Positions 1 to 64,000 of a DNA stretch of 64,000 bases are shown here, piece after piece. This DNA comes from an uncultured Ignavibacteria bacterium. GTDB taxonomy: Bacteria; Bacteroidota; Ignavibacteria; Kapaibacteriales; Kapaibacteriaceae. Positions within the stretch are counted from its first letter, which is position 1. Each line of letters begins with the position of its first letter. The stretch is from the NCBI GenBank assembly GCA_903939735.1, contig CAJAIA010000001.1, positions 227,169 through 291,168 of the forward strand. The letters are read 5' to 3'. The notes under the pieces are model-generated. The model was not told the origin of the DNA, did no database searches, and saw only the letters and a program-made list of their open reading frames with translations. The position numbers were made by a program, and so were the translations under genes.

Positions 1-49
1 TCGCAACAGCGTTTTTCGGGACGGAGAACTTGAACTCAGAGAGCTTCAT
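1..49 (-). CDS. queA: QueA N-terminus (partial): S-adenosylmethionine:tRNA ribosyltransferase-isomerase
   Basis: Only the first 16 codons lie in the window, reading leftward from an ATG at 49. They translate to MKLSEFKFSVPKNAVA, which resembles the N-terminus of QueA in Bacteroidota and Chlorobi (MKLS-F-F-hydrophobic-P). QueA transfers the ribosyl part of SAM to preQ1-modified tRNA to form epoxyqueuosine. A promoter-like TATCTTTG lies at 80-87, about 30 bases upstream of the ATG, which supports a gene start here. The call rests on a short N-terminal match and is therefore tentative. Confidence 0.5.
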   Translation of the reverse strand, partial: MKLSEFKFSVPKNAVA

Positions 50-79
50 GGAGTAGGTAGATCGGTAAAAAGGAAACCA

Positions 80-87
80 CAAAGATA
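80..87 (-). promoter_or_regulatory. Bacteroidota-type -7 element for queA
   Basis: Read leftward the sequence is TATCTTTG, an exact fit to the TAnnTTTG element of the Bacteroidota housekeeping promoter. The -33 position shows only CTGG, not TTTG. Transcription would start near 73 and leave a leader of about 25 bases before the ATG at 49. Confidence 0.45.
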
Positions 88-134
88 CGACGATTTAGAG
101 GCGAATGCCAGTGATTTCCGCGTAGAAACCAGAT

Positions 135-1481
135 TCACTGAAGACGTGCAAGGTGATAGAAATGCTCGACTTGCAGCGATAACACGAGGATAACAACAGT
201 CCACCACCACCGTGATCGCACGAGTGTACGGAGGTGTTCGCGAGGTGCTTCCCCAAGGCGTGCGATGGCCAGTGCGGCAAGGGGCATGATCAGCGGTATG
301 GCTGGGAGATGGAACCGCGGGAGCGCGAACGCGACGAGGTATGGGAGCATGCCCGCAACGATGACCAACACGATGAGCCGTCCATGAAGTCCGCCCAGCT
401 GCACACCGATGAAGAACGCTGACAGCGCTGCGATGATCACGAGAAGATAGGTGCCGGCTTCGAAGGCCAACAGAGGAAGGGCCGCCCGATTCGACATGCC
501 ATAGGCTTGCTGGATCAGCCGGGTTGCCGAATAGTCCATTCCCCAGTAGCCCCGTGCGCGATTGGTAATGCGATACAGGGTGCGCCATGGATGCTCACCC
601 ATGTAGGTAAGCGCGGCATTGGTCATGGATCGGCGCTCTTCGAGCGATGCCTGTGCTGGGTTACGGTGCGGTATGCAGGCTGCGAGCCATGCTGCGGCAT
701 CGGGATCGATCTGATCGAAACCACGCTGTCCGAAATGTCCTGTCTTGTAATCGGGCGTGTAGGGCGTATTACTGAGAAGGAGATTCCACTCGTTGTTCGT
801 CGAAATGGTCATCCCCTGGCCTGCACGAGCGTTGTGCTGCATCACAGGCATGATAGCTGCCGCGAGCACGAGTGCTGTAATCATGCAGGCACCGAACGCC
901 TGTGTGCGGGACACGTGGCGTTGCCATGCGTGATAGAGTATCGCTGCCGCGCAGACCGCCACGACGAGTCCGGAAGCTGGGCGAGTGAGTACCGCGATGG
1001 CCATTGCCAATGATGCCAAACCCCATCGCGTCCAGGACCACGTACGAAGACACTGGATCGTCAACCCAACGGCCGCGACAACTGCGATAGCCGTCACGGG
1101 CTGTGAGGAGATCTGCGTGGCGGCGAGGATTGTATGTCCGTAACAGGAAGCAAGAATCGCAACAATCATCGTCGAGCGGGACCAGCCGAGCAGGATCACC
1201 GAGAACCACACGCTCACAATGACGACACCGCTTGTGAGGACGACTCCAATAGCATGATCCACAGCCACCGTGCGACCCATGATCCCGTACACTGGTGCTA
1301 CGACGAACGATGTTCCGGGTGGGAAGTAGTAGTGGGCACCCGAACCAGCGACAACTTCGAGGGCTTGTGTGGCATACGATGGACCATCCTCCCCTTGCGG
1401 CTGATCCGGAAGGAAGGCATATGCTGTAAGCAGACGGAGGAGAATTCCGACGATGACGATGCTAATTATGCGCGTCTTCAT
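135..1481 (-). CDS. GT-C membrane glycosyltransferase (ArnT/PMT-like, family 39-type)
   Basis: This is a 448-residue, very hydrophobic protein with an N-terminal membrane segment (residues 5-24) and about ten further predicted segments. After the first segment comes an acidic motif, [12 protein letters not shown], at the position of the catalytic D-E-Y motif in the GT39/PMT_2 loop. Members of this fold use polyprenyl-phosphate sugars to glycosylate lipids or proteins on the periplasmic side. The C-terminal part (residues 340-430) continues with membrane helices and has no large soluble domain. It starts 59 bases from the divergent uvrB gene and lies near a polysaccharide block, so an envelope-glycan role is plausible. 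The sugar and acceptor cannot be told. Confidence 0.7.
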
Positions 1482-1540
1482 ACTACGAATATCGCATTCT
1501 CGTCGTACGTTCGCAGGTTATTCTCGCTTCACTAGGCACC

Positions 1541-3567
<2,027 letters not shown>

Positions 3568-3571
<4 letters not shown>

Positions 3572-4812
3572 TGCTCTCGTTCTGCGATGTGCGTCAACAC
3601 CTGATGGAGCTCGTTTGCACTGCGCTCCCATGAATAGTGGCTTCGCACAAACTCCGCACCAGCAGCACGCAGTTTGGTCTGTCGTGCCTCGTCGGTGAGA
3701 AGCTCGATGCAGGTGTGGGCAAACGCCGTCGGTTCGTCTGCAAACACAACATGCAGGTCATCGGTAAGGGGCAACCCCTCACAGCCAATGGTAGTTGTTA
3801 CAACAGCGGAGTGGTCAGCCAATGCTTCAAGAATCTTGATGCGAACACCACTTCCACTGAGAAGCGGCACAATCCCTACCGCATAGGCTGAACGAAACGC
3901 TGTCGGGTCCTCGATCTCGCCGTGGACGACAACGTTGATCCCATCATGGTAGGCAGTGATAGCGTCCGGTGTCGATTTACCAGCAATGTGCAATTCGACG
4001 TCGGGCATCTGTGCGAGTATCGTTGGCCATACAAAGCGCATGAACCAATGCAACCCGTCCACGTTCGGCGTCCAATCAAGACTTCCGAGGAACCACAACG
4101 TCTGTGGTCGATGCTCTCCTGTCGGAACATGCTCGCGCACACCTGGTGCAACGGCAACCACATGGGCCGACGGCTGCGCGATAGCAAACGTGGCTGTGTC
4201 GATAGCGCTAAGCGTTACGACACCTGAAATCCATGTGAGGACATGGCGTTCATAGGCTTCCGTCTGTTGTGCTAAACGACGACGATACCAGCGTTCAACA
4301 GATGAGCGCAATGGATCGCGCGCGAGTCGATCTTGAATTCTGGATTCAACGTTATGGGCGTGAAGGACGATCGGAACGGTCGGATCAATGCTGTCGCGGA
4401 GTCGAAGAGCTTCACCATAGCATGCAGTGAAGAGCGACTCGCAGAGTATCGCATCGTATGGACCTCGCTCGAGGATCATTGCCTCAAGTCGCATCAGCAT
4501 CTCTTCCGATGCAAACCGTGTTAGCCAATACGAACCATCGACACGGATGTGAAATGCTTCCGGAAAGCGCGACGTAACAAACTCGCGCAACATTCGGAAT
4601 GGACGAATCGTGGTATCGACGTCAACCGCTGTAACCGCATTGCAATACGGTTCCATTACATCTGGATCTGCATGATGCTTCGGTGTGTTAACGGCACAGA
4701 CATCGACGACGTGTCCGGCTTCATGCAATGCGCGCACAGTCTCGAGCATCACAATCGCCCCACCATCACGAGCTGGGATAGGAATGCGTGGGAGGATGAC
4801 CAAAATCTTCAT
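3568..4812 (-). CDS. GT4-type glycosyltransferase
   Basis: The 414-residue product has two Rossmann-like halves, GT-B fold. The N-terminal half opens with [20 protein letters not shown], the usual first strand and glycine-rich loop. The C-terminal half holds the donor-site region [16 protein letters not shown] and the conserved E-x7-E-like stretch [25 protein letters not shown]. It transfers a sugar from a nucleotide donor, probably in surface-polysaccharide assembly. Its ATG overlaps the stop of the upstream glycosyltransferase by four bases (ATGA), so the two are almost surely translated together. The C-terminus meets uvrB tail to tail. The acceptor and linkage cannot be read from the sequence. 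Confidence 0.85.
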
Positions 4813-5960
4813 GAGCGCCCCTTTCGAAGGACGGCAGTCATATCCCCGGCGACACGATCCCAGGAAAAATAGGATCGCACACGCTCGGCATCGGCTGCGC
4901 AGGTGGACGCGATGTGATCCGATGAAATCACATGAAACAGCGCATGTGCTAGTTCATCAACAGCGTCGCCTTCGACCAGCATGCCATTCTCACCATGACG
5001 TATCATCTCGGGCATGGCGAAGTCATTTCGACCGACAACGGGTGTGCCGCTGCCAAGCGCCTCGGCGATGATGATTCCAAACGCCTCGAAGCGGGACGGC
5101 ATCACAAGAACGTCTGCTGTTCGAAGCAGGGCACGCACGCCGTGAAACGGTGCATCGCCCAGAAACGTAACACCATCCGGAACTGGACCATCCATGGGCC
5201 ATTGCGAAGGTCCGGCAACGACGAGTCGCACTGGTCGCGACAACATTCCGCGGAGTTGCTGAACTGCCGCAACAACCAAGTCGCCCCCCTTGCGCGCGAA
5301 GTCACGTCCGACGAATGCCACAACATGCTCTCGTGCTTCAGCACGCATTGCCATACGATCAGCACTGGGTGGATCGACCGGGACATTAACTCCGGCATGA
5401 ACGACATGAATACGATCTGGTGGCACTAGGCCCGCATCACGGAGGTAGGCAGCATTCCAGGCACTCATCGTAAACACACCAGCAGCCCGCGCATATGTCT
5501 CGGCTTGCTGGGCCGCTCGACGCTCTAACGCAGCTCGTGAGACAGCATCCCAGCCATGTGGCACAAGTCCGCGGTCCATCAGCTGCAGCCCGTGTCCAAA
5601 ACAAAAGTCCTGATACACGTACAACGGCGCGTTGGTGGTCGAACCATGCTCGCCAATGCACAGGATAGCATCAACCTCAGCGTGGTGCCGTTCGTGGCTC
5701 ATAAGATCGTTGTGGGCCAGCTGGGAATACCAGGAGCGCATCGTCCAGGTAGAATAGCGCTTCCCCTGTAGCCTGCGCATCGACGCCACACGGCCAAGGA
5801 AGTCGAGCGGTAGCGGTATTCGTAGGGGCATATCCACGACACGTACGTCCCGGCGACGCTCAAGCGCCTCCCAGAGTCGTTGTGGGGTGTGTGACCACGT
5901 CCGAGAACGATCACCACGATCCCATATGCATGCGAAACCAACGGCGAGCGCGTCCATATC
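4809..5960 (-). CDS. GT4-type glycosyltransferase
   Basis: This is a GT-B glycosyltransferase of 383 residues if started at the ATG at 5960. The open frame continues upstream to ATGs at 5984 and 6086 and a GTG at 6002. I prefer 5960 because the first fold strand is LAVGFACIWDRG followed by TWSHTP, which in this family normally follows the initiator directly, and because upstream starts run into the divergent methyltransferase. C-terminal donor-site motifs are VAFVGRDFARKGGDLVV, MPSRFEAFGIIIAEALGSGTPVVG and a final helix. It pairs with the downstream glycosyltransferase (ATGA overlap). It is probably part of the surface-polysaccharide pathway served by the divergent methyltransferase, Wzz and ligase genes. 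Confidence 0.82.
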   Translation of the reverse strand, partial: DMDALAVGFACIWDRGDRSRTWSHTPQRLWEALERRRDVRVVDMPLRIPLPLDFLGRVASMRRLQGKRYSTWTMRSWYSQLAHNDLMSHERHHAEVDAILCIGEHGSTTNAPLYVYQDFCFGHGLQLMDRGLVPHGWDAVSRAALERRAAQQAETYARAAGVFTMSAWNAAYLRDAGLVPPDRIHVVHAGVNVPVDPPSADRMAMRAEAREHVVAFVGRDFARKGGDLVVAAVQQLRGMLSRPVRLVVAGPSQWPMDGPVPDGVTFLGDAPFHGVRALLRTADVLVMPSRFEAFGIIIAEALGSGTPVVGRNDFAMPEMIRHGENGMLVEGDAVDELAHALFHVISSDHIASTCAADAERVRSYFSWDRVAGDMTAVLRKGRS

Positions 5961-5961
5961 A

Positions 5962-6016
5962 GCACGAAGATACGTTGATGGCATTCCCAAAGGACATACC
6001 ACTCGTATCTTCGTGC
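5962..6016. repeat. Perfect 13-bp inverted repeat between divergent polysaccharide genes
   Basis: GCACGAAGATACG at 5962-5974 is the exact reverse complement of CGTATCTTCGTGC at 6004-6016, with 29 bases between. Each arm, read outward, contains TATCTTCG, one base off the TAnnTTTG promoter element. The left arm ends four bases before the preferred start of the leftward glycosyltransferase. The right arm lies 34 bases before the rightward methyltransferase ATG. It may be a pair of divergent promoters or a regulator site. No good -33 element was found for either. Confidence 0.5.
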
Positions 6017-6049
6017 ACGAGGAATCTTCCTGACACGTCGGCAGCACCC

Positions 6050-6775
6050 ATGGATCATCGGCAGCACTTCTACAACCAGTACACAACCGCCCAGTCGCGC
6101 TTTGCTTCGATCGACGATGCGCGTCAGCGCGTGGTTGCCGAGCATCATGGTCTCAACACCAGCGTCCGTCGGCATCTTCCAGAGAACCGGGGCGGTCGAG
6201 TGCTCGATCTCGGATGCGGGTATGGAGCATTCCTGTTGTGGATGCGTCAGATGGGCTATCACAACCTTCGCGGCATCGATCTCTCTCAGGAACAGGTTGA
6301 TCTCGCTCGTGCGCTCGGTCTCGACTGCGTAGAGGTCGAAGATCTCTTCTCAGCACTGGCGCAGGAACAGCAGGTTGAAATGGTCACCATGTTCGACGTG
6401 ATTGAGCACCTGACGCGAGCTGAAGCAATCTCGGCACTCACGACAATTGCACATGTGCTCGCCCCCGGAGGAACACTTGTTCTGCGCACACCGAACGTCG
6501 ACGCGCCGCTCGGCACGGTGCTTTCGTACGGCGACCTCACACATGAAATGCACTTGAACAAAACATCCGTCCTTGAGCTCTTCGCGACGCTGCCGTTCAC
6601 GGAGATACTGGTTCTGCCTGTCCCAAGCGTGGGTGGGAACCTTTTGGCCCGGTTCATCCGGACGGTCCTTGGTCCGCTCACCACACTCGGTCGCCGCCTT
6701 CAGCACATCGAACAGGGAGTGAGCTGGAACGCATCGCTTTCGACACCGAACATGCTCATTGTGGCGCGTCGATAA
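6050..6775 (+). CDS. Class I SAM-dependent methyltransferase
   Basis: The product is 241 residues from the ATG at 6050 (MDHRQHFYNQY). The open frame extends further upstream but loses family similarity. SAM-binding motif I is VLDLGCGYGAFLLWM (about residues 46-60), followed by GIDLSQEQVDLA and the post-motif FDVIEHL typical of the Methyltransf_23 group. It methylates a small acceptor; sugars or lipid-linked glycans are common targets when these enzymes sit in polysaccharide loci, as here next to glycosyltransferases, a Wzz-like protein and a ligase. The C-terminal 50 residues are hydrophobic and basic, perhaps contacting the membrane. It is divergent from the glycosyltransferase pair. Confidence 0.85.
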   Translation: MDHRQHFYNQYTTAQSRFASIDDARQRVVAEHHGLNTSVRRHLPENRGGRVLDLGCGYGAFLLWMRQMGYHNLRGIDLSQEQVDLARALGLDCVEVEDLFSALAQEQQVEMVTMFDVIEHLTRAEAISALTTIAHVLAPGGTLVLRTPNVDAPLGTVLSYGDLTHEMHLNKTSVLELFATLPFTEILVLPVPSVGGNLLARFIRTVLGPLTTLGRRLQHIEQGVSWNASLSTPNMLIVARR

Positions 6776-6790
6776 GCCCCATTCCCTACC

Positions 6791-6798
6791 TAGTTTTG
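6791..6798 (+). promoter_or_regulatory. -7 promoter element upstream of the wzz-like gene
   Basis: TAGTTTTG is an exact TAnnTTTG match in the 49-base gap before the Wzz-like gene. It is the same octamer as in front of tRNA-Gly. There is no TTTG 20 bases upstream. It could give the Wzz-ligase-PBP2 genes their own start in addition to read-through from the methyltransferase gene. Confidence 0.35.
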
Positions 6799-6824
6799 CA
6801 TTCGATCAATCATGTGTGGGACCC

Positions 6825-7970
6825 ATGACCCAACAATTTCCGACCGTTGATATTCTCCGATACCTCTTGCGTTTCAAGTGGTGGCTGCTTGCACTCGTTG
6901 CGGCAACATCCGTGGGGGCATACCTCTATGCTCGCACTCTGCCAGAGTACTTCAAGGCGACCATCAACTGCGTGCCTCCATCACAGCAGATGGGCGGACT
7001 CGGTGGTGCGCTCGGAGGTATTTCGTCGACGCTGAAAGACATCGGTCTTTCGAAGCTTGGCGGATCATCTGGTGAAACGTACGAGTTCATCACCATCCTC
7101 TTCACACGCACGATTCGTGATTCGATGATTCAGCGCTTCGAACTGGTTCGCGAATACGCGATGGAGGGCGAGCCAATGAATGATATTCGCTCGGAGTTTG
7201 ACGACAATCTCGAGGTGCAGTATCATGCCGAGGGCAACTACGAGATTTCCATTTGGAGTCAGGATCCGCAGAAGTCTGTTGCGATGTGCAACGCATTCGT
7301 TGGCTACGCTAACGAAATCACCAACCGTATCCAGCGTCAAGAAGCCGAGAAGTCGGCATTCTACCTCGAGCAGCGGATTGCGATGATGGACTCTGTTCTC
7401 ACGGCGCTTACCGATTCGCTGCAACGCTACTCGCGTGATTATCGTCTGTTCTCGCCCCTTGATCAAGCTACGGCGTCGGCAAAGGCACTTTCTGAGACCA
7501 AGGCAGAGCTCCTCAAGCAGGAAGCAATCCTTGGCATTCTCGAACAGAACTACGGCAAGGATGATCCACAAGTACGATCAACACGTGTACTCGTGAAGCA
7601 GTTGGGCGAGCAGTATGAGCGTGCTCAGACACAGCCGGGATTCGCAGGCAACTTCGCCCTCACCGATGCTGCGGGTGTCGGTGCATCGTATCTGCGCTTG
7701 TACGCAGATTTTGAGGCGCATACCAAGCTCAAGGCATTCCTCCTTCCGTCACTCGAGCAAGCGAAGCTGGATATCAACAAGACGGCCCCTGCGCTGCTTG
7801 TTGTTGATCAGCCCGTAGCACCAGAGAAGCGCGATAAGCCAAAGCGTGCCTTCATTGCACTTGGTGCAGGTGTCGGCACTGGTGTGCTGTTCCTCCTGAT
7901 CCTTATGGCCATTCGTGGATGGCGCATGATGTTCCGCAAGGCAGACGAACAGAACACTCTGGCATCGTGA
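6825..7970 (+). CDS. Wzz/GNVR-type polysaccharide co-polymerase (chain-length regulator)
   Basis: The product is 381 residues from the ATG at 6825 (MTQQFPTVDILRYLL). One membrane helix lies near residues 17-38, a long periplasmic region carries coiled-coil stretches (about 170-260), and a second helix lies near 345-365 after a proline-rich segment (VVDQPVAPEKRDKPKR). This two-helix topology is that of Wzz and PCP proteins, which set polymer length together with a Wzy polymerase. No tyrosine-kinase domain is attached. The stop codon overlaps the GTG of the next gene (GTGA), coupling it to the ligase/polymerase-like protein, its natural partner. Confidence 0.8.
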   Translation: MTQQFPTVDILRYLLRFKWWLLALVAATSVGAYLYARTLPEYFKATINCVPPSQQMGGLGGALGGISSTLKDIGLSKLGGSSGETYEFITILFTRTIRDSMIQRFELVREYAMEGEPMNDIRSEFDDNLEVQYHAEGNYEISIWSQDPQKSVAMCNAFVGYANEITNRIQRQEAEKSAFYLEQRIAMMDSVLTALTDSLQRYSRDYRLFSPLDQATASAKALSETKAELLKQEAILGILEQNYGKDDPQVRSTRVLVKQLGEQYERAQTQPGFAGNFALTDAAGVGASYLRLYADFEAHTKLKAFLLPSLEQAKLDINKTAPALLVVDQPVAPEKRDKPKRAFIALGAGVGTGVLFLLILMAIRGWRMMFRKADEQNTLAS

Positions 7971-9313
7971 GCATCATTGCCGATCTTCCGTGGTTGTTGC
8001 CTGCCATCACTGGTGGTGTGGGCATCCTGTATGCGATGATTCGCTACCCGAAGGTCTGGCTTGCCCTCTTTCTGCTTGTTCTCCCCTACTTCCTGATGGA
8101 TACGGGTGAGGGACTCTCGGTCTCGGAAGTTGTACTAGGCGGTCTGTTCACTGGCTCCATCGCCCTATGGATGATCTGGCGTCTTGCTGTTGATCCCCGT
8201 CCGTTGGTCAAGGGGTGGACGGATTTCCTTTTGCTATTCTTTATCCTGGCGTCGTTTGCCAACATAATCGTGGCGCGGTTCAACCACGTTGAACTCAGCG
8301 GGTGGGCCGTCGATTGGTCGTATTTCCTGCTGATGCTCTACTACTTCCCGTTTCGCGAACAGTTTGGGAAGGACACAACGACGTTCCGACAGTTCATCGC
8401 GCTTGCTGGTGTGTCGTCATTCCTGATGGCGCTTTATAGTGCGTGGACATTCAAACAGAAGATGGCCGAGAATATGGTCTATGCCTACCAGATTCAGGCT
8501 TCTCGCTCGGCAACATTGGGTCCGCTTTTCCTCCTGGCCATCTGCGTCGGACTCGTATTGATCTTTCACGTGAAGTGGCGTCCGAAGCTCATGACGTTTC
8601 TCGTTGTGGTCATAAACATCGCTGCATTGGTGCTCACGTTCACGCGAACGCTGTGGGTGCTGGTGTTTGCATGCAGCTTCCTAGCCATGCTCTTCCTTCG
8701 CTGGCAGCAGAACAGCAAGATTATCATTGGCAGCGTCGCGCTGCTTGCGGTGAGCATTACAACGTTCTATGCTGTGAATCCGAAGGTTGCGGGTGTTGCA
8801 TTACTCTTCATTCAGAAGCGCTTCACCTCGTCGACACAACTCAAGGGCGGTGACTTTTCATTTGAGACACGGTTGATCGAAGTATCAAATGCGTGGCGCA
8901 AGGTGAAGCAGGCCCCTCTCGGCGGCAGCGGCCTGCGTGCCAAGTTCGTGACCTGGGCTCCAATTGAGCAATGGCATAACGCTACGGCTTTCGTGCATAT
9001 CGGCTATGTCGGCTTGATTCATAAACTCGGATTTCCCACTGCTGCGATTATGTTCTGCGTGCTGATCGGGTTCAGCATACGCAGTATACGTGCCGCACTT
9101 GCAGCACGCCGCCCGCATGCGCCGCCCCTTGCTCGGGCTATTGCGATCGGTGTGTTTGCGTTTATTCCTGCGATGTACATCAACATCTTCATGGCGGGGA
9201 TCTTCGATCAGCGCTACGGAAATGTTATGTTCGCGTTCATCTTCGCTGCTATTGCATTGTCGGAAGAAGCGCTCCGACGAGCACAAGAAGCACCTACGTC
9301 ACTACAGCAATGA
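7967..9313 (+). CDS. O-antigen ligase / Wzy polymerase-like membrane protein
   Basis: The product is 448 residues from the GTG at 7967, chosen because it overlaps the upstream stop by four bases and gives a start just before the first helix (SIIADLPWLLPAITGG). About ten to twelve membrane segments are predicted. The large periplasmic loop near residues 300-345 contains SFETRLIEVSNAWRKVKQAPLGGSGL and an HNATAFVHIGYVGLIHKLG segment, the arginine/histidine pattern of the O-antigen ligase family (PF04932). It either ligates polymer to lipid A core or polymerises repeat units; the neighbouring Wzz-like gene slightly favours a polymerase. It overlaps the PBP2 start by ATGA. Confidence 0.8.
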   Translation: MSIIADLPWLLPAITGGVGILYAMIRYPKVWLALFLLVLPYFLMDTGEGLSVSEVVLGGLFTGSIALWMIWRLAVDPRPLVKGWTDFLLLFFILASFANIIVARFNHVELSGWAVDWSYFLLMLYYFPFREQFGKDTTTFRQFIALAGVSSFLMALYSAWTFKQKMAENMVYAYQIQASRSATLGPLFLLAICVGLVLIFHVKWRPKLMTFLVVVINIAALVLTFTRTLWVLVFACSFLAMLFLRWQQNSKIIIGSVALLAVSITTFYAVNPKVAGVALLFIQKRFTSSTQLKGGDFSFETRLIEVSNAWRKVKQAPLGGSGLRAKFVTWAPIEQWHNATAFVHIGYVGLIHKLGFPTAAIMFCVLIGFSIRSIRAALAARRPHAPPLARAIAIGVFAFIPAMYINIFMAGIFDQRYGNVMFAFIFAAIALSEEALRRAQEAPTSLQQ

Positions 9314-11274
9314 GTCTGCTACCAAGCGATGGAGCCTTTGGTTCCGCACAACGCCAACGCATCTTCCAGATCCTTGTTCTGGCCATCAGTGTGGTCTATG
9401 TGGGACGTCTTGCGTGGCTGCAGATCATTCAGGGCAGTGTCTACAAGCTCAAAGCCGAGGCACAGGCAATCAAGCAGGTCGCAACAGAACCATTTCGCGG
9501 CATGATCTTCGATCGCAATGGTCGAGCAATCGTACAGAACGCTCCCGGTTTTTCGATCACGGTAACGCCATACGAATTCACGAACGAGTCCTGCGCGCGC
9601 CTGTCCAAGATCCTGGGTGTCGCCGATACATTGATCTGGCAAGACGTCCAGAAGAGTGCGAAGTTCAACAAGTTTGCTGCAGCGAAGTTGTACTACGGAC
9701 GCGACGTTGACTTCGAGATCATTAGCGCCATTGAAGAACAGCGCGATTCGCTTCCCGGCGTCGATTTGATCGTCGACCCAAAGCGACAGTATGCGTTCGA
9801 TGGGAATGCGTCACACCTCCTCGGTTACACACGTGAAGTAGCGGAGTCGCAGCTCAAGCAACTTGGTGACGCCTACTCTCCGGGAGACCTTACCGGTCAA
9901 ACAGGATTGGAACGAGCCTACGAGCGCAACGTTCGCGGTATAAAAGGCTTGCAGTACGTCGCGGTCAACAAGAACGGCCAACGTGTTGCGAGTTTCAACG
10001 ATGGAAAGTCTGACGTTGCTGGTCTTGAGGGAGACGATCTATTCTTGGGCATCGACACAGATCTTCAAGAACTCGCTGAGAAGCTGATGGGATCCTCACG
10101 GGGCTCCATCGTTGCGGTTGATCCACGTAATGGCGAGATCCTGTGCTTTGTGTCGAAACCTGATTTTGATCCTCGGAGTTTTTCCGGTAAGACAGGTCGA
10201 ACCTACTACAATGTGGTACGAGACGCACCCGGAATTCCTCTGCTCAATCGAGCTACAACAGGACAGTATCACCCGGGATCAACGTGGAAGCCACTGATGG
10301 CGCTCATGGCCATGCAGGAAGGCATCATCACGCCCACAACGCGCCTGCCCTGTGTTGGTGGCTATCAATTCGGAAATCGCTTTGCGACATGCCACGGTGG
10401 CGTACACGGCATGATCGATTACAAGACGGCCATCGCGGTATCGTGCAACAGTTTCTTCTACCAACTCGGCGTAAAGGTTGGACTAGAGAAGTTCCACTAT
10501 TACGGTTCGCTCTTTGGCTTCGGACAGAAGACTGGCGTCGACATCGGTGAAGAAAAACGTGGTCTTCTCCCCTCCCGTGAATTCATGGACAAGCATGTTG
10601 GCAAGGGAAATTGGACGAACTACGTTCTGATGAACTGGGGTATTGGTCAGGGTGAAGTTGAAGTAACGCCGATGCAATTGGCTGCCTACACTGCTGCGAT
10701 CTCGATGAATGGTCAGTGGAACCAGCCACACGCCGTGCGTGAGATTTACTCGAAGACGCTGAACAAGCGCATCAAGGTCTCGTATGAGTCCCGCGATATC
10801 CCGATCAAGAAAGAGTACTTCTCGGTGGTGAAGGAAGCCATGCGTGCTGTGGTAACCAGTGGCACTGCCCGTCTGGTGGATCTCCCTGGTTATGACGTGT
10901 GCGGTAAAACCGGTACTGCCGATGTGCGAAAGGGTCAGCCCCCTCAATCATGGTTTATCTGCTTCGCTCCGATGAACGATCCGAAAATCGCCATGGTTGT
11001 CACGGGTGAAGGTGCGGGATACGGCGCGGCCTTCGCTGCTCCGATTGCTCGAAAACTATTGGACCTGTTCTTCTTGAAGCAATGGCCAGCAGATGTAGCG
11101 CGGGATACGACGTGGACGCGTAAGCCGGGTGCTACACCACGTTCTGCTGCCCCAGCGGATTCAACACCGCAGCGCAAGGGTCCATTCGCAAAACCGTATG
11201 CAGAACGACCAGTAGCGACGCTTCCACGTCCTGCAACGCCTGTAGCAGCTCAGCCTGCAGCTCCCCAGCGATGA
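9310..11274 (+). CDS. mrdA: Penicillin-binding protein 2 (peptidoglycan transpeptidase)
   Basis: The product has 654 residues. An N-terminal membrane helix (about 15-35) is followed by the PBP dimerisation domain (FRGMIFDRNGRAIVQN) and then the transpeptidase domain. The penicillin-binding motifs are complete: SxxK as STWK (about residue 322), SxN as SCN (about 378) and KTG as GKTGTAD (about 535). The tail is rich in proline and alanine. PBP2 cross-links side-wall peptidoglycan with RodA in the elongasome. Here it lies not beside rodA or mreBCD but inside an overlapping polysaccharide operon: ATGA overlaps exist with both the ligase-like gene and the downstream lipoprotein gene. Confidence 0.93.
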   Translation: MSLLPSDGAFGSAQRQRIFQILVLAISVVYVGRLAWLQIIQGSVYKLKAEAQAIKQVATEPFRGMIFDRNGRAIVQNAPGFSITVTPYEFTNESCARLSKILGVADTLIWQDVQKSAKFNKFAAAKLYYGRDVDFEIISAIEEQRDSLPGVDLIVDPKRQYAFDGNASHLLGYTREVAESQLKQLGDAYSPGDLTGQTGLERAYERNVRGIKGLQYVAVNKNGQRVASFNDGKSDVAGLEGDDLFLGIDTDLQELAEKLMGSSRGSIVAVDPRNGEILCFVSKPDFDPRSFSGKTGRTYYNVVRDAPGIPLLNRATTGQYHPGSTWKPLMALMAMQEGIITPTTRLPCVGGYQFGNRFATCHGGVHGMIDYKTAIAVSCNSFFYQLGVKVGLEKFHYYGSLFGFGQKTGVDIGEEKRGLLPSREFMDKHVGKGNWTNYVLMNWGIGQGEVEVTPMQLAAYTAAISMNGQWNQPHAVREIYSKTLNKRIKVSYESRDIPIKKEYFSVVKEAMRAVVTSGTARLVDLPGYDVCGKTGTADVRKGQPPQSWFICFAPMNDPKIAMVVTGEGAGYGAAFAAPIARKLLDLFFLKQWPADVARDTTWTRKPGATPRSAAPADSTPQRKGPFAKPYAERPVATLPRPATPVAAQPAAPQR

Positions 11275-12335
11275 GGCAACATCGGTTCGTTGTCGCGCTA
11301 GCTCTGTGTGCCGTTCTTATCGGTTGCGCATCAAAGGATGAGACGATCACCATTCGCATGTGGCACTTCTGGTCTGAACCAGCTCAGAAGCGAGTGCTCG
11401 ATTCACTCGTGCGGGTCTTTGAACACGAGAATCCAGGTGTCAAGGTTGAATGCACCGAGCTGACGTGGTCTGATGGGACGTCGAAGTTGCAGTTAGCCTT
11501 CAATGCCGGCACGCAGCCTGATGTAGTCCACCTTGGCCTCGACTGGTTTGCCGACTTCGATGCAGGGGGCGTCTTTGCGCCACTTCCTGCTGACATCGCA
11601 ACAGACGGTAACGCTGCACGTTGGTTGGTCAACGTCCGCGCGCTTGTAGGCCGGCCGCCGATGCCAACACTGGGTGGATGTGCGGTGAGTGACGCGCATA
11701 ACGTCATCAAGCGTGTTCTCCCCGCCTTATGGGAACGGGGTAGCCTCCTCTACACGCGACAACCGATTTCAGCTGATCTGAACGATACGCTCGTGCGTGC
11801 CTTCATGAGCTTGCATCGCGATGTCCCATCACTACGCATTGATCGATCACGCCAACTTGATGATCTTCTTCTTCGCGGTGCGTTGTCGGGAGTCTTTACC
11901 GGACCCTGGATTATCGACATGGCACGGCAGCGAGGAGTTCAGCTTGCAGTTCGGCCGATGCCGTCAATCCTTAATGCCGATGTGCTGGCAATGTCGCGAA
12001 CAGCAACGCATCCTGAGCAATGCGCTGCGCTGATACGTTTCCTTGTACGCTACGATCAGGCTCGTGCATTCTGCAGCCGCGTCAGTGATGCAGGCTTCCC
12101 TGCCGACGTAGCATGCGCCCAGACCGATACGCTCTTCACGCGAGATTCTCTCGTACGTGGATTCCTAGAGACAGCTCTGCTATCTCGCACCCTACCGCGG
12201 TCGGCCACACTGCTGCGTATCGAACCTGTGGTGGAAGACTTGCTGTCGCTAGCACTCATGACACGCGATTCCGCCCAGCTTAGCATTGCTGTTGCGAATG
12301 CACAACAGCGAGTTGCGAAACTCGAATCACGCTGA
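11271..12335 (+). CDS. Solute-binding lipoprotein (ABC sugar-binding type)
   Basis: The 354-residue product has a lipoprotein signal: a hydrophobic stretch at residues 6-18 and lipobox LIGC with the cysteine near residue 19. The mature part begins with TITIRMWHFWSEPAQKRVLDSLVRVFE, the standard opening of family-1 solute-binding proteins (maltose and other sugars). A TQPDVVHLGLDW motif and a late PW-IIDMARQRG segment also fit. No permease or ATPase gene is near, so its transporter is elsewhere or it has another role. It overlaps PBP2 by ATGA and ends nine bases into the convergent SRPBCC gene. Confidence 0.8.
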   Translation: MRQHRFVVALALCAVLIGCASKDETITIRMWHFWSEPAQKRVLDSLVRVFEHENPGVKVECTELTWSDGTSKLQLAFNAGTQPDVVHLGLDWFADFDAGGVFAPLPADIATDGNAARWLVNVRALVGRPPMPTLGGCAVSDAHNVIKRVLPALWERGSLLYTRQPISADLNDTLVRAFMSLHRDVPSLRIDRSRQLDDLLLRGALSGVFTGPWIIDMARQRGVQLAVRPMPSILNADVLAMSRTATHPEQCAALIRFLVRYDQARAFCSRVSDAGFPADVACAQTDTLFTRDSLVRGFLETALLSRTLPRSATLLRIEPVVEDLLSLALMTRDSAQLSIAVANAQQRVAKLESR

Positions 12336-12776
12336 TTCGAGAATCTGCTTTGTGGTCTGCTGGCGATACGTAAACATGTCAAGCACTTGTCGACGTATCA
12401 CGAGTGCATTCGCAATCCGTCCAAGAACACCGAACGGTGCACGATACTCGACAATGTCCGTAAGCTCCGTGCCACCCTCAACTTCTCGTAGACGGCGTGT
12501 TTGCTTCCAGTATGCGAACGGACCCGAGACTTGTTCGTCCGACATCAGTGTTGGAGGCTCGTACTCGGTAATGCGCACACGCCAGCGCATCGTAAACAGT
12601 CCAAACTGCCGAACCTTGAGCACCACTTCGTAGCCAAGACCAGGCACACCCATGGTTTCGATCGTCACCTTGATCGATGGAGGTGTGATGCGCAAGAGAT
12701 TGCGCGTGTCGTCGTGGAAGTGGAACACCCGGTCGATGGGTGCGGCAATCACTATGCGTTGTTCAATTCGTTCCAT
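12327..12776 (-). CDS. SRPBCC-family (START-like) protein
   Basis: The product has 149 residues and the layout of polyketide-cyclase/ligand-binding START-like domains. It opens IEQRIVIAAPIDRVFHFHDDTRNLLRITPP, continues with alternating beta strands (VLKVRQFGLFTMRWRVRITEYEPP, GPFAYWKQTRRLREVEGGTELTDIVEYRAPFG) and ends in a long C-terminal helix. Such proteins bind hydrophobic ligands; the ligand is unknown. Its start lies 25 bases inside the upstream Nudix gene, so the two form an operon. The 3' end overlaps the convergent solute-binding lipoprotein gene by nine bases. Confidence 0.8.
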   Translation of the reverse strand: MERIEQRIVIAAPIDRVFHFHDDTRNLLRITPPSIKVTIETMGVPGLGYEVVLKVRQFGLFTMRWRVRITEYEPPTLMSDEQVSGPFAYWKQTRRLREVEGGTELTDIVEYRAPFGVLGRIANALVIRRQVLDMFTYRQQTTKQILESA

Positions 12777-13321
12777 TTTCGTGCCATGCGAAGCATGGAT
12801 TCCTCAGTGGTGTAATCGTCGATACAATCAATAGCGACCCATGCAAGATCATGTGATTCATGGCTCACGGCATAGTCTCGGTGCGGTGCGCGCGCACAAT
12901 AACGAACATCGTAGTGAAGATGTTCCGGGTCGTCTCCTCGAGCTGGAATCACGTGGATGTCAATATCGAAAATGTCCGTTGAGATCAGTTCGCATCCATC
13001 GATACCAGACTCTTCGCGTGCTTCCATGAGTGCTACGTCCCATACGTGCGGATTTCCGTCTGCGTGTCCCCCAAGCTGGAGCCACCGATTGAGCTTCCGG
13101 TGATGCGTGAGCAGGGTCGACGTTCCCTCCTCATCAACAACCCATGCAGAGCCGGTGATATGTCCCTCGCGAGTGGCACGTTCGAAGCATGCCGGCTCAC
13201 GTTCGACAAAGGCACGCAATTGCTCCGCCATCGTGCGTTCTTCCGGATGACGATGGAGATAGAGGTCGATGTCGCGACACAGAGCGGCCCTGCCGCTGTC
13301 GATATCCGTAACTTGCTTCAT
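12752..13321 (-). CDS. Nudix hydrolase
   Basis: The product has 189 residues. The Nudix box lies at about residues 95-120: GGHADGN followed by VALMEAREESGIDG, with the REx2EExG core intact. The preceding TLLTHHRKLNRWLQLGGHADG is the pattern of the subgroup that cleaves nucleoside diphosphate derivatives. The exact substrate is not readable. Its ATG (13319-13321, reverse strand) interlocks with the ATG of truA (13320-13322), so the two divergent start codons share two bases and each promoter must lie inside the other gene. A later in-frame ATG (MAEQLRAF) could be an alternative start. Confidence 0.88.
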   Translation of the reverse strand: MKQVTDIDSGRAALCRDIDLYLHRHPEERTMAEQLRAFVEREPACFERATREGHITGSAWVVDEEGTSTLLTHHRKLNRWLQLGGHADGNPHVWDVALMEAREESGIDGCELISTDIFDIDIHVIPARGDDPEHLHYDVRYCARAPHRDYAVSHESHDLAWVAIDCIDDYTTEESMLRMARKWNELNNA

Positions 13322-14099
13322 GGCACGTTTCCGATTTACACTTGAGTACGAAGGTACACGCTATTCCGGTTGGCAAGTGCAAAAGAATGCACGCACTGTC
13401 CAGGGAGAGCTCATAGGAGCGCTCGCGACAGTTCTGGGAACACGCGACTTCGAATTTATGGGCTCAGGTCGAACTGACGCAGGGGTTCACGCCCTATATC
13501 AAGTTGCGCACCTTGAGGCTTCAACAATGCTTGCACCGCATGTGATGCGGATGAAGCTGAATGACATCCTTCCTGCTGATGTCAACATCCTTGGGATTGA
13601 AAAGGCACAACCGCGATTCCATGCGCGTCACAATGCCGTGAGTAGATCATATATCTACCAGATCTGTCGCAGGCGGACGGCATTTGGCAAGCGCTACGTA
13701 TGGTGGATCAAGGATGAACTTGACGTCCGCGCCATGCACGCTGCTTGCGCTGTCTTTGAGGGGTTCCACGATTTCCGTTCGTTTACCCGTGACGATCCCG
13801 ATGAAAAGTCAACAACGGTTGAGCTTCAGAAGTGTCGGATGATCGAGGCCGGACCGATGCTCGTCATCAATATTCAGGGATCGCACTTTCTCTGGAAGAT
13901 GGTCCGTCAGATGGTCGGCATCATTGCCGAGGTCGGTCGTGGTGCAATGAAGCCAGATGACGTACGTGAACTTTTGCGCAGGAGTTCGTCGTTACCTGCT
14001 GTGAAAACGGCTCCCCCGTCGGGTCTGTTCCTCCACCATGTGCGGTACTCCAACGACGAGCCTGAGGCTGATGTCGTACCAACACTTCTGATACCATGA
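13320..14099 (+). CDS. truA: TruA, tRNA pseudouridine(38-40) synthase
   Basis: The product is 259 residues from the ATG at 13320 (MARFRFTLEYEGTRYSGWQ), the standard TruA start. The catalytic aspartate lies in GSGRTDAGVHA (about residue 53). Further family blocks are NDILPADVNILGIE, FHARHNAVSRSYIYQI, FRSFTRDD and MLVINIQGSHFLWKMVRQMVG. TruA makes pseudouridine at positions 38-40 of tRNA anticodon stems. The upstream extension of the open frame lies within the divergent Nudix gene and is rejected. The stop overlaps the msrB start by ATGA. Confidence 0.96.
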   Translation: MARFRFTLEYEGTRYSGWQVQKNARTVQGELIGALATVLGTRDFEFMGSGRTDAGVHALYQVAHLEASTMLAPHVMRMKLNDILPADVNILGIEKAQPRFHARHNAVSRSYIYQICRRRTAFGKRYVWWIKDELDVRAMHAACAVFEGFHDFRSFTRDDPDEKSTTVELQKCRMIEAGPMLVINIQGSHFLWKMVRQMVGIIAEVGRGAMKPDDVRELLRRSSSLPAVKTAPPSGLFLHHVRYSNDEPEADVVPTLLIP

Positions 14100-14632
14100 C
14101 ACATCGAATTTCCGTAATCCTCATGGCGAGCTTGATGCTTACCTGCTCACCGTCGCAGCACCAAGCTGGATCGCAGGGACAGTCTTCAGCGAAGTCAACA
14201 GTGATGATCTATTCGACAACGACCAAGAAAACACTACCTATGGAAAAGATCACGAAGACCGATGAGCAGTGGCGCAAGGAGCTCTCTGATGACGAGTTTC
14301 GCATCGCGCGTAAGAAGGGCACCGAACGTGCGTTCACTGGAACGTATTGGGACAACCACGAAAAGGGTATCTATCTGTGTCGTTGTTGCGGTACAGAGCT
14401 CTTTTCCAGCGACACGAAGTATGAGTCTGGAACTGGCTGGCCCTCCTTTTTCGACCCTGTATCGAAGACGAACGTTTCCCTCCATGAAGATCGATCGCTG
14501 ATGGAGGTTCGCACAGAGGTAACGTGTGCACGCTGTGACGCGCACTTGGGCCATGTATTCGAAGATGGACCTCGGCCAACGGGTCTGCGATACTGTCTGA
14601 ACAGCGCGTCGCTGTCCTTCTCAAAGCGCTGA
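14096..14632 (+). CDS. msrB: MsrB, peptide-methionine (R)-S-oxide reductase, lipoprotein form
   Basis: The product has 178 residues. The N-terminus is a lipoprotein signal (ISVILMASLMLTC, lipobox LMLTC), then a serine/glutamine-rich linker, then the MsrB domain from about residue 55. Zinc-binding cysteine pairs are CRCC and CARC; the substrate region GTGWPSFFDP and the catalytic RYCLNSASL are intact. It repairs R-methionine sulfoxide in proteins, and the lipid anchor would place it in the periplasm. No MsrA is fused. It is coupled to truA by ATGA. A strong hairpin follows at 14659. Confidence 0.94.
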   Translation: MTHRISVILMASLMLTCSPSQHQAGSQGQSSAKSTVMIYSTTTKKTLPMEKITKTDEQWRKELSDDEFRIARKKGTERAFTGTYWDNHEKGIYLCRCCGTELFSSDTKYESGTGWPSFFDPVSKTNVSLHEDRSLMEVRTEVTCARCDAHLGHVFEDGPRPTGLRYCLNSASLSFSKR

Positions 14633-14658
14633 GGCGCGCACAACGAACGCTAATTGAA

Positions 14659-14691
14659 ACGGGGCTTGGCAACATTGTTGCCAAGCCCCGT
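14659..14691. terminator. Strong hairpin between convergent msrB and RND gene
   Basis: A perfect 15-bp inverted repeat (ACGGGGCTTGGCAAC, loop ATT) at 14659-14673 / 14677-14691 sits in the 82-base gap between two converging genes. There is no long T run on either side, so it is either a bidirectional intrinsic terminator of weak type or an mRNA 3'-end stabiliser. Confidence 0.7.
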
Positions 14692-14714
14692 AGCATGTTC
14701 AGTCAATTCTACAC

Positions 14715-17700
14715 TCAGTGCTGCGATACATGTCCCTCCGCTGCAAGCTCACGTGCATTACGCACTGCACGACGCACTGCACGACGGCGGCGTTTCACCT
14801 CGCCAACGGCGTTGATGTAGTACATACATGGCACGACGACAAGCGTGAGGAACGTTGAGAAACTCAGACCGAACACAATTGACCACGCCAATGGTCCCCA
14901 GAAGGCTACACTGTCGGAACCAATATGGATATGTGGATTCCGTAGGTTGATCAACTCCCAGAAGTCAATGTTGAGTCCGACGGCCAGCGGCACCAGACCC
15001 AAGATTGTCGCACTCGCCGTGAGAATGACAGGATTGAAGCGGATAGCACCACCCTCGATGATCGCACGACGGACACGCCATCCTTGGTTGCGAAGGACAT
15101 CCGTGAAGTCAACAAGCACGATACCATTGCGCACCACAATACCAGCAAGCGCAATAATCCCTACGCCCGTGATTGCCACGGAGAACGTCATTCGGAAGAT
15201 GATAAAGCCAAGCAAGACACCGATCAAGCTAAAGACCACTGTTACCATGATGAAGAGTGGCTTACGGATCGAGTTGAATTGCGTCACCATGATTAACAGG
15301 ATCAGCATTGCCGAAACCGCAAATGCGAAGCCGAGGAAGTTGACACTCTCTGCTTGTTCTTCCTGTGCACCTGTGAGCGATATCTCGTACCCCGCTGGCA
15401 GATCGAGCCCCTTGACGGCGTCTCGAATCTCTGCATTGATCTCGTTCTCGTTATATCCTTCCAGGACATTCGATCCGAGCGTAACAACACGCTTCTGATT
15501 CTTCCGGTTAATACCGGCAAATGTCGACGTGTACTCGATCTGTGCGACTGACGACACAGGTATCTGTCGGAACTGTCCAGTACTCATATCACGGAATGTG
15601 AGTGGGATGTTCAACAGTGCCGCCGCATCTCCACGGAGATCCTCGCGGGCACGAAGCTGAACTGGGTATTCTTCCTCACCGGTACGGTACTTCGTTGCCT
15701 CTGCACCGTAGAGCGCATTTCGCAGTGCCATACCGATCTGGACAGTCGATACGCCTTCGGCGTTCGCCTTCTCACGATCTACACGGACCGAGATCTCAGG
15801 CTTGTTGCGAATGAGGTCACTTCTGAGGCGCTCAATGCCACCGATTTTTAACGAATCCACAAGAAGCTTGCGCACGCGCTCCTGCACAGCAACAAGCGTA
15901 TCGAGATCATCACCACTGATTTCGATGTTGATCGGTTTACCGGTTGGCGGACCGCTGGATTCCTTATCGACGACGATTTCGACACCAGCGAGATCAGCGA
16001 CAGCCTTCCGGAACTTTGGCAGATAGTCCTGTGTGCTTTCACCACCGCGATATTGGTACTCGACGAAGGCAACCGTGACCTTACCCTTGTGCGGTGTTAC
16101 GGTACGATCAGGATTTTGTGGATCACCAGCACCAAGTCCAACATTGGAAATAACCGACTTCACGAGTGGGTTATTGGTACCCAATACGTCTTGCACGCGC
16201 TTCTCAACGATGTTGACAACCGAATCCGTCTGAGCTGCATCTGTCCCGATTGGGAGCTGGACGTAGACATACGCATAGTTCGGATCGGCGCTCGGGAAGA
16301 ACGTCACCTGTGGTCCAGCAACAACCATCAGAAAGATCGAGACAACTAGCAGGACAACATTACCGCCAATGATGTAATACGGACGTCGACCTGTGAGGAC
16401 GTACCGCAACGTGCGACGATAAAACTCCATGATTCCTGGCAGCACCACTTCCTGGAAGGGCTTGATGAGTCGAGGTGTGATGTACACACGATTAAGCCAC
16501 CAGAAGCCAAAGACAAAGAGCGCAAGTGCACCAATCCATGCCGTTCCACTGCCGACTGCGATAGCTGCACCGATGGCAACAGCAGACACAAGTCCAATCA
16601 CGGCTCCAAGAACAAACAGCTTCTTGCGCGTTACACGCTGCGGTGGTCTATCCATGAAGTCGACGGCAAAGACCGGATTCATGATGTAGGCAACAATCAA
16701 CGATGCCGTGAGCGTAATGATGAGAATCGATGGCAGATACACCATGAACTCGCCAACTAAGCCAGGCCAGAACAGCAATGGGAAGAACGGAGCTAGCGTT
16801 GTTAAGGTACCAGCAACAACGGGAGCGAAGACCTCTGCGGCTGCATACTTCGTTGCCGTCTTGATGTCGAGGTTCTCCTTGGTATGCAAACGGTGGGTAT
16901 TCTCGATCACCACGATCGCATCATCGACGACGATACCCAGCGCAAGCAAGAATCCGAACGTCACCACAACATTGAACGTAAAGTCGAATGACGGCATCAG
17001 GATAAACGCCATAAAGGCAGACAGCGGCGTAGCAAGGCCCACGAAGAGCGCATTCTGTACACCCATGAAGAACATCAACACAATCGTCACGAGAATGAAA
17101 CCAATGATGATCGTGTTGATCAGATCCGCCAGATTGATACGTGTCGCATTCGACTGATCATTCGTGATCGTAATCGTAACGTTCTTGGGAAGCTTCGTTG
17201 CTTGATACTCTTCAACGATCTCACGAATCTGATCAGAAGCGTTGATGAGGTTCTCCCCTGCCTTCTTCAATACTGCGAGCGTAACAACTTCCTTGCCATC
17301 AAGGCGAGCATAGCTCTGCTGTTCCTTGTTGGTCTCAACAACGCTTGCAATGTCACGCACATACGCAGTGTTGCCGCGACCGCCACGGATAATCACGTTC
17401 TTGATTTGATCAGCGCTCGTGAATTCACCTGTGACCTGAAGATTCCGTCGAACGCCCGCATTGAGGACTTCGCCTCCAGAGATGTTGACGTTCTCGTACT
17501 GAATAGCACGAGCAACATCATCGAAGGACAGCCCGGCATTCTGAAGCAAATATGGATCGATATCGACGCGTACTTCCTTTTCCAGAGCACCGATGATATC
17601 TGCTCGACGGATTTCCTTGAGCGACTCGAACTTGTCTTGTAGTTCATCAGCGTAGCGCTTCAGCACATCAAGTCCGACGTTACCAGAAATGTTGACGTTC

Positions 17701-18137
17701 ATGATCGGGAATTCCGAGAAGTCGATTTCGCGGACGTCCGGCTCCTTCGTCAACTGTGTCGGCAACTCGGCACGTGCGCGGTCGACAGCATCGGTTACAC
17801 GTTGTTTCGCAACGATCGGATCGATCCCCGTTGTGAACTCAACAACCACGATCGACGCGTCCTGAATGCTTGTGCTCGTAACCTTCTTGACATCCGAAAC
17901 CGACTTGATCTGCTTTTCGATCGGACGTGAGATGAGATTCTCGATGTCGGTCGGAGTGGTGCCTGCATTGATAGTTGCCACAAGAATCGTCGGCACGACA
18001 ATATCTGGGAACTGCTCCTTGGGAAGGCGCATATATGTGATCACACCAAGAATGGTAATGATCACCATCAACACATAGATCGTGGTTTTGTTTTCAACAG
18101 CCCACGACGTGATGGGAAATTTCTTGTGATGGTGCAT
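14715..18137 (-). CDS. RND efflux pump, inner-membrane transporter (AcrB/MdtB-type)
   Basis: The 1140-residue product has the repeated RND layout: a first helix near residues 17-35, a large periplasmic loop, a helix block (about 345-560), a second large loop and a final helix block (about 930-1110). The proton-relay Asp pair is present in GIVVDDAIVVIENTHR. An extra helix pair with VTRKKLFVLGAVIGLVSAVAIGA (about 520-570) makes it longer than E. coli AcrB (1049). It expels drugs, metals or lipids using the proton gradient and needs an adaptor and a TolC channel, both encoded upstream in the same operon. It is the last gene; the adaptor gene ends ten bases upstream. Confidence 0.95.
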   Translation of the reverse strand: MHHHKKFPITSWAVENKTTIYVLMVIITILGVITYMRLPKEQFPDIVVPTILVATINAGTTPTDIENLISRPIEKQIKSVSDVKKVTSTSIQDASIVVVEFTTGIDPIVAKQRVTDAVDRARAELPTQLTKEPDVREIDFSEFPIMNVNISGNVGLDVLKRYADELQDKFESLKEIRRADIIGALEKEVRVDIDPYLLQNAGLSFDDVARAIQYENVNISGGEVLNAGVRRNLQVTGEFTSADQIKNVIIRGGRGNTAYVRDIASVVETNKEQQSYARLDGKEVVTLAVLKKAGENLINASDQIREIVEEYQATKLPKNVTITITNDQSNATRINLADLINTIIIGFILVTIVLMFFMGVQNALFVGLATPLSAFMAFILMPSFDFTFNVVVTFGFLLALGIVVDDAIVVIENTHRLHTKENLDIKTATKYAAAEVFAPVVAGTLTTLAPFFPLLFWPGLVGEFMVYLPSILIITLTASLIVAYIMNPVFAVDFMDRPPQRVTRKKLFVLGAVIGLVSAVAIGAAIAVGSGTAWIGALALFVFGFWWLNRVYITPRLIKPFQEVVLPGIMEFYRRTLRYVLTGRRPYYIIGGNVVLLVVSIFLMVVAGPQVTFFPSADPNYAYVYVQLPIGTDAAQTDSVVNIVEKRVQDVLGTNNPLVKSVISNVGLGAGDPQNPDRTVTPHKGKVTVAFVEYQYRGGESTQDYLPKFRKAVADLAGVEIVVDKESSGPPTGKPINIEISGDDLDTLVAVQERVRKLLVDSLKIGGIERLRSDLIRNKPEISVRVDREKANAEGVSTVQIGMALRNALYGAEATKYRTGEEEYPVQLRAREDLRGDAAALLNIPLTFRDMSTGQFRQIPVSSVAQIEYTSTFAGINRKNQKRVVTLGSNVLEGYNENEINAEIRDAVKGLDLPAGYEISLTGAQEEQAESVNFLGFAFAVSAMLILLIMVTQFNSIRKPLFIMVTVVFSLIGVLLGFIIFRMTFSVAITGVGIIALAGIVVRNGIVLVDFTDVLRNQGWRVRRAIIEGGAIRFNPVILTASATILGLVPLAVGLNIDFWELINLRNPHIHIGSDSVAFWGPLAWSIVFGLSFSTFLTLVVVPCMYYINAVGEVKRRRRAVRRAVRNARELAAEGHVSQH

Positions 18138-18147
18138 AGGTGTGCTC

Positions 18148-19296
18148 TTAGTTCACGACACGTACAAGTTGACCGTCGGCTACATCGGTTGTACCGCGGG
18201 TGATGACCTTCTCGCCTGCCTGAATGCCATTAAGGATTTGGATCGCGCCTCCGCTGGCAAGACCGGTCGTAAGTGGTCGACGACGAACGACTCCCTTGCT
18301 ATCAACGACATACGCGTACGAGCCAGCGTTGTCATGCAGCACGGAGCTGAGTGGGAGGACGAGTGCGTTTGGAATCGTCACATCATTGATCACAACACGG
18401 CATGTTGTATTTGGACGAAGGTTCTTCGGAACTGATGTGAGCGGTATCTCAACACGGAACGTGCGGCTCACAGGGTTCACCGACTTGGCCACGGTTGTGA
18501 TCTTGGTAATCATGGAGTCACTGATCTCAGAGAAGTGCAGTGTAACCGGATCACCGATCGTCACGCTTGGAATAAACGCCTCGGCAAGGTCCACCACCAC
18601 ACGCATGTCGCTTGTGTTAACGATCGTGCAGATCGGCATGCCGGGTCCAACATTCTCTCCGACCTTCGCTGTGAGATTGTCGATATAGCCGCTTGTAGGA
18701 GCTACAATGCGCGTCATACTCAACTGCTCCTGAAGCGATTCAAGTCGACGCTCAAGCGCTTCCTTTTGATTCTTAGCCGAGAGATACTGAATCTCACTAC
18801 CCGCTTTGAGATCAAAAATGCGCTTCTGTTTTTCATAGAGAGTGGTTGCAAAATCAAGTTGCAACTGTACTTCATCAATGCCCTTCTTGATAACTTCATT
18901 GTCGAGCTCAAGAAGCAGCTGGCCCTTCTTAACAGCTTGTCCGTTGACAATGCTGAGCAAATCAACTCTGCCGCCCATGAGCGGAGAGATCGTCACGGAC
19001 GAACGCGAGTCAACCGTGCCTTTCGCATCAACATGGTGTTCGAAGAGCTGCTGAGCGACACTCATGGTCTCAACTGGTTGTGCTCCAGCGGACTTTTCGG
19101 CTGGACTTTTGCCTGCTTCGAGCTCCTGAATCTTTTGATCGATTGTAGCCCGTTGCTTTCGTAGTTCGTCAAGCTGCTTCTCAACGGACTGACCCGACTC
19201 TGAGGAGCAGGCCATAAGCATCATCCCGAAGATCGCAACTGCACTGATTGTGCTGATTTGCATACGACATCCTGATAACGTGAAATATGTGTTCAT
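18148..19296 (-). CDS. RND periplasmic adaptor (membrane fusion protein), lipoprotein
   Basis: The product has 382 residues. Lipobox LMAC follows a hydrophobic stretch, then a short coiled coil (SVEKQLDELRKQRATIDQKIQELEAG), a lipoyl half (ISPLMGGRVDLLSIVNGQAVKKGQLLLELD), a coiled-coil hairpin (about 145-190), the second lipoyl half (IVAPTSGYIDNLTAKVGENVGPG) and beta-barrel domains. It links the RND pump to the outer-membrane channel. The ATG at 19296 overlaps the ATPase stop by ATGA and is preferred; an internal ATG 11 codons later would shorten the signal peptide. Confidence 0.92.
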   Translation of the reverse strand: MNTYFTLSGCRMQISTISAVAIFGMMLMACSSESGQSVEKQLDELRKQRATIDQKIQELEAGKSPAEKSAGAQPVETMSVAQQLFEHHVDAKGTVDSRSSVTISPLMGGRVDLLSIVNGQAVKKGQLLLELDNEVIKKGIDEVQLQLDFATTLYEKQKRIFDLKAGSEIQYLSAKNQKEALERRLESLQEQLSMTRIVAPTSGYIDNLTAKVGENVGPGMPICTIVNTSDMRVVVDLAEAFIPSVTIGDPVTLHFSEISDSMITKITTVAKSVNPVSRTFRVEIPLTSVPKNLRPNTTCRVVINDVTIPNALVLPLSSVLHDNAGSYAYVVDSKGVVRRRPLTTGLASGGAIQILNGIQAGEKVITRGTTDVADGQLVRVVN

Positions 19297-19991
19297 TGTT
19301 GCTCGTGTTGAATTATGCGACCGTCACGAATAGCTACGACACGATCTGCGCGCTCTGTGAACTGCATATCGTGCGTGACCATGAGGATCGTCTGGTGAAA
19401 CTCTGTCTTGAGATCCTGAAGAATATCGAGTACCAGAGCTGTGTTCTTCGTATCAAGATTACCTGTAGGCTCATCACCGAACAGAATCTTTGGATTGTTC
19501 ATCAACGCCCGTGCGATTGCAACGCGTTGCTGCTGTCCACCAGAAAGGCGGCTCGAGCGCTTCCGCGCCTGATCTGCAACACCCAGGAGCGTAAGATTCT
19601 TCATCGCACGTTCCTCGATCTCTTCTGGCGACCAGAGTCCCGCCTTAATAGCTGGCAAGGATACATTATCGAGCACCGTGAAGTCGGGCAACAGATAATG
19701 GAACTGAAACACAAAGCCGATCGTGGTATTTCGGAACTGCGCGAGTTGGTTCGGATTCAGCGCCTTGATATCAGTTCCGTCCACAGTGATCGTTCCTTCG
19801 TACTCCGTGTCGAGCGTGGACAGTGCATACATCAAGGTCGTCTTGCCACTTCCCGAGGGACCAACGAGTACAACGAACTCACCGCGATCGACAGTGAGAT
19901 TGATATCATCTAAAACACGGAACTCCACCGGATCGGTAAAGATCTTGGAGACATGCTTCGCTACGATGATGGGCTGCTCTTGCGTCATCAT
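19293..19991 (-). CDS. ABC transporter ATPase (MacB/LolD type)
   Basis: The 232-residue product has all ABC motifs: Walker A GPSGSGKTT (about 39-47), Q-loop FQFHYLLPDFTVLDNV, signature LSGGQQQRVAIARAL, Walker B ILFGDEPTGNLD and the H-loop VTHD. The PTGNLD ending and the spacing are those of the MacB/LolD/FtsE group. Such ATPases drive mechanotransmission through a partner permease rather than substrate passage. Both neighbours overlap it by four bases: the permease upstream and the RND adaptor downstream. Confidence 0.95.
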   Translation of the reverse strand: MMTQEQPIIVAKHVSKIFTDPVEFRVLDDINLTVDRGEFVVLVGPSGSGKTTLMYALSTLDTEYEGTITVDGTDIKALNPNQLAQFRNTTIGFVFQFHYLLPDFTVLDNVSLPAIKAGLWSPEEIEERAMKNLTLLGVADQARKRSSRLSGGQQQRVAIARALMNNPKILFGDEPTGNLDTKNTALVLDILQDLKTEFHQTILMVTHDMQFTERADRVVAIRDGRIIQHEQQ

Positions 19992-21259
19992 CGACTCCGA
20001 ATGATTTCAACTGGATCAAACCGTGATGCTTTCCGCGCTGGGAAATACCCGGCTATTGCCGTCGACAGCAACGCGAAACCAAATGCAACCAAGTAAAACA
20101 CCGGGTTGAAATTGATTGTTAGATACTGTACGCTCACAAAGCCTTGAATATTCAGAGGGATCGTACTCATGATCATCGAGGCAATAAACCCCAACAGCAG
20201 TCCAAGCAGTCCGCCCGTTATGCCGATCACCAGAGACTCAATCACGAAGATGGTGCTGATGTCCTTGTTTCGATAGCCCATCGCCTTGAGAATGGCAATG
20301 TCCGGCATCTTCTCATAGATGATTGTCATGAGAATGTTGAAGATGCCGAAGCCAGAAACGACGAGAATCGACGCGATCACGAAGGTGATCGTGATGTTCT
20401 GGATACGAAACACACCGAAGATGTTTGCGTTCGCCGCTACCCAGTCCTCAGCACGATATTGATAGCGTGCCTGGTACTCTGATGCGATAGCTTGGGCAGC
20501 ATTGACGTCACGCAGACGTACGTTGATATCGGTGATGTATGCACCAGACTGTTGCAAGAGTCGCTGTGCATTTCTGATGCTGATGTATGCTCGTGTATTG
20601 TCTTGTGCTGTGATACCCGTCTTACTCACAGCGACGATCTTCATGTCAAGAACGACACCCTTTGAGGAGATAATGGCGATGTTATCGTCCACTTGCACAC
20701 CTAACTTGTCGGCAAGTCCAGCACCGAGAATAATGCCATTCGGAATAGTCTGCATACGCAGCATATCTCCGTCGATCAGATTCTCTCGCACGCGGAACAG
20801 CTGATCTTCGCGCACGATATCGACACCTGCCATCGTCGCCGCCTGTTGGGCTGTACCGAATCGGACGATCCCCTGCAGTCCGAGGTATGGAGCTACGCCC
20901 TCAACGCGTGGATCCCTCTCGAGAGCCCGCAGAATCTGATAGCCGTTGCGTAACCGCCGTTCTTCATCACGGGGCTTTTGGTTTCGGACGACCTTCCACG
21001 TTGCGTCGTATTCTCGAACATTATCAAGCACATGCGGACGTTCAGCACGCACCTCATTGTAGATATGGATGTGCGCCGTTGTGTTGACAGTTTTTTCGAT
21101 GAAGTAATTCTGAAGACCCGTAAGCAAGCCAGCCTGGAAAATGAACACTGTCACTCCGAACATCACGCCCAGCATAGCGACAATCGTCTGTCGCTTCTTG
21201 CTGACGAGATGCACCCATGCAATCTTGATCAGAGGGTTATTTCGGAGTCGTGATATCAC
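19988..21259 (-). CDS. MacB/LolC-type ABC permease (FtsX family)
   Basis: The product has 423 residues with one N-terminal helix (about 20-42), a large periplasmic MacB_PCD-like domain (about 45-280) and three C-terminal helices ending FYLVAFGFALLSTAIAGYFPARKASRFDPVEIIRSR, the usual FtsX-family close. Together with the ATPase next to it and the MacA-like adaptor upstream it would make a MacAB-type exporter working through TolC. A LolCDE-like lipoprotein-sorting role is the main alternative, but the adaptor and TolC genes argue for efflux. Confidence 0.92.
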   Translation of the reverse strand: MISRLRNNPLIKIAWVHLVSKKRQTIVAMLGVMFGVTVFIFQAGLLTGLQNYFIEKTVNTTAHIHIYNEVRAERPHVLDNVREYDATWKVVRNQKPRDEERRLRNGYQILRALERDPRVEGVAPYLGLQGIVRFGTAQQAATMAGVDIVREDQLFRVRENLIDGDMLRMQTIPNGIILGAGLADKLGVQVDDNIAIISSKGVVLDMKIVAVSKTGITAQDNTRAYISIRNAQRLLQQSGAYITDINVRLRDVNAAQAIASEYQARYQYRAEDWVAANANIFGVFRIQNITITFVIASILVVSGFGIFNILMTIIYEKMPDIAILKAMGYRNKDISTIFVIESLVIGITGGLLGLLLGFIASMIMSTIPLNIQGFVSVQYLTINFNPVFYLVAFGFALLSTAIAGYFPARKASRFDPVEIIRSR

Positions 21260-22344
21260 TTCACAACCTCATCGTTATCACGAAGGCCAGATCGTATCTC
21301 TACATACTGGAGATCCTGTATCCCCTTCGTCACCGAGACAAGCACGTCATTACCGTCACGTCGCACGCGCACTTGTGAAGAGCCCACCAGATATTCTCGC
21401 GGAATAACCAGTGCTGATCGTTGCTGACGAGTCACGATGTTAGCTTCCACAGACATGCCTGGATAGACACGATGAGCAGACATAGACAATGTTGCACGTA
21501 CACGCGCTGACTTATCCGTTGTCGATACACGCGGTGTGATATCCGAGATGACACCCATGAATGTCTCACCCGTGTATGCATCAATCGAATAGTGCACAGT
21601 TTGTCCAGGTTGAATCAGCGCGATGTCGAGCTCGTCAACCGAGAGTTCTACCTCGAAGCCCGTCGATGAACCAACCTCTGCGAGGATCATTTGCTGCGTA
21701 ACTAGCTCTCCAACGTCTGGCACAACATTGAACACGGTACCGGATACTGCCGCGTAGATGATGTAATCGTCCCGCTGTGCGGTCTGTGAAGACACTTGAA
21801 GATTCGCATTGCGGAGTTCAGTTGCTACCCGCTGACGCGCTGAACGCAATGCATCGCTGGCCTTCCGTAGCGTCTCGGAGGAGATCGTGAGTTGAGCCTG
21901 TGCCGCATCAAGCAGTGCACGTGTCGTTGCTTGTTGCTGCAACAGCCGGGTTTGTCGCGCGGCATTCAACGAATCCAACACATAGCGGGCACGTGCCGCT
22001 TCGACGTCGCGTGCGAAGGCCGAGAGGAACGCACCTGTTGGCTCAGCATTGTCGCGTGCGAGCGCTAGCTGATTACGTGCTGCTTCAATTCCCACGTCAT
22101 TCGCGACACTCTTGATCCGCATGATCGGCTGTCCGACCACCACCGAATCGCCCTCACGTACAAAGATCTCTTGTACGATGCCGGGCACCTTTGTCGAGAC
22201 CTGCATGAAATTCAGTGGGTAGATCTTTCCCGACGCATAAACCGCCTGTGTGATGTCGCGACGCTCAGGTTGCACACTGTCAGACTTGGATGAGCAAGCG
22301 ACCAGCGTAGCAGCAAGCACGAGGATTACGAGTGCATTCTTCAT
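21256..22344 (-). CDS. MacA/HlyD-type periplasmic adaptor, lipoprotein
   Basis: The 362-residue product has a lipoprotein signal (LVILVLAATLVACSS, lipobox LVAC). Lipoyl halves are VSTKVPGIVQEIFVREGDSVVVGQPIM and IIYAAVSGTVFNVVPDVGELV, separated by a long coiled-coil hairpin (about 95-190). A beta-barrel and membrane-proximal domain follow. It most likely couples the ABC permease encoded next (ATGA overlap) to TolC. It differs clearly from the second adaptor in this operon, which belongs with the RND pump. Confidence 0.9.
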   Translation of the reverse strand: MKNALVILVLAATLVACSSKSDSVQPERRDITQAVYASGKIYPLNFMQVSTKVPGIVQEIFVREGDSVVVGQPIMRIKSVANDVGIEAARNQLALARDNAEPTGAFLSAFARDVEAARARYVLDSLNAARQTRLLQQQATTRALLDAAQAQLTISSETLRKASDALRSARQRVATELRNANLQVSSQTAQRDDYIIYAAVSGTVFNVVPDVGELVTQQMILAEVGSSTGFEVELSVDELDIALIQPGQTVHYSIDAYTGETFMGVISDITPRVSTTDKSARVRATLSMSAHRVYPGMSVEANIVTRQQRSALVIPREYLVGSSQVRVRRDGNDVLVSVTKGIQDLQYVEIRSGLRDNDEVVK

Positions 22345-23048
22345 TGCTTCACCATCGTGGAGAGTGGACGAGTACGATCCCCGAAGAGATAGTCAGCACA
22401 TGCCGGTGTTGTTGGTGATTCGAGACTACGGATGAACATGCACGACATGTTGTGCATGACGAGTCGGAGATCCTGAAACGGGAGTGCGGGTGGGACCATT
22501 CCATTGGATATGATGACCATCGTACCCTTGATTGCAAGCATCATTTCCATCACAACCAGTTCTATTGGTTGCGAAAGATGAAACACACCTTCGTCGATGC
22601 CTCGTCGAACAATCGACGTGATGAGGTTCAACATTCGGCTGTTGGCGATTCGAAACTGCTCGAGGTGTTCACTCTGTTCTTGGCTTGCAACAAGCGACTG
22701 CATATTGAGATGCGTGATCATCTTGTAGAAGACATCGTTGTTCTGCGAGAACTCGTAGAAGCAACCCGGCACGGAGATCAGCTGTTCTTGGGGCGTTGTG
22801 CGGTTAGCGATCGTGGTTTCGATCTCATCGATGAGTCGGTTAAAATCATGCACCAGAAGAGCCATGATCAGCTCATCGCGGTTCTTGAAGTAGAGATAGA
22901 GCGTGCCCTTGGCAAGTTCGGCCTCACTCGCGATGCGATCCATCGACGTATGCTCGAGTCCGTACTTCTCAAATGCGAGACGTGCCGACTCGAGAATATC
23001 GAATCGACGCTGTTCGCGCTCACGCTCTTTTCGTTCACGTACGCCCAT
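22341..23048 (-). CDS. TetR-family transcriptional regulator
   Basis: The product has 235 residues. The N-terminal helix-turn-helix reads ILESARLAFEKYGLEHTSMDRIASEAELAKGTLYLYFKNRDELI (about residues 18-62), a textbook TetR domain. The rest is the helical ligand-binding domain. The N-terminus is highly charged (KEREREQRR). It lies between tolC and the MacA-like gene, with ATGA overlap to the latter, so it is co-transcribed with the pump genes it very probably represses. The likely operators are the two TGAC-N5-GTCA palindromes in front of tolC. Confidence 0.93.
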   Translation of the reverse strand: MGVRERKEREREQRRFDILESARLAFEKYGLEHTSMDRIASEAELAKGTLYLYFKNRDELIMALLVHDFNRLIDEIETTIANRTTPQEQLISVPGCFYEFSQNNDVFYKMITHLNMQSLVASQEQSEHLEQFRIANSRMLNLITSIVRRGIDEGVFHLSQPIELVVMEMMLAIKGTMVIISNGMVPPALPFQDLRLVMHNMSCMFIRSLESPTTPACADYLFGDRTRPLSTMVKQ

Positions 23049-23059
23049 AGCGGATGTCC

Positions 23060-24400
23060 TTATCGAACCATGCGACGATACTTCTCGTCGACCACACCCG
23101 TGACGCGCTCGAAATCAGCACGCTTGACATGATAATCGAGCAATGCGTTGATCTCATTCACTCGCGCCTGCGCAAGCGCGGTTTCTGCATCGGTGATTTC
23201 CAGCAGACTACCCGTGCCTTCGGTATAGCGAATCTTCGAAATATCATAGCCGCGCGTTGCCTGCGTGACGGAAGTCTTTTGCGCATCGATACGAAGCTTC
23301 GCTGAACGCACATCGTTAAGTGAAGCACGTACCTGCAGCTTCAGCAATTCAAGGATCTGGTCGTAGCGCTGCTGTGCTGTCTTGTAATCAATCGATGCTT
23401 GCTCAACGCGCGATGACGTGCGGAGACCATCGAACAGGTTCATCGAGAAGTTCAATCCAACGACCGTGCTCGATGCCGAGAACCAGTTTGACAACGACTC
23501 GCTTTGACCTTGATTTTGCCATTGACCAAAGGCTGCGATTGTTGGGAAGTAGTCGGAGCGGTTAATCGAGATAAACTCCTTCGCGACCTTGACCTGCAGC
23601 GCAAGAGCCTTTAGGTCCAGATTCTGCTCCATAGCTTGGCGCAGTGCAGCGTCCTCCGCAGGAGGATCGACCGGAACATCGAGTCCCTCCCGTGAGAGTG
23701 TCAACGTATCTGTGAGCTCCAGCGAAAGGTAGGTTTGCAGAGCAGCCAATGCATTGTTGGCACCTGCTCGTGAATCGATCACAATAGGCTCTGTGTTGGC
23801 AACGGCCACATCTGCACGGATCTTATCGAACTCCGCAACGAGTCCCTCGCTGAACAGCGCCACAATCGTCTTACGCGTCTCGAGCACATTGTTGAAGGTG
23901 GCTTCTGCCACGCCGACAAATCCAGTTGCGGCAAGAGCGCGATAGTAGCGCTTCTTCGTCTCGGCTATCACCTCGGCGACCTTCGCATCAAGTGCAGCCT
24001 CAGACGCATCTTCGTAAATCTTCGAGGCACCGATTCCCGTAAACACGGCGCTGTTGAAGAGGATCTGCTGAACTTGCGCATTGACGTTGTATGCGTTGGT
24101 CAAGCCAAACCGTAACGGTGCTACCTCGCCCGTCTGTGGGTTCGGAAAGAAGAACACCGGCAACTGTATGTTGTAGTTGTATCCAGCGCTAATGGCGAGT
24201 GACGGGAGTGCGTTACCGAACGCCTCCGTTACCTGCGATGAGGCCTTTGACACACCCAGCTTGGCTATGGTGATTTCCCTATTCTGCTTGAGCGCGATGG
24301 TGATGGCCTCGTCAAGTGTTAGGGGGCGCACACTCGCGCCCAACGAGCCGATGCTCAACACAAGTACGACGAGAAGCACAAGACGATGTCGTGCTACCAT
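23060..24400 (-). CDS. TolC-family outer-membrane efflux channel
   Basis: The 446-residue product has an N-terminal signal peptide (LVLLVVLVLSIGSLGAS) and two OEP repeats. The first opens LTLDEAITIALKQNREI and the second VDPPAEDAALRQAMEQNLDLKAL; each is followed by long alpha-helical stretches rich in alanine and glutamine. The protein would form the trimeric outer-membrane exit duct. As first gene of a seven-gene operon holding two different inner-membrane transporters and two adaptors, it may serve both. Confidence 0.93.
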   Translation of the reverse strand: MVARHRLVLLVVLVLSIGSLGASVRPLTLDEAITIALKQNREITIAKLGVSKASSQVTEAFGNALPSLAISAGYNYNIQLPVFFFPNPQTGEVAPLRFGLTNAYNVNAQVQQILFNSAVFTGIGASKIYEDASEAALDAKVAEVIAETKKRYYRALAATGFVGVAEATFNNVLETRKTIVALFSEGLVAEFDKIRADVAVANTEPIVIDSRAGANNALAALQTYLSLELTDTLTLSREGLDVPVDPPAEDAALRQAMEQNLDLKALALQVKVAKEFISINRSDYFPTIAAFGQWQNQGQSESLSNWFSASSTVVGLNFSMNLFDGLRTSSRVEQASIDYKTAQQRYDQILELLKLQVRASLNDVRSAKLRIDAQKTSVTQATRGYDISKIRYTEGTGSLLEITDAETALAQARVNEINALLDYHVKRADFERVTGVVDEKYRRMVR

Positions 24401-24445
24401 GGAACTACCTTTCGGACGTCTTAAAATGACGGTTTGGAGATTTTC

Positions 24446-24458
24446 TGACTAACGGTCA
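24446..24458. promoter_or_regulatory. Operator 1: TGAC-N5-GTCA palindrome
   Basis: TGACTAACGGTCA is a perfect TGAC/GTCA inverted repeat with a five-base centre. It lies directly downstream of the tolC -7 element, at the expected transcription start. It is a probable site for the TetR regulator encoded by the second gene of the operon. Confidence 0.65.
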
Positions 24459-24490
24459 CAAAAATGACGAATAGTCAGCTTTTTGCCAAA
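24459..24490 (-). promoter_or_regulatory. tolC efflux operon promoter
   Basis: Read leftward, TTTG (24490-24487) is followed by exactly 20 bases and then CATTTTTG (24466-24459). This is a one-mismatch fit to the Bacteroidota TTTG-N20-TAnnTTTG promoter. Both TGAC-N5-GTCA palindromes overlap or abut it, as expected for a repressor that blocks polymerase. The start would fall near 24452, with a leader of about 50 bases. Confidence 0.55.
24465..24477. promoter_or_regulatory. Operator 2: TGAC-N5-GTCA palindrome
   Basis: TGACGAATAGTCA repeats the architecture of operator 1, 19 bp away centre to centre. It overlaps the -7 element and lies in the promoter spacer. Outer related arms TGACGGTTTGG (24427-24437) and CCAAACGGTCA (24486-24496) form a larger nearly perfect inverted repeat around both sites. 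Confidence 0.65.
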
Positions 24491-24493
24491 CGG

Positions 24494-25039
24494 TCAAACG
24501 TCGTCGCGCCCGTGGAGGTTCCCCAAGAGCGATGCTGGAACCGATCCGACATCTGCAACGACGATGTCAGCGGCATTCTCGGGATGCTGACCGATCAGCA
24601 CCGTGTGCACGCCCGCCGCCCTGCCCGCTTGCGCGTCGGTGATCGAGTCGCCGACGAACCAACTAGCGCTTGGGTCGATATCTAGGTCTTCAATTGCGTC
24701 GAGAAGCATTCCGGGCGAAGGTTTACGCCGGGGGTCGTTCTCGCTCGCCAAGGACGTGCAAGCATAGATGTGGTTGATCTGAAAACCGAGGTGACGGTGA
24801 ATGAGCGAATTCATCTGCTGATGCACAGCATGCAAATCGTCCAGCGTCATAAGCCCCTTGCCAATACCTTGCTGATTCGTGATTACAACCAGGATGTACC
24901 CGGCGTTGTGTGCCATAGCAAGCAGCGGAAGTATGTCAGCATCGAGAACAAACTCCGATGGTGACGTCACATAGCCACCAATAATGCGGTGATTGATCAC
25001 ACCATCGCGATCAAGAAAGAGTGCTCGTTGCTTCGTCAT
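24494..25039 (-). CDS. HAD-IIIA phosphatase, GmhB/HisB-N-like
   Basis: The product is 181 residues from the ATG at 25039, which overlaps the helicase stop by ATGA. HAD motif I is ALFLDRDGVIN, motif II VVITNQQGIGKG, motif III-IV RKPSPGMLLDAIEDLDID and FVGDSITDAQAGRAAGV. The fold and length fit D-glycero-D-manno-heptose-1,7-bisphosphate 7-phosphatase (GmhB), a step in LPS-core heptose synthesis. However, the zinc loop normally holding several cysteines and a histidine reads YACTSLASENDPRRKP with a single cysteine, so zinc binding is probably lost. The substrate is therefore uncertain. Confidence 0.78.
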   Translation of the reverse strand: MTKQRALFLDRDGVINHRIIGGYVTSPSEFVLDADILPLLAMAHNAGYILVVITNQQGIGKGLMTLDDLHAVHQQMNSLIHRHLGFQINHIYACTSLASENDPRRKPSPGMLLDAIEDLDIDPSASWFVGDSITDAQAGRAAGVHTVLIGQHPENAADIVVADVGSVPASLLGNLHGRDDV

Positions 25040-27036
25040 GAACCAGATTCCTCTGTAAGGTAGAATTGTGGACACAGGGCCTGTGTGACTCCATCGAGGA
25101 ACCTGCTTGGACGTCCAACGACGTCGCTACCATGCCACTCGACCATGACGGCCGGATATACAATCAGCAATCGTTGTTTAGCTCGCGTAAACGCCACATA
25201 CAACAAGCGCCGTTCCTCTTCCAACGAGGCATCGTTTTCCGCACTTTTTGCCGATGGGATTCGACCATCATTAGCCCAGATCATGAACACCGTATGCCAC
25301 TCTAGACCCTTCGCGGAATGGATGGTTGAGATCGTGATGAATTCGTCTTCCCCATCATCTGGATCGATATCGTCTAACGCATCATTCGGTGGATCGAGTG
25401 CGATGTCAGCCAGGAACTCTGCCGTTGTTGCGTAACGCGAGCCGATTGCAACCACGACATCGATATCCTTCCAACGCTTTGGATGATCGTCGTATGTAGC
25501 TTCAAGGTAGGGACGGAACGCATCGGCAAGCGCGCGCATCCGGGAAGCTGCATCGCGGATGGTACGTGCATGTTGTAAGACAGACACAAGATCACGTATG
25601 GATGTGCCTGCCTTGCCTGTGAGACTCCTCAGGTATGGCTCCTCAAGAGGATCGGTAATTCCCTGCATACCGTCGAGCAGTTTCTGTGCCGTTGCTTGCC
25701 CTACACCGGGCAACAGCAGGAGCAGTCGATACCACGAGACAACATCACGTGGATTCTCCGTGAGACGAAGCATCGCCAGGAGATCCTTCACGTGTGCGGC
25801 TTCGGTAAATCGCAGCCCTCCTACTTTCCGAAACGGAATGTTGGCTTTGCCCAACGCTATCTCGAGATCGAACGACAGAAACCCACTGCGCACGAGCACA
25901 GCCATTTCAGACAGCGGTACACCGTCTTCACGCGACGCTAAGAGTTGCTGCACGACGAACTCCGACTGCTGACGTTCGTTCACAGCTGAGATCAGCATTG
26001 GCTGTTCACCATCGATCTTCTCCGACACAAGTTCTTTGTCGAAGACATGCGGAGAATCGCGGATCACCGTATTGCAGACGTCAAGGATCTGCTGCGTGCT
26101 TCGATAATTCTGTTCGAGACGAATGATCTCACACTGTGGGAACACCGTCGGGAAGGCATGAATATTCCGAATGTCGGCACCACGGAATGCGTAGATACTC
26201 TGTGCATCATCACCGACAACCATCACGTTCTGTTGCTCTCCTGCAAGCCCACACACGATCGCATGTTGCAGTGCATTGGTATCCTGGTACTCGTCCACCA
26301 TGATGTGTGCGTATTGCGTGCGCAGGAGCGGTCCAATCTCAACGTGACGCGTCAAGGAAAGCGCATACAGTAAGAGATCATCATAATCCACCAGACCGTT
26401 ACCATGCTTGTATGCATTGTACGACTGGATAATCTCTGCAATACGATCGGTATAGTCGAGAAACTGCGAATAGTCGTCTGCAATCACATCCACGAGCGGA
26501 CGGGATGTGTTGACCGCAGTGCTGTACATGTCGTGAAGTGTCCCCTTTTGTGGGAAGCGCTTCTTCAGCGCAGCAACATCGAAGCGTCCGCGCACGAGGT
26601 TCATCACATCCTGCGCGTCGGATTGATCCAGCACGCGCACTGGACGGGTGGTTGCGTCATGTGCCACGCCAATGCCCGTGGTGAGTCCGAAGCGTCGCAA
26701 ACACCCGTAGGCAAACGCATGGAATGTTCCGCCTGCAATACGTTCGCATCGACCATCGAGCAAACCTGACGCACGTCGAAGCATCTCTGCAGCGGATTTC
26801 CGTGTGAATGTTAACAGCAGGATCGAAGCTGGATCGAGGCCATCCTCGACCAATCGCGCCACGCGATATGTGAGTGTTCGCGTCTTACCCGTGCCAGCGC
26901 CTGCAAGCACGAGGGCCGGACCATCGGTGTGCATGACGGCGCGCAGCTGCTGCTCATTCAATACCTGTTCGTACGGAATGCGATACGTTCGCCCGTGAGC
27001 GTTGACGTGGGCCTTCCGAAGAACAAGTTTCTTCAT
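25036..27036 (-). CDS. UvrD/PcrA-type superfamily 1 ATP-dependent DNA helicase
   Basis: The product has 666 residues. The Q motif is LNEQQLRAVMHTDGPALVLAGAGTGKTRTLTYR (Walker A AGAGTGKT), followed by LLLTFTRKSAAEM, Walker B IMVDEYQDTN, VVGDDAQSIYAFRGAD, RLEQNYRSTQQIL, ISTIHSAKGLEWHTVF and LLYVAFTRAKQRL. All SF1A helicase motifs are present in order. The protein is shorter than E. coli UvrD (720) and ends without an obvious Tudor-like tail. It unwinds DNA 3' to 5' in repair or restart. It sits between the fused E1 gene (four-base gap) and the HAD phosphatase (overlap). Confidence 0.93.
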   Translation of the reverse strand: MKKLVLRKAHVNAHGRTYRIPYEQVLNEQQLRAVMHTDGPALVLAGAGTGKTRTLTYRVARLVEDGLDPASILLLTFTRKSAAEMLRRASGLLDGRCERIAGGTFHAFAYGCLRRFGLTTGIGVAHDATTRPVRVLDQSDAQDVMNLVRGRFDVAALKKRFPQKGTLHDMYSTAVNTSRPLVDVIADDYSQFLDYTDRIAEIIQSYNAYKHGNGLVDYDDLLLYALSLTRHVEIGPLLRTQYAHIMVDEYQDTNALQHAIVCGLAGEQQNVMVVGDDAQSIYAFRGADIRNIHAFPTVFPQCEIIRLEQNYRSTQQILDVCNTVIRDSPHVFDKELVSEKIDGEQPMLISAVNERQQSEFVVQQLLASREDGVPLSEMAVLVRSGFLSFDLEIALGKANIPFRKVGGLRFTEAAHVKDLLAMLRLTENPRDVVSWYRLLLLLPGVGQATAQKLLDGMQGITDPLEEPYLRSLTGKAGTSIRDLVSVLQHARTIRDAASRMRALADAFRPYLEATYDDHPKRWKDIDVVVAIGSRYATTAEFLADIALDPPNDALDDIDPDDGEDEFITISTIHSAKGLEWHTVFMIWANDGRIPSAKSAENDASLEEERRLLYVAFTRAKQRLLIVYPAVMVEWHGSDVVGRPSRFLDGVTQALCPQFYLTEESGS

Positions 27037-27040
27037 TGCA

Positions 27041-29089
27041 TCAGAAATTCAAAAGGGCATTCAGCTCAGCTGCGACACGTTCAACCGGCGGGATAACAGC
27101 ATCCATCATTCCCTTGTTATACGGGATCGGAACGTCAGGCGGTGCACATCGAACAACAGGAGCGTCGAGGTTCTTGAATGCCTCGGCCATGATCACACTT
27201 GCGATCTCGGCACCGAATCCGGCTGTGATGGTGTCTTCGTGCAACACCATGCAACGATTTGTACGCGCTACAGAATTGAGAACCAGATCCTTATCCCACG
27301 GGATGATCGTTCGCAGATCGATGATCTCGATGTCGTGACCGGTAAGCTCCACAGCGCTCTTGGCGCGGTGCACCATTTCGCCCCACGTGACGATCGTCGC
27401 ACGCGTACCAGGGCGCACAATCGTGCCTACACCGAACGGCACCGTGTACTCATCACCAGGGTAGATACCACGTCCAGGTGCTGTATCCTGAATCGCACGA
27501 TGCTCGAGGAAGAACGTTGGATCGTTGCTCCGCAGCGCTGTACGCAGCAGTCCTACGGCATCTTGCGCATTCGATGGCATAGCAACACGCCACCCAATGG
27601 AATGAGCGAAAATTGCTTCGCCACTGACGCTATGCCATGGATCGCCGGTGCGCTTTGAGAACCCTACAGGGATGCGAACAACCATTGGTGCAGCGAAGTC
27701 ACCATTAGTGCGCCAGCGAATCGTTCCGGTGTCGTTGATTTGCTCTGTTGCTGGGTCGAGATACTTGCGGAACTGGATTTCTGGCACTGGCACAAGTCCG
27801 GCCATTGCCATGCCGACGGCACGTCCGATGATACCTTCTTCACTCAACGACGTATCGAATACTCGGTCTGCACCGTGGCGCGTCTGCAAGTCTACAGTTG
27901 CGCCGTGTACGCCCCCTTTCACGCCGACGTCTTCACCGAAGACAACGACGCGATTGTTCAGACGGAGCTCAACATCGAGTGTGCGCTTCACAGCTTCAAT
28001 CAAGTTGATGCGTGGTCCTTCTTCGGCCTTCACACCAGAGGCCGCTGGTGGGTGCACCCCTTCGGCAGCCATGCCGCCATGATGCGGAGCATGTCCCTCA
28101 TCGAACGCCTTGGTGAGTGCATCTGCCGGAACGGGCTCGGGTTGCGCGACTGCCGCCGCGCACGCAGCACGGACGTCTGCGTCAACCTCTGCGACAAGCG
28201 CATCCCAACCAGCTTCATCGACATACTTCTTCTTCAGGAAGAACTCACGAAGGCGTCCAATTGGATCGCGTGCGAGTTCATCTTCACGTTGCTGCTGTGT
28301 TTTATACGATTGACTATCTGCGCCCGAGTGTCCACAGATGCGCGGAACGCGGACACGAATCAATGCTGGTGACTGCGTCTCGCGAACATGATCAATGGTC
28401 TTCCCAATCATGCGGTCGGACTCGTCAGGGTTTGTACCGTCGACTTCTACGATACGCAGATTGCCGAAGGAGCCGAGATTCTGTGCGATGTTTCCGCCCG
28501 GTGTCTGGAACGTTCCAGGTACACTGATGCCAAACTGATTGTCTTCAATGAAGAAGATCATCGGCAGCTTGACTGTTGTTGCAATGTTGAGCGCGGCCCA
28601 GAAGCCATTTGTGGCAGTTGATCCGTCGCCGCCGAGGGCAACAGCAACAGCACCCTTCCATGCCTCGTCCTGCATCACGCGTGTGCGATACGTAATCGCC
28701 TGTGCCCATCCGACGCACGGCGTATACTGCGCGCCGACGTCACCGCTGGCAGGCAGAACCGTCACACCGCGCCGATTCGGCAAGTGGTGGACGACACCGA
28801 TGTCGCGACCACCATTGCGGCTACCTGCGCGTGCAAGAGGACCAGCGAACGACTCTTCGTAACTCATTCCGGCACCTATCACGAGCGGACGTGAACGGTA
28901 GTATACCGTTGCACAGTCGCGACCATGACGCAGGTGGTGCGAGAGAATCGCTTGCGCCAGCTCGTGCCCCTTGGCAGAAAACTGATACGTGACCTGTCCG
29001 GACGGAACAAGTTCGGTTTCTTCGATTACATCAATTGCGCGTGATGCCAGCACCGTTCGCGCTACGTCAAACCATTCGTTCTTTGTCAT
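27041..29089 (-). CDS. 2-oxoacid dehydrogenase E1, fused alpha-beta subunits
   Basis: The 682-residue product joins E1-alpha (residues 1 to about 310) to E1-beta (about 365-682). The alpha half has the thiamine-diphosphate motif GGDGSTATNGFWAALNIA ending in EDNQFGIS. A Pro/Ala/Glu/His-rich linker covers about 315-362. The beta half has VVVFGEDVG, EEGIIGRAVGMAMAGL, HSVSGEAIFAH and LHEDTITAGFGAEIA. It decarboxylates branched-chain 2-oxoacids or pyruvate and passes the acyl group to a lipoyl E2 encoded elsewhere; branched-chain is slightly favoured. The E3 (lpd) and lipoylation (lipB) genes lie at 43-45 kb. A -7 element just upstream suggests a very short or absent leader. Confidence 0.9.
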   Translation of the reverse strand: MTKNEWFDVARTVLASRAIDVIEETELVPSGQVTYQFSAKGHELAQAILSHHLRHGRDCATVYYRSRPLVIGAGMSYEESFAGPLARAGSRNGGRDIGVVHHLPNRRGVTVLPASGDVGAQYTPCVGWAQAITYRTRVMQDEAWKGAVAVALGGDGSTATNGFWAALNIATTVKLPMIFFIEDNQFGISVPGTFQTPGGNIAQNLGSFGNLRIVEVDGTNPDESDRMIGKTIDHVRETQSPALIRVRVPRICGHSGADSQSYKTQQQREDELARDPIGRLREFFLKKKYVDEAGWDALVAEVDADVRAACAAAVAQPEPVPADALTKAFDEGHAPHHGGMAAEGVHPPAASGVKAEEGPRINLIEAVKRTLDVELRLNNRVVVFGEDVGVKGGVHGATVDLQTRHGADRVFDTSLSEEGIIGRAVGMAMAGLVPVPEIQFRKYLDPATEQINDTGTIRWRTNGDFAAPMVVRIPVGFSKRTGDPWHSVSGEAIFAHSIGWRVAMPSNAQDAVGLLRTALRSNDPTFFLEHRAIQDTAPGRGIYPGDEYTVPFGVGTIVRPGTRATIVTWGEMVHRAKSAVELTGHDIEIIDLRTIIPWDKDLVLNSVARTNRCMVLHEDTITAGFGAEIASVIMAEAFKNLDAPVVRCAPPDVPIPYNKGMMDAVIPPVERVAAELNALLNF

Positions 29090-29093
29090 GCTG

Positions 29094-29101
29094 CAAAACT
29101 A
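29094..29101 (-). promoter_or_regulatory. -7 element four bases upstream of the E1 start codon
   Basis: Read leftward the sequence is TAGTTTTG, an exact TAnnTTTG match. Only four bases separate it from the ATG at 29089, so transcription from it would begin at or next to the start codon. The -33 region has no TTTG, which weakens the call. Confidence 0.4.
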
Positions 29102-29135
29102 CGCGTCGGTATCGTTTCCCGACCCAATTCTAGCG

Positions 29136-29143
29136 TATTTTTG
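29136..29143 (+). promoter_or_regulatory. -7 promoter element for the type IX cargo gene
   Basis: TATTTTTG matches TAnnTTTG. It is placed for a start near 29150 and a leader of about 17 bases before the ATG at 29167. The -33 region (CGTT) is a poor match. Confidence 0.45.
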
Positions 29144-29166
29144 TACATCATTTTCCGGGCATCACC

Positions 29167-30120
29167 ATGAATCGTCTACTTCTCGCATTCACGCTCTGCG
29201 TTTTGGGTGTTTCCAGCGTCTCTGCGCAGTTCGACCTCCTGTCTCCATTTGCGCCGAAAGACTGTTTTTCGGCCGCACGAACAGCAGCTGGCGGTGCAGC
29301 TGCAAATGCGCGTTTGGTATCGCTCATCAGTATCGGCTTTCCACTTGCGGTAGATTCGACAGCGCCTGCTATCGATCTCTCGATGAGCACAAAGGATGGC
29401 AAGGCACGCCTGTGGGTGTATGCGTTCATCACCGGCGCTACCGACTCGATTGTGACCATCCCAATGGTGCGTCTGATCATCGCATGTCAAGATGCTCGTA
29501 ACCTACTAGGGGGCGGACAGGATGTTGATATTCCTGTGGATGGCATTGGGAATGTTCCACTGCCTACGAACTACATCGAAGGCGCTGGCCTGATGAGCCG
29601 CCTGAATGCAAATACGAACTATCAGCAGTTTCGTGCAGCCTATCCTGATAGCACGCCGTCACTGGCCGTGCTGACAACATCTCCGGAAGAAGCATTTGGA
29701 TTCCCAGCGCAGTCGCCGTTCTGGCTGATCAATTGGGCACCGTTCGGTCCTGATGGTGGACCTGGTGGAGATCCTAACGTGATCCCATTTGTCTGTCTCG
29801 TACACGCGACGACTGGTGAAACTATTTGCGGCACAGATATCTTCACATCCGTCGAAGACGTCGTCGACGGAAGCGTTATGGTCGCTCCAAATCCATCCGT
29901 TGATCAGACATCAATCATGCTGCCAACCTCTTGGATCGGTTCCGTGGTAACGATCGATGCTATTGCGCCATCTGGCGAGATCCTCACGCTCGGCAGTGCG
30001 ATCCCAGTGGCAAGCCCGCTTCTTACGGTATCAACGTCAACCCTTGCAACCGGATCATATCTGCTTCGCGTGCATTCACCTGTCGCGAACGTTGTGTTAC
30101 CACTTCGTGTTGTGAAGTAA
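29167..30120 (+). CDS. Secreted protein with type IX secretion C-terminal sorting domain
   Basis: The 317-residue product has a Sec signal peptide ([20 protein letters not shown], cut before QFD). The body (25-235) resembles no family I know; two cysteines near 35 and 106 and two near 212-222 may pair. The last 80 residues form a type-A sorting domain: [15 protein letters not shown], then strand-turn repeats and [26 protein letters not shown]. That domain directs proteins through the Por/type IX system for cleavage by PorU. PorU and PorV are encoded 8-12 kb away. The function of the exported body is unknown. Confidence 0.8.
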
Positions 30121-30176
30121 TCTCACGTCCGGGTCGACATCACTATCATCCATTACGACAACACTCAACCGTCAAC

Positions 30177-31589
30177 ATGTACCCACACCTTCGCTCTTCC
30201 GATCCTGAACTATTCAATGCTGTCCAAGGCGAGTACGAGCGTCAACGAGATAAGATCGAGTTGATCGCCAGTGAGAACTTCACATCGCTCTCCGTGATGG
30301 AAGCCCAAGGAGGAATTCTCACGAACAAGTATGCCGAAGGTTACCCTGGTAAGCGGTACTACGGGGGCTGTGAGTGGGTGGATGTCGCAGAGAACATCGC
30401 AATCGAACGACTCAAGACATTGTTCGGAGCGGAGTATGCAAATGTGCAGCCCCACTCTGGGTCGGGCGCGAACATGGCTGTGTACTTCACGTACCTCAAG
30501 CCAGGCGATACCGTTCTCGGAATGGATCTGTCGCATGGCGGACACCTGACGCATGGATCACCGGTGAACTTCTCAGGGATGTTCTACAACTTCGTTGGCT
30601 ACGGACTCGACAAGGAAACTGGTCGTATCGATTACAACGTGGTTGAAGAACTTGCCAAGCAACACAAGCCAAAGATGATCACTGTGGGTGCAAGTGCGTA
30701 CTCACGCGAAATCGACTTTGCTGCCTTCCGTCAGATCGCCGACAAGGTGGGTGCCTTCTTGCTTGCCGACATCGCACACCCAGCTGGCTTGATCGCCAAG
30801 GGGCGTCTCCAAAGTCCAGTTCCCTACTGCGACATCGTCACGTCGACGACGCACAAGACGCTTCGTGGTCCGCGCGGTGGGATGATTGTCATGGGTAAGA
30901 ACTACGAGAACCCGTTCGGCAAGGTCGCACCAAAGAGTGGTCGCACAAAGTTGATGGGTGAGCTCATCGATTCGATGGTGATGCCTGGTATTCAAGGCGG
31001 ACCTCTCATGCACGTCATCGCTGCGAAGGCTGTTGCCTTTGGTGAGTGCCTCACGGATGAATTCGATGCATACACGAAGCAAGTGATTCGCAATGCACAA
31101 GCGATGGCGGATGAGCTGATGAAGCTCGACTATAGCATCGCCTCTGGCGGCACTGACAATCACCTGATGCTCATCGATCTTCGCAACAAGAACGTCACCG
31201 GCAAGGCTGCAGAACTTGCACTCGATGCTTCAGGCATCACATGCAACAAGAATGCTGTGCCATACGACACGCAACCACCATTGGTCACAAGCGGTATTCG
31301 TCTTGGCGCAGCTGCGATGACAAGTCGCGGCTTCATGGAAGACGACATGCGACACATCGCGCGCTTGATTGACCGCGTGATCACCAACGTTGGCAAGGAA
31401 GACGTGTACGATGCTGTCAAGGGTGACGTCAAGCACTTCTGCCGCCAGTTCCCGCTGTATCCAAGCCTGAACAACTCAATTGATGAGGTTGGCAAGCGCA
31501 TCGGCGAAGCGATCGAAGGTGCTGCAGATTCAGTTGCAGGCACAGTTCAGAGCATTGTCGACGAAGTTAAAGAAGCGATCAAGCCGTAA
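30177..31589 (+). CDS. glyA: Serine hydroxymethyltransferase
   Basis: The product is 470 residues from the ATG at 30177 ([16 protein letters not shown]). It interconverts serine and glycine with tetrahydrofolate and is the main one-carbon source. Marks are [30 protein letters not shown], the PLP-binding lysine in [15 protein letters not shown], and the usual end [12 protein letters not shown]. After that usual end about 40 extra residues follow, making the protein clearly longer than E. coli GlyA (417); this tail is an acidic, alanine-rich amphipathic helix ending EVKEAIKP. The 3' end overlaps the convergent tsaD gene by 11 bases. Confidence 0.96.
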
Positions 31590-32619
31590 CGTCAGCACGG
31601 AGCGCTCGTGGCGAGATTGTAAACGTTGGAGGGAAGTTCTCCAACGTGCACATGGTGCGTTGCACACGAAGGGCTGCGACAAAGCCAATCATGGCTGCGT
31701 TGTCAACGCAATAGTCCATGCGTGGTGCGACAAAGGCCATCGATCGTTTGTCAGCTTCGGCTTGCATGTGGCTTCGTAGCTCGCTGTTGGCGCTTACGCC
31801 ACCAGCTATCACAACAGCTCGTACGCCCTCTCGGTCTGCAGCGGCCATGGTCTTAGCCACCAGGATGTCGACAATTGCGCGCTGTGCACTTGCGCAGATA
31901 TCCTCAATGGGTAACGAGGTTCCATCGAGCAAGCGTAGACGCTCAACTTCGCGGCGGACAGATGTTTTCAGTCCGCTGAAGGAAAAGTCATCGTCATGCG
32001 TATCGCGTAATCCACGCGGGAAGGTAAACCGCAACGGGTTGCCGGCGCGAGCAAGGCGATCAACATGGGGTCCGCCCGGATACCCAAGACCGATCAGCTT
32101 TGCAATCTTGTCAAATGCCTCGCCCGCTGCATCGTCGCGCGTTGAGCCTAGGATACGGTATGATGTTGGGCTATCGATGCGAAAGATGCTCGTATGTCCG
32201 CCACTTACAACGAGGCAGATGCTTGGATATGGCAGATCGGGATGCTCAAGGTATCCTGAATAGAGATGTGCCTCGATGTGGTGCACTGGAATAACGGGCT
32301 TTTGATAACGAATCGCCAGACCCTTCGCCATGTGCGCACCGACAAGCAGCGATCCCGCAAGTCCGGGTCCGTAGGTAACAGCGATCGCATCAATTTGTTC
32401 CATCGTGCGTGATGCGTCGGAGAGTGCTGCACGTACGATCGGACCAATGCCTTGCACATGTTCGCGCGAAGCGAGTTCTGGTACGATACCACCGTAAAGA
32501 TTGTGAACGTCCTGCGACGAGACAACGTTGCTCAACACATCATTGCCGCAGACAACAGCAGCGGCTGTGTCATCGCATGATGTTTCGATAGCAAGAATGG
32601 TTAGCGGATGCGCTTCCAC
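31579..32619 (-). CDS. tsaD: TsaD, tRNA threonylcarbamoyladenosine transferase subunit
   Basis: The product has 346 residues. It opens [17 protein letters not shown] and has the metal-binding [10 protein letters not shown] (HxxxH), [25 protein letters not shown] and the late [13 protein letters not shown] motif. TsaD transfers the threonylcarbamoyl group to A37 of tRNAs reading ANN codons, with TsaB and TsaE. It overlaps the upstream cinA gene by 19 bases and the convergent glyA by 11. Confidence 0.97.
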
Positions 32620-33842
32620 AGGAGTCCTAAGGCTGTGCCTATACTGCGTTCGCGATTGATGCGACGATCGTTGCCGAATTGAAACACGTGCGCTTCAGTA
32701 CCATGAAGTCCCGCAAGTGATATCCATACTGTGCCCACAGGCTTTTCTGCACTGCCGCCGGTTGGACCAGCAACACCTGTGATGCCGATTGCATAGGTGG
32801 TGCCAAAGCGTGCACGCGCACCGTCTGCAAGCGCACATGCCACAGGTTCACTCACGGCTCCATGCTGTTCAATCAAAGCTGGATCAACACCAAGCTGGGC
32901 AATCTTACTCTCGTTGCTATAGGCAAGCACTCCCCCGATGAACCACGCGCTACACCCAGGAACGTCTGTAAGAGCTGCACCAAGAAGTCCACCCGTGCAC
33001 GACTCTGCAACCGCTATCGTCTCGCCACGTTGTGCAAGCAGACGTCCAACCACTTCGGCAAGCGAGGTCTCACCTTCACCGTACACAAAGCGTCCTGCTC
33101 GCTCAATGATGTAAGCTCGCAGGCGTTGCACCTCGTTGTCACGCGCGTCTGCCGTTGGCGCTGTTACACCAATGCGCATGCGCACGCCCAGATAGTTCGG
33201 GAGAAATGCCAGCGTTGATGTACCAAGAAACACCGTGGGATCACCAAGGAGATCAGCGAGTGTACTCTCGGCTATTCCTACGGTCATCATCGTGTGATAC
33301 GTTGTTGTAGGCGCACTCTCGTGTGTAAGGCAACCGACGAGCCAAGGCAACACGGACTGCTCCATGATCGCCTTCATCTCCGTCGGTACACCCGGCAGAA
33401 CGATGATCGTTGTGCCCTCATGCTGAAACATCATTCCTGCAGCTGTGCCATGCGGGTTTGGAAGCACCGTTGCGCGCGATGGCAGGAGCGCTTGACGTCG
33501 ATTACGCTCGGTAAGCTCACGACCGCGCTGGTGCATCCACGACTCAAGGTATGCCAACCAGTCGGCCGACTCAACCAGAGTGTCGTGTGTGTACGACGTG
33601 AGTACATCCTTCGTGATGTCGTCGTGCGTCGGCCCAAGTCCACCTGTTACGATGATCACATCGCAACTCTGCCGAAGACGGTCGAGCGTAGCAACAATGT
33701 GCTGAGCCTCATCTGCAATGGTCACATGCTCACGCACATTGCAGCCACACGACGTGCATGCAGCTGCAATCCACGATGCATTGGTATTGATGACTTGTCC
33801 GATCCGGACTTCATCACCGATGGCACAGAGTGCGACGTTCAT
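32601..33842 (-). CDS. cinA: CinA-family protein (MoCF-like domain plus nicotinamide-nucleotide amidase domain)
   Basis: The product has 413 residues. The N-terminal MoCF/COG1058 domain (MNVALCAIGDEVRIGQVINTN, VIIVTGGLGPTHDDITKDV, residues 1 to about 170) is followed by a linker and the C-terminal PncC domain (about 255-413) with VAESCTGGLLGAALTDVPG, GGVLAYSNESK and GITGVAGPTGGSAEKPVGTVW. The PncC domain deamidates NMN to NaMN for NAD salvage; the MoCF part in related proteins hydrolyses ADP-ribose. It lies between rplS, behind a terminator, and tsaD, which it overlaps by 19 bases. Confidence 0.95.
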   Translation of the reverse strand: MNVALCAIGDEVRIGQVINTNASWIAAACTSCGCNVREHVTIADEAQHIVATLDRLRQSCDVIIVTGGLGPTHDDITKDVLTSYTHDTLVESADWLAYLESWMHQRGRELTERNRRQALLPSRATVLPNPHGTAAGMMFQHEGTTIIVLPGVPTEMKAIMEQSVLPWLVGCLTHESAPTTTYHTMMTVGIAESTLADLLGDPTVFLGTSTLAFLPNYLGVRMRIGVTAPTADARDNEVQRLRAYIIERAGRFVYGEGETSLAEVVGRLLAQRGETIAVAESCTGGLLGAALTDVPGCSAWFIGGVLAYSNESKIAQLGVDPALIEQHGAVSEPVACALADGARARFGTTYAIGITGVAGPTGGSAEKPVGTVWISLAGLHGTEAHVFQFGNDRRINRERSIGTALGLLWKRIR

Positions 33843-33854
33843 TACAGGTATTCC

Positions 33855-33885
33855 AAAAAAAAGCCCCGATGAAGATCGGGGCTTT
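33855..33885 (-). terminator. Intrinsic terminator after rplS
   Basis: Leftward RNA would form an 11-bp stem (AAAGCCCCGAT / ATCGGGGCTTT, four-base loop at 33871-33874) followed by a run of eight U. It ends just 13 bases before the cinA start codon, so it separates the abundant ribosomal-protein transcript from cinA-tsaD or attenuates it. Confidence 0.88.
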
Positions 33886-33888
33886 CTA

Positions 33889-34272
33889 TTACGACAGCTT
33901 TTGACGAATCTTCTTCTCGCTCATACCGCGCAGGTAATAGAGCTTCGCGCGACGGACAGTACCTTCCTTCAACACTTGCATCGATTGAATGATCGGCGAG
34001 TGAATCGGGAAAATGCGCTCTACGCCAACGCCATTGGAGATCTTGCGTACGCGGAACGTTTCGTTCATTCCGCTTCCACGGCGTGCAATCACAACACCTT
34101 GGAAGTTCTGAATACGTTCCTTTTCACCTTCAACAACGCGCACAGCAATCTTCACTGTGTCGCCTGGACGGAATGAAGGAATCTCCGGCGAAAGATCGCC
34201 AGCCTTAGCCTTGCGCTGCTCGAATGCTTCGGCAGTAGCAAGGTTTTCAATGTTCTTGACCTTTGGATGCAT
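33889..34272 (-). CDS. rplS: 50S ribosomal protein L19
   Basis: The product is 127 residues from the ATG at 34272 ([17 protein letters not shown]). The open frame runs 20 codons further upstream, but this start has a GAGG Shine-Dalgarno and fits the family. L19 blocks are [59 protein letters not shown] and [13 protein letters not shown]. It lies at the 30S-50S interface. It has its own promoter and terminator. Confidence 0.97.
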
Positions 34273-34313
34273 GTAATCCTCGTTCAAATAAAGTTGCGTG
34301 TGGAATAGGACGG

Positions 34314-34346
34314 CAAAGATACGAGAAATCACTGAACATACGCAAC
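34314..34346 (-). promoter_or_regulatory. rplS promoter
   Basis: Read leftward, GTTG (34346-34343), 21 bases, then TATCTTTG (34321-34314). The -7 element is an exact TAnnTTTG match and the -33 has the TTG core. The predicted start near 34308 leaves about 36 bases of leader holding the GAGG ribosome site. Confidence 0.6.
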
Positions 34347-34394
34347 CCCATGTTCGTCAATGGGTTAGCCTACGTCAGCGGATTTCGTCCCCTA

Positions 34395-35159
34395 TCATCG
34401 ACTCTTCTGCGCAGCACGCAGAACGAGTGGACGTGGCGTACCCTTCTGACCAAGTGGTGTGAGCGTGAGCATGCCGTCGATGCGATTGACAACATAGTTG
34501 CGCGGCTTGCCCTGCGTCGACGAGAGCGTAAGGCGAAGCGTTGATGGATCAACGCGTAGCTCATACGGAAAGGTCTGACCATCGATCGTTGCAATCATCG
34601 TCGGTGTAAACTCGATGGCCTTTCCGCGCGGGTCGACCCACCTTCCAGATACGACTGAGGTGTTAATCATGCGCATCAGGATAAAGGTTGGGTCGCTGTT
34701 CTTCGACGGTAGCTTACCGAGAACGATAGGCTTCTTTTCGATGCTGTCAAGTTCCGTTAATGCGATGTACGAGTTCTGACGCGTGTCACTGGCAACCATC
34801 CACACGGGAGCATCCTCGGTACCGATGGCCCACTTCATCCCGACGTTTGGGACCACGGTTCGCAGGATCAATCCGCGCTCTTCGCGACCGATCGAGATCC
34901 CCACACGCAGATTTCCAGATGGGTCTGTCGAATCGATTGCAATGTAGAGCGGTTCACGCTCGGACTTCGCAGCAATGGCCTGCTCGATTGATGACGTTTT
35001 GTGTAAGACCTCGATGAAGGCACTGTGGAACCACGTCCCATGGAACTCACCATACGACGCATTACTGGACCCAGGCATCACCTGTGCGTGCGCAAAGCTC
35101 GTCAGTACCACAAGCGTGATACCGACGAGGCGAACAACGAAACTCACAAGACTCTTCAT
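34395..35159 (-). CDS. Exported protein of unknown function
   Basis: The 254-residue product has a Sec signal peptide (VVRLVGITLVVLTSFAHA, cleavage likely before QVMPG). The mature part is beta-rich: GEFHGTWFHSAFIEVLHKTSSIEQA, PLYIAIDSTDPSGNLRVGISIG, VSGRWVDPRGKAIEFTPTMIATIDGQTFPYEL and ANYVV-like strands near the end. This suggests a lipocalin-like or similar barrel with a W-containing first strand, but I recognise no named family. It overlaps the stop of pruA by ATGA, so it is translated with the proline-catabolism enzyme. The basis of that pairing is not apparent. Confidence 0.7.
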   Translation of the reverse strand: MKSLVSFVVRLVGITLVVLTSFAHAQVMPGSSNASYGEFHGTWFHSAFIEVLHKTSSIEQAIAAKSEREPLYIAIDSTDPSGNLRVGISIGREERGLILRTVVPNVGMKWAIGTEDAPVWMVASDTRQNSYIALTELDSIEKKPIVLGKLPSKNSDPTFILMRMINTSVVSGRWVDPRGKAIEFTPTMIATIDGQTFPYELRVDPSTLRLTLSSTQGKPRNYVVNRIDGMLTLTPLGQKGTPRPLVLRAAQKSR

Positions 35160-36703
35160 CGAATCTTCGTCGCAATTGATTTTGCTTGAAGGAACAGCAG
35201 CAGATAATCATGTCCGCCAGCCTTCGAGTCTGTACCGCTCATATTGAATCCACCGAATGGATGTCCACCTACCATTGCGCCAGTACACTTGCGATTCAGA
35301 TAGAGGTTGCCACAGTGGAACTCTTCCCGAGCTTGCGCCAGCTTCTTCTTGCTGTTTGTGTAGACAGCTCCCGTGAGACCGTAAATGGTGTTGTTCGCAA
35401 TAGCCAGGGCGTCATCGAAGTTCTTCGACTTACACACGGCGAGTACCGGACCGAAGATCTCTTCTTGCATGATGCGAGCTGTTGGCTTCACATTGACGAT
35501 CACTGTTGGCTCGATATAGTAGCCCTTGAGTCCAGCGACCTTCTTGCCCCCTGCAATCAGCTTCCCTTCCTTCGCACCGATAGCGATGTAGTCGAGGATC
35601 GTCTTCTCAGCGCGGGCGCTCACCACTGGTCCCATACGGACATCATCCTTGGCATCACCAATTGCGATCTTATCGACTTCAACCTTGAGCTTTGCGACGA
35701 ATTCGTCGTAGACCTTCGCATCAACGATCGCGCGTGAACACGCGGAACACTTTTGACCTTGGAACCCAAAGGCTGCGGCGACAACACCTGCAACAGCTTC
35801 ATCGACATTGCAGTCGGCATCAACAACGATGGCGTCCTTGCCACCCATCTCAGCAACAACACGCTTAATCCAAATCTGTCCAGGCGCAGTCTTTGCTGCG
35901 AGCTCATTGACATGCAGGCCAACCTGCATCGACCCTGTGAACGAAATGAATCGCGTCTTTGGATGTCCTACCAGATAGTCTCCAGCTTCAGCACCTGATG
36001 CAACGAGGTAGTTCAGAACGCCCGCTGGCAATCCAGCTTCCTTCATGATCTCGGTGAACAGCCAGCCCATCATCGGTGAGTCGCTCGATGGCTTCAAGAC
36101 AATGGCATTACCCGCCACGATGGCCGCTGATGACATCCCTGCAAGAATTGCAAACGGGAAGTTCCATGGTGGGATGACGACACCAACGCCCAGCGGAATG
36201 TATACGAGTTCGTTTGTTTCGCCTGGCTGCGGGACAATTGGCTGTGGACCTGCCAAACGCAGTGCATCACGTCCGTAAAACTCAAGGAAGTCGATCGCTT
36301 CACATGTATCAGCATCTGCCTCAAGGTACCCCTTGCCTACCTCTGAGATCATCCATGCGTTGATCTCAAGGCGACGACGGCGCATAATATTGGCGGCCTT
36401 GAATAGCACGGCTGCGCGCTTCTTCATAGGAACCGTCTTCCAATCTTCGAATGCCTTGAGCGCGGCCTTCATTGCCTTCTCTGCATCCTCGGCACCAGAC
36501 TTCTGGAAGATGCCCACCTTCTCGGATGTTGCCGATGGATTGATGCTGATGGTCTTTGCCTTTGTCGTTACCCGCTTGCCACCGATGATGTTCGGGTATT
36601 CCTTCCCAAAGGACTTGCGCACAGCATCAACAGCCGCACGTTGTTTAGCGGCAATTGCCGGCTTTGTGAAATCGAGATAAACTTCGTTGACAAACGCTTT
36701 CAT
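35156..36703 (-). CDS. pruA: L-glutamate gamma-semialdehyde (P5C) dehydrogenase
   Basis: The 515-residue product has the length of the stand-alone RocA/PruA dehydrogenases. It oxidises glutamate semialdehyde from proline or ornithine breakdown to glutamate with NAD+. Marks are IPLGVGVVIPPWNFPFAI, the NAD-site FTGSMQVG, catalytic Glu in VVAEMGGKDAIVVD, catalytic Cys in GFQGQKCSACSRAIVD and the end HPFGGFNMSGTDSKAGG. No proline dehydrogenase gene is adjacent. It is divergent from the dedA gene (77-base gap) and overlaps the exported-protein gene downstream. Confidence 0.94.
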   Translation of the reverse strand: MKAFVNEVYLDFTKPAIAAKQRAAVDAVRKSFGKEYPNIIGGKRVTTKAKTISINPSATSEKVGIFQKSGAEDAEKAMKAALKAFEDWKTVPMKKRAAVLFKAANIMRRRRLEINAWMISEVGKGYLEADADTCEAIDFLEFYGRDALRLAGPQPIVPQPGETNELVYIPLGVGVVIPPWNFPFAILAGMSSAAIVAGNAIVLKPSSDSPMMGWLFTEIMKEAGLPAGVLNYLVASGAEAGDYLVGHPKTRFISFTGSMQVGLHVNELAAKTAPGQIWIKRVVAEMGGKDAIVVDADCNVDEAVAGVVAAAFGFQGQKCSACSRAIVDAKVYDEFVAKLKVEVDKIAIGDAKDDVRMGPVVSARAEKTILDYIAIGAKEGKLIAGGKKVAGLKGYYIEPTVIVNVKPTARIMQEEIFGPVLAVCKSKNFDDALAIANNTIYGLTGAVYTNSKKKLAQAREEFHCGNLYLNRKCTGAMVGGHPFGGFNMSGTDSKAGGHDYLLLFLQAKSIATKIR

Positions 36704-36780
36704 GGAATCCTCATGTTAGAGACGGATGCAAATTACGACGTGTTTGTCGTAGGTTGAGATCATCACAGGGTGAATCGCGT

Positions 36781-37386
36781 ATGATCGAGTCAATTATTGT
36801 TGTCTTGCAGCAGCTGCCGGCCGAAGGTATCCTGGCGATGGCCTTTCTCTTCGCCTTCGTTGAGAACCTTTTTCCGCCAAGCCCAAGCGACGTTTTGCTT
36901 GTTGTATTGGGTACGCTGGTCGGTGCGGAGATTGTGGGGTTTGTCCCGACACTCATTGCAGCCACCAGTGGCTCTGTGCTTGGATTTACTGCCGCCTATG
37001 CATTAGGGGCTCGCTACGGCGAGCGCTTGGCTGATTCGCCCTTGGTGCCATTCATTACGCGCGATCTCATAGCGCGCGTTGAGGCGTGGTTCGCGAAGTA
37101 CCACGGATTGATCGTCCTTGGCAACAGGTTCCTCGCGGGAACGCGGGCGGTGGTATCGTTCGTTGCGGGAATAACACGACAACCGTTTTCGCGCACGGTG
37201 ATCCTCTGTGCAATCAGTGCGACGGCATGGAATGCCCTCCTGATCTATGCTGGATCAGCTGTTGGTGAGAACTGGCGAAACATCGACGGTTGGTTGTCGG
37301 TATATGGGTGGGTTGTTACCGGACTGATAGTTGTCGGCGGAATCATCTGGTACATCCGAAAACGACAACGGCGATCTCAGAACTGA
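36781..37386 (+). CDS. DedA-family membrane protein
   Basis: The product is 201 residues from the ATG at 36781; an in-frame start nine codons upstream is less likely. Family marks are FAFVENLFPPSPSDVLL near the first helix, GYALGARYG-like glycine-rich segment (AAYALGARYGERL) and GNRFLAGTRAVVSFVAGITRQPF, the DedA signature. It has about five membrane segments and a basic C-terminus (RKRQRRSQN). DedA proteins flip polyprenyl phosphates or phospholipids and keep membrane homeostasis. The stop codon lies inside a terminator hairpin. Confidence 0.92.
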   Translation: MIESIIVVLQQLPAEGILAMAFLFAFVENLFPPSPSDVLLVVLGTLVGAEIVGFVPTLIAATSGSVLGFTAAYALGARYGERLADSPLVPFITRDLIARVEAWFAKYHGLIVLGNRFLAGTRAVVSFVAGITRQPFSRTVILCAISATAWNALLIYAGSAVGENWRNIDGWLSVYGWVVTGLIVVGGIIWYIRKRQRRSQN

Positions 37387-37395
37387 GATCGCCGT
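37368..37395. terminator. Bidirectional hairpin between dedA and porV
   Basis: A perfect 13-bp inverted repeat (ACGGCGATCTCAG, two-base centre) covers the last codons and stop of dedA and lies 27 bases before the end of the convergent porV gene. There is no clear T run. Confidence 0.65.
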
Positions 37396-37422
37396 GTATG
37401 ATGCGCAGTAGTGGCAACGGTA

Positions 37423-38499
37423 TTACCCGTCGGTGTTTCCACCCCAGTCCACAAGCAGCGAGAAGCGCAGCGTGTTACCAAGCGGGTGGTTCTGTTCGAC
37501 TGTGATGTAGTAACTGAAGTCGAGCTTAAACACATCGTAGCGAACGCCGGCACCGAGCGTGAAGTACTCACGAGCACCCGCAGCTGCAGGCTCTGTGAAG
37601 TAGCCACCGCGAAGTGCTACAATGCGGTCGTAGATGTATTCCATACCGACGCCTGTTTCAATGCCACCGCGACCCCATGCTGTGACGAACGACTTCGGAA
37701 TTGGATCCGAGCTAAGTGAGTCGCGCTTGACGAGCAGCTTCATGAAATCAGCCGTGATCGTAAGATCGTTGAACTCATCTTCAACAAGCTTCACTGCAGC
37801 GCCAAGGCGCAGGTTTGTCGGGAGTGGATCGGACTCCTTATCGTAGGTCATCTTTGGACCAACGTTCTGGAGGTTCACGCCGAGTCGAAGTGTGTTATCG
37901 AGGTTAGCACCGAACATCGAGAGCTTCGACGGTGTCCAGAGGAAACCAAGGTCGAATGCTGCCGATACGCCGGTACCCGCTCCGGAACCGCCAACGCTTG
38001 CCGGTGCAAGGTTCGACTGGATGTATTTCACTTGAACACCAGCACCGAGATCGGGTGCGATCTCCGTACCGTAGGAAATTCCGAGGCAGAATTCATTTGA
38101 ACGGAACTTGCCGAGCGCTTGGCCATTCTCATTGGTCTTGGTGAACTCACCAAGGTTCATGAAGATGAACGTGCCGGCGAGTGTACCACCAATTGCATCG
38201 ACGTACGTACCGTACGTACCGTAGGAATAGAAGAGGTCGGCATTGAATTGCGGAAGCCACTTCGAGTAGCTCAAGGCTACCTGATTAGACTCTTTCGCAA
38301 ATGCCAAACCACCAGGGTTCCAAAACACAGCGTTGATATCGTCTGCTATCGCTGTACCGATGTCACCCATGCCACTGGCACGTGCATCAGGGCTAATCAG
38401 CAAGAATGGAACTGCAGCGCCCCCTGCCTGACCATACAATGAGGTCACTGACAGAAGTGCAGTGCATACGAGAATTCCGCAGGTGCGGAGTAGCGTCAT
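37423..38499 (-). CDS. porV: PorV-family outer-membrane protein (type IX secretion)
   Basis: The product has 358 residues: signal peptide (GILVCTALLSVTSLYG), then GAAVPFLLISPDARASGMGDIGTAIADDINAVFWNPGGLAF, the PorV/PorQ (UPF0164) N-terminal signature, then an amphipathic beta-barrel to the aromatic C-terminus. PorV carries type IX cargo from the translocon to the PorU sortase at the cell surface. PorU is encoded just upstream. A nine-base tandem repeat encodes the GTYGTY stretch near residue 93. A good AAGGAG ribosome site precedes the ATG, and a -7 element overlaps the porU stop. Confidence 0.9.
   Translation of the reverse strand: MTLLRTCGILVCTALLSVTSLYGQAGGAAVPFLLISPDARASGMGDIGTAIADDINAVFWNPGGLAFAKESNQVALSYSKWLPQFNADLFYSYGTYGTYVDAIGGTLAGTFIFMNLGEFTKTNENGQALGKFRSNEFCLGISYGTEIAPDLGAGVQVKYIQSNLAPASVGGSGAGTGVSAAFDLGFLWTPSKLSMFGANLDNTLRLGVNLQNVGPKMTYDKESDPLPTNLRLGAAVKLVEDEFNDLTITADFMKLLVKRDSLSSDPIPKSFVTAWGRGGIETGVGMEYIYDRIVALRGGYFTEPAAAGAREYFTLGAGVRYDVFKLDFSYYITVEQNHPLGNTLRFSLLVDWGGNTDG
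38203..38224. repeat. Short nine-base tandem repeat inside porV
   Basis: The unit GTACGTACC occurs twice with a partial third copy. It keeps frame and encodes Gly-Thr-Tyr repeats in a barrel loop or strand. Slippage would add or remove three residues. Confidence 0.6.
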
Positions 38500-38526
38500 G
38501 GTCTCTCCTTAGCTCGCAATGAAGCA

Positions 38527-38534
38527 CAAAGTTA
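38527..38534 (-). promoter_or_regulatory. -7 promoter element for porV
   Basis: Read leftward the sequence is TAACTTTG, an exact TAnnTTTG match that includes the TAA stop of porU. A start near 38520 would give a leader of about 20 bases with an AAGGAG site before porV. No -33 TTTG was found. Confidence 0.45.
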
Positions 38535-41500
38535 GCGAATGAGGGTAAGTTTCCCACTTACGAAGCTGGTTGCACCTTGGTCGGTGGTCAACCGGACAAC
38601 AGCCTGATACGTCCCAGTTGGGAGGTATGATCCTTGAGCGTCGCGTCCCTCCCAATCTACATCGGCTGTCTGCATGTCGACGATGCGCATTGCGCGCTCG
38701 CTGACAAGTCGACCTTCCATATCGTACACGAAAAGGTCAGCCGTAAATGGCAGCTGGCTTGCGTGCACAAAGCGAACAGTTGTCCGCGCTGCGAAAGGAT
38801 TGGGGAAGTTGAACAGGCCTTCAGCGACAATCGATGGGTTCGATGAGGTGATGCGGAATGTTGTTTGAGCCCAGCTCACATTGTTCAACACATCCCATGC
38901 ACGCACCGTCACGGTGTGAAGTCCGTCACCAAGACCAAAGACCTGCTTCTGCACACTTCCGGCTCGACTATTCGTAATCGACGTAGCGAAGTATGGCGTA
39001 AGAACCTCCGTGCGCGCATCACGATCAAACGTTGCTTCGATATCGTGACCGATACCAACACCCGTAGTATTGATGCCCGTCGCATCCTCGAGGTCAACAA
39101 TCAGAATGGGATCTTTCCGCACAATACTACCCGGCAGGAAGCTCCGCGAATCGAGATAGATCTGCATGTCCGGACCAATCGACTCGGGATCGACTACCGT
39201 CGTGACACCATCCACGGTAACCTTATCGGTGACGCCCATTGCAAATCGATCGTCCTTGCTTGCGGCATACCCGTAGAGTCCGGCCCGCTGTGACGAGAAC
39301 GAAATATCTTTCGGTACAACGAATGTTGCAGTGAACTTGCCATCTGCTACAACAAAGCCGCCGCGGCACAGCGCTGGACCCGGCTTGGCAAATGTGTTGC
39401 TGGTTTGATGAACATCGTTGTCGATAATGGTGATCGTTCGGCTTCCATCCAGAAGCGAGACAACGACATTCCCATCGAACGTATCATCACGTAGAAGATC
39501 GCGTGCTGTTGCAATCTCGCCCTCAACAGTAACGGTGCTCAGGGCAGCAATCGTTACGGGCTGCATTGAATCACTCAGAGCAACACCATTGATGGAGGTA
39601 AACCGCACGTGTTCCTCGGGAATCATCAACCGCATCGTCGGATCGCACAGCAAGTGAAACTTCTCGTCGTTGTTTGACGTGTACCGTTGCTTCACACGGT
39701 ACATGCTCAGTCCTAACGTTGGGTAACGACCTTGCTCATCGCGTGTAAACAGCTGTGAGTAGAACTCTTCATTCAGTGCAGCGTTCGACAGTGAGAAGAC
39801 GACGCGTGCTGCAGAGAACACACCAATTGCCCCACCGCTTTCCTTCAACAACAGCTCTTCGGCTCCCGACTGCATATCCGCCATGTCCCAGCGAGCAAAG
39901 TCGCAGGTTGCTGCGGTAAGGAAGAACGGCTTCGTTCCGTTCGTCATCATTTGTGGAGTTGTCTCGCGCACGAAGATCTGTTCGTGTGCCCATACACGTG
40001 GGTTGCCGTGTCCGATCCAATTCAGGATCAATGTTCCTGAGGTGTTGATCGTCGAGACCATGTCCTCGGTTGCTGTCGGCTTGCGGCGACCGCGCGCGAC
40101 ATTTTCAGTGGGATACTCTACCAGATAGATCTTCCGCGACTGGAATGCCTTCGGCACATAGCTCTTCGCTAGCGTCTCATTCTGGTTAAGGTGCATGGCT
40201 CCGTCAGATAAGCCATCTCCCTGCTGCCCATCATCGGCGATGAAGGTCACGCGCGTACGCCAGTCATCACGCGACGACGTGGTCTCGTAAGCCTTGATCT
40301 TGGCATGCATACGATCACCCATGGCGTCACTTGTCACTGGGATTCGACCAATAGCCAAGTCTTGTTGACGGTCGTTACCGTTGATGCGCACAAAGAAATC
40401 GTCCGTCGTGTATGTTGTCAACCCATAGTCTTCACCATCGGGATCGAGACTCTCGTAGGGAGGAACAAGGTTCTGTTGCGTCGACGACAAGTTCTTGTAG
40501 TCAAAATGTCCATCGCCCCAGAGAAGGATTGCCGACGGTCGTGGCGTCCAGGTGTCATAGGCCATGGCGATAAAGTCGCGAATCGCCGTTGGATCCTGCA
40601 TGCCATAGGAGAACTCAGCATAGATCTCATCGGTCGTAACAACGCGCGCAGTCACCTCGCGGCGTGATGTGCGGTACTCGGCGTAACGCTGAGCCGACCC
40701 CTTCAAGGATGTATGCGTGATGATGAGCAGATCTGCGGCACGGGGCTCGCGGCGCAGTGCTGGAAATGCAACGCGTGAAAGTGATGGTTGAAGGGGCGAC
40801 GACGAGATAAAGTAGCGGCGACGTGCAGCTGAATCGCATACCTCACGAATAGCGAATACGCCACCAATGGATGATGCGTTTTCGACGAACACGGGACGTG
40901 ATGGATCAGTTACGTCCAACCCGAACACATCCTGTCCGAATCCGTTGACAGCATACTCATGCGTTCCTGAGCGAGCGACGCTCCAAAACCCGAAGACTCC
41001 TGCATCAGACTGTAACTGTCGAGGATAGTGTACTTCAAGCCAGTCGAGCATGCCTGATGCAGCTCGATCCGAACTTGCATAGGCAAAGCGGACAACACTA
41101 CGTCCGTCTGCAGACATCTGTTGTGCGTTGATCGTTGCCTTCCCCACCGCGGTGAACGCGTCCATGTACTTCGGAACAGCACGCAGCGTGGTCTGTCCGA
41201 GCGTCACACCATTCTCAGAGATCGAAACACTCCCTGGAGCGGTCGAACGATGCGCGACGACATAGTTGTATTCAACCGTGCCTGTTCGAACTAGACCAGG
41301 CAGCACCGATTGGTAGACACTCGAGCCGACGCTCTCGATAGAACGTCCGTACCAGCGGCGACCAGATCCAGAGGCATACGGACTCTGGAGTTCATCCTCA
41401 ATCGCAACCAGACCGGTTACAACGGATGGAGCGACGTCAGTGGTGCCGCGCGACGATGACCGAACCTCTGCGCGCAGACCCTGTGAGCCGCCAACGCCGA

Positions 41501-42488
41501 TGTAATAGCCTGCTTCGCGTGCGTAGTGGTGGATATAATGGCGAATCCCCGCCGGTGTTTGTTTCCAGCCCAGCGTACTCTGCGCATAGAAGAGTACCTC
41601 GCGGATACTTCCATCACTATTCGTACGAACGAGAATTGGCTGTTCACGGAGCATGTTCGACCGCGCTGAATCTACCTGTTCGGGAAGTTCAACGCCGCCC
41701 CGACCGAAGACCTTTATCGTTGACGCACTGCCCGCGTCTGTTGGAATACCCGCGAGCCGCAACTGGTCGGCAGTGAGTCGGTAGAGTCCCTCCCGATCAA
41801 TGGTCATCCGAAAGAGATCGGTGAAGTCATCAGATTGGATGCGGTCCTGTTGCTTTCCACGAGGTGAGCGCACGACGGACATCCACGGTGCTCGTGGATT
41901 GATCACGTCGAGATTCGCCGGAGCGCTGCTCGCCGTCTGTGTCGCAGCTCCGTCAAGCAGCATGCGGACATTCGCCGATGTTGTCAGTGTTGTTATGCCA
42001 GCTGCCGACCGTGATGCAACAACGATCGATACGCGTGCGATATGCCGATCTCCGGCAATTCCCAGGTAGGCAGCGCGCCAACGTCCGACCACCAATGGCT
42101 CGGATCCACGCCAGTAGATTGGGTCTTGCAGTTGCACAGAGAATGGAAGAGCCTGTTGCAGCTCAGTTGCATTGACCGAAGCTCGATCGATCCGAAACGC
42201 TGTAGGTCCGGGAACAATCACGTCTAGATCTACCACCCATTGCACGTCCGTGCCTGATGGCGAAATGCGAATCTGTGCACCGTCGATCGATGGAGTGATT
42301 GCCTTGCTTCCGCCACTGGTCGTTACCGTGTCCCACGAGCGGATGTTTGGTACGTAGGAGAAACTCACAGCAACTGGCGTGCGCTCGTGAACAACGACAC
42401 CCTTCGGCAAACGAGCTGTTCCCGTAATGACGCCCGAAAGAGCAAGGAGAGCTACAATTCCCCATCGAAAAGCCAAGTAGTTCCGCAT
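38532..42488 (-). CDS. porU: PorU, type IX secretion system sortase (C25 cysteine peptidase)
   Basis: The product is 1318 residues from the ATG at 42488 (MRNYLAFRWGIVALLALSG, a signal peptide). The open frame runs upstream through the tRNA gene, which rules out the longer version. The peptidase C25 domain occupies about residues 450-870: LLIITHTSLKGSAQRYAEYR, LWGDGHFDYKN, catalytic His in LNWIGHGNPRVWAHE and catalytic Cys in FLTAATCDFARWD. The C-terminus (about 1225-1318) is a FlgD/sorting-like Ig domain (FNFPNPFAARTTVRF, ending SGKLTLIR). PorU removes the sorting domain of cargo and attaches it to surface lipopolysaccharide. porV follows 32 bases downstream. Confidence 0.92.
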   Translation of the reverse strand: MRNYLAFRWGIVALLALSGVITGTARLPKGVVVHERTPVAVSFSYVPNIRSWDTVTTSGGSKAITPSIDGAQIRISPSGTDVQWVVDLDVIVPGPTAFRIDRASVNATELQQALPFSVQLQDPIYWRGSEPLVVGRWRAAYLGIAGDRHIARVSIVVASRSAAGITTLTTSANVRMLLDGAATQTASSAPANLDVINPRAPWMSVVRSPRGKQQDRIQSDDFTDLFRMTIDREGLYRLTADQLRLAGIPTDAGSASTIKVFGRGGVELPEQVDSARSNMLREQPILVRTNSDGSIREVLFYAQSTLGWKQTPAGIRHYIHHYAREAGYYIGVGGSQGLRAEVRSSSRGTTDVAPSVVTGLVAIEDELQSPYASGSGRRWYGRSIESVGSSVYQSVLPGLVRTGTVEYNYVVAHRSTAPGSVSISENGVTLGQTTLRAVPKYMDAFTAVGKATINAQQMSADGRSVVRFAYASSDRAASGMLDWLEVHYPRQLQSDAGVFGFWSVARSGTHEYAVNGFGQDVFGLDVTDPSRPVFVENASSIGGVFAIREVCDSAARRRYFISSSPLQPSLSRVAFPALRREPRAADLLIITHTSLKGSAQRYAEYRTSRREVTARVVTTDEIYAEFSYGMQDPTAIRDFIAMAYDTWTPRPSAILLWGDGHFDYKNLSSTQQNLVPPYESLDPDGEDYGLTTYTTDDFFVRINGNDRQQDLAIGRIPVTSDAMGDRMHAKIKAYETTSSRDDWRTRVTFIADDGQQGDGLSDGAMHLNQNETLAKSYVPKAFQSRKIYLVEYPTENVARGRRKPTATEDMVSTINTSGTLILNWIGHGNPRVWAHEQIFVRETTPQMMTNGTKPFFLTAATCDFARWDMADMQSGAEELLLKESGGAIGVFSAARVVFSLSNAALNEEFYSQLFTRDEQGRYPTLGLSMYRVKQRYTSNNDEKFHLLCDPTMRLMIPEEHVRFTSINGVALSDSMQPVTIAALSTVTVEGEIATARDLLRDDTFDGNVVVSLLDGSRTITIIDNDVHQTSNTFAKPGPALCRGGFVVADGKFTATFVVPKDISFSSQRAGLYGYAASKDDRFAMGVTDKVTVDGVTTVVDPESIGPDMQIYLDSRSFLPGSIVRKDPILIVDLEDATGINTTGVGIGHDIEATFDRDARTEVLTPYFATSITNSRAGSVQKQVFGLGDGLHTVTVRAWDVLNNVSWAQTTFRITSSNPSIVAEGLFNFPNPFAARTTVRFVHASQLPFTADLFVYDMEGRLVSERAMRIVDMQTADVDWEGRDAQGSYLPTGTYQAVVRLTTDQGATSFVSGKLTLIR

Positions 42489-42587
42489 GCAAGAGTAATA
42501 CGTTGATGAGAGGAGACGATGGCGCAACTGATGTACAGACGCTCGGGGCCGCTCGTATTGTACTGATGGCGAGGAAAAAGTTACCGC

Positions 42588-42633
42588 AAAAAAAAATGCC
42601 TCGCCATCAGGGGGGAATGAGATGGCAAGGCAT
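42588..42633 (-). terminator. Intrinsic terminator downstream of tRNA-Gly
   Basis: Leftward RNA forms a 13-bp stem (42633-42621 with 42608-42596; one G-U pair, 12-base loop) followed by nine U (42596-42588). It ends the tRNA transcript and insulates porU from it. Confidence 0.88.
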
Positions 42634-42667
42634 GCAGCATAAAGAGGAAGTGACGACTCGCGTCGTC

Positions 42668-42741
<74 letters not shown>

Positions 42742-42753
42742 TTGTTGGTGATA

Positions 42754-42785
42754 CAAAACTACGAGCCTTGACCCCATGTGTCAAA
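42754..42785 (-). promoter_or_regulatory. tRNA-Gly promoter
   Basis: Read leftward, TTTG (42785-42782), exactly 20 bases, then TAGTTTTG (42761-42754). Both elements match the Bacteroidota consensus TTTG-N20-TAnnTTTG. The start would fall near 42747, six bases before the mature tRNA. Confidence 0.75.
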
Positions 42786-42835
42786 CCCTTTTTTGCATTG
42801 TCCTCGTAACTCCGCACGATTGAACGAGCTTAGCA

Positions 42836-42856
42836 TTATCCACAGGGTTATCCACG
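42836..42856 (+). promoter_or_regulatory. Two tandem DnaA-box-like nonamers
   Basis: TTATCCACA (exact E. coli R1-type consensus) and TTATCCACG (one mismatch) lie in the same orientation, 12 bases apart start to start. They could bind DnaA. No dnaA, dnaN or strand switch lies nearby, so an origin is not claimed. Confidence 0.4.
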
Positions 42857-42962
42857 GGGTGTGAATCTGCCTCATTTTGCATCAAACGCCCATTTTTCAG
42901 GTGTTTCACGACAATTCCACGTAGAAACCACCGCATACACGAGGAGTGTAACACTTTTTAAA

Positions 42963-43619
42963 TCAACGCGTTACGGGATATGTCGGAACATCTGCATGAA
43001 GCAGTCCAAGCATGGCATCAGCGATGTGCCCCTTAAGCCAGGACATCGAAGGAACAGCTGCCAGCTCCCTTTCAAACGACGTCACACCACGCTCACGAAT
43101 GCCACAAGGCACAATCGCATCGAAGAGGCTGAGGTCATTCGTCACATTGAGCGCAAAGCCGTGAGATGTCACCCAGCGGCTGCAATGAATGCCTATAGCG
43201 CAGATTTTCCGTGTCTCACCTATCCAGACACCTGTGAGGCCTTCAACGCGCTGTGCGTTCAACCCTGCGCTTGCTAGGCTATCGATAACGGACTGTTCGA
43301 TCAGACGAAGGAACCAGTGAAGATCTTGGCGCGAGCGCGCAAGATGAAAAATCGGATATCCGACTAATTGACCGGGGTTGTGAACCGTGGCTTCTCCTCC
43401 GCGATTGATCGGTACCACGTCAATTCCTCTGGCAGCGAGCAGCTCTTGACTCATCAGCAGGCTTCCCTGCTGTGTGGTTCGTCCGAGGGTGACCACGGGA
43501 GGATGCTCACAGAACACCAGTGTGTCGGGATGGTCTAAACGCAACACGGCGTCGGCAAGCTCTCGCTGCCGACGCCATGCGTCGTGAAAATCAATTGTAC
43601 CCCAGTCCTGAACGATCAT
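42963..43619 (-). CDS. lipB: LipB, octanoyl-[ACP]:protein N-octanoyltransferase
   Basis: The product has 218 residues. It moves octanoate from acyl carrier protein to lipoyl domains, which LipA then converts to lipoyl groups. Marks are CEHPPVVTLGRTT, the RGGEATVHNPGQLVGYPI substrate loop, the catalytic Lys in RKICAIGI, HGFALNV and the catalytic Cys in IVPCGIRERGVTS. It starts three bases after lpd ends, so the two genes form a 2-oxoacid dehydrogenase maturation pair. They support the fused E1 encoded at 27-29 kb. Confidence 0.96.
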   Translation of the reverse strand: MIVQDWGTIDFHDAWRRQRELADAVLRLDHPDTLVFCEHPPVVTLGRTTQQGSLLMSQELLAARGIDVVPINRGGEATVHNPGQLVGYPIFHLARSRQDLHWFLRLIEQSVIDSLASAGLNAQRVEGLTGVWIGETRKICAIGIHCSRWVTSHGFALNVTNDLSLFDAIVPCGIRERGVTSFERELAAVPSMSWLKGHIADAMLGLLHADVPTYPVTR

Positions 43620-43622
43620 CGA

Positions 43623-45026
43623 TTAGAAGTTCACACACTCATCATATGCGAGTGCTGCAGACTCCATGATGGCTTCGCTGAGCGTTGGGTGAGCGTGGAC
43701 GGTCTTGAAGATTGCTTGGCCGGTTGCACCAAGCGCCTTTGCAATACCCATCTCACCGATCATTTCCGTGACGTCTGGTCCGATCATGTGTGCGCCAAGG
43801 ACTTCGCCGTACTTCGCATCGAAGATCAGCTTTACAAATCCTTGTGCCTTACCGATGCCGTGCGCCTTACCATTGGCTGTGAATGGGAACTTGCCAACCT
43901 TGATCTCATAGCCAGCTTCCTTGGCCTTCTTTTCGGTCAGACCAATGCTTGCAACTTGTGGCTGACAGTATGTACAGCCTGGGATGTTTGCGTAATCGAC
44001 GCCATCGGTGTGGTGCCCAGCGATATGCTCAGCAGCAACGATGCCTTCTGCAGATGCTTTGTGTGCAAGCCATGGTGCGCCTGCTACGTCGCCGATTGCG
44101 TAAATCGTTGGAACGTTTGTGCGACAGAACTTATCGACCTTGATCCAGCCGCGCTCCATCTGGATGCCGGAGTTCTCGAGTCCGATATTTTCGATGTTGC
44201 CCTGCACGCCGATAGCATTCAGCGCAAGATCAGCCGTCAGAGTTTCCTTTGTTCCGTCCTTCTTCTCGATGATGACTTCAACGCCCTTACCCTTCTTCTT
44301 TGCGGAGAGCACCTTGGCTTCGGTAAGGATCTTCATGCCATCACGTTCAAACGTCTTACGAAGCTCCTTCGAAACGTCTTCGTCTTCCACAGGAAGGATA
44401 CGGTCCAACATTTCGATAACCGTCACCTCGGAACCGAATGACTTGTAGAAGTATGCGAATTCAATACCAATCGCGCCTGCGCCCATGACGATCATGGACT
44501 TTGGCGTCTTTTGCTGAAGCATGGCCTCGGTTGATGTGAGGATGTATTCACGATCAACATCAATACCTGGGATCTGACGTGGGCGTGCACCGGTTGCGAT
44601 CATGATGGTCTTCGCAGCAATCACGTCTGTTACGCCACCATTCTCATCCTTGACTTCTACCGTCGTCGGGTTCTTGATAGAGCCCCATCCCTTGATCTGC
44701 GTCACCTTGTACTTCTTGAACAGGAAGGCTACGCCGTTGCTCATGCGATCAGCCACACCACGTGAGCGTGAGATCACTTTCGGGAAGTCAACATCAATGT
44801 CCTTGAGACCGAAGCCGTAATCCTCTGCATGCTTGAGGAAATTCATGTACTCGGCATTCTTCAAAAGCGACTTCGAAGGAATGCATCCCCAGTTAAGGCA
44901 AACACCACCAAGGCGGTCGCGCTCAACGCAGGCAACCTTGAGACCGAGTTGTGATGCGCGAATCGCAGCGACATATCCGCCAGGGCCTGAGCCAATTACG
45001 ACAAGATCAAACGAGTGCTGGTTCAT
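43623..45026 (-). CDS. lpd: Dihydrolipoamide dehydrogenase (E3)
   Basis: The product has 467 residues. The FAD site is VVIGSGPGGYVAAIRASQLG, the redox disulfide GGVCLNWGCIPSKSLL (Cys-x4-Cys), the NAD site MIVMGAGAIGIEFAYFY, the second FAD block IYAIGDVAGAPWLAHKASAEG and the active-site His in HAHPTLSEAIMESA. It reoxidises dihydrolipoamide in pyruvate, 2-oxoglutarate or branched-chain complexes. It is followed immediately by lipB. A -7 promoter element lies about 40 bases upstream of the ATG. Confidence 0.97.
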   Translation of the reverse strand: MNQHSFDLVVIGSGPGGYVAAIRASQLGLKVACVERDRLGGVCLNWGCIPSKSLLKNAEYMNFLKHAEDYGFGLKDIDVDFPKVISRSRGVADRMSNGVAFLFKKYKVTQIKGWGSIKNPTTVEVKDENGGVTDVIAAKTIMIATGARPRQIPGIDVDREYILTSTEAMLQQKTPKSMIVMGAGAIGIEFAYFYKSFGSEVTVIEMLDRILPVEDEDVSKELRKTFERDGMKILTEAKVLSAKKKGKGVEVIIEKKDGTKETLTADLALNAIGVQGNIENIGLENSGIQMERGWIKVDKFCRTNVPTIYAIGDVAGAPWLAHKASAEGIVAAEHIAGHHTDGVDYANIPGCTYCQPQVASIGLTEKKAKEAGYEIKVGKFPFTANGKAHGIGKAQGFVKLIFDAKYGEVLGAHMIGPDVTEMIGEMGIAKALGATGQAIFKTVHAHPTLSEAIMESAALAYDECVNF

Positions 45027-45066
45027 GGAATAGAATCAAGTAGTTGGGAAACGTCGAAGTGAACAA

Positions 45067-45074
45067 CAAAAATA
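45067..45074 (-). promoter_or_regulatory. -7 promoter element for lpd-lipB
   Basis: Read leftward the sequence is TATTTTTG, an exact TAnnTTTG match. It gives a start near 45060 and a leader of about 34 bases. The -33 region is T-rich but not TTTG. Confidence 0.45.
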
Positions 45075-45095
45075 GCACGGTTGTTCCAAACGAAA

Positions 45096-45124
45096 GAGCC
45101 CCTTCCGTATTCGGGAAGGGGCTC
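45096..45124 (-). terminator. Terminator at the end of the cox-act operon
   Basis: An 11-bp G+C-rich stem (GAGCCCCTTCC / GGAAGGGGCTC) lies 27 bases after actF. Leftward RNA continues UUUCGUUU, a weak U tract. It also separates the operon from the lpd promoter. Confidence 0.75.
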
Positions 45125-45150
45125 GTGGGATCGTCGAATCATTCAAGAGC

Positions 45151-46362
45151 TTAGCTCGTGTATTCCACTGCCTCGTGGATCAGCGGATCGTTGATCGCTA
45201 CGGCGTTATTCTTGGCGTACTGACGAGCAGCTACGATCATGAAAATACCAGCGAAGAACATCCATCCAGTAAACTCCTGCCATCCAAACACAACGTGTCC
45301 GTGCGCATCTGGAATCGCATGCTTGCTCACAGCAGGCATGATGATGTATGCAAGGTCGAGGAAGTGCGAGAGCAGGATGATAGCAGCTGCTACGACAAGA
45401 ATGCGCGTCTTACGCTTCACGTCTTGGCGCAGAAGCACCATGAATGGCACAACGAAGTGAAGGATCACCAGAGCAACACCGAAGTGCTCCCATCCATACA
45501 TGTTACGCGTAGCGAAGTAGATCGTCTCTTCCGGCAAGTTTGCGTACCAGATGATGAAATACTGCGAGAACGCGATATATGTCCAGAACACAGAGAACGC
45601 GAACATGAGCTTACCCAAGTCATGGAAGTGCTCAGGTGTGATGTACTCACGAAGATGTCCGTTGTTGTAAAGCGCAACCGTCATGATCGTCACAATGGCC
45701 AATGCACCCACGAAGTGTCCGGCGAACGTGTAGACACCCCAGATTGTTGAGAACCAGTGTGGTTCGAGCGACATCAGGAGATCGAACGATGCGAACGTGA
45801 TGCTGAGTGCATAGACGAGCACCCACGGAGCTGCACGCTTCCAGTTCTTACGTGTTGGTGTGATATCCGAACCTGAGGCATCCTGCTTCAGTGAATTACC
45901 CACCACAAAACGGTGCATCCAAATCCAGAAGATCGCATAGACCGCCATGCGGATCATAAATGCTGTCGAATTCAGATACGCTGCCTTCTTCTGAATGATC
46001 ACGTCAGTTGCTGCAGATTCATGCGACCACTCATAGATCGAGTGATGGGACAGCAGATTGACGATGATTGGGATGATACCAACCGCAAGGAATGGCACCA
46101 TACCAGAGAAGTTCTCAGCAACACGGCGGATCGCTGAACTCCATCCCGCACGTGCGAGGAATTGGAGAGCTGAGAAGAACACCATGGTCACACTGATACC
46201 TGCGAAGAACCAAAAGCCGAGCAGATAATCAGCGAAGAAACGTTCTTGACCATTCAGTGCGAAAACTGCTCCAAGACCAAGAGCCCCAAGCGCAGCGAGT
46301 ACGGTACCAATCTTGTTCATCTTCCCGATAAGCGGGGTTGAACCGAGCGAGACATTTGACAT
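45151..46362 (-). CDS. actF: Alternative complex III subunit ActF (NrfD-like quinol-binding membrane protein)
   Basis: The 403-residue product has about ten membrane segments and no cofactor motifs. It belongs to the smaller of the two NrfD/PsrC-like subunits of alternative complex III, which hold quinol sites and possible proton paths. Recognisable blocks are YLLGFWFFAGISVTMVFFSALQFLARAGWSSAIRRVAENF, SIYEWSHE, and LGKLMFAFSVFWTYIAFSQYFIIWYANLPEETIYF. It is the last gene of the operon, 24 bases after actE, and is followed by a terminator. Confidence 0.92.
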   Translation of the reverse strand: MSNVSLGSTPLIGKMNKIGTVLAALGALGLGAVFALNGQERFFADYLLGFWFFAGISVTMVFFSALQFLARAGWSSAIRRVAENFSGMVPFLAVGIIPIIVNLLSHHSIYEWSHESAATDVIIQKKAAYLNSTAFMIRMAVYAIFWIWMHRFVVGNSLKQDASGSDITPTRKNWKRAAPWVLVYALSITFASFDLLMSLEPHWFSTIWGVYTFAGHFVGALAIVTIMTVALYNNGHLREYITPEHFHDLGKLMFAFSVFWTYIAFSQYFIIWYANLPEETIYFATRNMYGWEHFGVALVILHFVVPFMVLLRQDVKRKTRILVVAAAIILLSHFLDLAYIIMPAVSKHAIPDAHGHVVFGWQEFTGWMFFAGIFMIVAARQYAKNNAVAINDPLIHEAVEYTS

Positions 46363-46386
46363 TGTTGTGTTACTCCTGATCGCTGT

Positions 46387-46998
46387 TTACTGAGCTTGAG
46401 TCGTTGGTGCTGCGGATGCTGTTCCTGTTACGCCTTGCATATGGCGGAGATAGCGAACAACGGCCCAGCGGTCAGTTGCATTCATCTTATCGGCATAGCT
46501 TGGCATCAGACCCTGACCTGCACTGATGATGTGGAAGATCCGGGCATTGGAATACCCCTTTGCTTGATCTGCCATAAGGCTTGGGATGTTTTCCCAACGA
46601 CGCTTTGTCATCTGCGATTTTTCGCTGTTGCCATCGTAGTAGTGGCACGGCGAGCAGAACGTATTGAAACGGTTCTGGCCACGCGCGAGCACAAACTCCG
46701 TGTCGGGAAGGTTCGGATCGACGTTCGCTGTTTCGGCAATGTCGATATCCCCTACACCAAGCGTGTATGGCTCAGCTCCGCGAGGTACGGTACCTTCGAC
46801 CGGCTCACGAAGACTCTTGCGATCACTAAAGAAGGTGTTCCCCGATTGCGGAATTGCCTTGAACTGGAGATCCATGTTCGGGTTGATTTCCACCGGTGGC
46901 TCCGTTGAGAACCACATGATCTTGCCGGACAGTACCAACGCGACAAAACCTGCCGCGGCGAGTCCGATGAGAATCAAAATAATGTTGCGTGCGTTCAT
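46387..46998 (-). CDS. actE: Alternative complex III subunit ActE (mono-heme cytochrome c)
   Basis: The product has 203 residues with one N-terminal membrane helix (IILILIGLAAAGFVALVLSG). The single heme-c site is FCSPCHYYDG (CxxCH, about residue 114), with the probable methionine ligand in GLMPSYADKM. A PRGAEPYTLG segment precedes the heme domain. ActE hands electrons from ActA/ActB towards the oxidase or a soluble cytochrome. It lies between actD and actF. Confidence 0.93.
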   Translation of the reverse strand: MNARNIILILIGLAAAGFVALVLSGKIMWFSTEPPVEINPNMDLQFKAIPQSGNTFFSDRKSLREPVEGTVPRGAEPYTLGVGDIDIAETANVDPNLPDTEFVLARGQNRFNTFCSPCHYYDGNSEKSQMTKRRWENIPSLMADQAKGYSNARIFHIISAGQGLMPSYADKMNATDRWAVVRYLRHMQGVTGTASAAPTTQAQ

Positions 46999-47023
46999 GC
47001 GATTTCGCTGTTGTTGTTCGTGA

Positions 47024-47566
47024 TCATTCCGCCGTGGCGTGTACTAGGTGAACATGTGATGCGCCAAGACGTTGGAGCATCTCTGGTGTTCCCTCTGCTG
47101 AGAAGCGATCGTCGTCAGAGTCAATCGTCACAACAAACGTATCGTCGGTTGCCTTCATGAAAGACTCGTCGTGCTGATAGCGGTTGTACCATGTCGGCAT
47201 ACGGCACAGATGGAACAGTCCGATTACCGTGCAAAGCGCAGTTCCAAGGATCGACAACTCGAAGTCGATCGGCACGGAAAACTGCCAATCGAAGAACCCC
47301 TTGCCACCGATATTCAACCGGTAATCAATCGCTCCGGTCCAGTACTGAAGGCCTAGTGCTGACGTGAAGCCCCCTATCAATCCCATAAACGAGATGTAGG
47401 TAAGAATCGACCGCTTGATGCCCATTGCCTTGTCGAGGCCGTGCACAGGATACGGAGTGTGAATGTCCCAATTACGGAACCCGGCGTCGCGAAGCTTCTC
47501 TGCAGCATGCACTGCAGCTTCCACATCTGTGAACTCGCCGATGACGCCGACTGGTGTTGTGCTCAT
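47024..47566 (-). CDS. actD: Alternative complex III subunit ActD (DUF3341)
   Basis: The 180-residue product has a soluble ferredoxin-like N-terminal part (GVIGEFTDVEAAVHAAEKLRDAGFRNWDIHTPYPVHGLDKAMG) and two central membrane helices (about 65-85 and 110-130). The cytoplasmic tail is acidic (TIDSDDDRFSAEGTPEMLQRLGASHVHLV). This is the DUF3341 architecture of ActD, a structural subunit between the NrfD-like pair. No cofactor site is visible. Confidence 0.92.
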   Translation of the reverse strand: MSTTPVGVIGEFTDVEAAVHAAEKLRDAGFRNWDIHTPYPVHGLDKAMGIKRSILTYISFMGLIGGFTSALGLQYWTGAIDYRLNIGGKGFFDWQFSVPIDFELSILGTALCTVIGLFHLCRMPTWYNRYQHDESFMKATDDTFVVTIDSDDDRFSAEGTPEMLQRLGASHVHLVHATAE

Positions 47567-47605
47567 AACGTGACCAACCTGAATCGTTGTTTCGAAAGGG
47601 AGAGA

Positions 47606-49033
47606 TTAGTGGGCTGAGGCATCAGCATGGTGGTCACCATGGTGATGCTTCGGCTGTGCACCTGGCAGAATGCTCTTGATTTCCGCGATCGCAATCACCG
47701 GAACAAACTTTGCGAAGAGCAAGAAGAGCGAAAGGAAGATGCCAAACGTGCCGATGAAGATCGAAATTTCAACCCATGTCGGAGAGTAGTAGCCCCACGA
47801 TGCCGGCAAGAAGTCGTGGTGCAGGGTTGTGGCAATAATCGTGAAGCGCTCGAACCACATACCGATGTTGATGAAGATCGAGATCACAAACATCAGCGGA
47901 AGGTTACGACGAAGCTTCTTGAACCAGTACACCTGCGGAGAGATCACGTTGCAGAGTACCATTGTCCAGTACGCCCATGCATAATCCCCCATCGCGCGGT
48001 TGATGAAGATCCAACGCTCCCAGTCACTACCTGAGTACCATGCGATGAACATTTCCATTGCATACGCATAGCCAACCATCATGCCCGTCGCGAGCATGAT
48101 CTTGTTCATGTTCTCAAGGTGCTTCATCGTGATGAACTGCTTGAGATCGAGGATCTCACGCGTAATCACCAGAAGCGTCATCACCATGGCGAAGCCAGAG
48201 AAGATAGCGCCGGCAACGAAGTATGGCGGGAAGATGGTCGTGTGCCATCCAGGAAGAATACCAACGGTAAAGTCGAACGAAACCACCGAGTGTACCGACA
48301 ACACGAGTGGTGTTGAGATACCCGCAAGGATCATGTACGCGATTTCATAGTGGTGCCAATGGCGTGTCGAACCAGTCCATCCAAGCGACAAGACACCGTA
48401 GATCTTCTTTGCGATATCGCTCTTAACGTAGTTACGGAGCGTCGCAAGGTCAGGAATCAAACCAACAAACCAGAAGAGTGCCGACACCGTGAAGTACGTA
48501 TTCACAGCGAACACGTCCCATGCAAGCGGCGAGCGGAAGTTGATCCACATCTGCATCTGATTCGGATACGGCAGCAGCCAGTAGAAGAGCCACGGACGAC
48601 CCGTATGACTCAACACCATGGTCAGTGCGCAGATCACGGCGAAAATTGTCATGGCCTCGGCCGAGCGATTAATCGCTGTACGCCACTTCTGGCGGAACAG
48701 GAAGAGGATCGCCGAGATGAGTGTACCGGCGTGACCGATACCGATCCAGAACACGAAGTTGGTGATGTCCCATCCCCAACCAATCGGATTGTTCAAACCC
48801 CATACACCGATACCAGTAACGATCGTGTAGTAGAGTGCGAACAAGCCAAGACCGGCCATACCACCTGTGACCGTGAGGGTCGCGAGGTACTTTGGCGTGA
48901 TCTTCGATTCGACGATGCTAGCGATTCGTGCAGTGACGTCACGCAGCGATGGATTGCCCAGGACGAGTTCTTCGCGAACTGGTTCCTCGTGAGAGGAATG
49001 CTGCAATCGTTGTTGTTCTTGGACCACCGTCAT
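47606..49033 (-). CDS. actC: Alternative complex III subunit ActC (NrfD-like quinol-oxidising membrane protein)
   Basis: The 475-residue product has about ten membrane segments of the NrfD/PsrC fold. Visible blocks are WGLNNPIGWGWDITNFVFWIGIGHAGTLISAILFLFRQKWRTAINRSAEAMTIFA and YYSPTWVEISIFIGTFGIFLSLFLLFAKFVPV. It carries the menaquinol site next to the iron-sulfur domain of ActB. The C-terminus is histidine-rich (KHHHGDHHADASAH). It lies 42 bases after actB. Confidence 0.95.
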   Translation of the reverse strand: MTVVQEQQRLQHSSHEEPVREELVLGNPSLRDVTARIASIVESKITPKYLATLTVTGGMAGLGLFALYYTIVTGIGVWGLNNPIGWGWDITNFVFWIGIGHAGTLISAILFLFRQKWRTAINRSAEAMTIFAVICALTMVLSHTGRPWLFYWLLPYPNQMQMWINFRSPLAWDVFAVNTYFTVSALFWFVGLIPDLATLRNYVKSDIAKKIYGVLSLGWTGSTRHWHHYEIAYMILAGISTPLVLSVHSVVSFDFTVGILPGWHTTIFPPYFVAGAIFSGFAMVMTLLVITREILDLKQFITMKHLENMNKIMLATGMMVGYAYAMEMFIAWYSGSDWERWIFINRAMGDYAWAYWTMVLCNVISPQVYWFKKLRRNLPLMFVISIFINIGMWFERFTIIATTLHHDFLPASWGYYSPTWVEISIFIGTFGIFLSLFLLFAKFVPVIAIAEIKSILPGAQPKHHHGDHHADASAH

Positions 49034-49075
49034 GTTGTGTTCCCGTCAATGAATTCGTTTCGTATTCGATCGTAA

Positions 49076-52000
49076 TTAGTGCGAAGCTCCAGCAGCCTTC
49101 TCCGTTGCCGGAGCGTTGACCACCTTCGCGAGGTAGGTCACCGACGGACGAACGTTGATATCCGACAACACGCGGAAGCCGCGATCATCCTTCTGCGTCA
49201 TCGATACGCGGCTCTTCGGATCGTTCATATCTCCGAAGATGATCGCACCTGCTGGACATGCTTCTTGACATGCTGTCACGGCCTCGCCATCGAGCACGCG
49301 TGAACGACCATTGTCACGAGCGTTCCACTTTGCTTCGTGCAAACGCTGCACGCAGAACGTGCACTTTTCCATCACACCGCGGAAGCGGTTCGTGACTTCT
49401 GGATTGAAGACAAGGTCGAGTGGCTTGCGCTCGTCTACCTTGGCGTAATTGAGGAAGTTGAAGCGACGAACCTTGTACGGACAGTTGTTGAGGCAGTAAC
49501 GAGTACCGACACAACGGTTGTACGTCATTTCGTTGAGGCCTTCTGGGGAGTGCGTTGTCGCAGCTACTGGGCACACGTTTTCACATGGTGCGTTTTCGCA
49601 GTGCTGACACAGCATCGGCTCAACAACGGATCCCGGCGATTCCATGTCGCCCGTGTAATACCGGTCGAGACGAATCCAATGCAACTCACGTCCGAGCAAC
49701 ACTTGATCCTTCCCTACCACTGGGATGTTGTTTTCACTTTGACATGCAATCACGCATGATGAACAACCTGTGCACTGGCTCATATCGATGACCATGCCCC
49801 AGCGATGTCCCTTGTACTTGTAGCCTGATGTTGCAGACAGCGGCGTGAGGAAGTTGCCTTCACCCTTTTCACCGTGGGCAAGTGGCTTTCCGTCTGGACC
49901 CTGCGCGTTGAAGTGTTCTTCAACCACGCTGAAGTCGCCCTTGGCCACATCACCGAGCGTCATGTACTTTGCTACCGGACGCTCACCGTGTCCGTCTGTA
50001 AGCGTATGGTGTTGCTGTGTTGTTGCGATGCGTTGGCGCTCGCCCTGCTTCACCGTCACTGTTGATGCGGCATACGAACCAGCGCTCAGAGTGTAGGCAT
50101 TAACACCGACGCCAGCACAGACGATTCCTGTCGACGTGCGACCATAGCCAAGCTGCGTGACGATGACATTGTCTGCCATACCTGGCTGCACCATCACCGG
50201 CAGATCAACTGTACCAGTTGATGTTGCTACCGTGATGACCTGTTCATTAGCCTTGATGACGGCACTCGGCGAAACATCGCTAGCAAGCTGCAGCGATACC
50301 GCCGTTTGTGGACTCATCAGTGCGACGTTGTCCCATGTAATCTTCGTGACAGGATCAGGAAGCTCCTGAAGCCATCCGTTGTTAGCAAGCTTACCATCGT
50401 AGAGTGCAAGAGATGGTGCTGCAAGCACTGCCATACCTGTTGGGTAGGTCGAAGCTGGAAGCGATGCCCCTGCCGAGACGTTCATCGATGCTGCACCGGC
50501 AGCTGCTGATGTCGGCTTAACCGTGCCGTCTTGCAGAACCTTCGTCCACGTTGCTCCACCACTGATTGGCAGGATAGATGTTTCTACCCATGACTTTACA
50601 AACTCAGCGTACGTCGTCATTTCGCCGAGGAACGCAGGGTTAATCTTCTTTGCAAGTGCAATGAGCACGTCTGGCGTTGCAGGAACACCTTCGCAGAGCG
50701 GTGCGATCATCGGCTGTTGTACCGTGATCGTGCCGTCGAATGCAACTGCCGTTCCCCATGACTCGAGCCAATGTGCAGCTGGGATGCTGACCTTCGCCAG
50801 CGACGCTGTTTCGTCTTCGTAGAGATTGATCGCAGCGATCATCGGCACCTTCGCCATCGCTGTCTTGAATGCGCGATTAGCATTGTATTCCGGATTTACG
50901 TCACAGAACACAACAGCGTGTACGGCGCCCGATTCCATATCTGCACGAAGTTGTGCAAGCGCTGCACTCTTCGCGTTCGAGTTTGGAAGAACATTTGCTG
51001 TATCGATGATCTTTCCACTGCCAACTGCACCAAGTGCTGCGTTGATGCTGGTAGCAACTGCATGTGCACGAGGTGAAAGGTGAGGACCGACCATCACAAC
51101 TGCTTCGTTGCTCGATGCAGCTGCACGCAAGCGTGATGCCGCTGTTGTCGCTGCTGCCTTTGTCTCGGCAGAGGCAGATGCTGCAAGTGAACCACCGATC
51201 GCCGATGCTCCTGCAATCTCTGCTTCAAGCGCACCAAGGAATGCCTCGAGCTGCGACGGATGGAGACGAACACGCGCATCAGCATTCATACCCGTCAGCG
51301 AGTATTGTGCTTCAGCGACCGTTACGTGCGACATCTTCGGATTGTCCTTCGTCGGCTTGCGGCGTGCAGCCCAACGTCCTGTGTGATGCAGTGCAAGCTT
51401 ATCTGTGCCGAGGAAGTCAGCGTCAACACTTACGATTACCGATGCCTTCGACAGATCCGGAACGATCACTCCATCGATGCCGAATACAGCTGCGTTAGCG
51501 CGAGCTTCATTGTCTGTAATGATTGCCGGCATGACCGTTGCAGTCACCCATGGCATCGCTGCCGTCATCTGTGCAAGCAGCTGTGTCATCGTTGGAGAGC
51601 AGTGCTCATCAACAACGATAGCGACCTTCTTGCCCGCTGCTTGTGCTTCCGTTACCGCATCAGCAATCTTCGACACCGCAGCGTCAAATGAAGTCGGACC
51701 CGAACCTTGGCGTGGACGACGGATGCGATCTGGATCGTAGAGTGACAGCAATGATGCTTGCATCTCTGATGATGAAGTACCACAGTTGCTGGCATGCAAC
51801 TCGTTACCCTTCACCTTGATCGGACGTCCTTCGCGCGTCTTGACGACAGCACCATACGCCACGTTGCGGTGCATGTACACCGACGTGTAGTACAATGGCA
51901 GACCCGGTGTGGCGTTCTGCAGCGACTTGACTGTTGGGATGAGCTTCTGCTCTGGACGACGGCAGGCAGCTGCCGTAAGCGCCATCGATGCAGAAACCAA

Positions 52001-52153
52001 GGTCATGAAGCCTCGACGGCTAACCGTTGAATCAAGTATCGGTGCTGATGTTGTGCCAGGAGCGAACTCACCAGTTTCCTGTGGACCGTGGGCGAGCTCT
52101 TCGATGCTCTTCCAGGTTGTGTTCGTTGAGCCGTGGAGCGAACGATCGGACAT
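49076..52153 (-). CDS. actB: Alternative complex III subunit ActB (molybdopterin-like plus iron-sulfur protein)
   Basis: The 1025-residue product fuses an MopB-like part with no bound cofactor (about 80-740) to a four-cluster ferredoxin part (about 770-1000). Cysteine sets are CTGCSSCVIAC, CQHCENAPCENVCP, C-x3-YCLNNCP and CTFCVQRL with ACQEACP. One CVGTRYC lacks the usual cysteine, as expected for a 3Fe-4S site. A twin-arginine signal (SRRGFMTLVSASMALTAAAC) ends in a lipobox-like cysteine near residue 63. The middle is unusually rich in alanine. ActB receives electrons from quinol and passes them to the hemes of ActA and ActE. Confidence 0.95.
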   Translation of the reverse strand: MSDRSLHGSTNTTWKSIEELAHGPQETGEFAPGTTSAPILDSTVSRRGFMTLVSASMALTAAACRRPEQKLIPTVKSLQNATPGLPLYYTSVYMHRNVAYGAVVKTREGRPIKVKGNELHASNCGTSSSEMQASLLSLYDPDRIRRPRQGSGPTSFDAAVSKIADAVTEAQAAGKKVAIVVDEHCSPTMTQLLAQMTAAMPWVTATVMPAIITDNEARANAAVFGIDGVIVPDLSKASVIVSVDADFLGTDKLALHHTGRWAARRKPTKDNPKMSHVTVAEAQYSLTGMNADARVRLHPSQLEAFLGALEAEIAGASAIGGSLAASASAETKAAATTAASRLRAAASSNEAVVMVGPHLSPRAHAVATSINAALGAVGSGKIIDTANVLPNSNAKSAALAQLRADMESGAVHAVVFCDVNPEYNANRAFKTAMAKVPMIAAINLYEDETASLAKVSIPAAHWLESWGTAVAFDGTITVQQPMIAPLCEGVPATPDVLIALAKKINPAFLGEMTTYAEFVKSWVETSILPISGGATWTKVLQDGTVKPTSAAAGAASMNVSAGASLPASTYPTGMAVLAAPSLALYDGKLANNGWLQELPDPVTKITWDNVALMSPQTAVSLQLASDVSPSAVIKANEQVITVATSTGTVDLPVMVQPGMADNVIVTQLGYGRTSTGIVCAGVGVNAYTLSAGSYAASTVTVKQGERQRIATTQQHHTLTDGHGERPVAKYMTLGDVAKGDFSVVEEHFNAQGPDGKPLAHGEKGEGNFLTPLSATSGYKYKGHRWGMVIDMSQCTGCSSCVIACQSENNIPVVGKDQVLLGRELHWIRLDRYYTGDMESPGSVVEPMLCQHCENAPCENVCPVAATTHSPEGLNEMTYNRCVGTRYCLNNCPYKVRRFNFLNYAKVDERKPLDLVFNPEVTNRFRGVMEKCTFCVQRLHEAKWNARDNGRSRVLDGEAVTACQEACPAGAIIFGDMNDPKSRVSMTQKDDRGFRVLSDINVRPSVTYLAKVVNAPATEKAAGASH

Positions 52154-52205
52154 AATGCGAACCTTGTTGGATTATCGTTGTTGGCGTGGATCTGACGCTA
52201 TCAGA

Positions 52206-52967
52206 TCAATAGTGACAAGCAGAACAGTTTTCCGGACCAATCCCAGCCTTCTTCGGATGCGGAATACCAGCAACCGTTACCGGTGGGATAGCTGTCTCGT
52301 ACGAACCGAACTGCGGCTCCGTGATTGGCAGCGACTCCCCTACTTGCGCAGGAATCGGCGTGAAGATGTATGCACTGTCGTACAGATTCTTCATGTCGTG
52401 AAGCTTGCCCGTGAAGACACCCGAGATCGGACGTGCACCGACGATGAACTTCTCTGGACTGCGGTGACAGTCGAGACACCAACCCATTGTAAGGGGCTTG
52501 TATTGCGACACAACACCCATCTGTTCGATAGGACCGTGGCAGCTCTGGCAGTCGATCTGTGCACGGATGTGCCGACTGTGGTTGAAGTGCGCATAATCAG
52601 GCACCTTGTGGATGCGAACCCATTCGATCGGACGATTGGCTTCGTAGGCATCCTTCAAGACCTTGATCTTGGCCTCTTGCACCTCATCCTTCGGTGTCAC
52701 TGCCATGTGGCAGTTCATACACGTCTGTGATGTTGGCACTGGCGAATGCGCAGAAACTTCTGCTCCCGCGTGGCAGTACTGACAGTGAATCTGCATCTCA
52801 CCAGCGTGAAGCTTGTGTGAGAACGGCACTGGCTGCTCCGGACGATAGCCGACATCGGCTACATCGTTGCGGAACCCGAAAAACACGATGAGGAATACAA
52901 CGGCTGCAACGGCACCAATAATGGCACCACCAACCTTGACCCCCATGTCGAACCGGCGTGAAAACAT
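52206..52967 (-). CDS. actA: Alternative complex III subunit ActA (pentaheme cytochrome c)
   Basis: The 253-residue product has an N-terminal membrane anchor (VGGAIIGAVAAVVFLIVFFGF) and exactly five CxxCH heme sites: HCQYCHAG, TCMNCHMA, DCQSCHGP, WCLDCHRS and NCSACHY at the very C-terminus. That count and layout are diagnostic for ActA. It lies on the periplasmic face and conducts electrons with ActE. A -7 promoter element and a small hairpin occur in the 66-base gap upstream, the widest gap within the respiratory cluster. Confidence 0.96.
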   Translation of the reverse strand: MFSRRFDMGVKVGGAIIGAVAAVVFLIVFFGFRNDVADVGYRPEQPVPFSHKLHAGEMQIHCQYCHAGAEVSAHSPVPTSQTCMNCHMAVTPKDEVQEAKIKVLKDAYEANRPIEWVRIHKVPDYAHFNHSRHIRAQIDCQSCHGPIEQMGVVSQYKPLTMGWCLDCHRSPEKFIVGARPISGVFTGKLHDMKNLYDSAYIFTPIPAQVGESLPITEPQFGSYETAIPPVTVAGIPHPKKAGIGPENCSACHY

Positions 52968-52994
52968 TCGCTTCCCTTAGCGTGTTATGACGTG

Positions 52995-53002
52995 CAAATA
53001 TA
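52995..53002 (-). promoter_or_regulatory. -7 element for an internal actA promoter
   Basis: Read leftward the sequence is TATATTTG, an exact TAnnTTTG match in the gap before actA. It could allow actA-F to be expressed separately from the oxidase genes. The -33 region is not a good match. Confidence 0.4.
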
Positions 53003-53021
53003 TTGCTCTGAAGAAACCTAT

Positions 53022-53045
53022 CTCACATGTTGTTCACGATGTGAG
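53022..53045 (-). terminator. Small hairpin at the oxidase/ACIII junction
   Basis: CTCACAT and ATGTGAG (7 bp, ten-base loop) flank the stop codon of the small CxxC gene. No T run follows, so at most a weak attenuator or processing signal between the cox and act halves. Confidence 0.3.
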
Positions 53046-53276
53046 CGTGTTTGGATGCTGTCGCAGTCGTCGAGTGATGAAAATCGACGCTACAATAACG
53101 ATGGTTAACGGCACGCCTAACATGAAGAGAATCGACCAGGAGTAGGCGTCTCCAGTCGATCCGTTGCTACCAGCAGAGGTGAAACTATCCTTGCATGCAG
53201 GGCATGCAAAACAATTATCCACACCAACTACAAGAGCAACCAAAAGTGTGATGATTCTGAGGCGGAATGAACTCAT
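53034..53276 (-). CDS. Small membrane protein with CxxC motif, unknown function
   Basis: The product is 80 residues from the ATG at 53276, which overlaps the DUF420 stop by ATGA; the longer open frame upstream is a shadow of the DUF420 gene. A signal-like helix (IITLLVALVVGVDNCFA) leads to CPACKDSF, then a Ser/Gly-rich loop, a second helix (WSILFMLGVPLTIVIVASIFI) and a basic tail RRLRQH. The three cysteines near residues 22-28 would face the periplasm. The position, after SCO and DUF420 and before actA, suggests a metallochaperone or thiol-redox role in oxidase or cytochrome c assembly. That is inference; I know no named family. Confidence 0.72.
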   Translation of the reverse strand: MSSFRLRIITLLVALVVGVDNCFACPACKDSFTSAGSNGSTGDAYSWSILFMLGVPLTIVIVASIFITRRLRQHPNTLTS

Positions 53277-53713
53277 GCTGCTGCAAACCATTGGTACAAC
53301 ATGAAGTACACGATCACTCCGGTGACAGACACATAGAGCCAGATTGGAAGAGTCACCTTTGCGATGCGTCGATGTGGATCGATGCGCATTGCAAGACCAC
53401 GACGAATCGTGATGATGGCTAACACAGGCACGCAGGCTGCAAGAGTGACGTGCGTGATGAGAATGGTGAAGTACACCGTTCTCCATGCCCCCTGCCCCTG
53501 AAATGCTGTGTTAAAGGATCCCGTTGCCTGAAACAACAACCACTTATGCAGAAGGTAGCAGGCAAGAAACACCACGGAGATCACGAAGGCCGTGATCATT
53601 ACTCGACGGTGCTTCTCGATGTTGCGTTCACGAATGAACTTGTAGCCGAGGAGCAGCAACACGGTACTAACTGCGTTCAGCGTCGCATTAATGGCCGGTA
53701 GCGTTTCTGTCAT
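53273..53713 (-). CDS. DUF420 membrane protein (CtaM/YozB-like oxidase assembly factor)
   Basis: The 146-residue product has four membrane helices. DUF420 marks are LNAVSTVLLLLGYKFIRERNIEKHRRVMITAFVISVVFLACYLLHKW and the histidine in ILITHVTLA. Proteins of this family (CtaM in Firmicutes) are needed to assemble active heme-copper oxidases, perhaps in heme or copper insertion. It overlaps SCO upstream and the small CxxC gene downstream by ATGA each, a tight assembly-factor trio. Confidence 0.88.
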   Translation of the reverse strand: MTETLPAINATLNAVSTVLLLLGYKFIRERNIEKHRRVMITAFVISVVFLACYLLHKWLLFQATGSFNTAFQGQGAWRTVYFTILITHVTLAACVPVLAIITIRRGLAMRIDPHRRIAKVTLPIWLYVSVTGVIVYFMLYQWFAAA

Positions 53714-54303
53714 AATCCAAGTCCTTGAAGGTCGCTACGGAGCTTTGCAATAGCGGTTGTGTCTTCCGAGTCGTAGAATCCACGGACTTGCATCGTTGGA
53801 TCTACCAGGACAAATCGCGTGGAATGCATTTCAGGTTCTGCTGGTGATATCAAACCGAATCCCTGTGAGGCCACCTTGAGCATGCTATCCTGTGGCATCG
53901 TTACAAACAACCATGTTCCACCTGGTTGAGCAAACTCCGAAGCATATGCCGACAGCACAGCTGGAGTGTCGAAGTCCGGATCCGATGTGATGGACACATA
54001 CGAGAGCTTGGAGCCAAACTCGCGCTGGATTTGCGCTTGAACGCGGTTGAGCGCCGGACATACCGTCTGACACCGTGTGAAGAAGAACGACCCAAGCCAA
54101 TACTTCCCCGCCACACTGGCGGTAGAAAATTGTCCGCCATTCTGATCTATCGCCGAAAACGGTGCGACCACACGAAACACGGGAAGTGTGTCACGCTGCT
54201 CTGCAGCAGCATCACTTGTTTCCTGTGTCGATGGAGAGCAGGCCGCGGCCACAACGAGTGTGATCACGACGATACCAGCACCGATAAGACTACGATAGGT
54301 CAC
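53710..54303 (-). CDS. SCO1/SenC-family copper chaperone (lipoprotein)
   Basis: The product has 197 residues. Lipobox VVAAAC lies near residue 22. The thioredoxin-fold domain has the copper-binding GSFFFTRCQTVCPALNRVQAQI (CxxxC) and a later histidine in EPEMHSTRFVLVDP. SCO proteins deliver copper to, or reduce, the CuA site of oxidase subunit II. It lies directly downstream of the oxidase subunit IV gene and upstream of the DUF420 gene. Confidence 0.93.
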   Translation of the reverse strand: MTYRSLIGAGIVVITLVVAAACSPSTQETSDAAAEQRDTLPVFRVVAPFSAIDQNGGQFSTASVAGKYWLGSFFFTRCQTVCPALNRVQAQIQREFGSKLSYVSITSDPDFDTPAVLSAYASEFAQPGGTWLFVTMPQDSMLKVASQGFGLISPAEPEMHSTRFVLVDPTMQVRGFYDSEDTTAIAKLRSDLQGLGL

Positions 54304-54319
54304 GAAGCTTCAATCAGAA

Positions 54320-54634
54320 TTAGTGAAGGTACGTCCACTTCTCAAGGAAGTTGAGCGCGAATCCCAGCACAAGGAACAAGAAGACTGGGATGTAGACGAA
54401 GAAGCGCAACATTGGGTTATCAAACTTCAAGTGCATGAAGATGTACATAACCGCCGTCACCTTAACCACAGCGATCGCCAAACCAACAGTGATGTTGAGG
54501 ACATATCCTGGGATAAATGCAACGTCTGGGAAATGCACCAGCTTCGCAGCGGCAACTGTAAGAAGTGTCAATGCCATCAGGGTGAAAAACACCTTGAGGT
54601 ACGACGGCAAAATGTTTCCGTGATCGTGACTCAT
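54320..54634 (-). CDS. coxD: Cytochrome c oxidase subunit IV (prokaryotic type)
   Basis: The 104-residue product has three membrane helices: YLKVFFTLMALTLLTVAAAKL, YVLNITVGLAIAVVKVTAVMYIFMHLKF and FFVYIPVFLFLVLGFALNFLEKW. This matches the prokaryotic COX4 family (PF03626), a small structural subunit. It lies between subunit III and SCO. Confidence 0.9.
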   Translation of the reverse strand: MSHDHGNILPSYLKVFFTLMALTLLTVAAAKLVHFPDVAFIPGYVLNITVGLAIAVVKVTAVMYIFMHLKFDNPMLRFFVYIPVFLFLVLGFALNFLEKWTYLH

Positions 54635-54667
54635 GAGATGATACTCCGAGAGGTAGTCGTTGTTGGG

Positions 54668-55267
54668 TTACGGGAAGATGAGGTACAGAGCTGGGAAGAT
54701 GAAGATCCACATCAAGTCGACAAAGTGCCAGTAGAGACCAAGGGTTTCAACCTTGCCTGGATATGGATATCCGCCCTTACCGTATGAACGGAACAGCATG
54801 TATGCCATCGGAATCATGCCACCAATAACGTGCATGGCGTGGAAGCCTGTCATGAGGAAGTAGAACGAGAAGAAGATTGTGTGCTCTTCTTGTCCTGGGA
54901 ACAGGTGGTGATGCCACTTCGCGCTGTACTCGAAGAACTTGACGATCAAGAAGCCAAATCCACCGAGAATGCTCAGTCCCATAAAGACACGGAACTGCTT
55001 CGTGTTGTGGCGCTCAAGATGATAGATAGCCATGGCCATCGTCAGCGAGCTACCAATCAGGATGAAGGTATTCACCAACGCAAGAACCCAGCTCAACTGC
55101 TCGGATCCAGCTTTGAAGACCTCGTAGTTCGAATTGCGCAGCACGATGAATGTGCCAAAGAACCCCGAGAAGAACATGAGTTCCGACGCGAGGAAGGCCC
55201 ACATCGAAAGCTTGCCACTGGCAATCTTGGTAACGGGCTCGTGAGAGAGATTCAAGGCAGAAGACAT
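54668..55267 (-). CDS. coxC: Cytochrome c oxidase subunit III
   Basis: The product has 199 residues and five predicted helices, the short form of subunit III. Marks are MWAFLASELMFFSGFFGTFIVLR and FSFYFLMTGFHAMHVIGGMI with the conserved Glu and His pair, ending YWHFVDLMWIFIFPALYLIF. It stabilises subunit I and its proton uptake. It lies between the heme O synthase and subunit IV genes. Confidence 0.96.
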   Translation of the reverse strand: MSSALNLSHEPVTKIASGKLSMWAFLASELMFFSGFFGTFIVLRNSNYEVFKAGSEQLSWVLALVNTFILIGSSLTMAMAIYHLERHNTKQFRVFMGLSILGGFGFLIVKFFEYSAKWHHHLFPGQEEHTIFFSFYFLMTGFHAMHVIGGMIPMAYMLFRSYGKGGYPYPGKVETLGLYWHFVDLMWIFIFPALYLIFP

Positions 55268-55286
55268 TCGTTCACCCTATAGTTGA

Positions 55287-56213
55287 TCATTGTTTGTCAA
55301 GAAACATGAGAAGCACCAAGCCCATCAACACTGCATACGACGTGAGAAGAACACGTCGCGCAGCGCCGGCATCGGCGTTCGTTCGGAATCGGATACTCTC
55401 CACCACAAGCCATGCGCCGAGCAGACCTGCTCCGACAAGATAGAGGTAGCCAGTTGCACCTAGCAATGTCGGAACCACCGCAGCAGCAAGCGTGAGAACA
55501 CTTGTGAGAATCATTTGCCAAGCAAGCGTCGATCCGGTTTCATCGGAGATCGAACGCAAGACAACTCCCCCGGCTCGGTAGTCCGTACGGTACATCCACG
55601 ACAGCGCGTAGAAATGTGGAAGCTGCCAGAAGAAGAGAATGGCGAACAAGGCAAATGCCATGGGATCGAACGTTCCGCGAACGGCCGTCCAGCCGCCTGC
55701 AAACGGAAGCGCGCCCGGAATTCCACCGATAATCACAGCGAGAGACGACCGCTGCTTCATGGGCGTATAGACCACTACATAGAACAACCACGTCGCGATA
55801 GCCATCACGAGCGTCAGGAGGTTTGTTGTGGCAAGTAGCGCTGCTCCACCGATTGTCAACGCAGCGGCAAAGATGCTCGCATGCGTTGTCGAGATCAGCC
55901 CAGACGGAATCGGACGTGATGCGGTGCGCTTCATGCGAGCGTCGACATCCTTTTCCATGATGTGATTCACAACACAACTGCCGCTGCTAATCGCAAGCGT
56001 TCCAACAAGTGTGTTCACGGCGTGCAGCCAGTTGCCACTTGTTGTGGCATACGAGACCAAATCCGTCGGAATAGCGAGATAGTATCCCGTGAGCGTCGTC
56101 ATCGCAACCATCTGGCTGATGCCAGGCTTGGTCAATTCGTAATACTGACGCACGATTGACTCGGACGCTACGCGCTCGGTCATGGGGAGTGCCTCTGTAT
56201 CGCGCGTCGCCAC
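55287..56213 (-). CDS. ctaB: Protoheme IX farnesyltransferase (heme O synthase)
   Basis: The product has 308 residues with about nine membrane helices, UbiA fold. The prenyl-diphosphate site is NHIMEKDVDARMKRTASRPIP and the second aspartate region YRTDYRAGG. It converts heme B to heme O for the oxidase. An extra ten N-terminal residues precede the family start; a start at MTERVASESIV is possible. It follows the heme A synthase gene at once. Confidence 0.96.
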   Translation of the reverse strand: MATRDTEALPMTERVASESIVRQYYELTKPGISQMVAMTTLTGYYLAIPTDLVSYATTSGNWLHAVNTLVGTLAISSGSCVVNHIMEKDVDARMKRTASRPIPSGLISTTHASIFAAALTIGGAALLATTNLLTLVMAIATWLFYVVVYTPMKQRSSLAVIIGGIPGALPFAGGWTAVRGTFDPMAFALFAILFFWQLPHFYALSWMYRTDYRAGGVVLRSISDETGSTLAWQMILTSVLTLAAAVVPTLLGATGYLYLVGAGLLGAWLVVESIRFRTNADAGAARRVLLTSYAVLMGLVLLMFLDKQ

Positions 56214-56215
56214 GG

Positions 56216-57415
56216 TTAATGTCCTCCCTGCTCGACGAACGTACCTGCCGACGCTGGAGCGTGTGCAGTTGCGGTACGACGGCGAATAGAAAACATGAGG
56301 ATGCTATTTGAAACAAGCAATGCCACACCAACCATGACGTGCAGAGTTGTAACGAGCTCACCGCGGAAGGTCCAGAGAATTCCAGCCCCAAGAGCTATCT
56401 GTACAACGACGAGTGCGGCGACAACAACACCGAGGTTCTTGAAGAGACGCACTGGTACATGTCGAAGAGAGATGGCCTGTGCCAGGATGAACAGCGCCAC
56501 GACGTAGGCGGTGCTGCGATGAAGGAAGTGCACAACGACCTGCGTCTGTTGCCACATTTCCTGCGACGGGAAGAACGCATCATCCGTCCAATGCGGCCAT
56601 GTGATACTTGCACCCCATGCATCCATGTGACGCGTGAGCGCCCCAAAGAAGAACTGCAGAAGTGTGATAGCCCATGTAGCCGACACCAACCGCTGGAGAC
56701 TCTGTGACGGTGACCACGATGCCCGCACACGCTCCCATGTGGGCGAGGTGAGCAGCGCAATGCCAATGGCCATCATGAAGAAGATCTCCGCAAGCACACC
56801 GTGCGTTGTGGATGTCCAGTCGGGAAGATTATTTCGAACAGTGTAACCACCGAACGACCCCTGCAAACAGACTCCTACAAATGCTGCTACCGACAGCCAC
56901 ATGGCACGAAGCTCATACGGTGCGCGAATGGCAATCGTCAGAAATGTTACCAGCAAGACGGCGAGTACAACCATGAACGACTCCATGATGCCCGATGGCA
57001 TATGGTTAAGTCCAAGGATTGCCGTGGCAACCGTTCCAAACACTACGGCGACCAACAAGCCAATACTGCGGTGCGGACGTTGTGAACGAGGGGTTGCACG
57101 GATGCTCAATACGAGCAGGAGTGTCGTCACCATACCAACGATGCCTGCGAGCAAACGGTGGCCATGCTCCCAGAACTTGTCCTTCGCCCAAAGCCACTCC
57201 GATGGTGCATACGTGACCATCGGTGCGAGGTTGGATGTCGGCCAGTCAGGGAACGCCATGCCGCTGCGTGTTGTGTTCACGTGTCCACCCCAGACGATAA
57301 GTCCGAAGGTGAGGACGCATAGCACAATTGCAACGCGATGGATCGCACGCACTGATTTCTCCTGAGCCAATGTTGATGTAGACGAGGGCATAAATCGCAG
57401 CTGCCAGGCAGTCAA
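56216..57415 (-). CDS. ctaA: Heme A synthase (COX15/CtaA family)
   Basis: The product has 399 residues and eight or nine membrane helices. Family blocks are FGLIVWGGHVNTTRSGMAFPDWPTSN, WAKDKFWEHGHRLLAGIVGMVTTLL, the second-half TQVVVHFLHRSTAYVVALFILA and LGAGILWTFRGELVTTLHVMVG. Paired histidines bind the two hemes. It oxidises heme O to heme A, completing cofactor supply with ctaB. It lies four bases after subunit I. Confidence 0.93.
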   Translation of the reverse strand: MTAWQLRFMPSSTSTLAQEKSVRAIHRVAIVLCVLTFGLIVWGGHVNTTRSGMAFPDWPTSNLAPMVTYAPSEWLWAKDKFWEHGHRLLAGIVGMVTTLLLVLSIRATPRSQRPHRSIGLLVAVVFGTVATAILGLNHMPSGIMESFMVVLAVLLVTFLTIAIRAPYELRAMWLSVAAFVGVCLQGSFGGYTVRNNLPDWTSTTHGVLAEIFFMMAIGIALLTSPTWERVRASWSPSQSLQRLVSATWAITLLQFFFGALTRHMDAWGASITWPHWTDDAFFPSQEMWQQTQVVVHFLHRSTAYVVALFILAQAISLRHVPVRLFKNLGVVVAALVVVQIALGAGILWTFRGELVTTLHVMVGVALLVSNSILMFSIRRRTATAHAPASAGTFVEQGGH

Positions 57416-57419
57416 TCGA

Positions 57420-59267
57420 TTAGTGCGCGCCGAAGGTCTTCGTATCGTCTGTTACTGCTACGGTGTGGTGCTTGACACTTACCGAAGCGCCCTTTTCCCA
57501 CTGCGGCCAGTAATCGTCCTCACGTCCTTCAACACCGAACTCGTATGGTCCACGGTACACCGTGATGTCCATGTCGAAGTTGCCGTGTCCAGGATGCTCC
57601 GGAGCTGCCCACTCAAGTGTGTTGGCCTTCCATGGATTGCGCGGAGCCTTCTTGCCCCACTTCATCGACCACAGAATGTTGCCAACAAGGATGAGCTGCG
57701 AGAAGCCAAGTGCAATCGCACCAATAGTGATCACTTCGTTCACGCCACCAAGCCCCTTGAGGAAGTCATACACGTTCGGATCGTAGATGCGACGCATGTG
57801 ACCACCAATACCAAGAATGTGCATTGGGAAGAACGTGAGATTAAATGTCACGAATGTCCAGAAGAAGTGACGGCGACCCCATGTTTCGTTGAGCATCTTA
57901 CCGAACATCTTTGGGTACCAGTAGTAGATACCAGAGAAGATCCCGAAGAGCGATCCACCGAAGAGCACGTAATGGATGTGTGCAACGATGAAGTACGTGT
58001 CGTGAATGTAGATGTCAACCGGAGCAGATGCCATAAAGACACCCGACAGACCGCCGATGATGAACATCGAGACAAAGGCCAACGCATTCAACATGGCTGA
58101 TGAGAACTGGATGTTACCACGCCAGAGTGTACCCAACCAGTTGAACACCTTGATCGACGATGGTACGGCGATCACGATGGTAGAAAGCATGAACGTTGTG
58201 CCGAGCAGCGGATTCATACCCGACTGGAACATGTGGTGACCCCACACGATGAAGCCAAGGAATGCGATACCAGCAATAGCGAATACCATCGCCTTGTATC
58301 CGTAGATAGGCTTGCGTGAGAATGTCGCCATCACGTCAGAAACGATACCCATCAACGGCAGGATCATGATGTACACGGCTGGGTGCGAATAGAACCAGAA
58401 CACGTGCTGGAACAAGATCGGCTGACCACCACCGAAGTACGTGGAGTTCGTGACCAGATTGTCAGGAAGGAAGAAGCTCGTGTGAAGGAAGTTGTCCATG
58501 AACAACATCGACAGACCAGCGGCAAGAACCGGAGTTCCAAGTGTGATGATGATAGCTGTGATGAAGAGTGCCCAAACCGTCAGGGGCATATCAAACAACT
58601 TCATACCCTTGGCACGCTTGTTCAACACTGTAGCAACGTAGTTCACAGCACCCATGATGGATGAGAAGCCAACGAGGAACACGCTGATGGTCCAGAGCGT
58701 CTGACCCGAGATCGTAAACTTTGCGAGACCTGTTTGCGCAGATAGCGGTGGATAGCTCGTCCATCCTGCTGCTGCATATCCCGTTTCTGTGAAGAAACCA
58801 GCCATCATGATCAAACCCGCTGGTGGTACCAGCCAGAACGACCACATATTCAGCTTCGGCAACGCCATATCGTCGGTACCGATCATCAGAGGAATACAGA
58901 AGTTGCCGAACATGCCCACGGCAAACGGGATGATCACGAAGAAGATCATGATCGACCCGTGCATCGTCAGCAACTGGGCATAGAACTCTGGTGAGATGAC
59001 ACCATTTGTTGCCCATGACGCCGGAAGAATATCGCCGATGATTGGCACGGCTTGACCCGGATATGCCAACTGCCAGCGAATAAACAGGGCGAATGCACCG
59101 CCGACGAACAAGAAGAAGAGTGACGAAAGCATGAACTGCTTCGAAATCACCTTGTGGTCGGTCGAGAAGACATACTTACGGTACCACGGAAGATCGTGGT
59201 GGTGCTCGTGCTCGTGATCATGGCCGTGTTCGGCTGCTGATCCGTGCTGGAGTGTTGATGTGCTCAT
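57420..59267 (-). CDS. coxA: Cytochrome c oxidase subunit I (A2-type heme-copper oxidase)
   Basis: The 615-residue product has at least twelve helices. Heme and copper ligands lie in LLTMHGSIMIFFV, HVFWFYSHPAVYIMILP, WGHHMFQSGMNP and VAHIHYVLFGGSLFGIFSG. At the position of the A1-type glutamate (HPEVY) this protein has YSHPAVY, so the D-channel uses the Tyr-Ser motif of A2 oxidases. The N-terminus is strikingly histidine-rich (EHGHDHEHEHHHD). It reduces oxygen to water and pumps protons. Gene order is coxB-coxA-ctaA-ctaB-coxC-coxD. Confidence 0.97.
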   Translation of the reverse strand: MSTSTLQHGSAAEHGHDHEHEHHHDLPWYRKYVFSTDHKVISKQFMLSSLFFLFVGGAFALFIRWQLAYPGQAVPIIGDILPASWATNGVISPEFYAQLLTMHGSIMIFFVIIPFAVGMFGNFCIPLMIGTDDMALPKLNMWSFWLVPPAGLIMMAGFFTETGYAAAGWTSYPPLSAQTGLAKFTISGQTLWTISVFLVGFSSIMGAVNYVATVLNKRAKGMKLFDMPLTVWALFITAIIITLGTPVLAAGLSMLFMDNFLHTSFFLPDNLVTNSTYFGGGQPILFQHVFWFYSHPAVYIMILPLMGIVSDVMATFSRKPIYGYKAMVFAIAGIAFLGFIVWGHHMFQSGMNPLLGTTFMLSTIVIAVPSSIKVFNWLGTLWRGNIQFSSAMLNALAFVSMFIIGGLSGVFMASAPVDIYIHDTYFIVAHIHYVLFGGSLFGIFSGIYYWYPKMFGKMLNETWGRRHFFWTFVTFNLTFFPMHILGIGGHMRRIYDPNVYDFLKGLGGVNEVITIGAIALGFSQLILVGNILWSMKWGKKAPRNPWKANTLEWAAPEHPGHGNFDMDITVYRGPYEFGVEGREDDYWPQWEKGASVSVKHHTVAVTDDTKTFGAH

Positions 59268-59293
59268 ACGATGTTGCTCCTAGGTCGAATTCG

Positions 59294-60136
59294 TTAGCGA
59301 AGTGATGCGACAGCTGCCGTATCGGCGGTCGCGGCTGGTGCAGGTTGAGGTGTCCGTGCAGCTTTCACCTCGGCATTACGTGCGTCAAGCCACTTGTCAT
59401 AGTCTGTGCGGCTCATTACCTCATACTCGGCACGCATGCCGTAATGACCACCGCCACACAACTCAGCACAAGCGAGCTCGTACTTCCCTGTCTTGAACAG
59501 GTTGTACCAAATCGTCATCCATGTTCCCGGCACAACATCTTGCTTCACACGGGCATGCGGAAGGAAGAAGCTGTGCAATACATCGATCGAAGAGCCGCGC
59601 ATGACAACGTTTGCGTTGACAGGCACGACGAATTGATTTTCCGTTACCACATCATCGAACCCTGCAGGATCAGCAGTGTCACGTCCGAATGGGTTGCTCG
59701 CGCTCATGAGTGAGCGGGCTGTGCGATCGTTGTGCGCATTACGACCGAATGCACCATCAGCACCTGGGTACAGGAAGACCCAACCGTACTGCTTGCCGAG
59801 AACCAAGATCTCGACGTCAGCCGTAGGTACACGCTTTGAATACTTTGTGCGTTCCCAGATATCATCCGAGTACAAACCAATCGCAGCGAACAACAGCGTT
59901 GGAAGCACCGTCCAGGTGATCTCAACAACGTTGTTGCCGTGGTAGTTGTATCCCCTACGATCAGGACTGTAGCGATACTTCACAAGGAAATAGCCCAGCA
60001 CACCAAAGGTCAGGAAGAAGATCGCGACGCTGACCCAGTAAATGATCGCGAACAGACTGTCAAGCTCTTGCCCAAACGTGGAAATGTTCTCTGGGAACCA
60101 CGCGAGCATGTCGAAGACGCTGAAGAAACCGTCCAT
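59294..60136 (-). CDS. coxB: Cytochrome c oxidase subunit II
   Basis: The product has 280 residues: two N-terminal membrane helices (about 28-50 and 75-95), then a cupredoxin domain. CuA ligands are in DVLHSFFLPHARVKQDVVPG and CAELCGGGHYGMRAEY (C-x3-C-x3-H-x2-M). There is no fused cytochrome c domain; a separate lipoprotein cytochrome c is encoded immediately upstream. The tail is proline- and alanine-rich. Electrons enter the oxidase here. Confidence 0.96.
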   Translation of the reverse strand: MDGFFSVFDMLAWFPENISTFGQELDSLFAIIYWVSVAIFFLTFGVLGYFLVKYRYSPDRRGYNYHGNNVVEITWTVLPTLLFAAIGLYSDDIWERTKYSKRVPTADVEILVLGKQYGWVFLYPGADGAFGRNAHNDRTARSLMSASNPFGRDTADPAGFDDVVTENQFVVPVNANVVMRGSSIDVLHSFFLPHARVKQDVVPGTWMTIWYNLFKTGKYELACAELCGGGHYGMRAEYEVMSRTDYDKWLDARNAEVKAARTPQPAPAATADTAAVASLR

Positions 60137-60175
60137 GAATGAGAACTCCAGTGAGAATTTATTTGACGTGGTAGG

Positions 60176-60709
60176 TTACTGAAGCAATTCTGCTTCAGTG
60201 TATGGCACTGCTCTGCTGGCAGTTGCTTCACGCACGGCCTTCACTTCGTCGGCCGTGACGGCTGCTCCCGAATTTCCAAGCGATGAGGAGCGCACATAGG
60301 TCAAGACATCTGCGATTTCTTGGTCGCTCAGTGACTTCCATGATGCCATGGCATTGTTGTAGGCCACACCCTGACGCTCGATTGGTCCACGGAAACCGTG
60401 AAGCACAATGCGAATCGGGTAGGTAGGATCGCCATTTGCGATTTCTGACCCGACAAGCGGAGGGTAGTTTCCAGGAACACCCTTGCCAGTTCCTTGGTGA
60501 CACGTCGCGCACTTACGCGAGTAAACAGCCTTGCCGGGTCCGCCAGCATCAGCCGTTCCAGCCGCTTCTTTCGCAGCAGCATTCGGATCTACCCACACGG
60601 GGTCGTCCTGGAACTTGGTGAAGAAACCATCGATGTTGCACGCTGTAAGTAGCGTGGAAACTAGGAGTGTCATAACGACACCAAGTGTGCGTCGACCAAC
60701 CATCTGCAT
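60176..60709 (-). CDS. Lipoprotein mono-heme cytochrome c
   Basis: The product is 177 residues from the ATG at 60709, chosen because a GAGG site lies nine bases upstream and the longer open frame runs into the next gene. Lipobox STLLTAC follows a hydrophobic signal. The heme site is RKCATCHQGTGKG (CxxCH); a probable Met ligand is in NNAMASWKSLSDQEIADVLTYVRSS. It is anchored in a membrane facing the periplasm and likely carries electrons from alternative complex III to subunit II. It is the first gene of the respiratory operon. Confidence 0.9.
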   Translation of the reverse strand: MQMVGRRTLGVVMTLLVSTLLTACNIDGFFTKFQDDPVWVDPNAAAKEAAGTADAGGPGKAVYSRKCATCHQGTGKGVPGNYPPLVGSEIANGDPTYPIRIVLHGFRGPIERQGVAYNNAMASWKSLSDQEIADVLTYVRSSSLGNSGAAVTADEVKAVREATASRAVPYTEAELLQ

Positions 60710-60751
60710 GTTCACCAACCTCGTGTGTAAGACGTTTTCAGCCGAATCCTC

Positions 60752-60759
60752 CAAAGTTA
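60752..60759 (-). promoter_or_regulatory. -7 element of the cox-act operon promoter
   Basis: Read leftward the sequence is TAACTTTG, an exact TAnnTTTG match. Twenty bases upstream is a T-rich -33 (CTTT at the head of a run of seven T). The start near 60745 gives a leader of about 36 bases before the ATG at 60709. Confidence 0.5.
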
Positions 60760-60794
60760 CAAGCTCCGGAGGGTGAAAAAAAGCGGTCGGAGGT

Positions 60795-61724
60795 TCATGT
60801 GGATGTTTCATGACGCTCCCGAAACCACTCCACAGTGGAGCGAATGCCGTCCGAAAGTTCTACGACCGGACTCCAGCCGGTGCGTGCGGTATATGCTGCG
60901 TGTGATCCTCGCGTACGTGCGGGATCCCCTGCCTTGGCCGGGCCGTGATGAACACTGCACGGCGTAGCAAGCGCCGATCGAAGGTGCGTAACAACGTCAA
61001 GAACACTGGCAGCTGAGTTTGCACAGATGTGATATGTGCCCTGAACGCGCTGCTGCACAGCCATCGTATTGGCCAGCGCTACATCACTAACGTGGATGTA
61101 GTCTCTCTCCTGCAGTCCATCACCATGAATGGTTGGCGCTTGCCCAGCAAGAAACTTCTCAAGAAAGATGGCGATCACGCCCGATTCGCCATGTGGGTTC
61201 TGGCGCGGACCGTACACGTTGGTGTAGCGAAGCGTGGTGATGCTCATACCGTGCGATAACCGCTCATAGTCCGCATAGAGTTCCATGGCACGCTTCGAAA
61301 CGCCATAGGGGGCGATCGGACGCACGGGATGTTCCTCCGTAGCAGGGATATCAACGAATTCGCCAAGGACCGCCGTAGATGATGCGATCGTTACGTGCTG
61401 CACTCCAGAACGTCGCGCTGCATCCAGCATACGGATCGATCCCAGAATGTTGACCTCGGCATCATGCACGGGACGTTCGACACTGACACGCAGCTCCATA
61501 TGAGCTGCATGATGATTGATGTGGTCAAATCGCTCGTCGAGAATGAACTGAGTGAACGCGTCTGTTGTGATGTCCATCTCTACAAAGCGCGCGCCAGGTG
61601 GGACATTTTCACGACGCCCCATCGAGAGGTTGTCGACGACAACGACGTCCTCGCCCTGCGCGACAAAGGCTTCTGCAACATGCGACCCAATAAACCCGGC
61701 TCCGCCAGTCACGAGAATTTTCAT
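60795..61724 (-). CDS. NAD-dependent sugar-nucleotide epimerase/dehydratase (GalE-like)
   Basis: The product has 309 residues in the extended SDR family. NAD-binding VTGGAGFIGSHVAEAFVAQG opens the protein; the catalytic triad is Ser/Thr in IASSTAVLGEF, then YGVSKRAMELY (YxxxK). Substrate blocks are LRYTNVYGPRQNPHGESGVIAIF and GDGLQERDYIHVSDVA. It most resembles UDP-glucose/UDP-glucuronate 4-epimerases but the exact sugar is not certain. It overlaps purD by ATGA. Confidence 0.9.
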   Translation of the reverse strand: MKILVTGGAGFIGSHVAEAFVAQGEDVVVVDNLSMGRRENVPPGARFVEMDITTDAFTQFILDERFDHINHHAAHMELRVSVERPVHDAEVNILGSIRMLDAARRSGVQHVTIASSTAVLGEFVDIPATEEHPVRPIAPYGVSKRAMELYADYERLSHGMSITTLRYTNVYGPRQNPHGESGVIAIFLEKFLAGQAPTIHGDGLQERDYIHVSDVALANTMAVQQRVQGTYHICANSAASVLDVVTHLRSALATPCSVHHGPAKAGDPARTRGSHAAYTARTGWSPVVELSDGIRSTVEWFRERHETST

Positions 61725-62989
61725 AATGCTTTGGCTGCGATGTCTATACGAAACACCTTCCCATCGAACGATATCTTGTCGACGGCCATATACGACCGCG
61801 CCACTGCATCACGAAGAGTGTCAGCTGTTGCGGTTACACCCAGCACACGTCCTCCATTGCTGCGGAGCTCCCCGTCAACCTCAGTTGTGCCAGCATGGTA
61901 GACGATTACGTGAGGATCTGCTTCTGCGAGGTCAATGCCGGTGATAGGAAGCCCCTTGGCATACGCGTCGGGATAGCCCTTCGATGCAAGCACGACGTTG
62001 CAGGCGTAGCCGATTTGCGTTGATCGCACGGTGGATGCATCAAGCGAGCCGCGCGCGGCAGACGCAAAGAGTGCGGCAACATCTGCGTCAAGGACACTCA
62101 GGACGGCCTGCGTTTCAGGATCACCAAATCGCACGTTGAACTCCACAACATTGACGTCATCGCCGTCAATCATGAGTCCGCAGAAGAGGCAACCAATAAA
62201 TGGAGTACCCTCTTCATGCATGCCCTCAAGCAAGGGGCGCACAATGCGCTCGCGAATGGTTTCACGATGCGATGCGGTAACGATTGGGGCAGGTGCGTAC
62301 GCGCCCATGCCACCGGTGTTCTTTCCGGTATCACCGTCGCCAATACGCTTGTGATCTTGCGCGGGCGCCAGCGTGATCATGTCGCGTCCATCACAGATTG
62401 CAAACACACTGGCTTCCTGACCGGAGAGAAAGCCTTCGATCACGATGCCGTCGTCGCCAAACACGCCGTCGTACATCATGTCGATGGCGTCGAGCGCTTC
62501 GCCGTGCGTCGTTGCTACAACAACACCTTTACCTGCGGCAAGTCCGTCATACTTTACGACGACAGGCAATGCATGCTCTGCAGCGTATGCGCGAGCATCA
62601 GCGTGCTGGGCAGACGTGAATCGACGGTATGGCGCTGTTGGAATGTGATGCCGCGCCATGAAGTCTTTCGAAAAGCCTTTCGATGACTCTAGCTGTGCGG
62701 CCGCTTGTGATGGACCAAACACGTCGATGTTCTCCTCGCGGAGTGCATCGGCCAACCCTTCAGCAAGAGGTTGCTCTGGACCAATCACCACAAGTGTGAC
62801 GTTGTTCTTGAGACAGAACTTCGCGACCGCAAGATGGTCCGACGCGTTAAGCTGGACGCATTCAGCGTCACGTGCAATGCCGGGATTTCCCGGTGCAACC
62901 CAGAGCTTCTCACACGATGTCGAACGGAGAAGCGCCGCAGAGAGTGCGTGCTCGCGTCCGCCCGATCCAATCAAAAGTATTCGTTCCAT
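61721..62989 (-). CDS. purD: Phosphoribosylamine-glycine ligase
   Basis: The product has 422 residues of ATP-grasp fold. Family blocks are ILLIGSGGREHALSAAL, GPEQPLAEGLADALREENIDVFGPS, VVKYDGLAAGKGVVVA, EGFLSGQEASVFAICDG, DHKRIGDGDTGKNTGGMGAYAPAP and VVEFNVRFGDPETQAVL. It makes glycinamide ribonucleotide, the second step of purine synthesis. It overlaps the epimerase start. The promoter-like TAACTTCG five bases upstream of the ATG may allow a near-leaderless transcript. Confidence 0.97.
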   Translation of the reverse strand: MERILLIGSGGREHALSAALLRSTSCEKLWVAPGNPGIARDAECVQLNASDHLAVAKFCLKNNVTLVVIGPEQPLAEGLADALREENIDVFGPSQAAAQLESSKGFSKDFMARHHIPTAPYRRFTSAQHADARAYAAEHALPVVVKYDGLAAGKGVVVATTHGEALDAIDMMYDGVFGDDGIVIEGFLSGQEASVFAICDGRDMITLAPAQDHKRIGDGDTGKNTGGMGAYAPAPIVTASHRETIRERIVRPLLEGMHEEGTPFIGCLFCGLMIDGDDVNVVEFNVRFGDPETQAVLSVLDADVAALFASAARGSLDASTVRSTQIGYACNVVLASKGYPDAYAKGLPITGIDLAEADPHVIVYHAGTTEVDGELRSNGGRVLGVTATADTLRDAVARSYMAVDKISFDGKVFRIDIAAKAL

Positions 62990-62999
62990 TCCTGCGAAG

Positions 63000-63356
63000 T
63001 TACGGCGCAGGTTGCAGATCGCCCGATATGTGTTGCATTCGCAGGGTTATGATGTGCTCGATGAGCGACTGGGATACTTGGCGATCAAGAGGAAGATGAA
63101 TTGTCGCCTTCCTCACTGAGTAACCTTCCAACAACGACCCCAACTCTGCAACGACCCGTGAACCCGGATAGATAGAACAACAATGCCGTGCTTTCCCAAT
63201 GTGGAAGAGCACGGCATTCGTGATGCGGAACGTTGGCATGCCGTAGGAGATGCACTCCTCGACTGTTGGCAGACTTCGATGCACCATCGTACGGATCTCT
63301 GTGAGAATCCCGGCATGTTCCGGTTGACATGCTCTGATGTATGCATCAACTGTCAT
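63000..63356 (-). CDS. DUF1801 (YdhG-like) protein
   Basis: The 118-residue product is a compact alpha-beta protein. The pattern YIRACQPEHAGILTEIRTMVHRSLPTVEECISYGMPTFRI followed by LFHIGKARHCCSIYPGSRVV and TIHLPLDRQVSQSLIEHIITLRM is that of the DUF1801/YdhG family (iron-chaperone-like fold). Its role in bacteria is not established. Its ATG shares a base with the stop codon of the upstream DUF3127 gene, so it belongs to that transcript. Confidence 0.85.
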   Translation of the reverse strand: MTVDAYIRACQPEHAGILTEIRTMVHRSLPTVEECISYGMPTFRITNAVLFHIGKARHCCSIYPGSRVVAELGSLLEGYSVRKATIHLPLDRQVSQSLIEHIITLRMQHISGDLQPAP

Positions 63357-63730
63357 CAGAATGGGACGTCGTCGAAGTCGTCCTTCGCACCTGACTGTGC
63401 AGGAGAAATCTGGCTGTAGTCTGTTGATGCAGGAGCTGCTGCTGATGCACCTTCAATGCGCCAAGCTTCGAGATTCGTGTAGTACACCGTTTGACCTTCA
63501 CGGTTCTGGAACGGACGGCCGCGGAGGTTAAAGAGGACCTTGACTTGCTGTCCGACCTTCATCGTGTCGAGCAACGCACAGCGATCTTGTGTTACCTGAA
63601 ACTTGATGTGCTGCGGATAGTTTCCGTCAGCCATTTCAAGCACGAAGTCGCGCTTCTTGAAGGTGTCCTTCACTTGCTGTGTGTCCATGACTGCATGGAG
63701 CGTGCCGACTGCTTCGTATGAATTTGCCAT
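63356..63730 (-). CDS. DUF3127 OB-fold protein with SSB-like acidic tail
   Basis: The product has 124 residues. The core (1-95) matches the DUF3127 family: YEAVGTLHAVMDTQQVKDTFKKRDFVLEM, PQHIKFQVTQDRCALLD, GQQVKVLFNLRGRPFQNREGQTVYYTNLEAWRIE, an OB-fold like single-stranded DNA-binding proteins. A flexible Ala/Ser/Gln linker ends in DDFDDVPF, very like the SSB tail that recruits repair proteins. It may bind single-stranded nucleic acid. It lies between alaS and the DUF1801 gene. The ATG is preceded by a good GGAGG-like stretch. Confidence 0.85.
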   Translation of the reverse strand: MANSYEAVGTLHAVMDTQQVKDTFKKRDFVLEMADGNYPQHIKFQVTQDRCALLDTMKVGQQVKVLFNLRGRPFQNREGQTVYYTNLEAWRIEGASAAAPASTDYSQISPAQSGAKDDFDDVPF

Positions 63731-63755
63731 TGTGTGTGTTCCTTCGGAGGATCGA

Positions 63756-64000
63756 TTATTGAATCATTGTTGGGAATTGTGCCAGGACATCGTTGAGCTT
63801 CGCAACTTCCCGACCGCCAGCGGTCGCAAGATGCGCCTTTCCGCCACCACCGCCACCGAGAAGTTTTGCAACGGCACCAACGAGCTTACCTGCACTGTGT
63901 GTTTGAGTGAGGTCATCCGTGACAACACAGACTAATTGGACCTTCTCATCCACCACTGCAGCGAGGAGTCCGATGCCATGCGTGGCGAGTCCTGAACGCA
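63756..64000 (-). CDS. alaS: Alanyl-tRNA synthetase, C-terminal part (partial)
   Basis: Only the last 81 codons are in the window; the gene enters from the right edge. The translation RSGLATHGIGLLAAVVDEKVQLVCVVTDDLTQTHSAGKLV continues into GAVAKLLGGGGGGKAHLATAGGR, the glycine-rich DHHA1/C-Ala domain that ends all bacterial AlaRS proteins. It stops with TAA at 63756-63758. AlaRS charges tRNA-Ala; this domain helps tRNA binding and editing. An internal GTG at 63956 is not the start. Confidence 0.95.
   Translation of the reverse strand, partial: RSGLATHGIGLLAAVVDEKVQLVCVVTDDLTQTHSAGKLVGAVAKLLGGGGGGKAHLATAGGREVAKLNDVLAQFPTMIQ

Follow-up and report, generated by a model that had tools for sequence, protein, structure and literature searches.

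What controls the seven-gene efflux operon encoded on the minus strand of this stretch of DNA (64,000 nucleotides from an uncultured Ignavibacteria bacterium, hereafter the window)? TetR-repressed efflux operons are common, and the operon (tolC-tetR-hlyD-ftsX-abc-hlyD-rnd) contains a TetR gene of its own. Its first gene (23060..24400) encodes a TolC-like outer-membrane efflux protein (Pfam OEP, 1.1e-53) and its second (22341..23048) a TetR protein of 235 amino acids (Pfam TetR_N, 2.8e-12), the proposed autoregulated repressor. These are followed by HlyD1, the periplasmic adaptor of an ABC cassette (21256..22344; Pfam HlyD_D23), a MacB/LolE-like FtsX permease (19988..21259; Pfam FtsX and MacB_PCD), an ABC ATPase (19293..19991; Pfam ABC_tran), HlyD2, an RND periplasmic adaptor (18148..19296; NCBIfam TIGR01730, 205.6 bits, above the cut-off), and the final gene, an RND efflux permease (14715..18137), for which the top NCBIfam models are those of RND permeases, with scores below the cut-offs. 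Given the gene order, and because neighbours mostly overlap by 4 bp or are otherwise separated by gaps of 10–11 bp, tolC to rnd is likely a single transcript. Scanning the operon for sigma-70 promoters and terminators yielded no more hits than did shuffled sequences. Our answer, drawn from comparative sequence analysis, is that the region upstream of tolC is very likely an autoregulated control switch of the whole operon, worked by TetR dimers on four tandem palindromes.

The gene content of the operon varies. The ABC cassette (adaptor-permease-ATPase, 19293-22344) lies inside the tolC-tetR-RND operon in the window and at loci L047, L060 and L062-L065, and the operon lacks it at L049-L051, which belong to the same genus as the window. 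Since only some members have the cassette, two pumps appear to share one tolC and one TetR in some species. In the subclade comprising L060 and L062-L065, the operon does not lie beside gmhB, and the same array is found in this other neighbourhood; upstream of tolC in L060, on the opposite strand, is what we take to be the start of a uvrA-like gene.

The forward strand upstream of tolC carries two palindromes of the form TGAC-N5-GTCA, TGACTAACGGTCA (24446-24458) and TGACGAATAGTCA (24465-24477), 19 bp apart from start to start, just as the initial annotation described. Viewed in minus-strand order, they are the middle members of a series of four tandem sites, O1 to O4, which follow one another at 19-bp intervals. 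O2 (TGACTATTCGTCA, 24465..24477) and O3 (TGACCGTTAGTCA, 24446..24458) are perfect predicted operators, based on the sequence and on the family alignment, the latter of which also places O3 over the predicted transcription start. O1 (TGACCGTTTGGCA, 24484..24496) and O4 (CTCCAAACCGTCA, 24427..24439) are degenerate predicted operators with 7/8 and 5/8 fixed bases, respectively; the right half of O4 is perfect. The five central bases, earlier written as a free N5, mostly follow YR-N-YR and hence are not free. The proposed operator code is thus a 13-bp palindrome, TGAC-YR-N-YR-GTCA, repeated at a pitch of 18–19 bp.

The outer sites had been noticed before as the arms of a larger, near-perfect inverted repeat. 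Both arms are indeed present, TGACGGTTTGG at 24427-24437 and CCAAACGGTCA at 24486-24496, and they are complementary but for one base, as would be expected if the repeat were itself the functional unit, either as a palindrome acting over a long range or by folding into a cruciform/hairpin. However, each arm falls within a 13-bp stretch that lies exactly 19 bp from the neighbouring site, and L049 and L057 retain O2 and O3 but not the arms as a long inverted repeat. Because the arms match the 19-bp register, we rejected the large repeat as a functional unit, which we regard as very improbable, and read the arms instead as the degenerate, in-register operators O1 and O4. One arm had also been placed in the 3′ end of the gmhB-like gene; the overlap exists but is confined to the TGA stop codon (24496-24494), which supplies the first three bases of O1.

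Could such palindromes arise by chance? Taken singly, they are no more frequent than expected. TGAC-N5-GTCA occurs three times in the window (2.5 expected), and a pattern search of the whole genome found 26 occurrences versus 32 for the reversed pattern, so that single palindromes show no enrichment over the reversed control. Almost all the other single sites in the genome lie within long ORFs, most of them with weaker matrix scores, and for these reasons we propose no wider regulon. The pair behaves differently. When two sites with a 6-bp spacer were sought, matches with up to two mismatches were found in the genome solely within the array. Allowing up to three mismatches gave six places. Three lie in the array and overlap one another: O1-O2 (1 mismatch), O2-O3 (0) and O3-O4 (3). 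The remaining three have 3 mismatches each. The exact pair is therefore unique in the genome, and frequent chance occurrence, which would have counted against the operator reading, is not seen.

We then considered other genomes. A search of the order (123 genomes) for the exact pair at a spacer of 4–8 bp found it in nine places, every one of them upstream of the orthologous tolC-tetR-RND operon. With spacers of 0–30 bp allowed, there are 13 doublets, 12 of which are at the orthologous operon, and the spacers seen there are only 5, 6, 23 and 25 bp, corresponding to pitches of 18, 19, 36 and 38 bp. The wider range adds four doublets. Three are at the operon with a pitch of 36 or 38 bp (two that skip an imperfect middle site and one that belongs to a related family); the fourth lies elsewhere and has a pitch of 22 bp. 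In 395 genomes of the phylum, we found 12 further exact doublets, compared to none for the reversed control. Ten of these, with a pitch of 18 bp, adjoin a tetR ortholog (about 30–35% identity) or tolC; the other two (L105 and L106) look like chance occurrences, of which about 1.4 are expected from base frequencies. Thus, chance would account for single sites, which occur at chance frequency, but a pair that is unique in its genome and conserved is another matter; the pair counts in genome, order and phylum refute an accidental origin, which we consider barely credible.

The order's sole doublet away from the operon (L092, G110:C222:49-83) is formed by TGACTTTTGGTCA occurring twice, unchanged, at a distance of 22 bp, with none of the operon's genes adjoining. 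As we read it, the ORF beside it resembles a tryptophan 2,3-dioxygenase gene, and these sites may serve another regulator whose binding site is similar.

Which protein, then, would bind the sites? Many regulator families use palindromic sites, and a protein of another type, such as MarR or Crp/Fnr, might be responsible. To evaluate the association with TetR, we ran a profile search of the phylum and examined the 22 TetR relatives that ranked highest. At least one perfect palindrome lies upstream in 18 of these 22 orthologs, the best site pair being mostly <180 bp from tetR, whereas none was found upstream of 20 paralogous TetR genes in the same family of genomes. Hence the sites follow this particular TetR subfamily, and they do so even where the nearest gene is tetR itself. 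This phylum-wide tracking, and the absence of sites at paralogous TetRs, argue against another regulator, which seems improbable to us. It is very probable that the operon's own TetR uses the palindromes O2 and O3 as its operators, and the co-occurrence with orthologs but not paralogs supports the earlier proposal that the co-transcribed TetR would bind here and regulate its own synthesis.

The protein has the expected features. Its N-terminal helix-turn-helix domain scores 46.6 bits against TetR_N (Pfam PF00440; cut-off 24), and the AlphaFold model (pLDDT 88, 10 helices) has the all-helical TetR fold. The nearest solved structures are Bacillus FadR, followed by PfmR, DarR, MtrR and EthR, at about 14–22% identity. 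Scores against the NCBIfam models fell below the cut-offs for the Bacillus FadR equivalog (67 bits versus 200), MtrR (46 versus 280) and AcrR (30 versus 271). The best-conserved parts of the protein are the recognition region, ELAKGTLYLYF, and the N-terminal segment MG..ER[KR]...E...RR.

To assess the conservation of the array, we aligned upstream regions on O3 for 22 family members, including the window, together with further members of the order. O3 keeps at least 7/8 fixed bases in 21 of the 22 family members. Two lineage classes can be distinguished. In class A, made up of the window's genus and one more (12 members), O1, O2 and O4 lie at –38, –19 and +19 from O3; the pitch is 19, O2 ends in GTCA, and the –7 element is CANNTTTG. 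In class B (10 members), the corresponding offsets are –37, –18 and +18; the pitch is 18, O2 ends in GTA, and the –7 element is TANNTTTG. Mapped onto the TetR tree, whose inner forks are poorly resolved, the class label requires at least two changes.

These alignments bear on whether the outer sites matter at all. TetR might act on O2 and O3 alone, as two independent dimers, with the outer half-sites being functionless relics. Such a scheme would suit the imperfection of O1 and O4 in the window and the variation in array size, most relatives outside genus g1 having only one or two good sites, and two or one being usual outside the family. Yet the four array positions (including that of O3) are the top four of 105 offsets in both classes separately, and 0/2000 shuffles matched the observed mean scores at O1, O2 or O4. 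Moreover, the site at the O4 position is perfect in the same-genus relatives L062-L065, and in L064 there are three perfect sites in a row at the 19-bp pitch. We consider action through O2 and O3 alone rather unlikely on these grounds and favor the four-site array, within which O1 and O4, being degenerate in the window genome, may be weak or unused.

The array is superimposed on a putative promoter. The minus strand does carry the TTTG-N20-CATTTTTG promoter motif of the initial annotation (24490-24487 and 24466-24459). Its –33-like TTTG (24487..24490) lies within O1, and a TTG-type element occupies the same place in many relatives. Its –7 element, CATTTTTG (24459..24466), is of the TANNTTTG type, based on the sequence and the family alignment; it sits at the O2/O3 junction and shares its CA with the end of O2, the predicted start falling in O3. 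Among the 12 class A members, 11 have CANNTTTG as the octamer preceding O3; among the 10 of class B, 9 have TANNTTTG there. In the Bacteroidetes, the consensus promoter has a –7 element TAnnTTTG and a TTTG near –33 (PMC7366714), which the octamer before O3 and the TTTG fit. Genome-wide, the TTTG/TANNTTTG consensus shows weak enrichment (12 matches versus 7 for the control); as this enrichment is not clear, we base the promoter assignment on how well the elements are conserved at these operons. In L062, upstream of tolC, the TTTG has moved 2 bp into O3 (TGCCGCGCGGTCA), the sole such shift in class A.

The change from TA to CA in the –7 element coincides with the completion of O2. We infer that a single inserted C would convert the class B GTA into the class A GTCA, completing the right half of O2. 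The same insertion would disrupt the TA of the –7 element at its T and add one to both the pitch and the promoter spacing. The pattern resembles a contest between operator and promoter for the same bases.

Several features read from the sequences, namely the sites and the constant register in which they stand, where they lie on the promoter signature, how they are conserved and which TetR subfamily they accompany, together suggest the following mechanism. TetR made from the second gene would bind the 13-bp TGAC-YR-N-YR-GTCA palindromes as dimers. Because O1–O4 (two perfect, two degenerate) cover the predicted promoter, including the –33 element and extending some 20–30 bp beyond the start, bound dimers would exclude RNA polymerase and thereby repress the operon, tetR included. 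A pump substrate or other ligand would bind TetR, which would then leave the DNA, switching on the operon and tetR with it. Repression and autoregulation are well-supported predictions from the comparative data; binding itself, release by ligand and cooperative filling of the array by several dimers are projected from the arrangement of the sites.

The initial annotation envisaged two dimers on adjacent faces of the DNA. Its placement of operators at the promoter is supported, but there are four in-register sites, and geometry predicts a different disposition of dimers. A pitch of 19 bp is, arithmetically, about 1.8 helical turns, so that successive dimers would be rotated by roughly 70 degrees and, on geometry only, a row of them would wind around the DNA. 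More speculatively, four dimers might form a short helical row whose register is held by contacts between neighbours, possibly via the N-terminal extension, which is strongly conserved (MG..ER[KR]..RE...RR); such a row would make the response sharp and switch-like. As part of the same tentative scheme, pitch (18 to 19 bp) and promoter spacing (N19 to N20) might have coevolved, since the –7 element has bases in common with the operator.

Several known systems resemble parts of this arrangement. EthR of Mycobacterium tuberculosis, which has a similar fold, reportedly octamerises cooperatively on its operator (Engohang-Ndong 2004), so that several dimers would lie side by side as proposed here, although its target and lineage are different. 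That target is ethA (PMC5895659). An EthR-like cooperative, multi-dimer operator would be consistent with the constant pitch seen in 22 relatives. QacR, the repressor of qacA, is likewise a TetR-family repressor of an efflux gene and binds as two dimers to overlapping palindromes of one operator region (PMC6018408); in contrast, the 13-bp sites described here are separate and tandem, with an 18–19 bp pitch, spacers of 5–6 bp and no overlap. DarR of Mycobacteria and Rhodococcus, which regulates a putative multidrug transporter, binds DNA as a dimer of dimers with direct inter-dimer contacts (PMC10636190). It is similar in being a TetR regulator of a transporter with several dimers on DNA, but its palindromes overlap within a 20-bp operator and it responds to c-di-AMP/cAMP (PMC10636190). 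Bacillus FadR (PDB 3whb, 5gpa), the closest solved structure by profile and fold (about 16–20% identity), controls fatty-acid degradation rather than efflux. Within the Bacteroidetes, the TetR repressor BmeR5 of Bacteroides fragilis reportedly binds in the intergenic region of bmeABC5 (PMC4790292), an RND efflux operon whose control would thus parallel that predicted here. Searches of the accessible papers for this operator, for tandem TetR operators and for TetR efflux regulators of this lineage returned nothing closer; neither a non-overlapping array of 18–19 bp pitch conserved with a TetR across a phylum nor the code TGAC-YR-N-YR-GTCA at that pitch was found described in them.

Collectively, these data make it very probable that a genuine switch exists here, that it is autoregulated and that its layout is more ordered than that of a plain operator pair. 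They provide a proposed sequence-level operator code for a TetR subfamily, in front of efflux operons across the phylum, from which the regulator can be predicted for many pump operons that lack annotation. The locus would be a naturally occurring example of several TetR sites arrayed at a constant pitch, as well as a clean case in which an operator and a promoter element appear to compete for the same bases.
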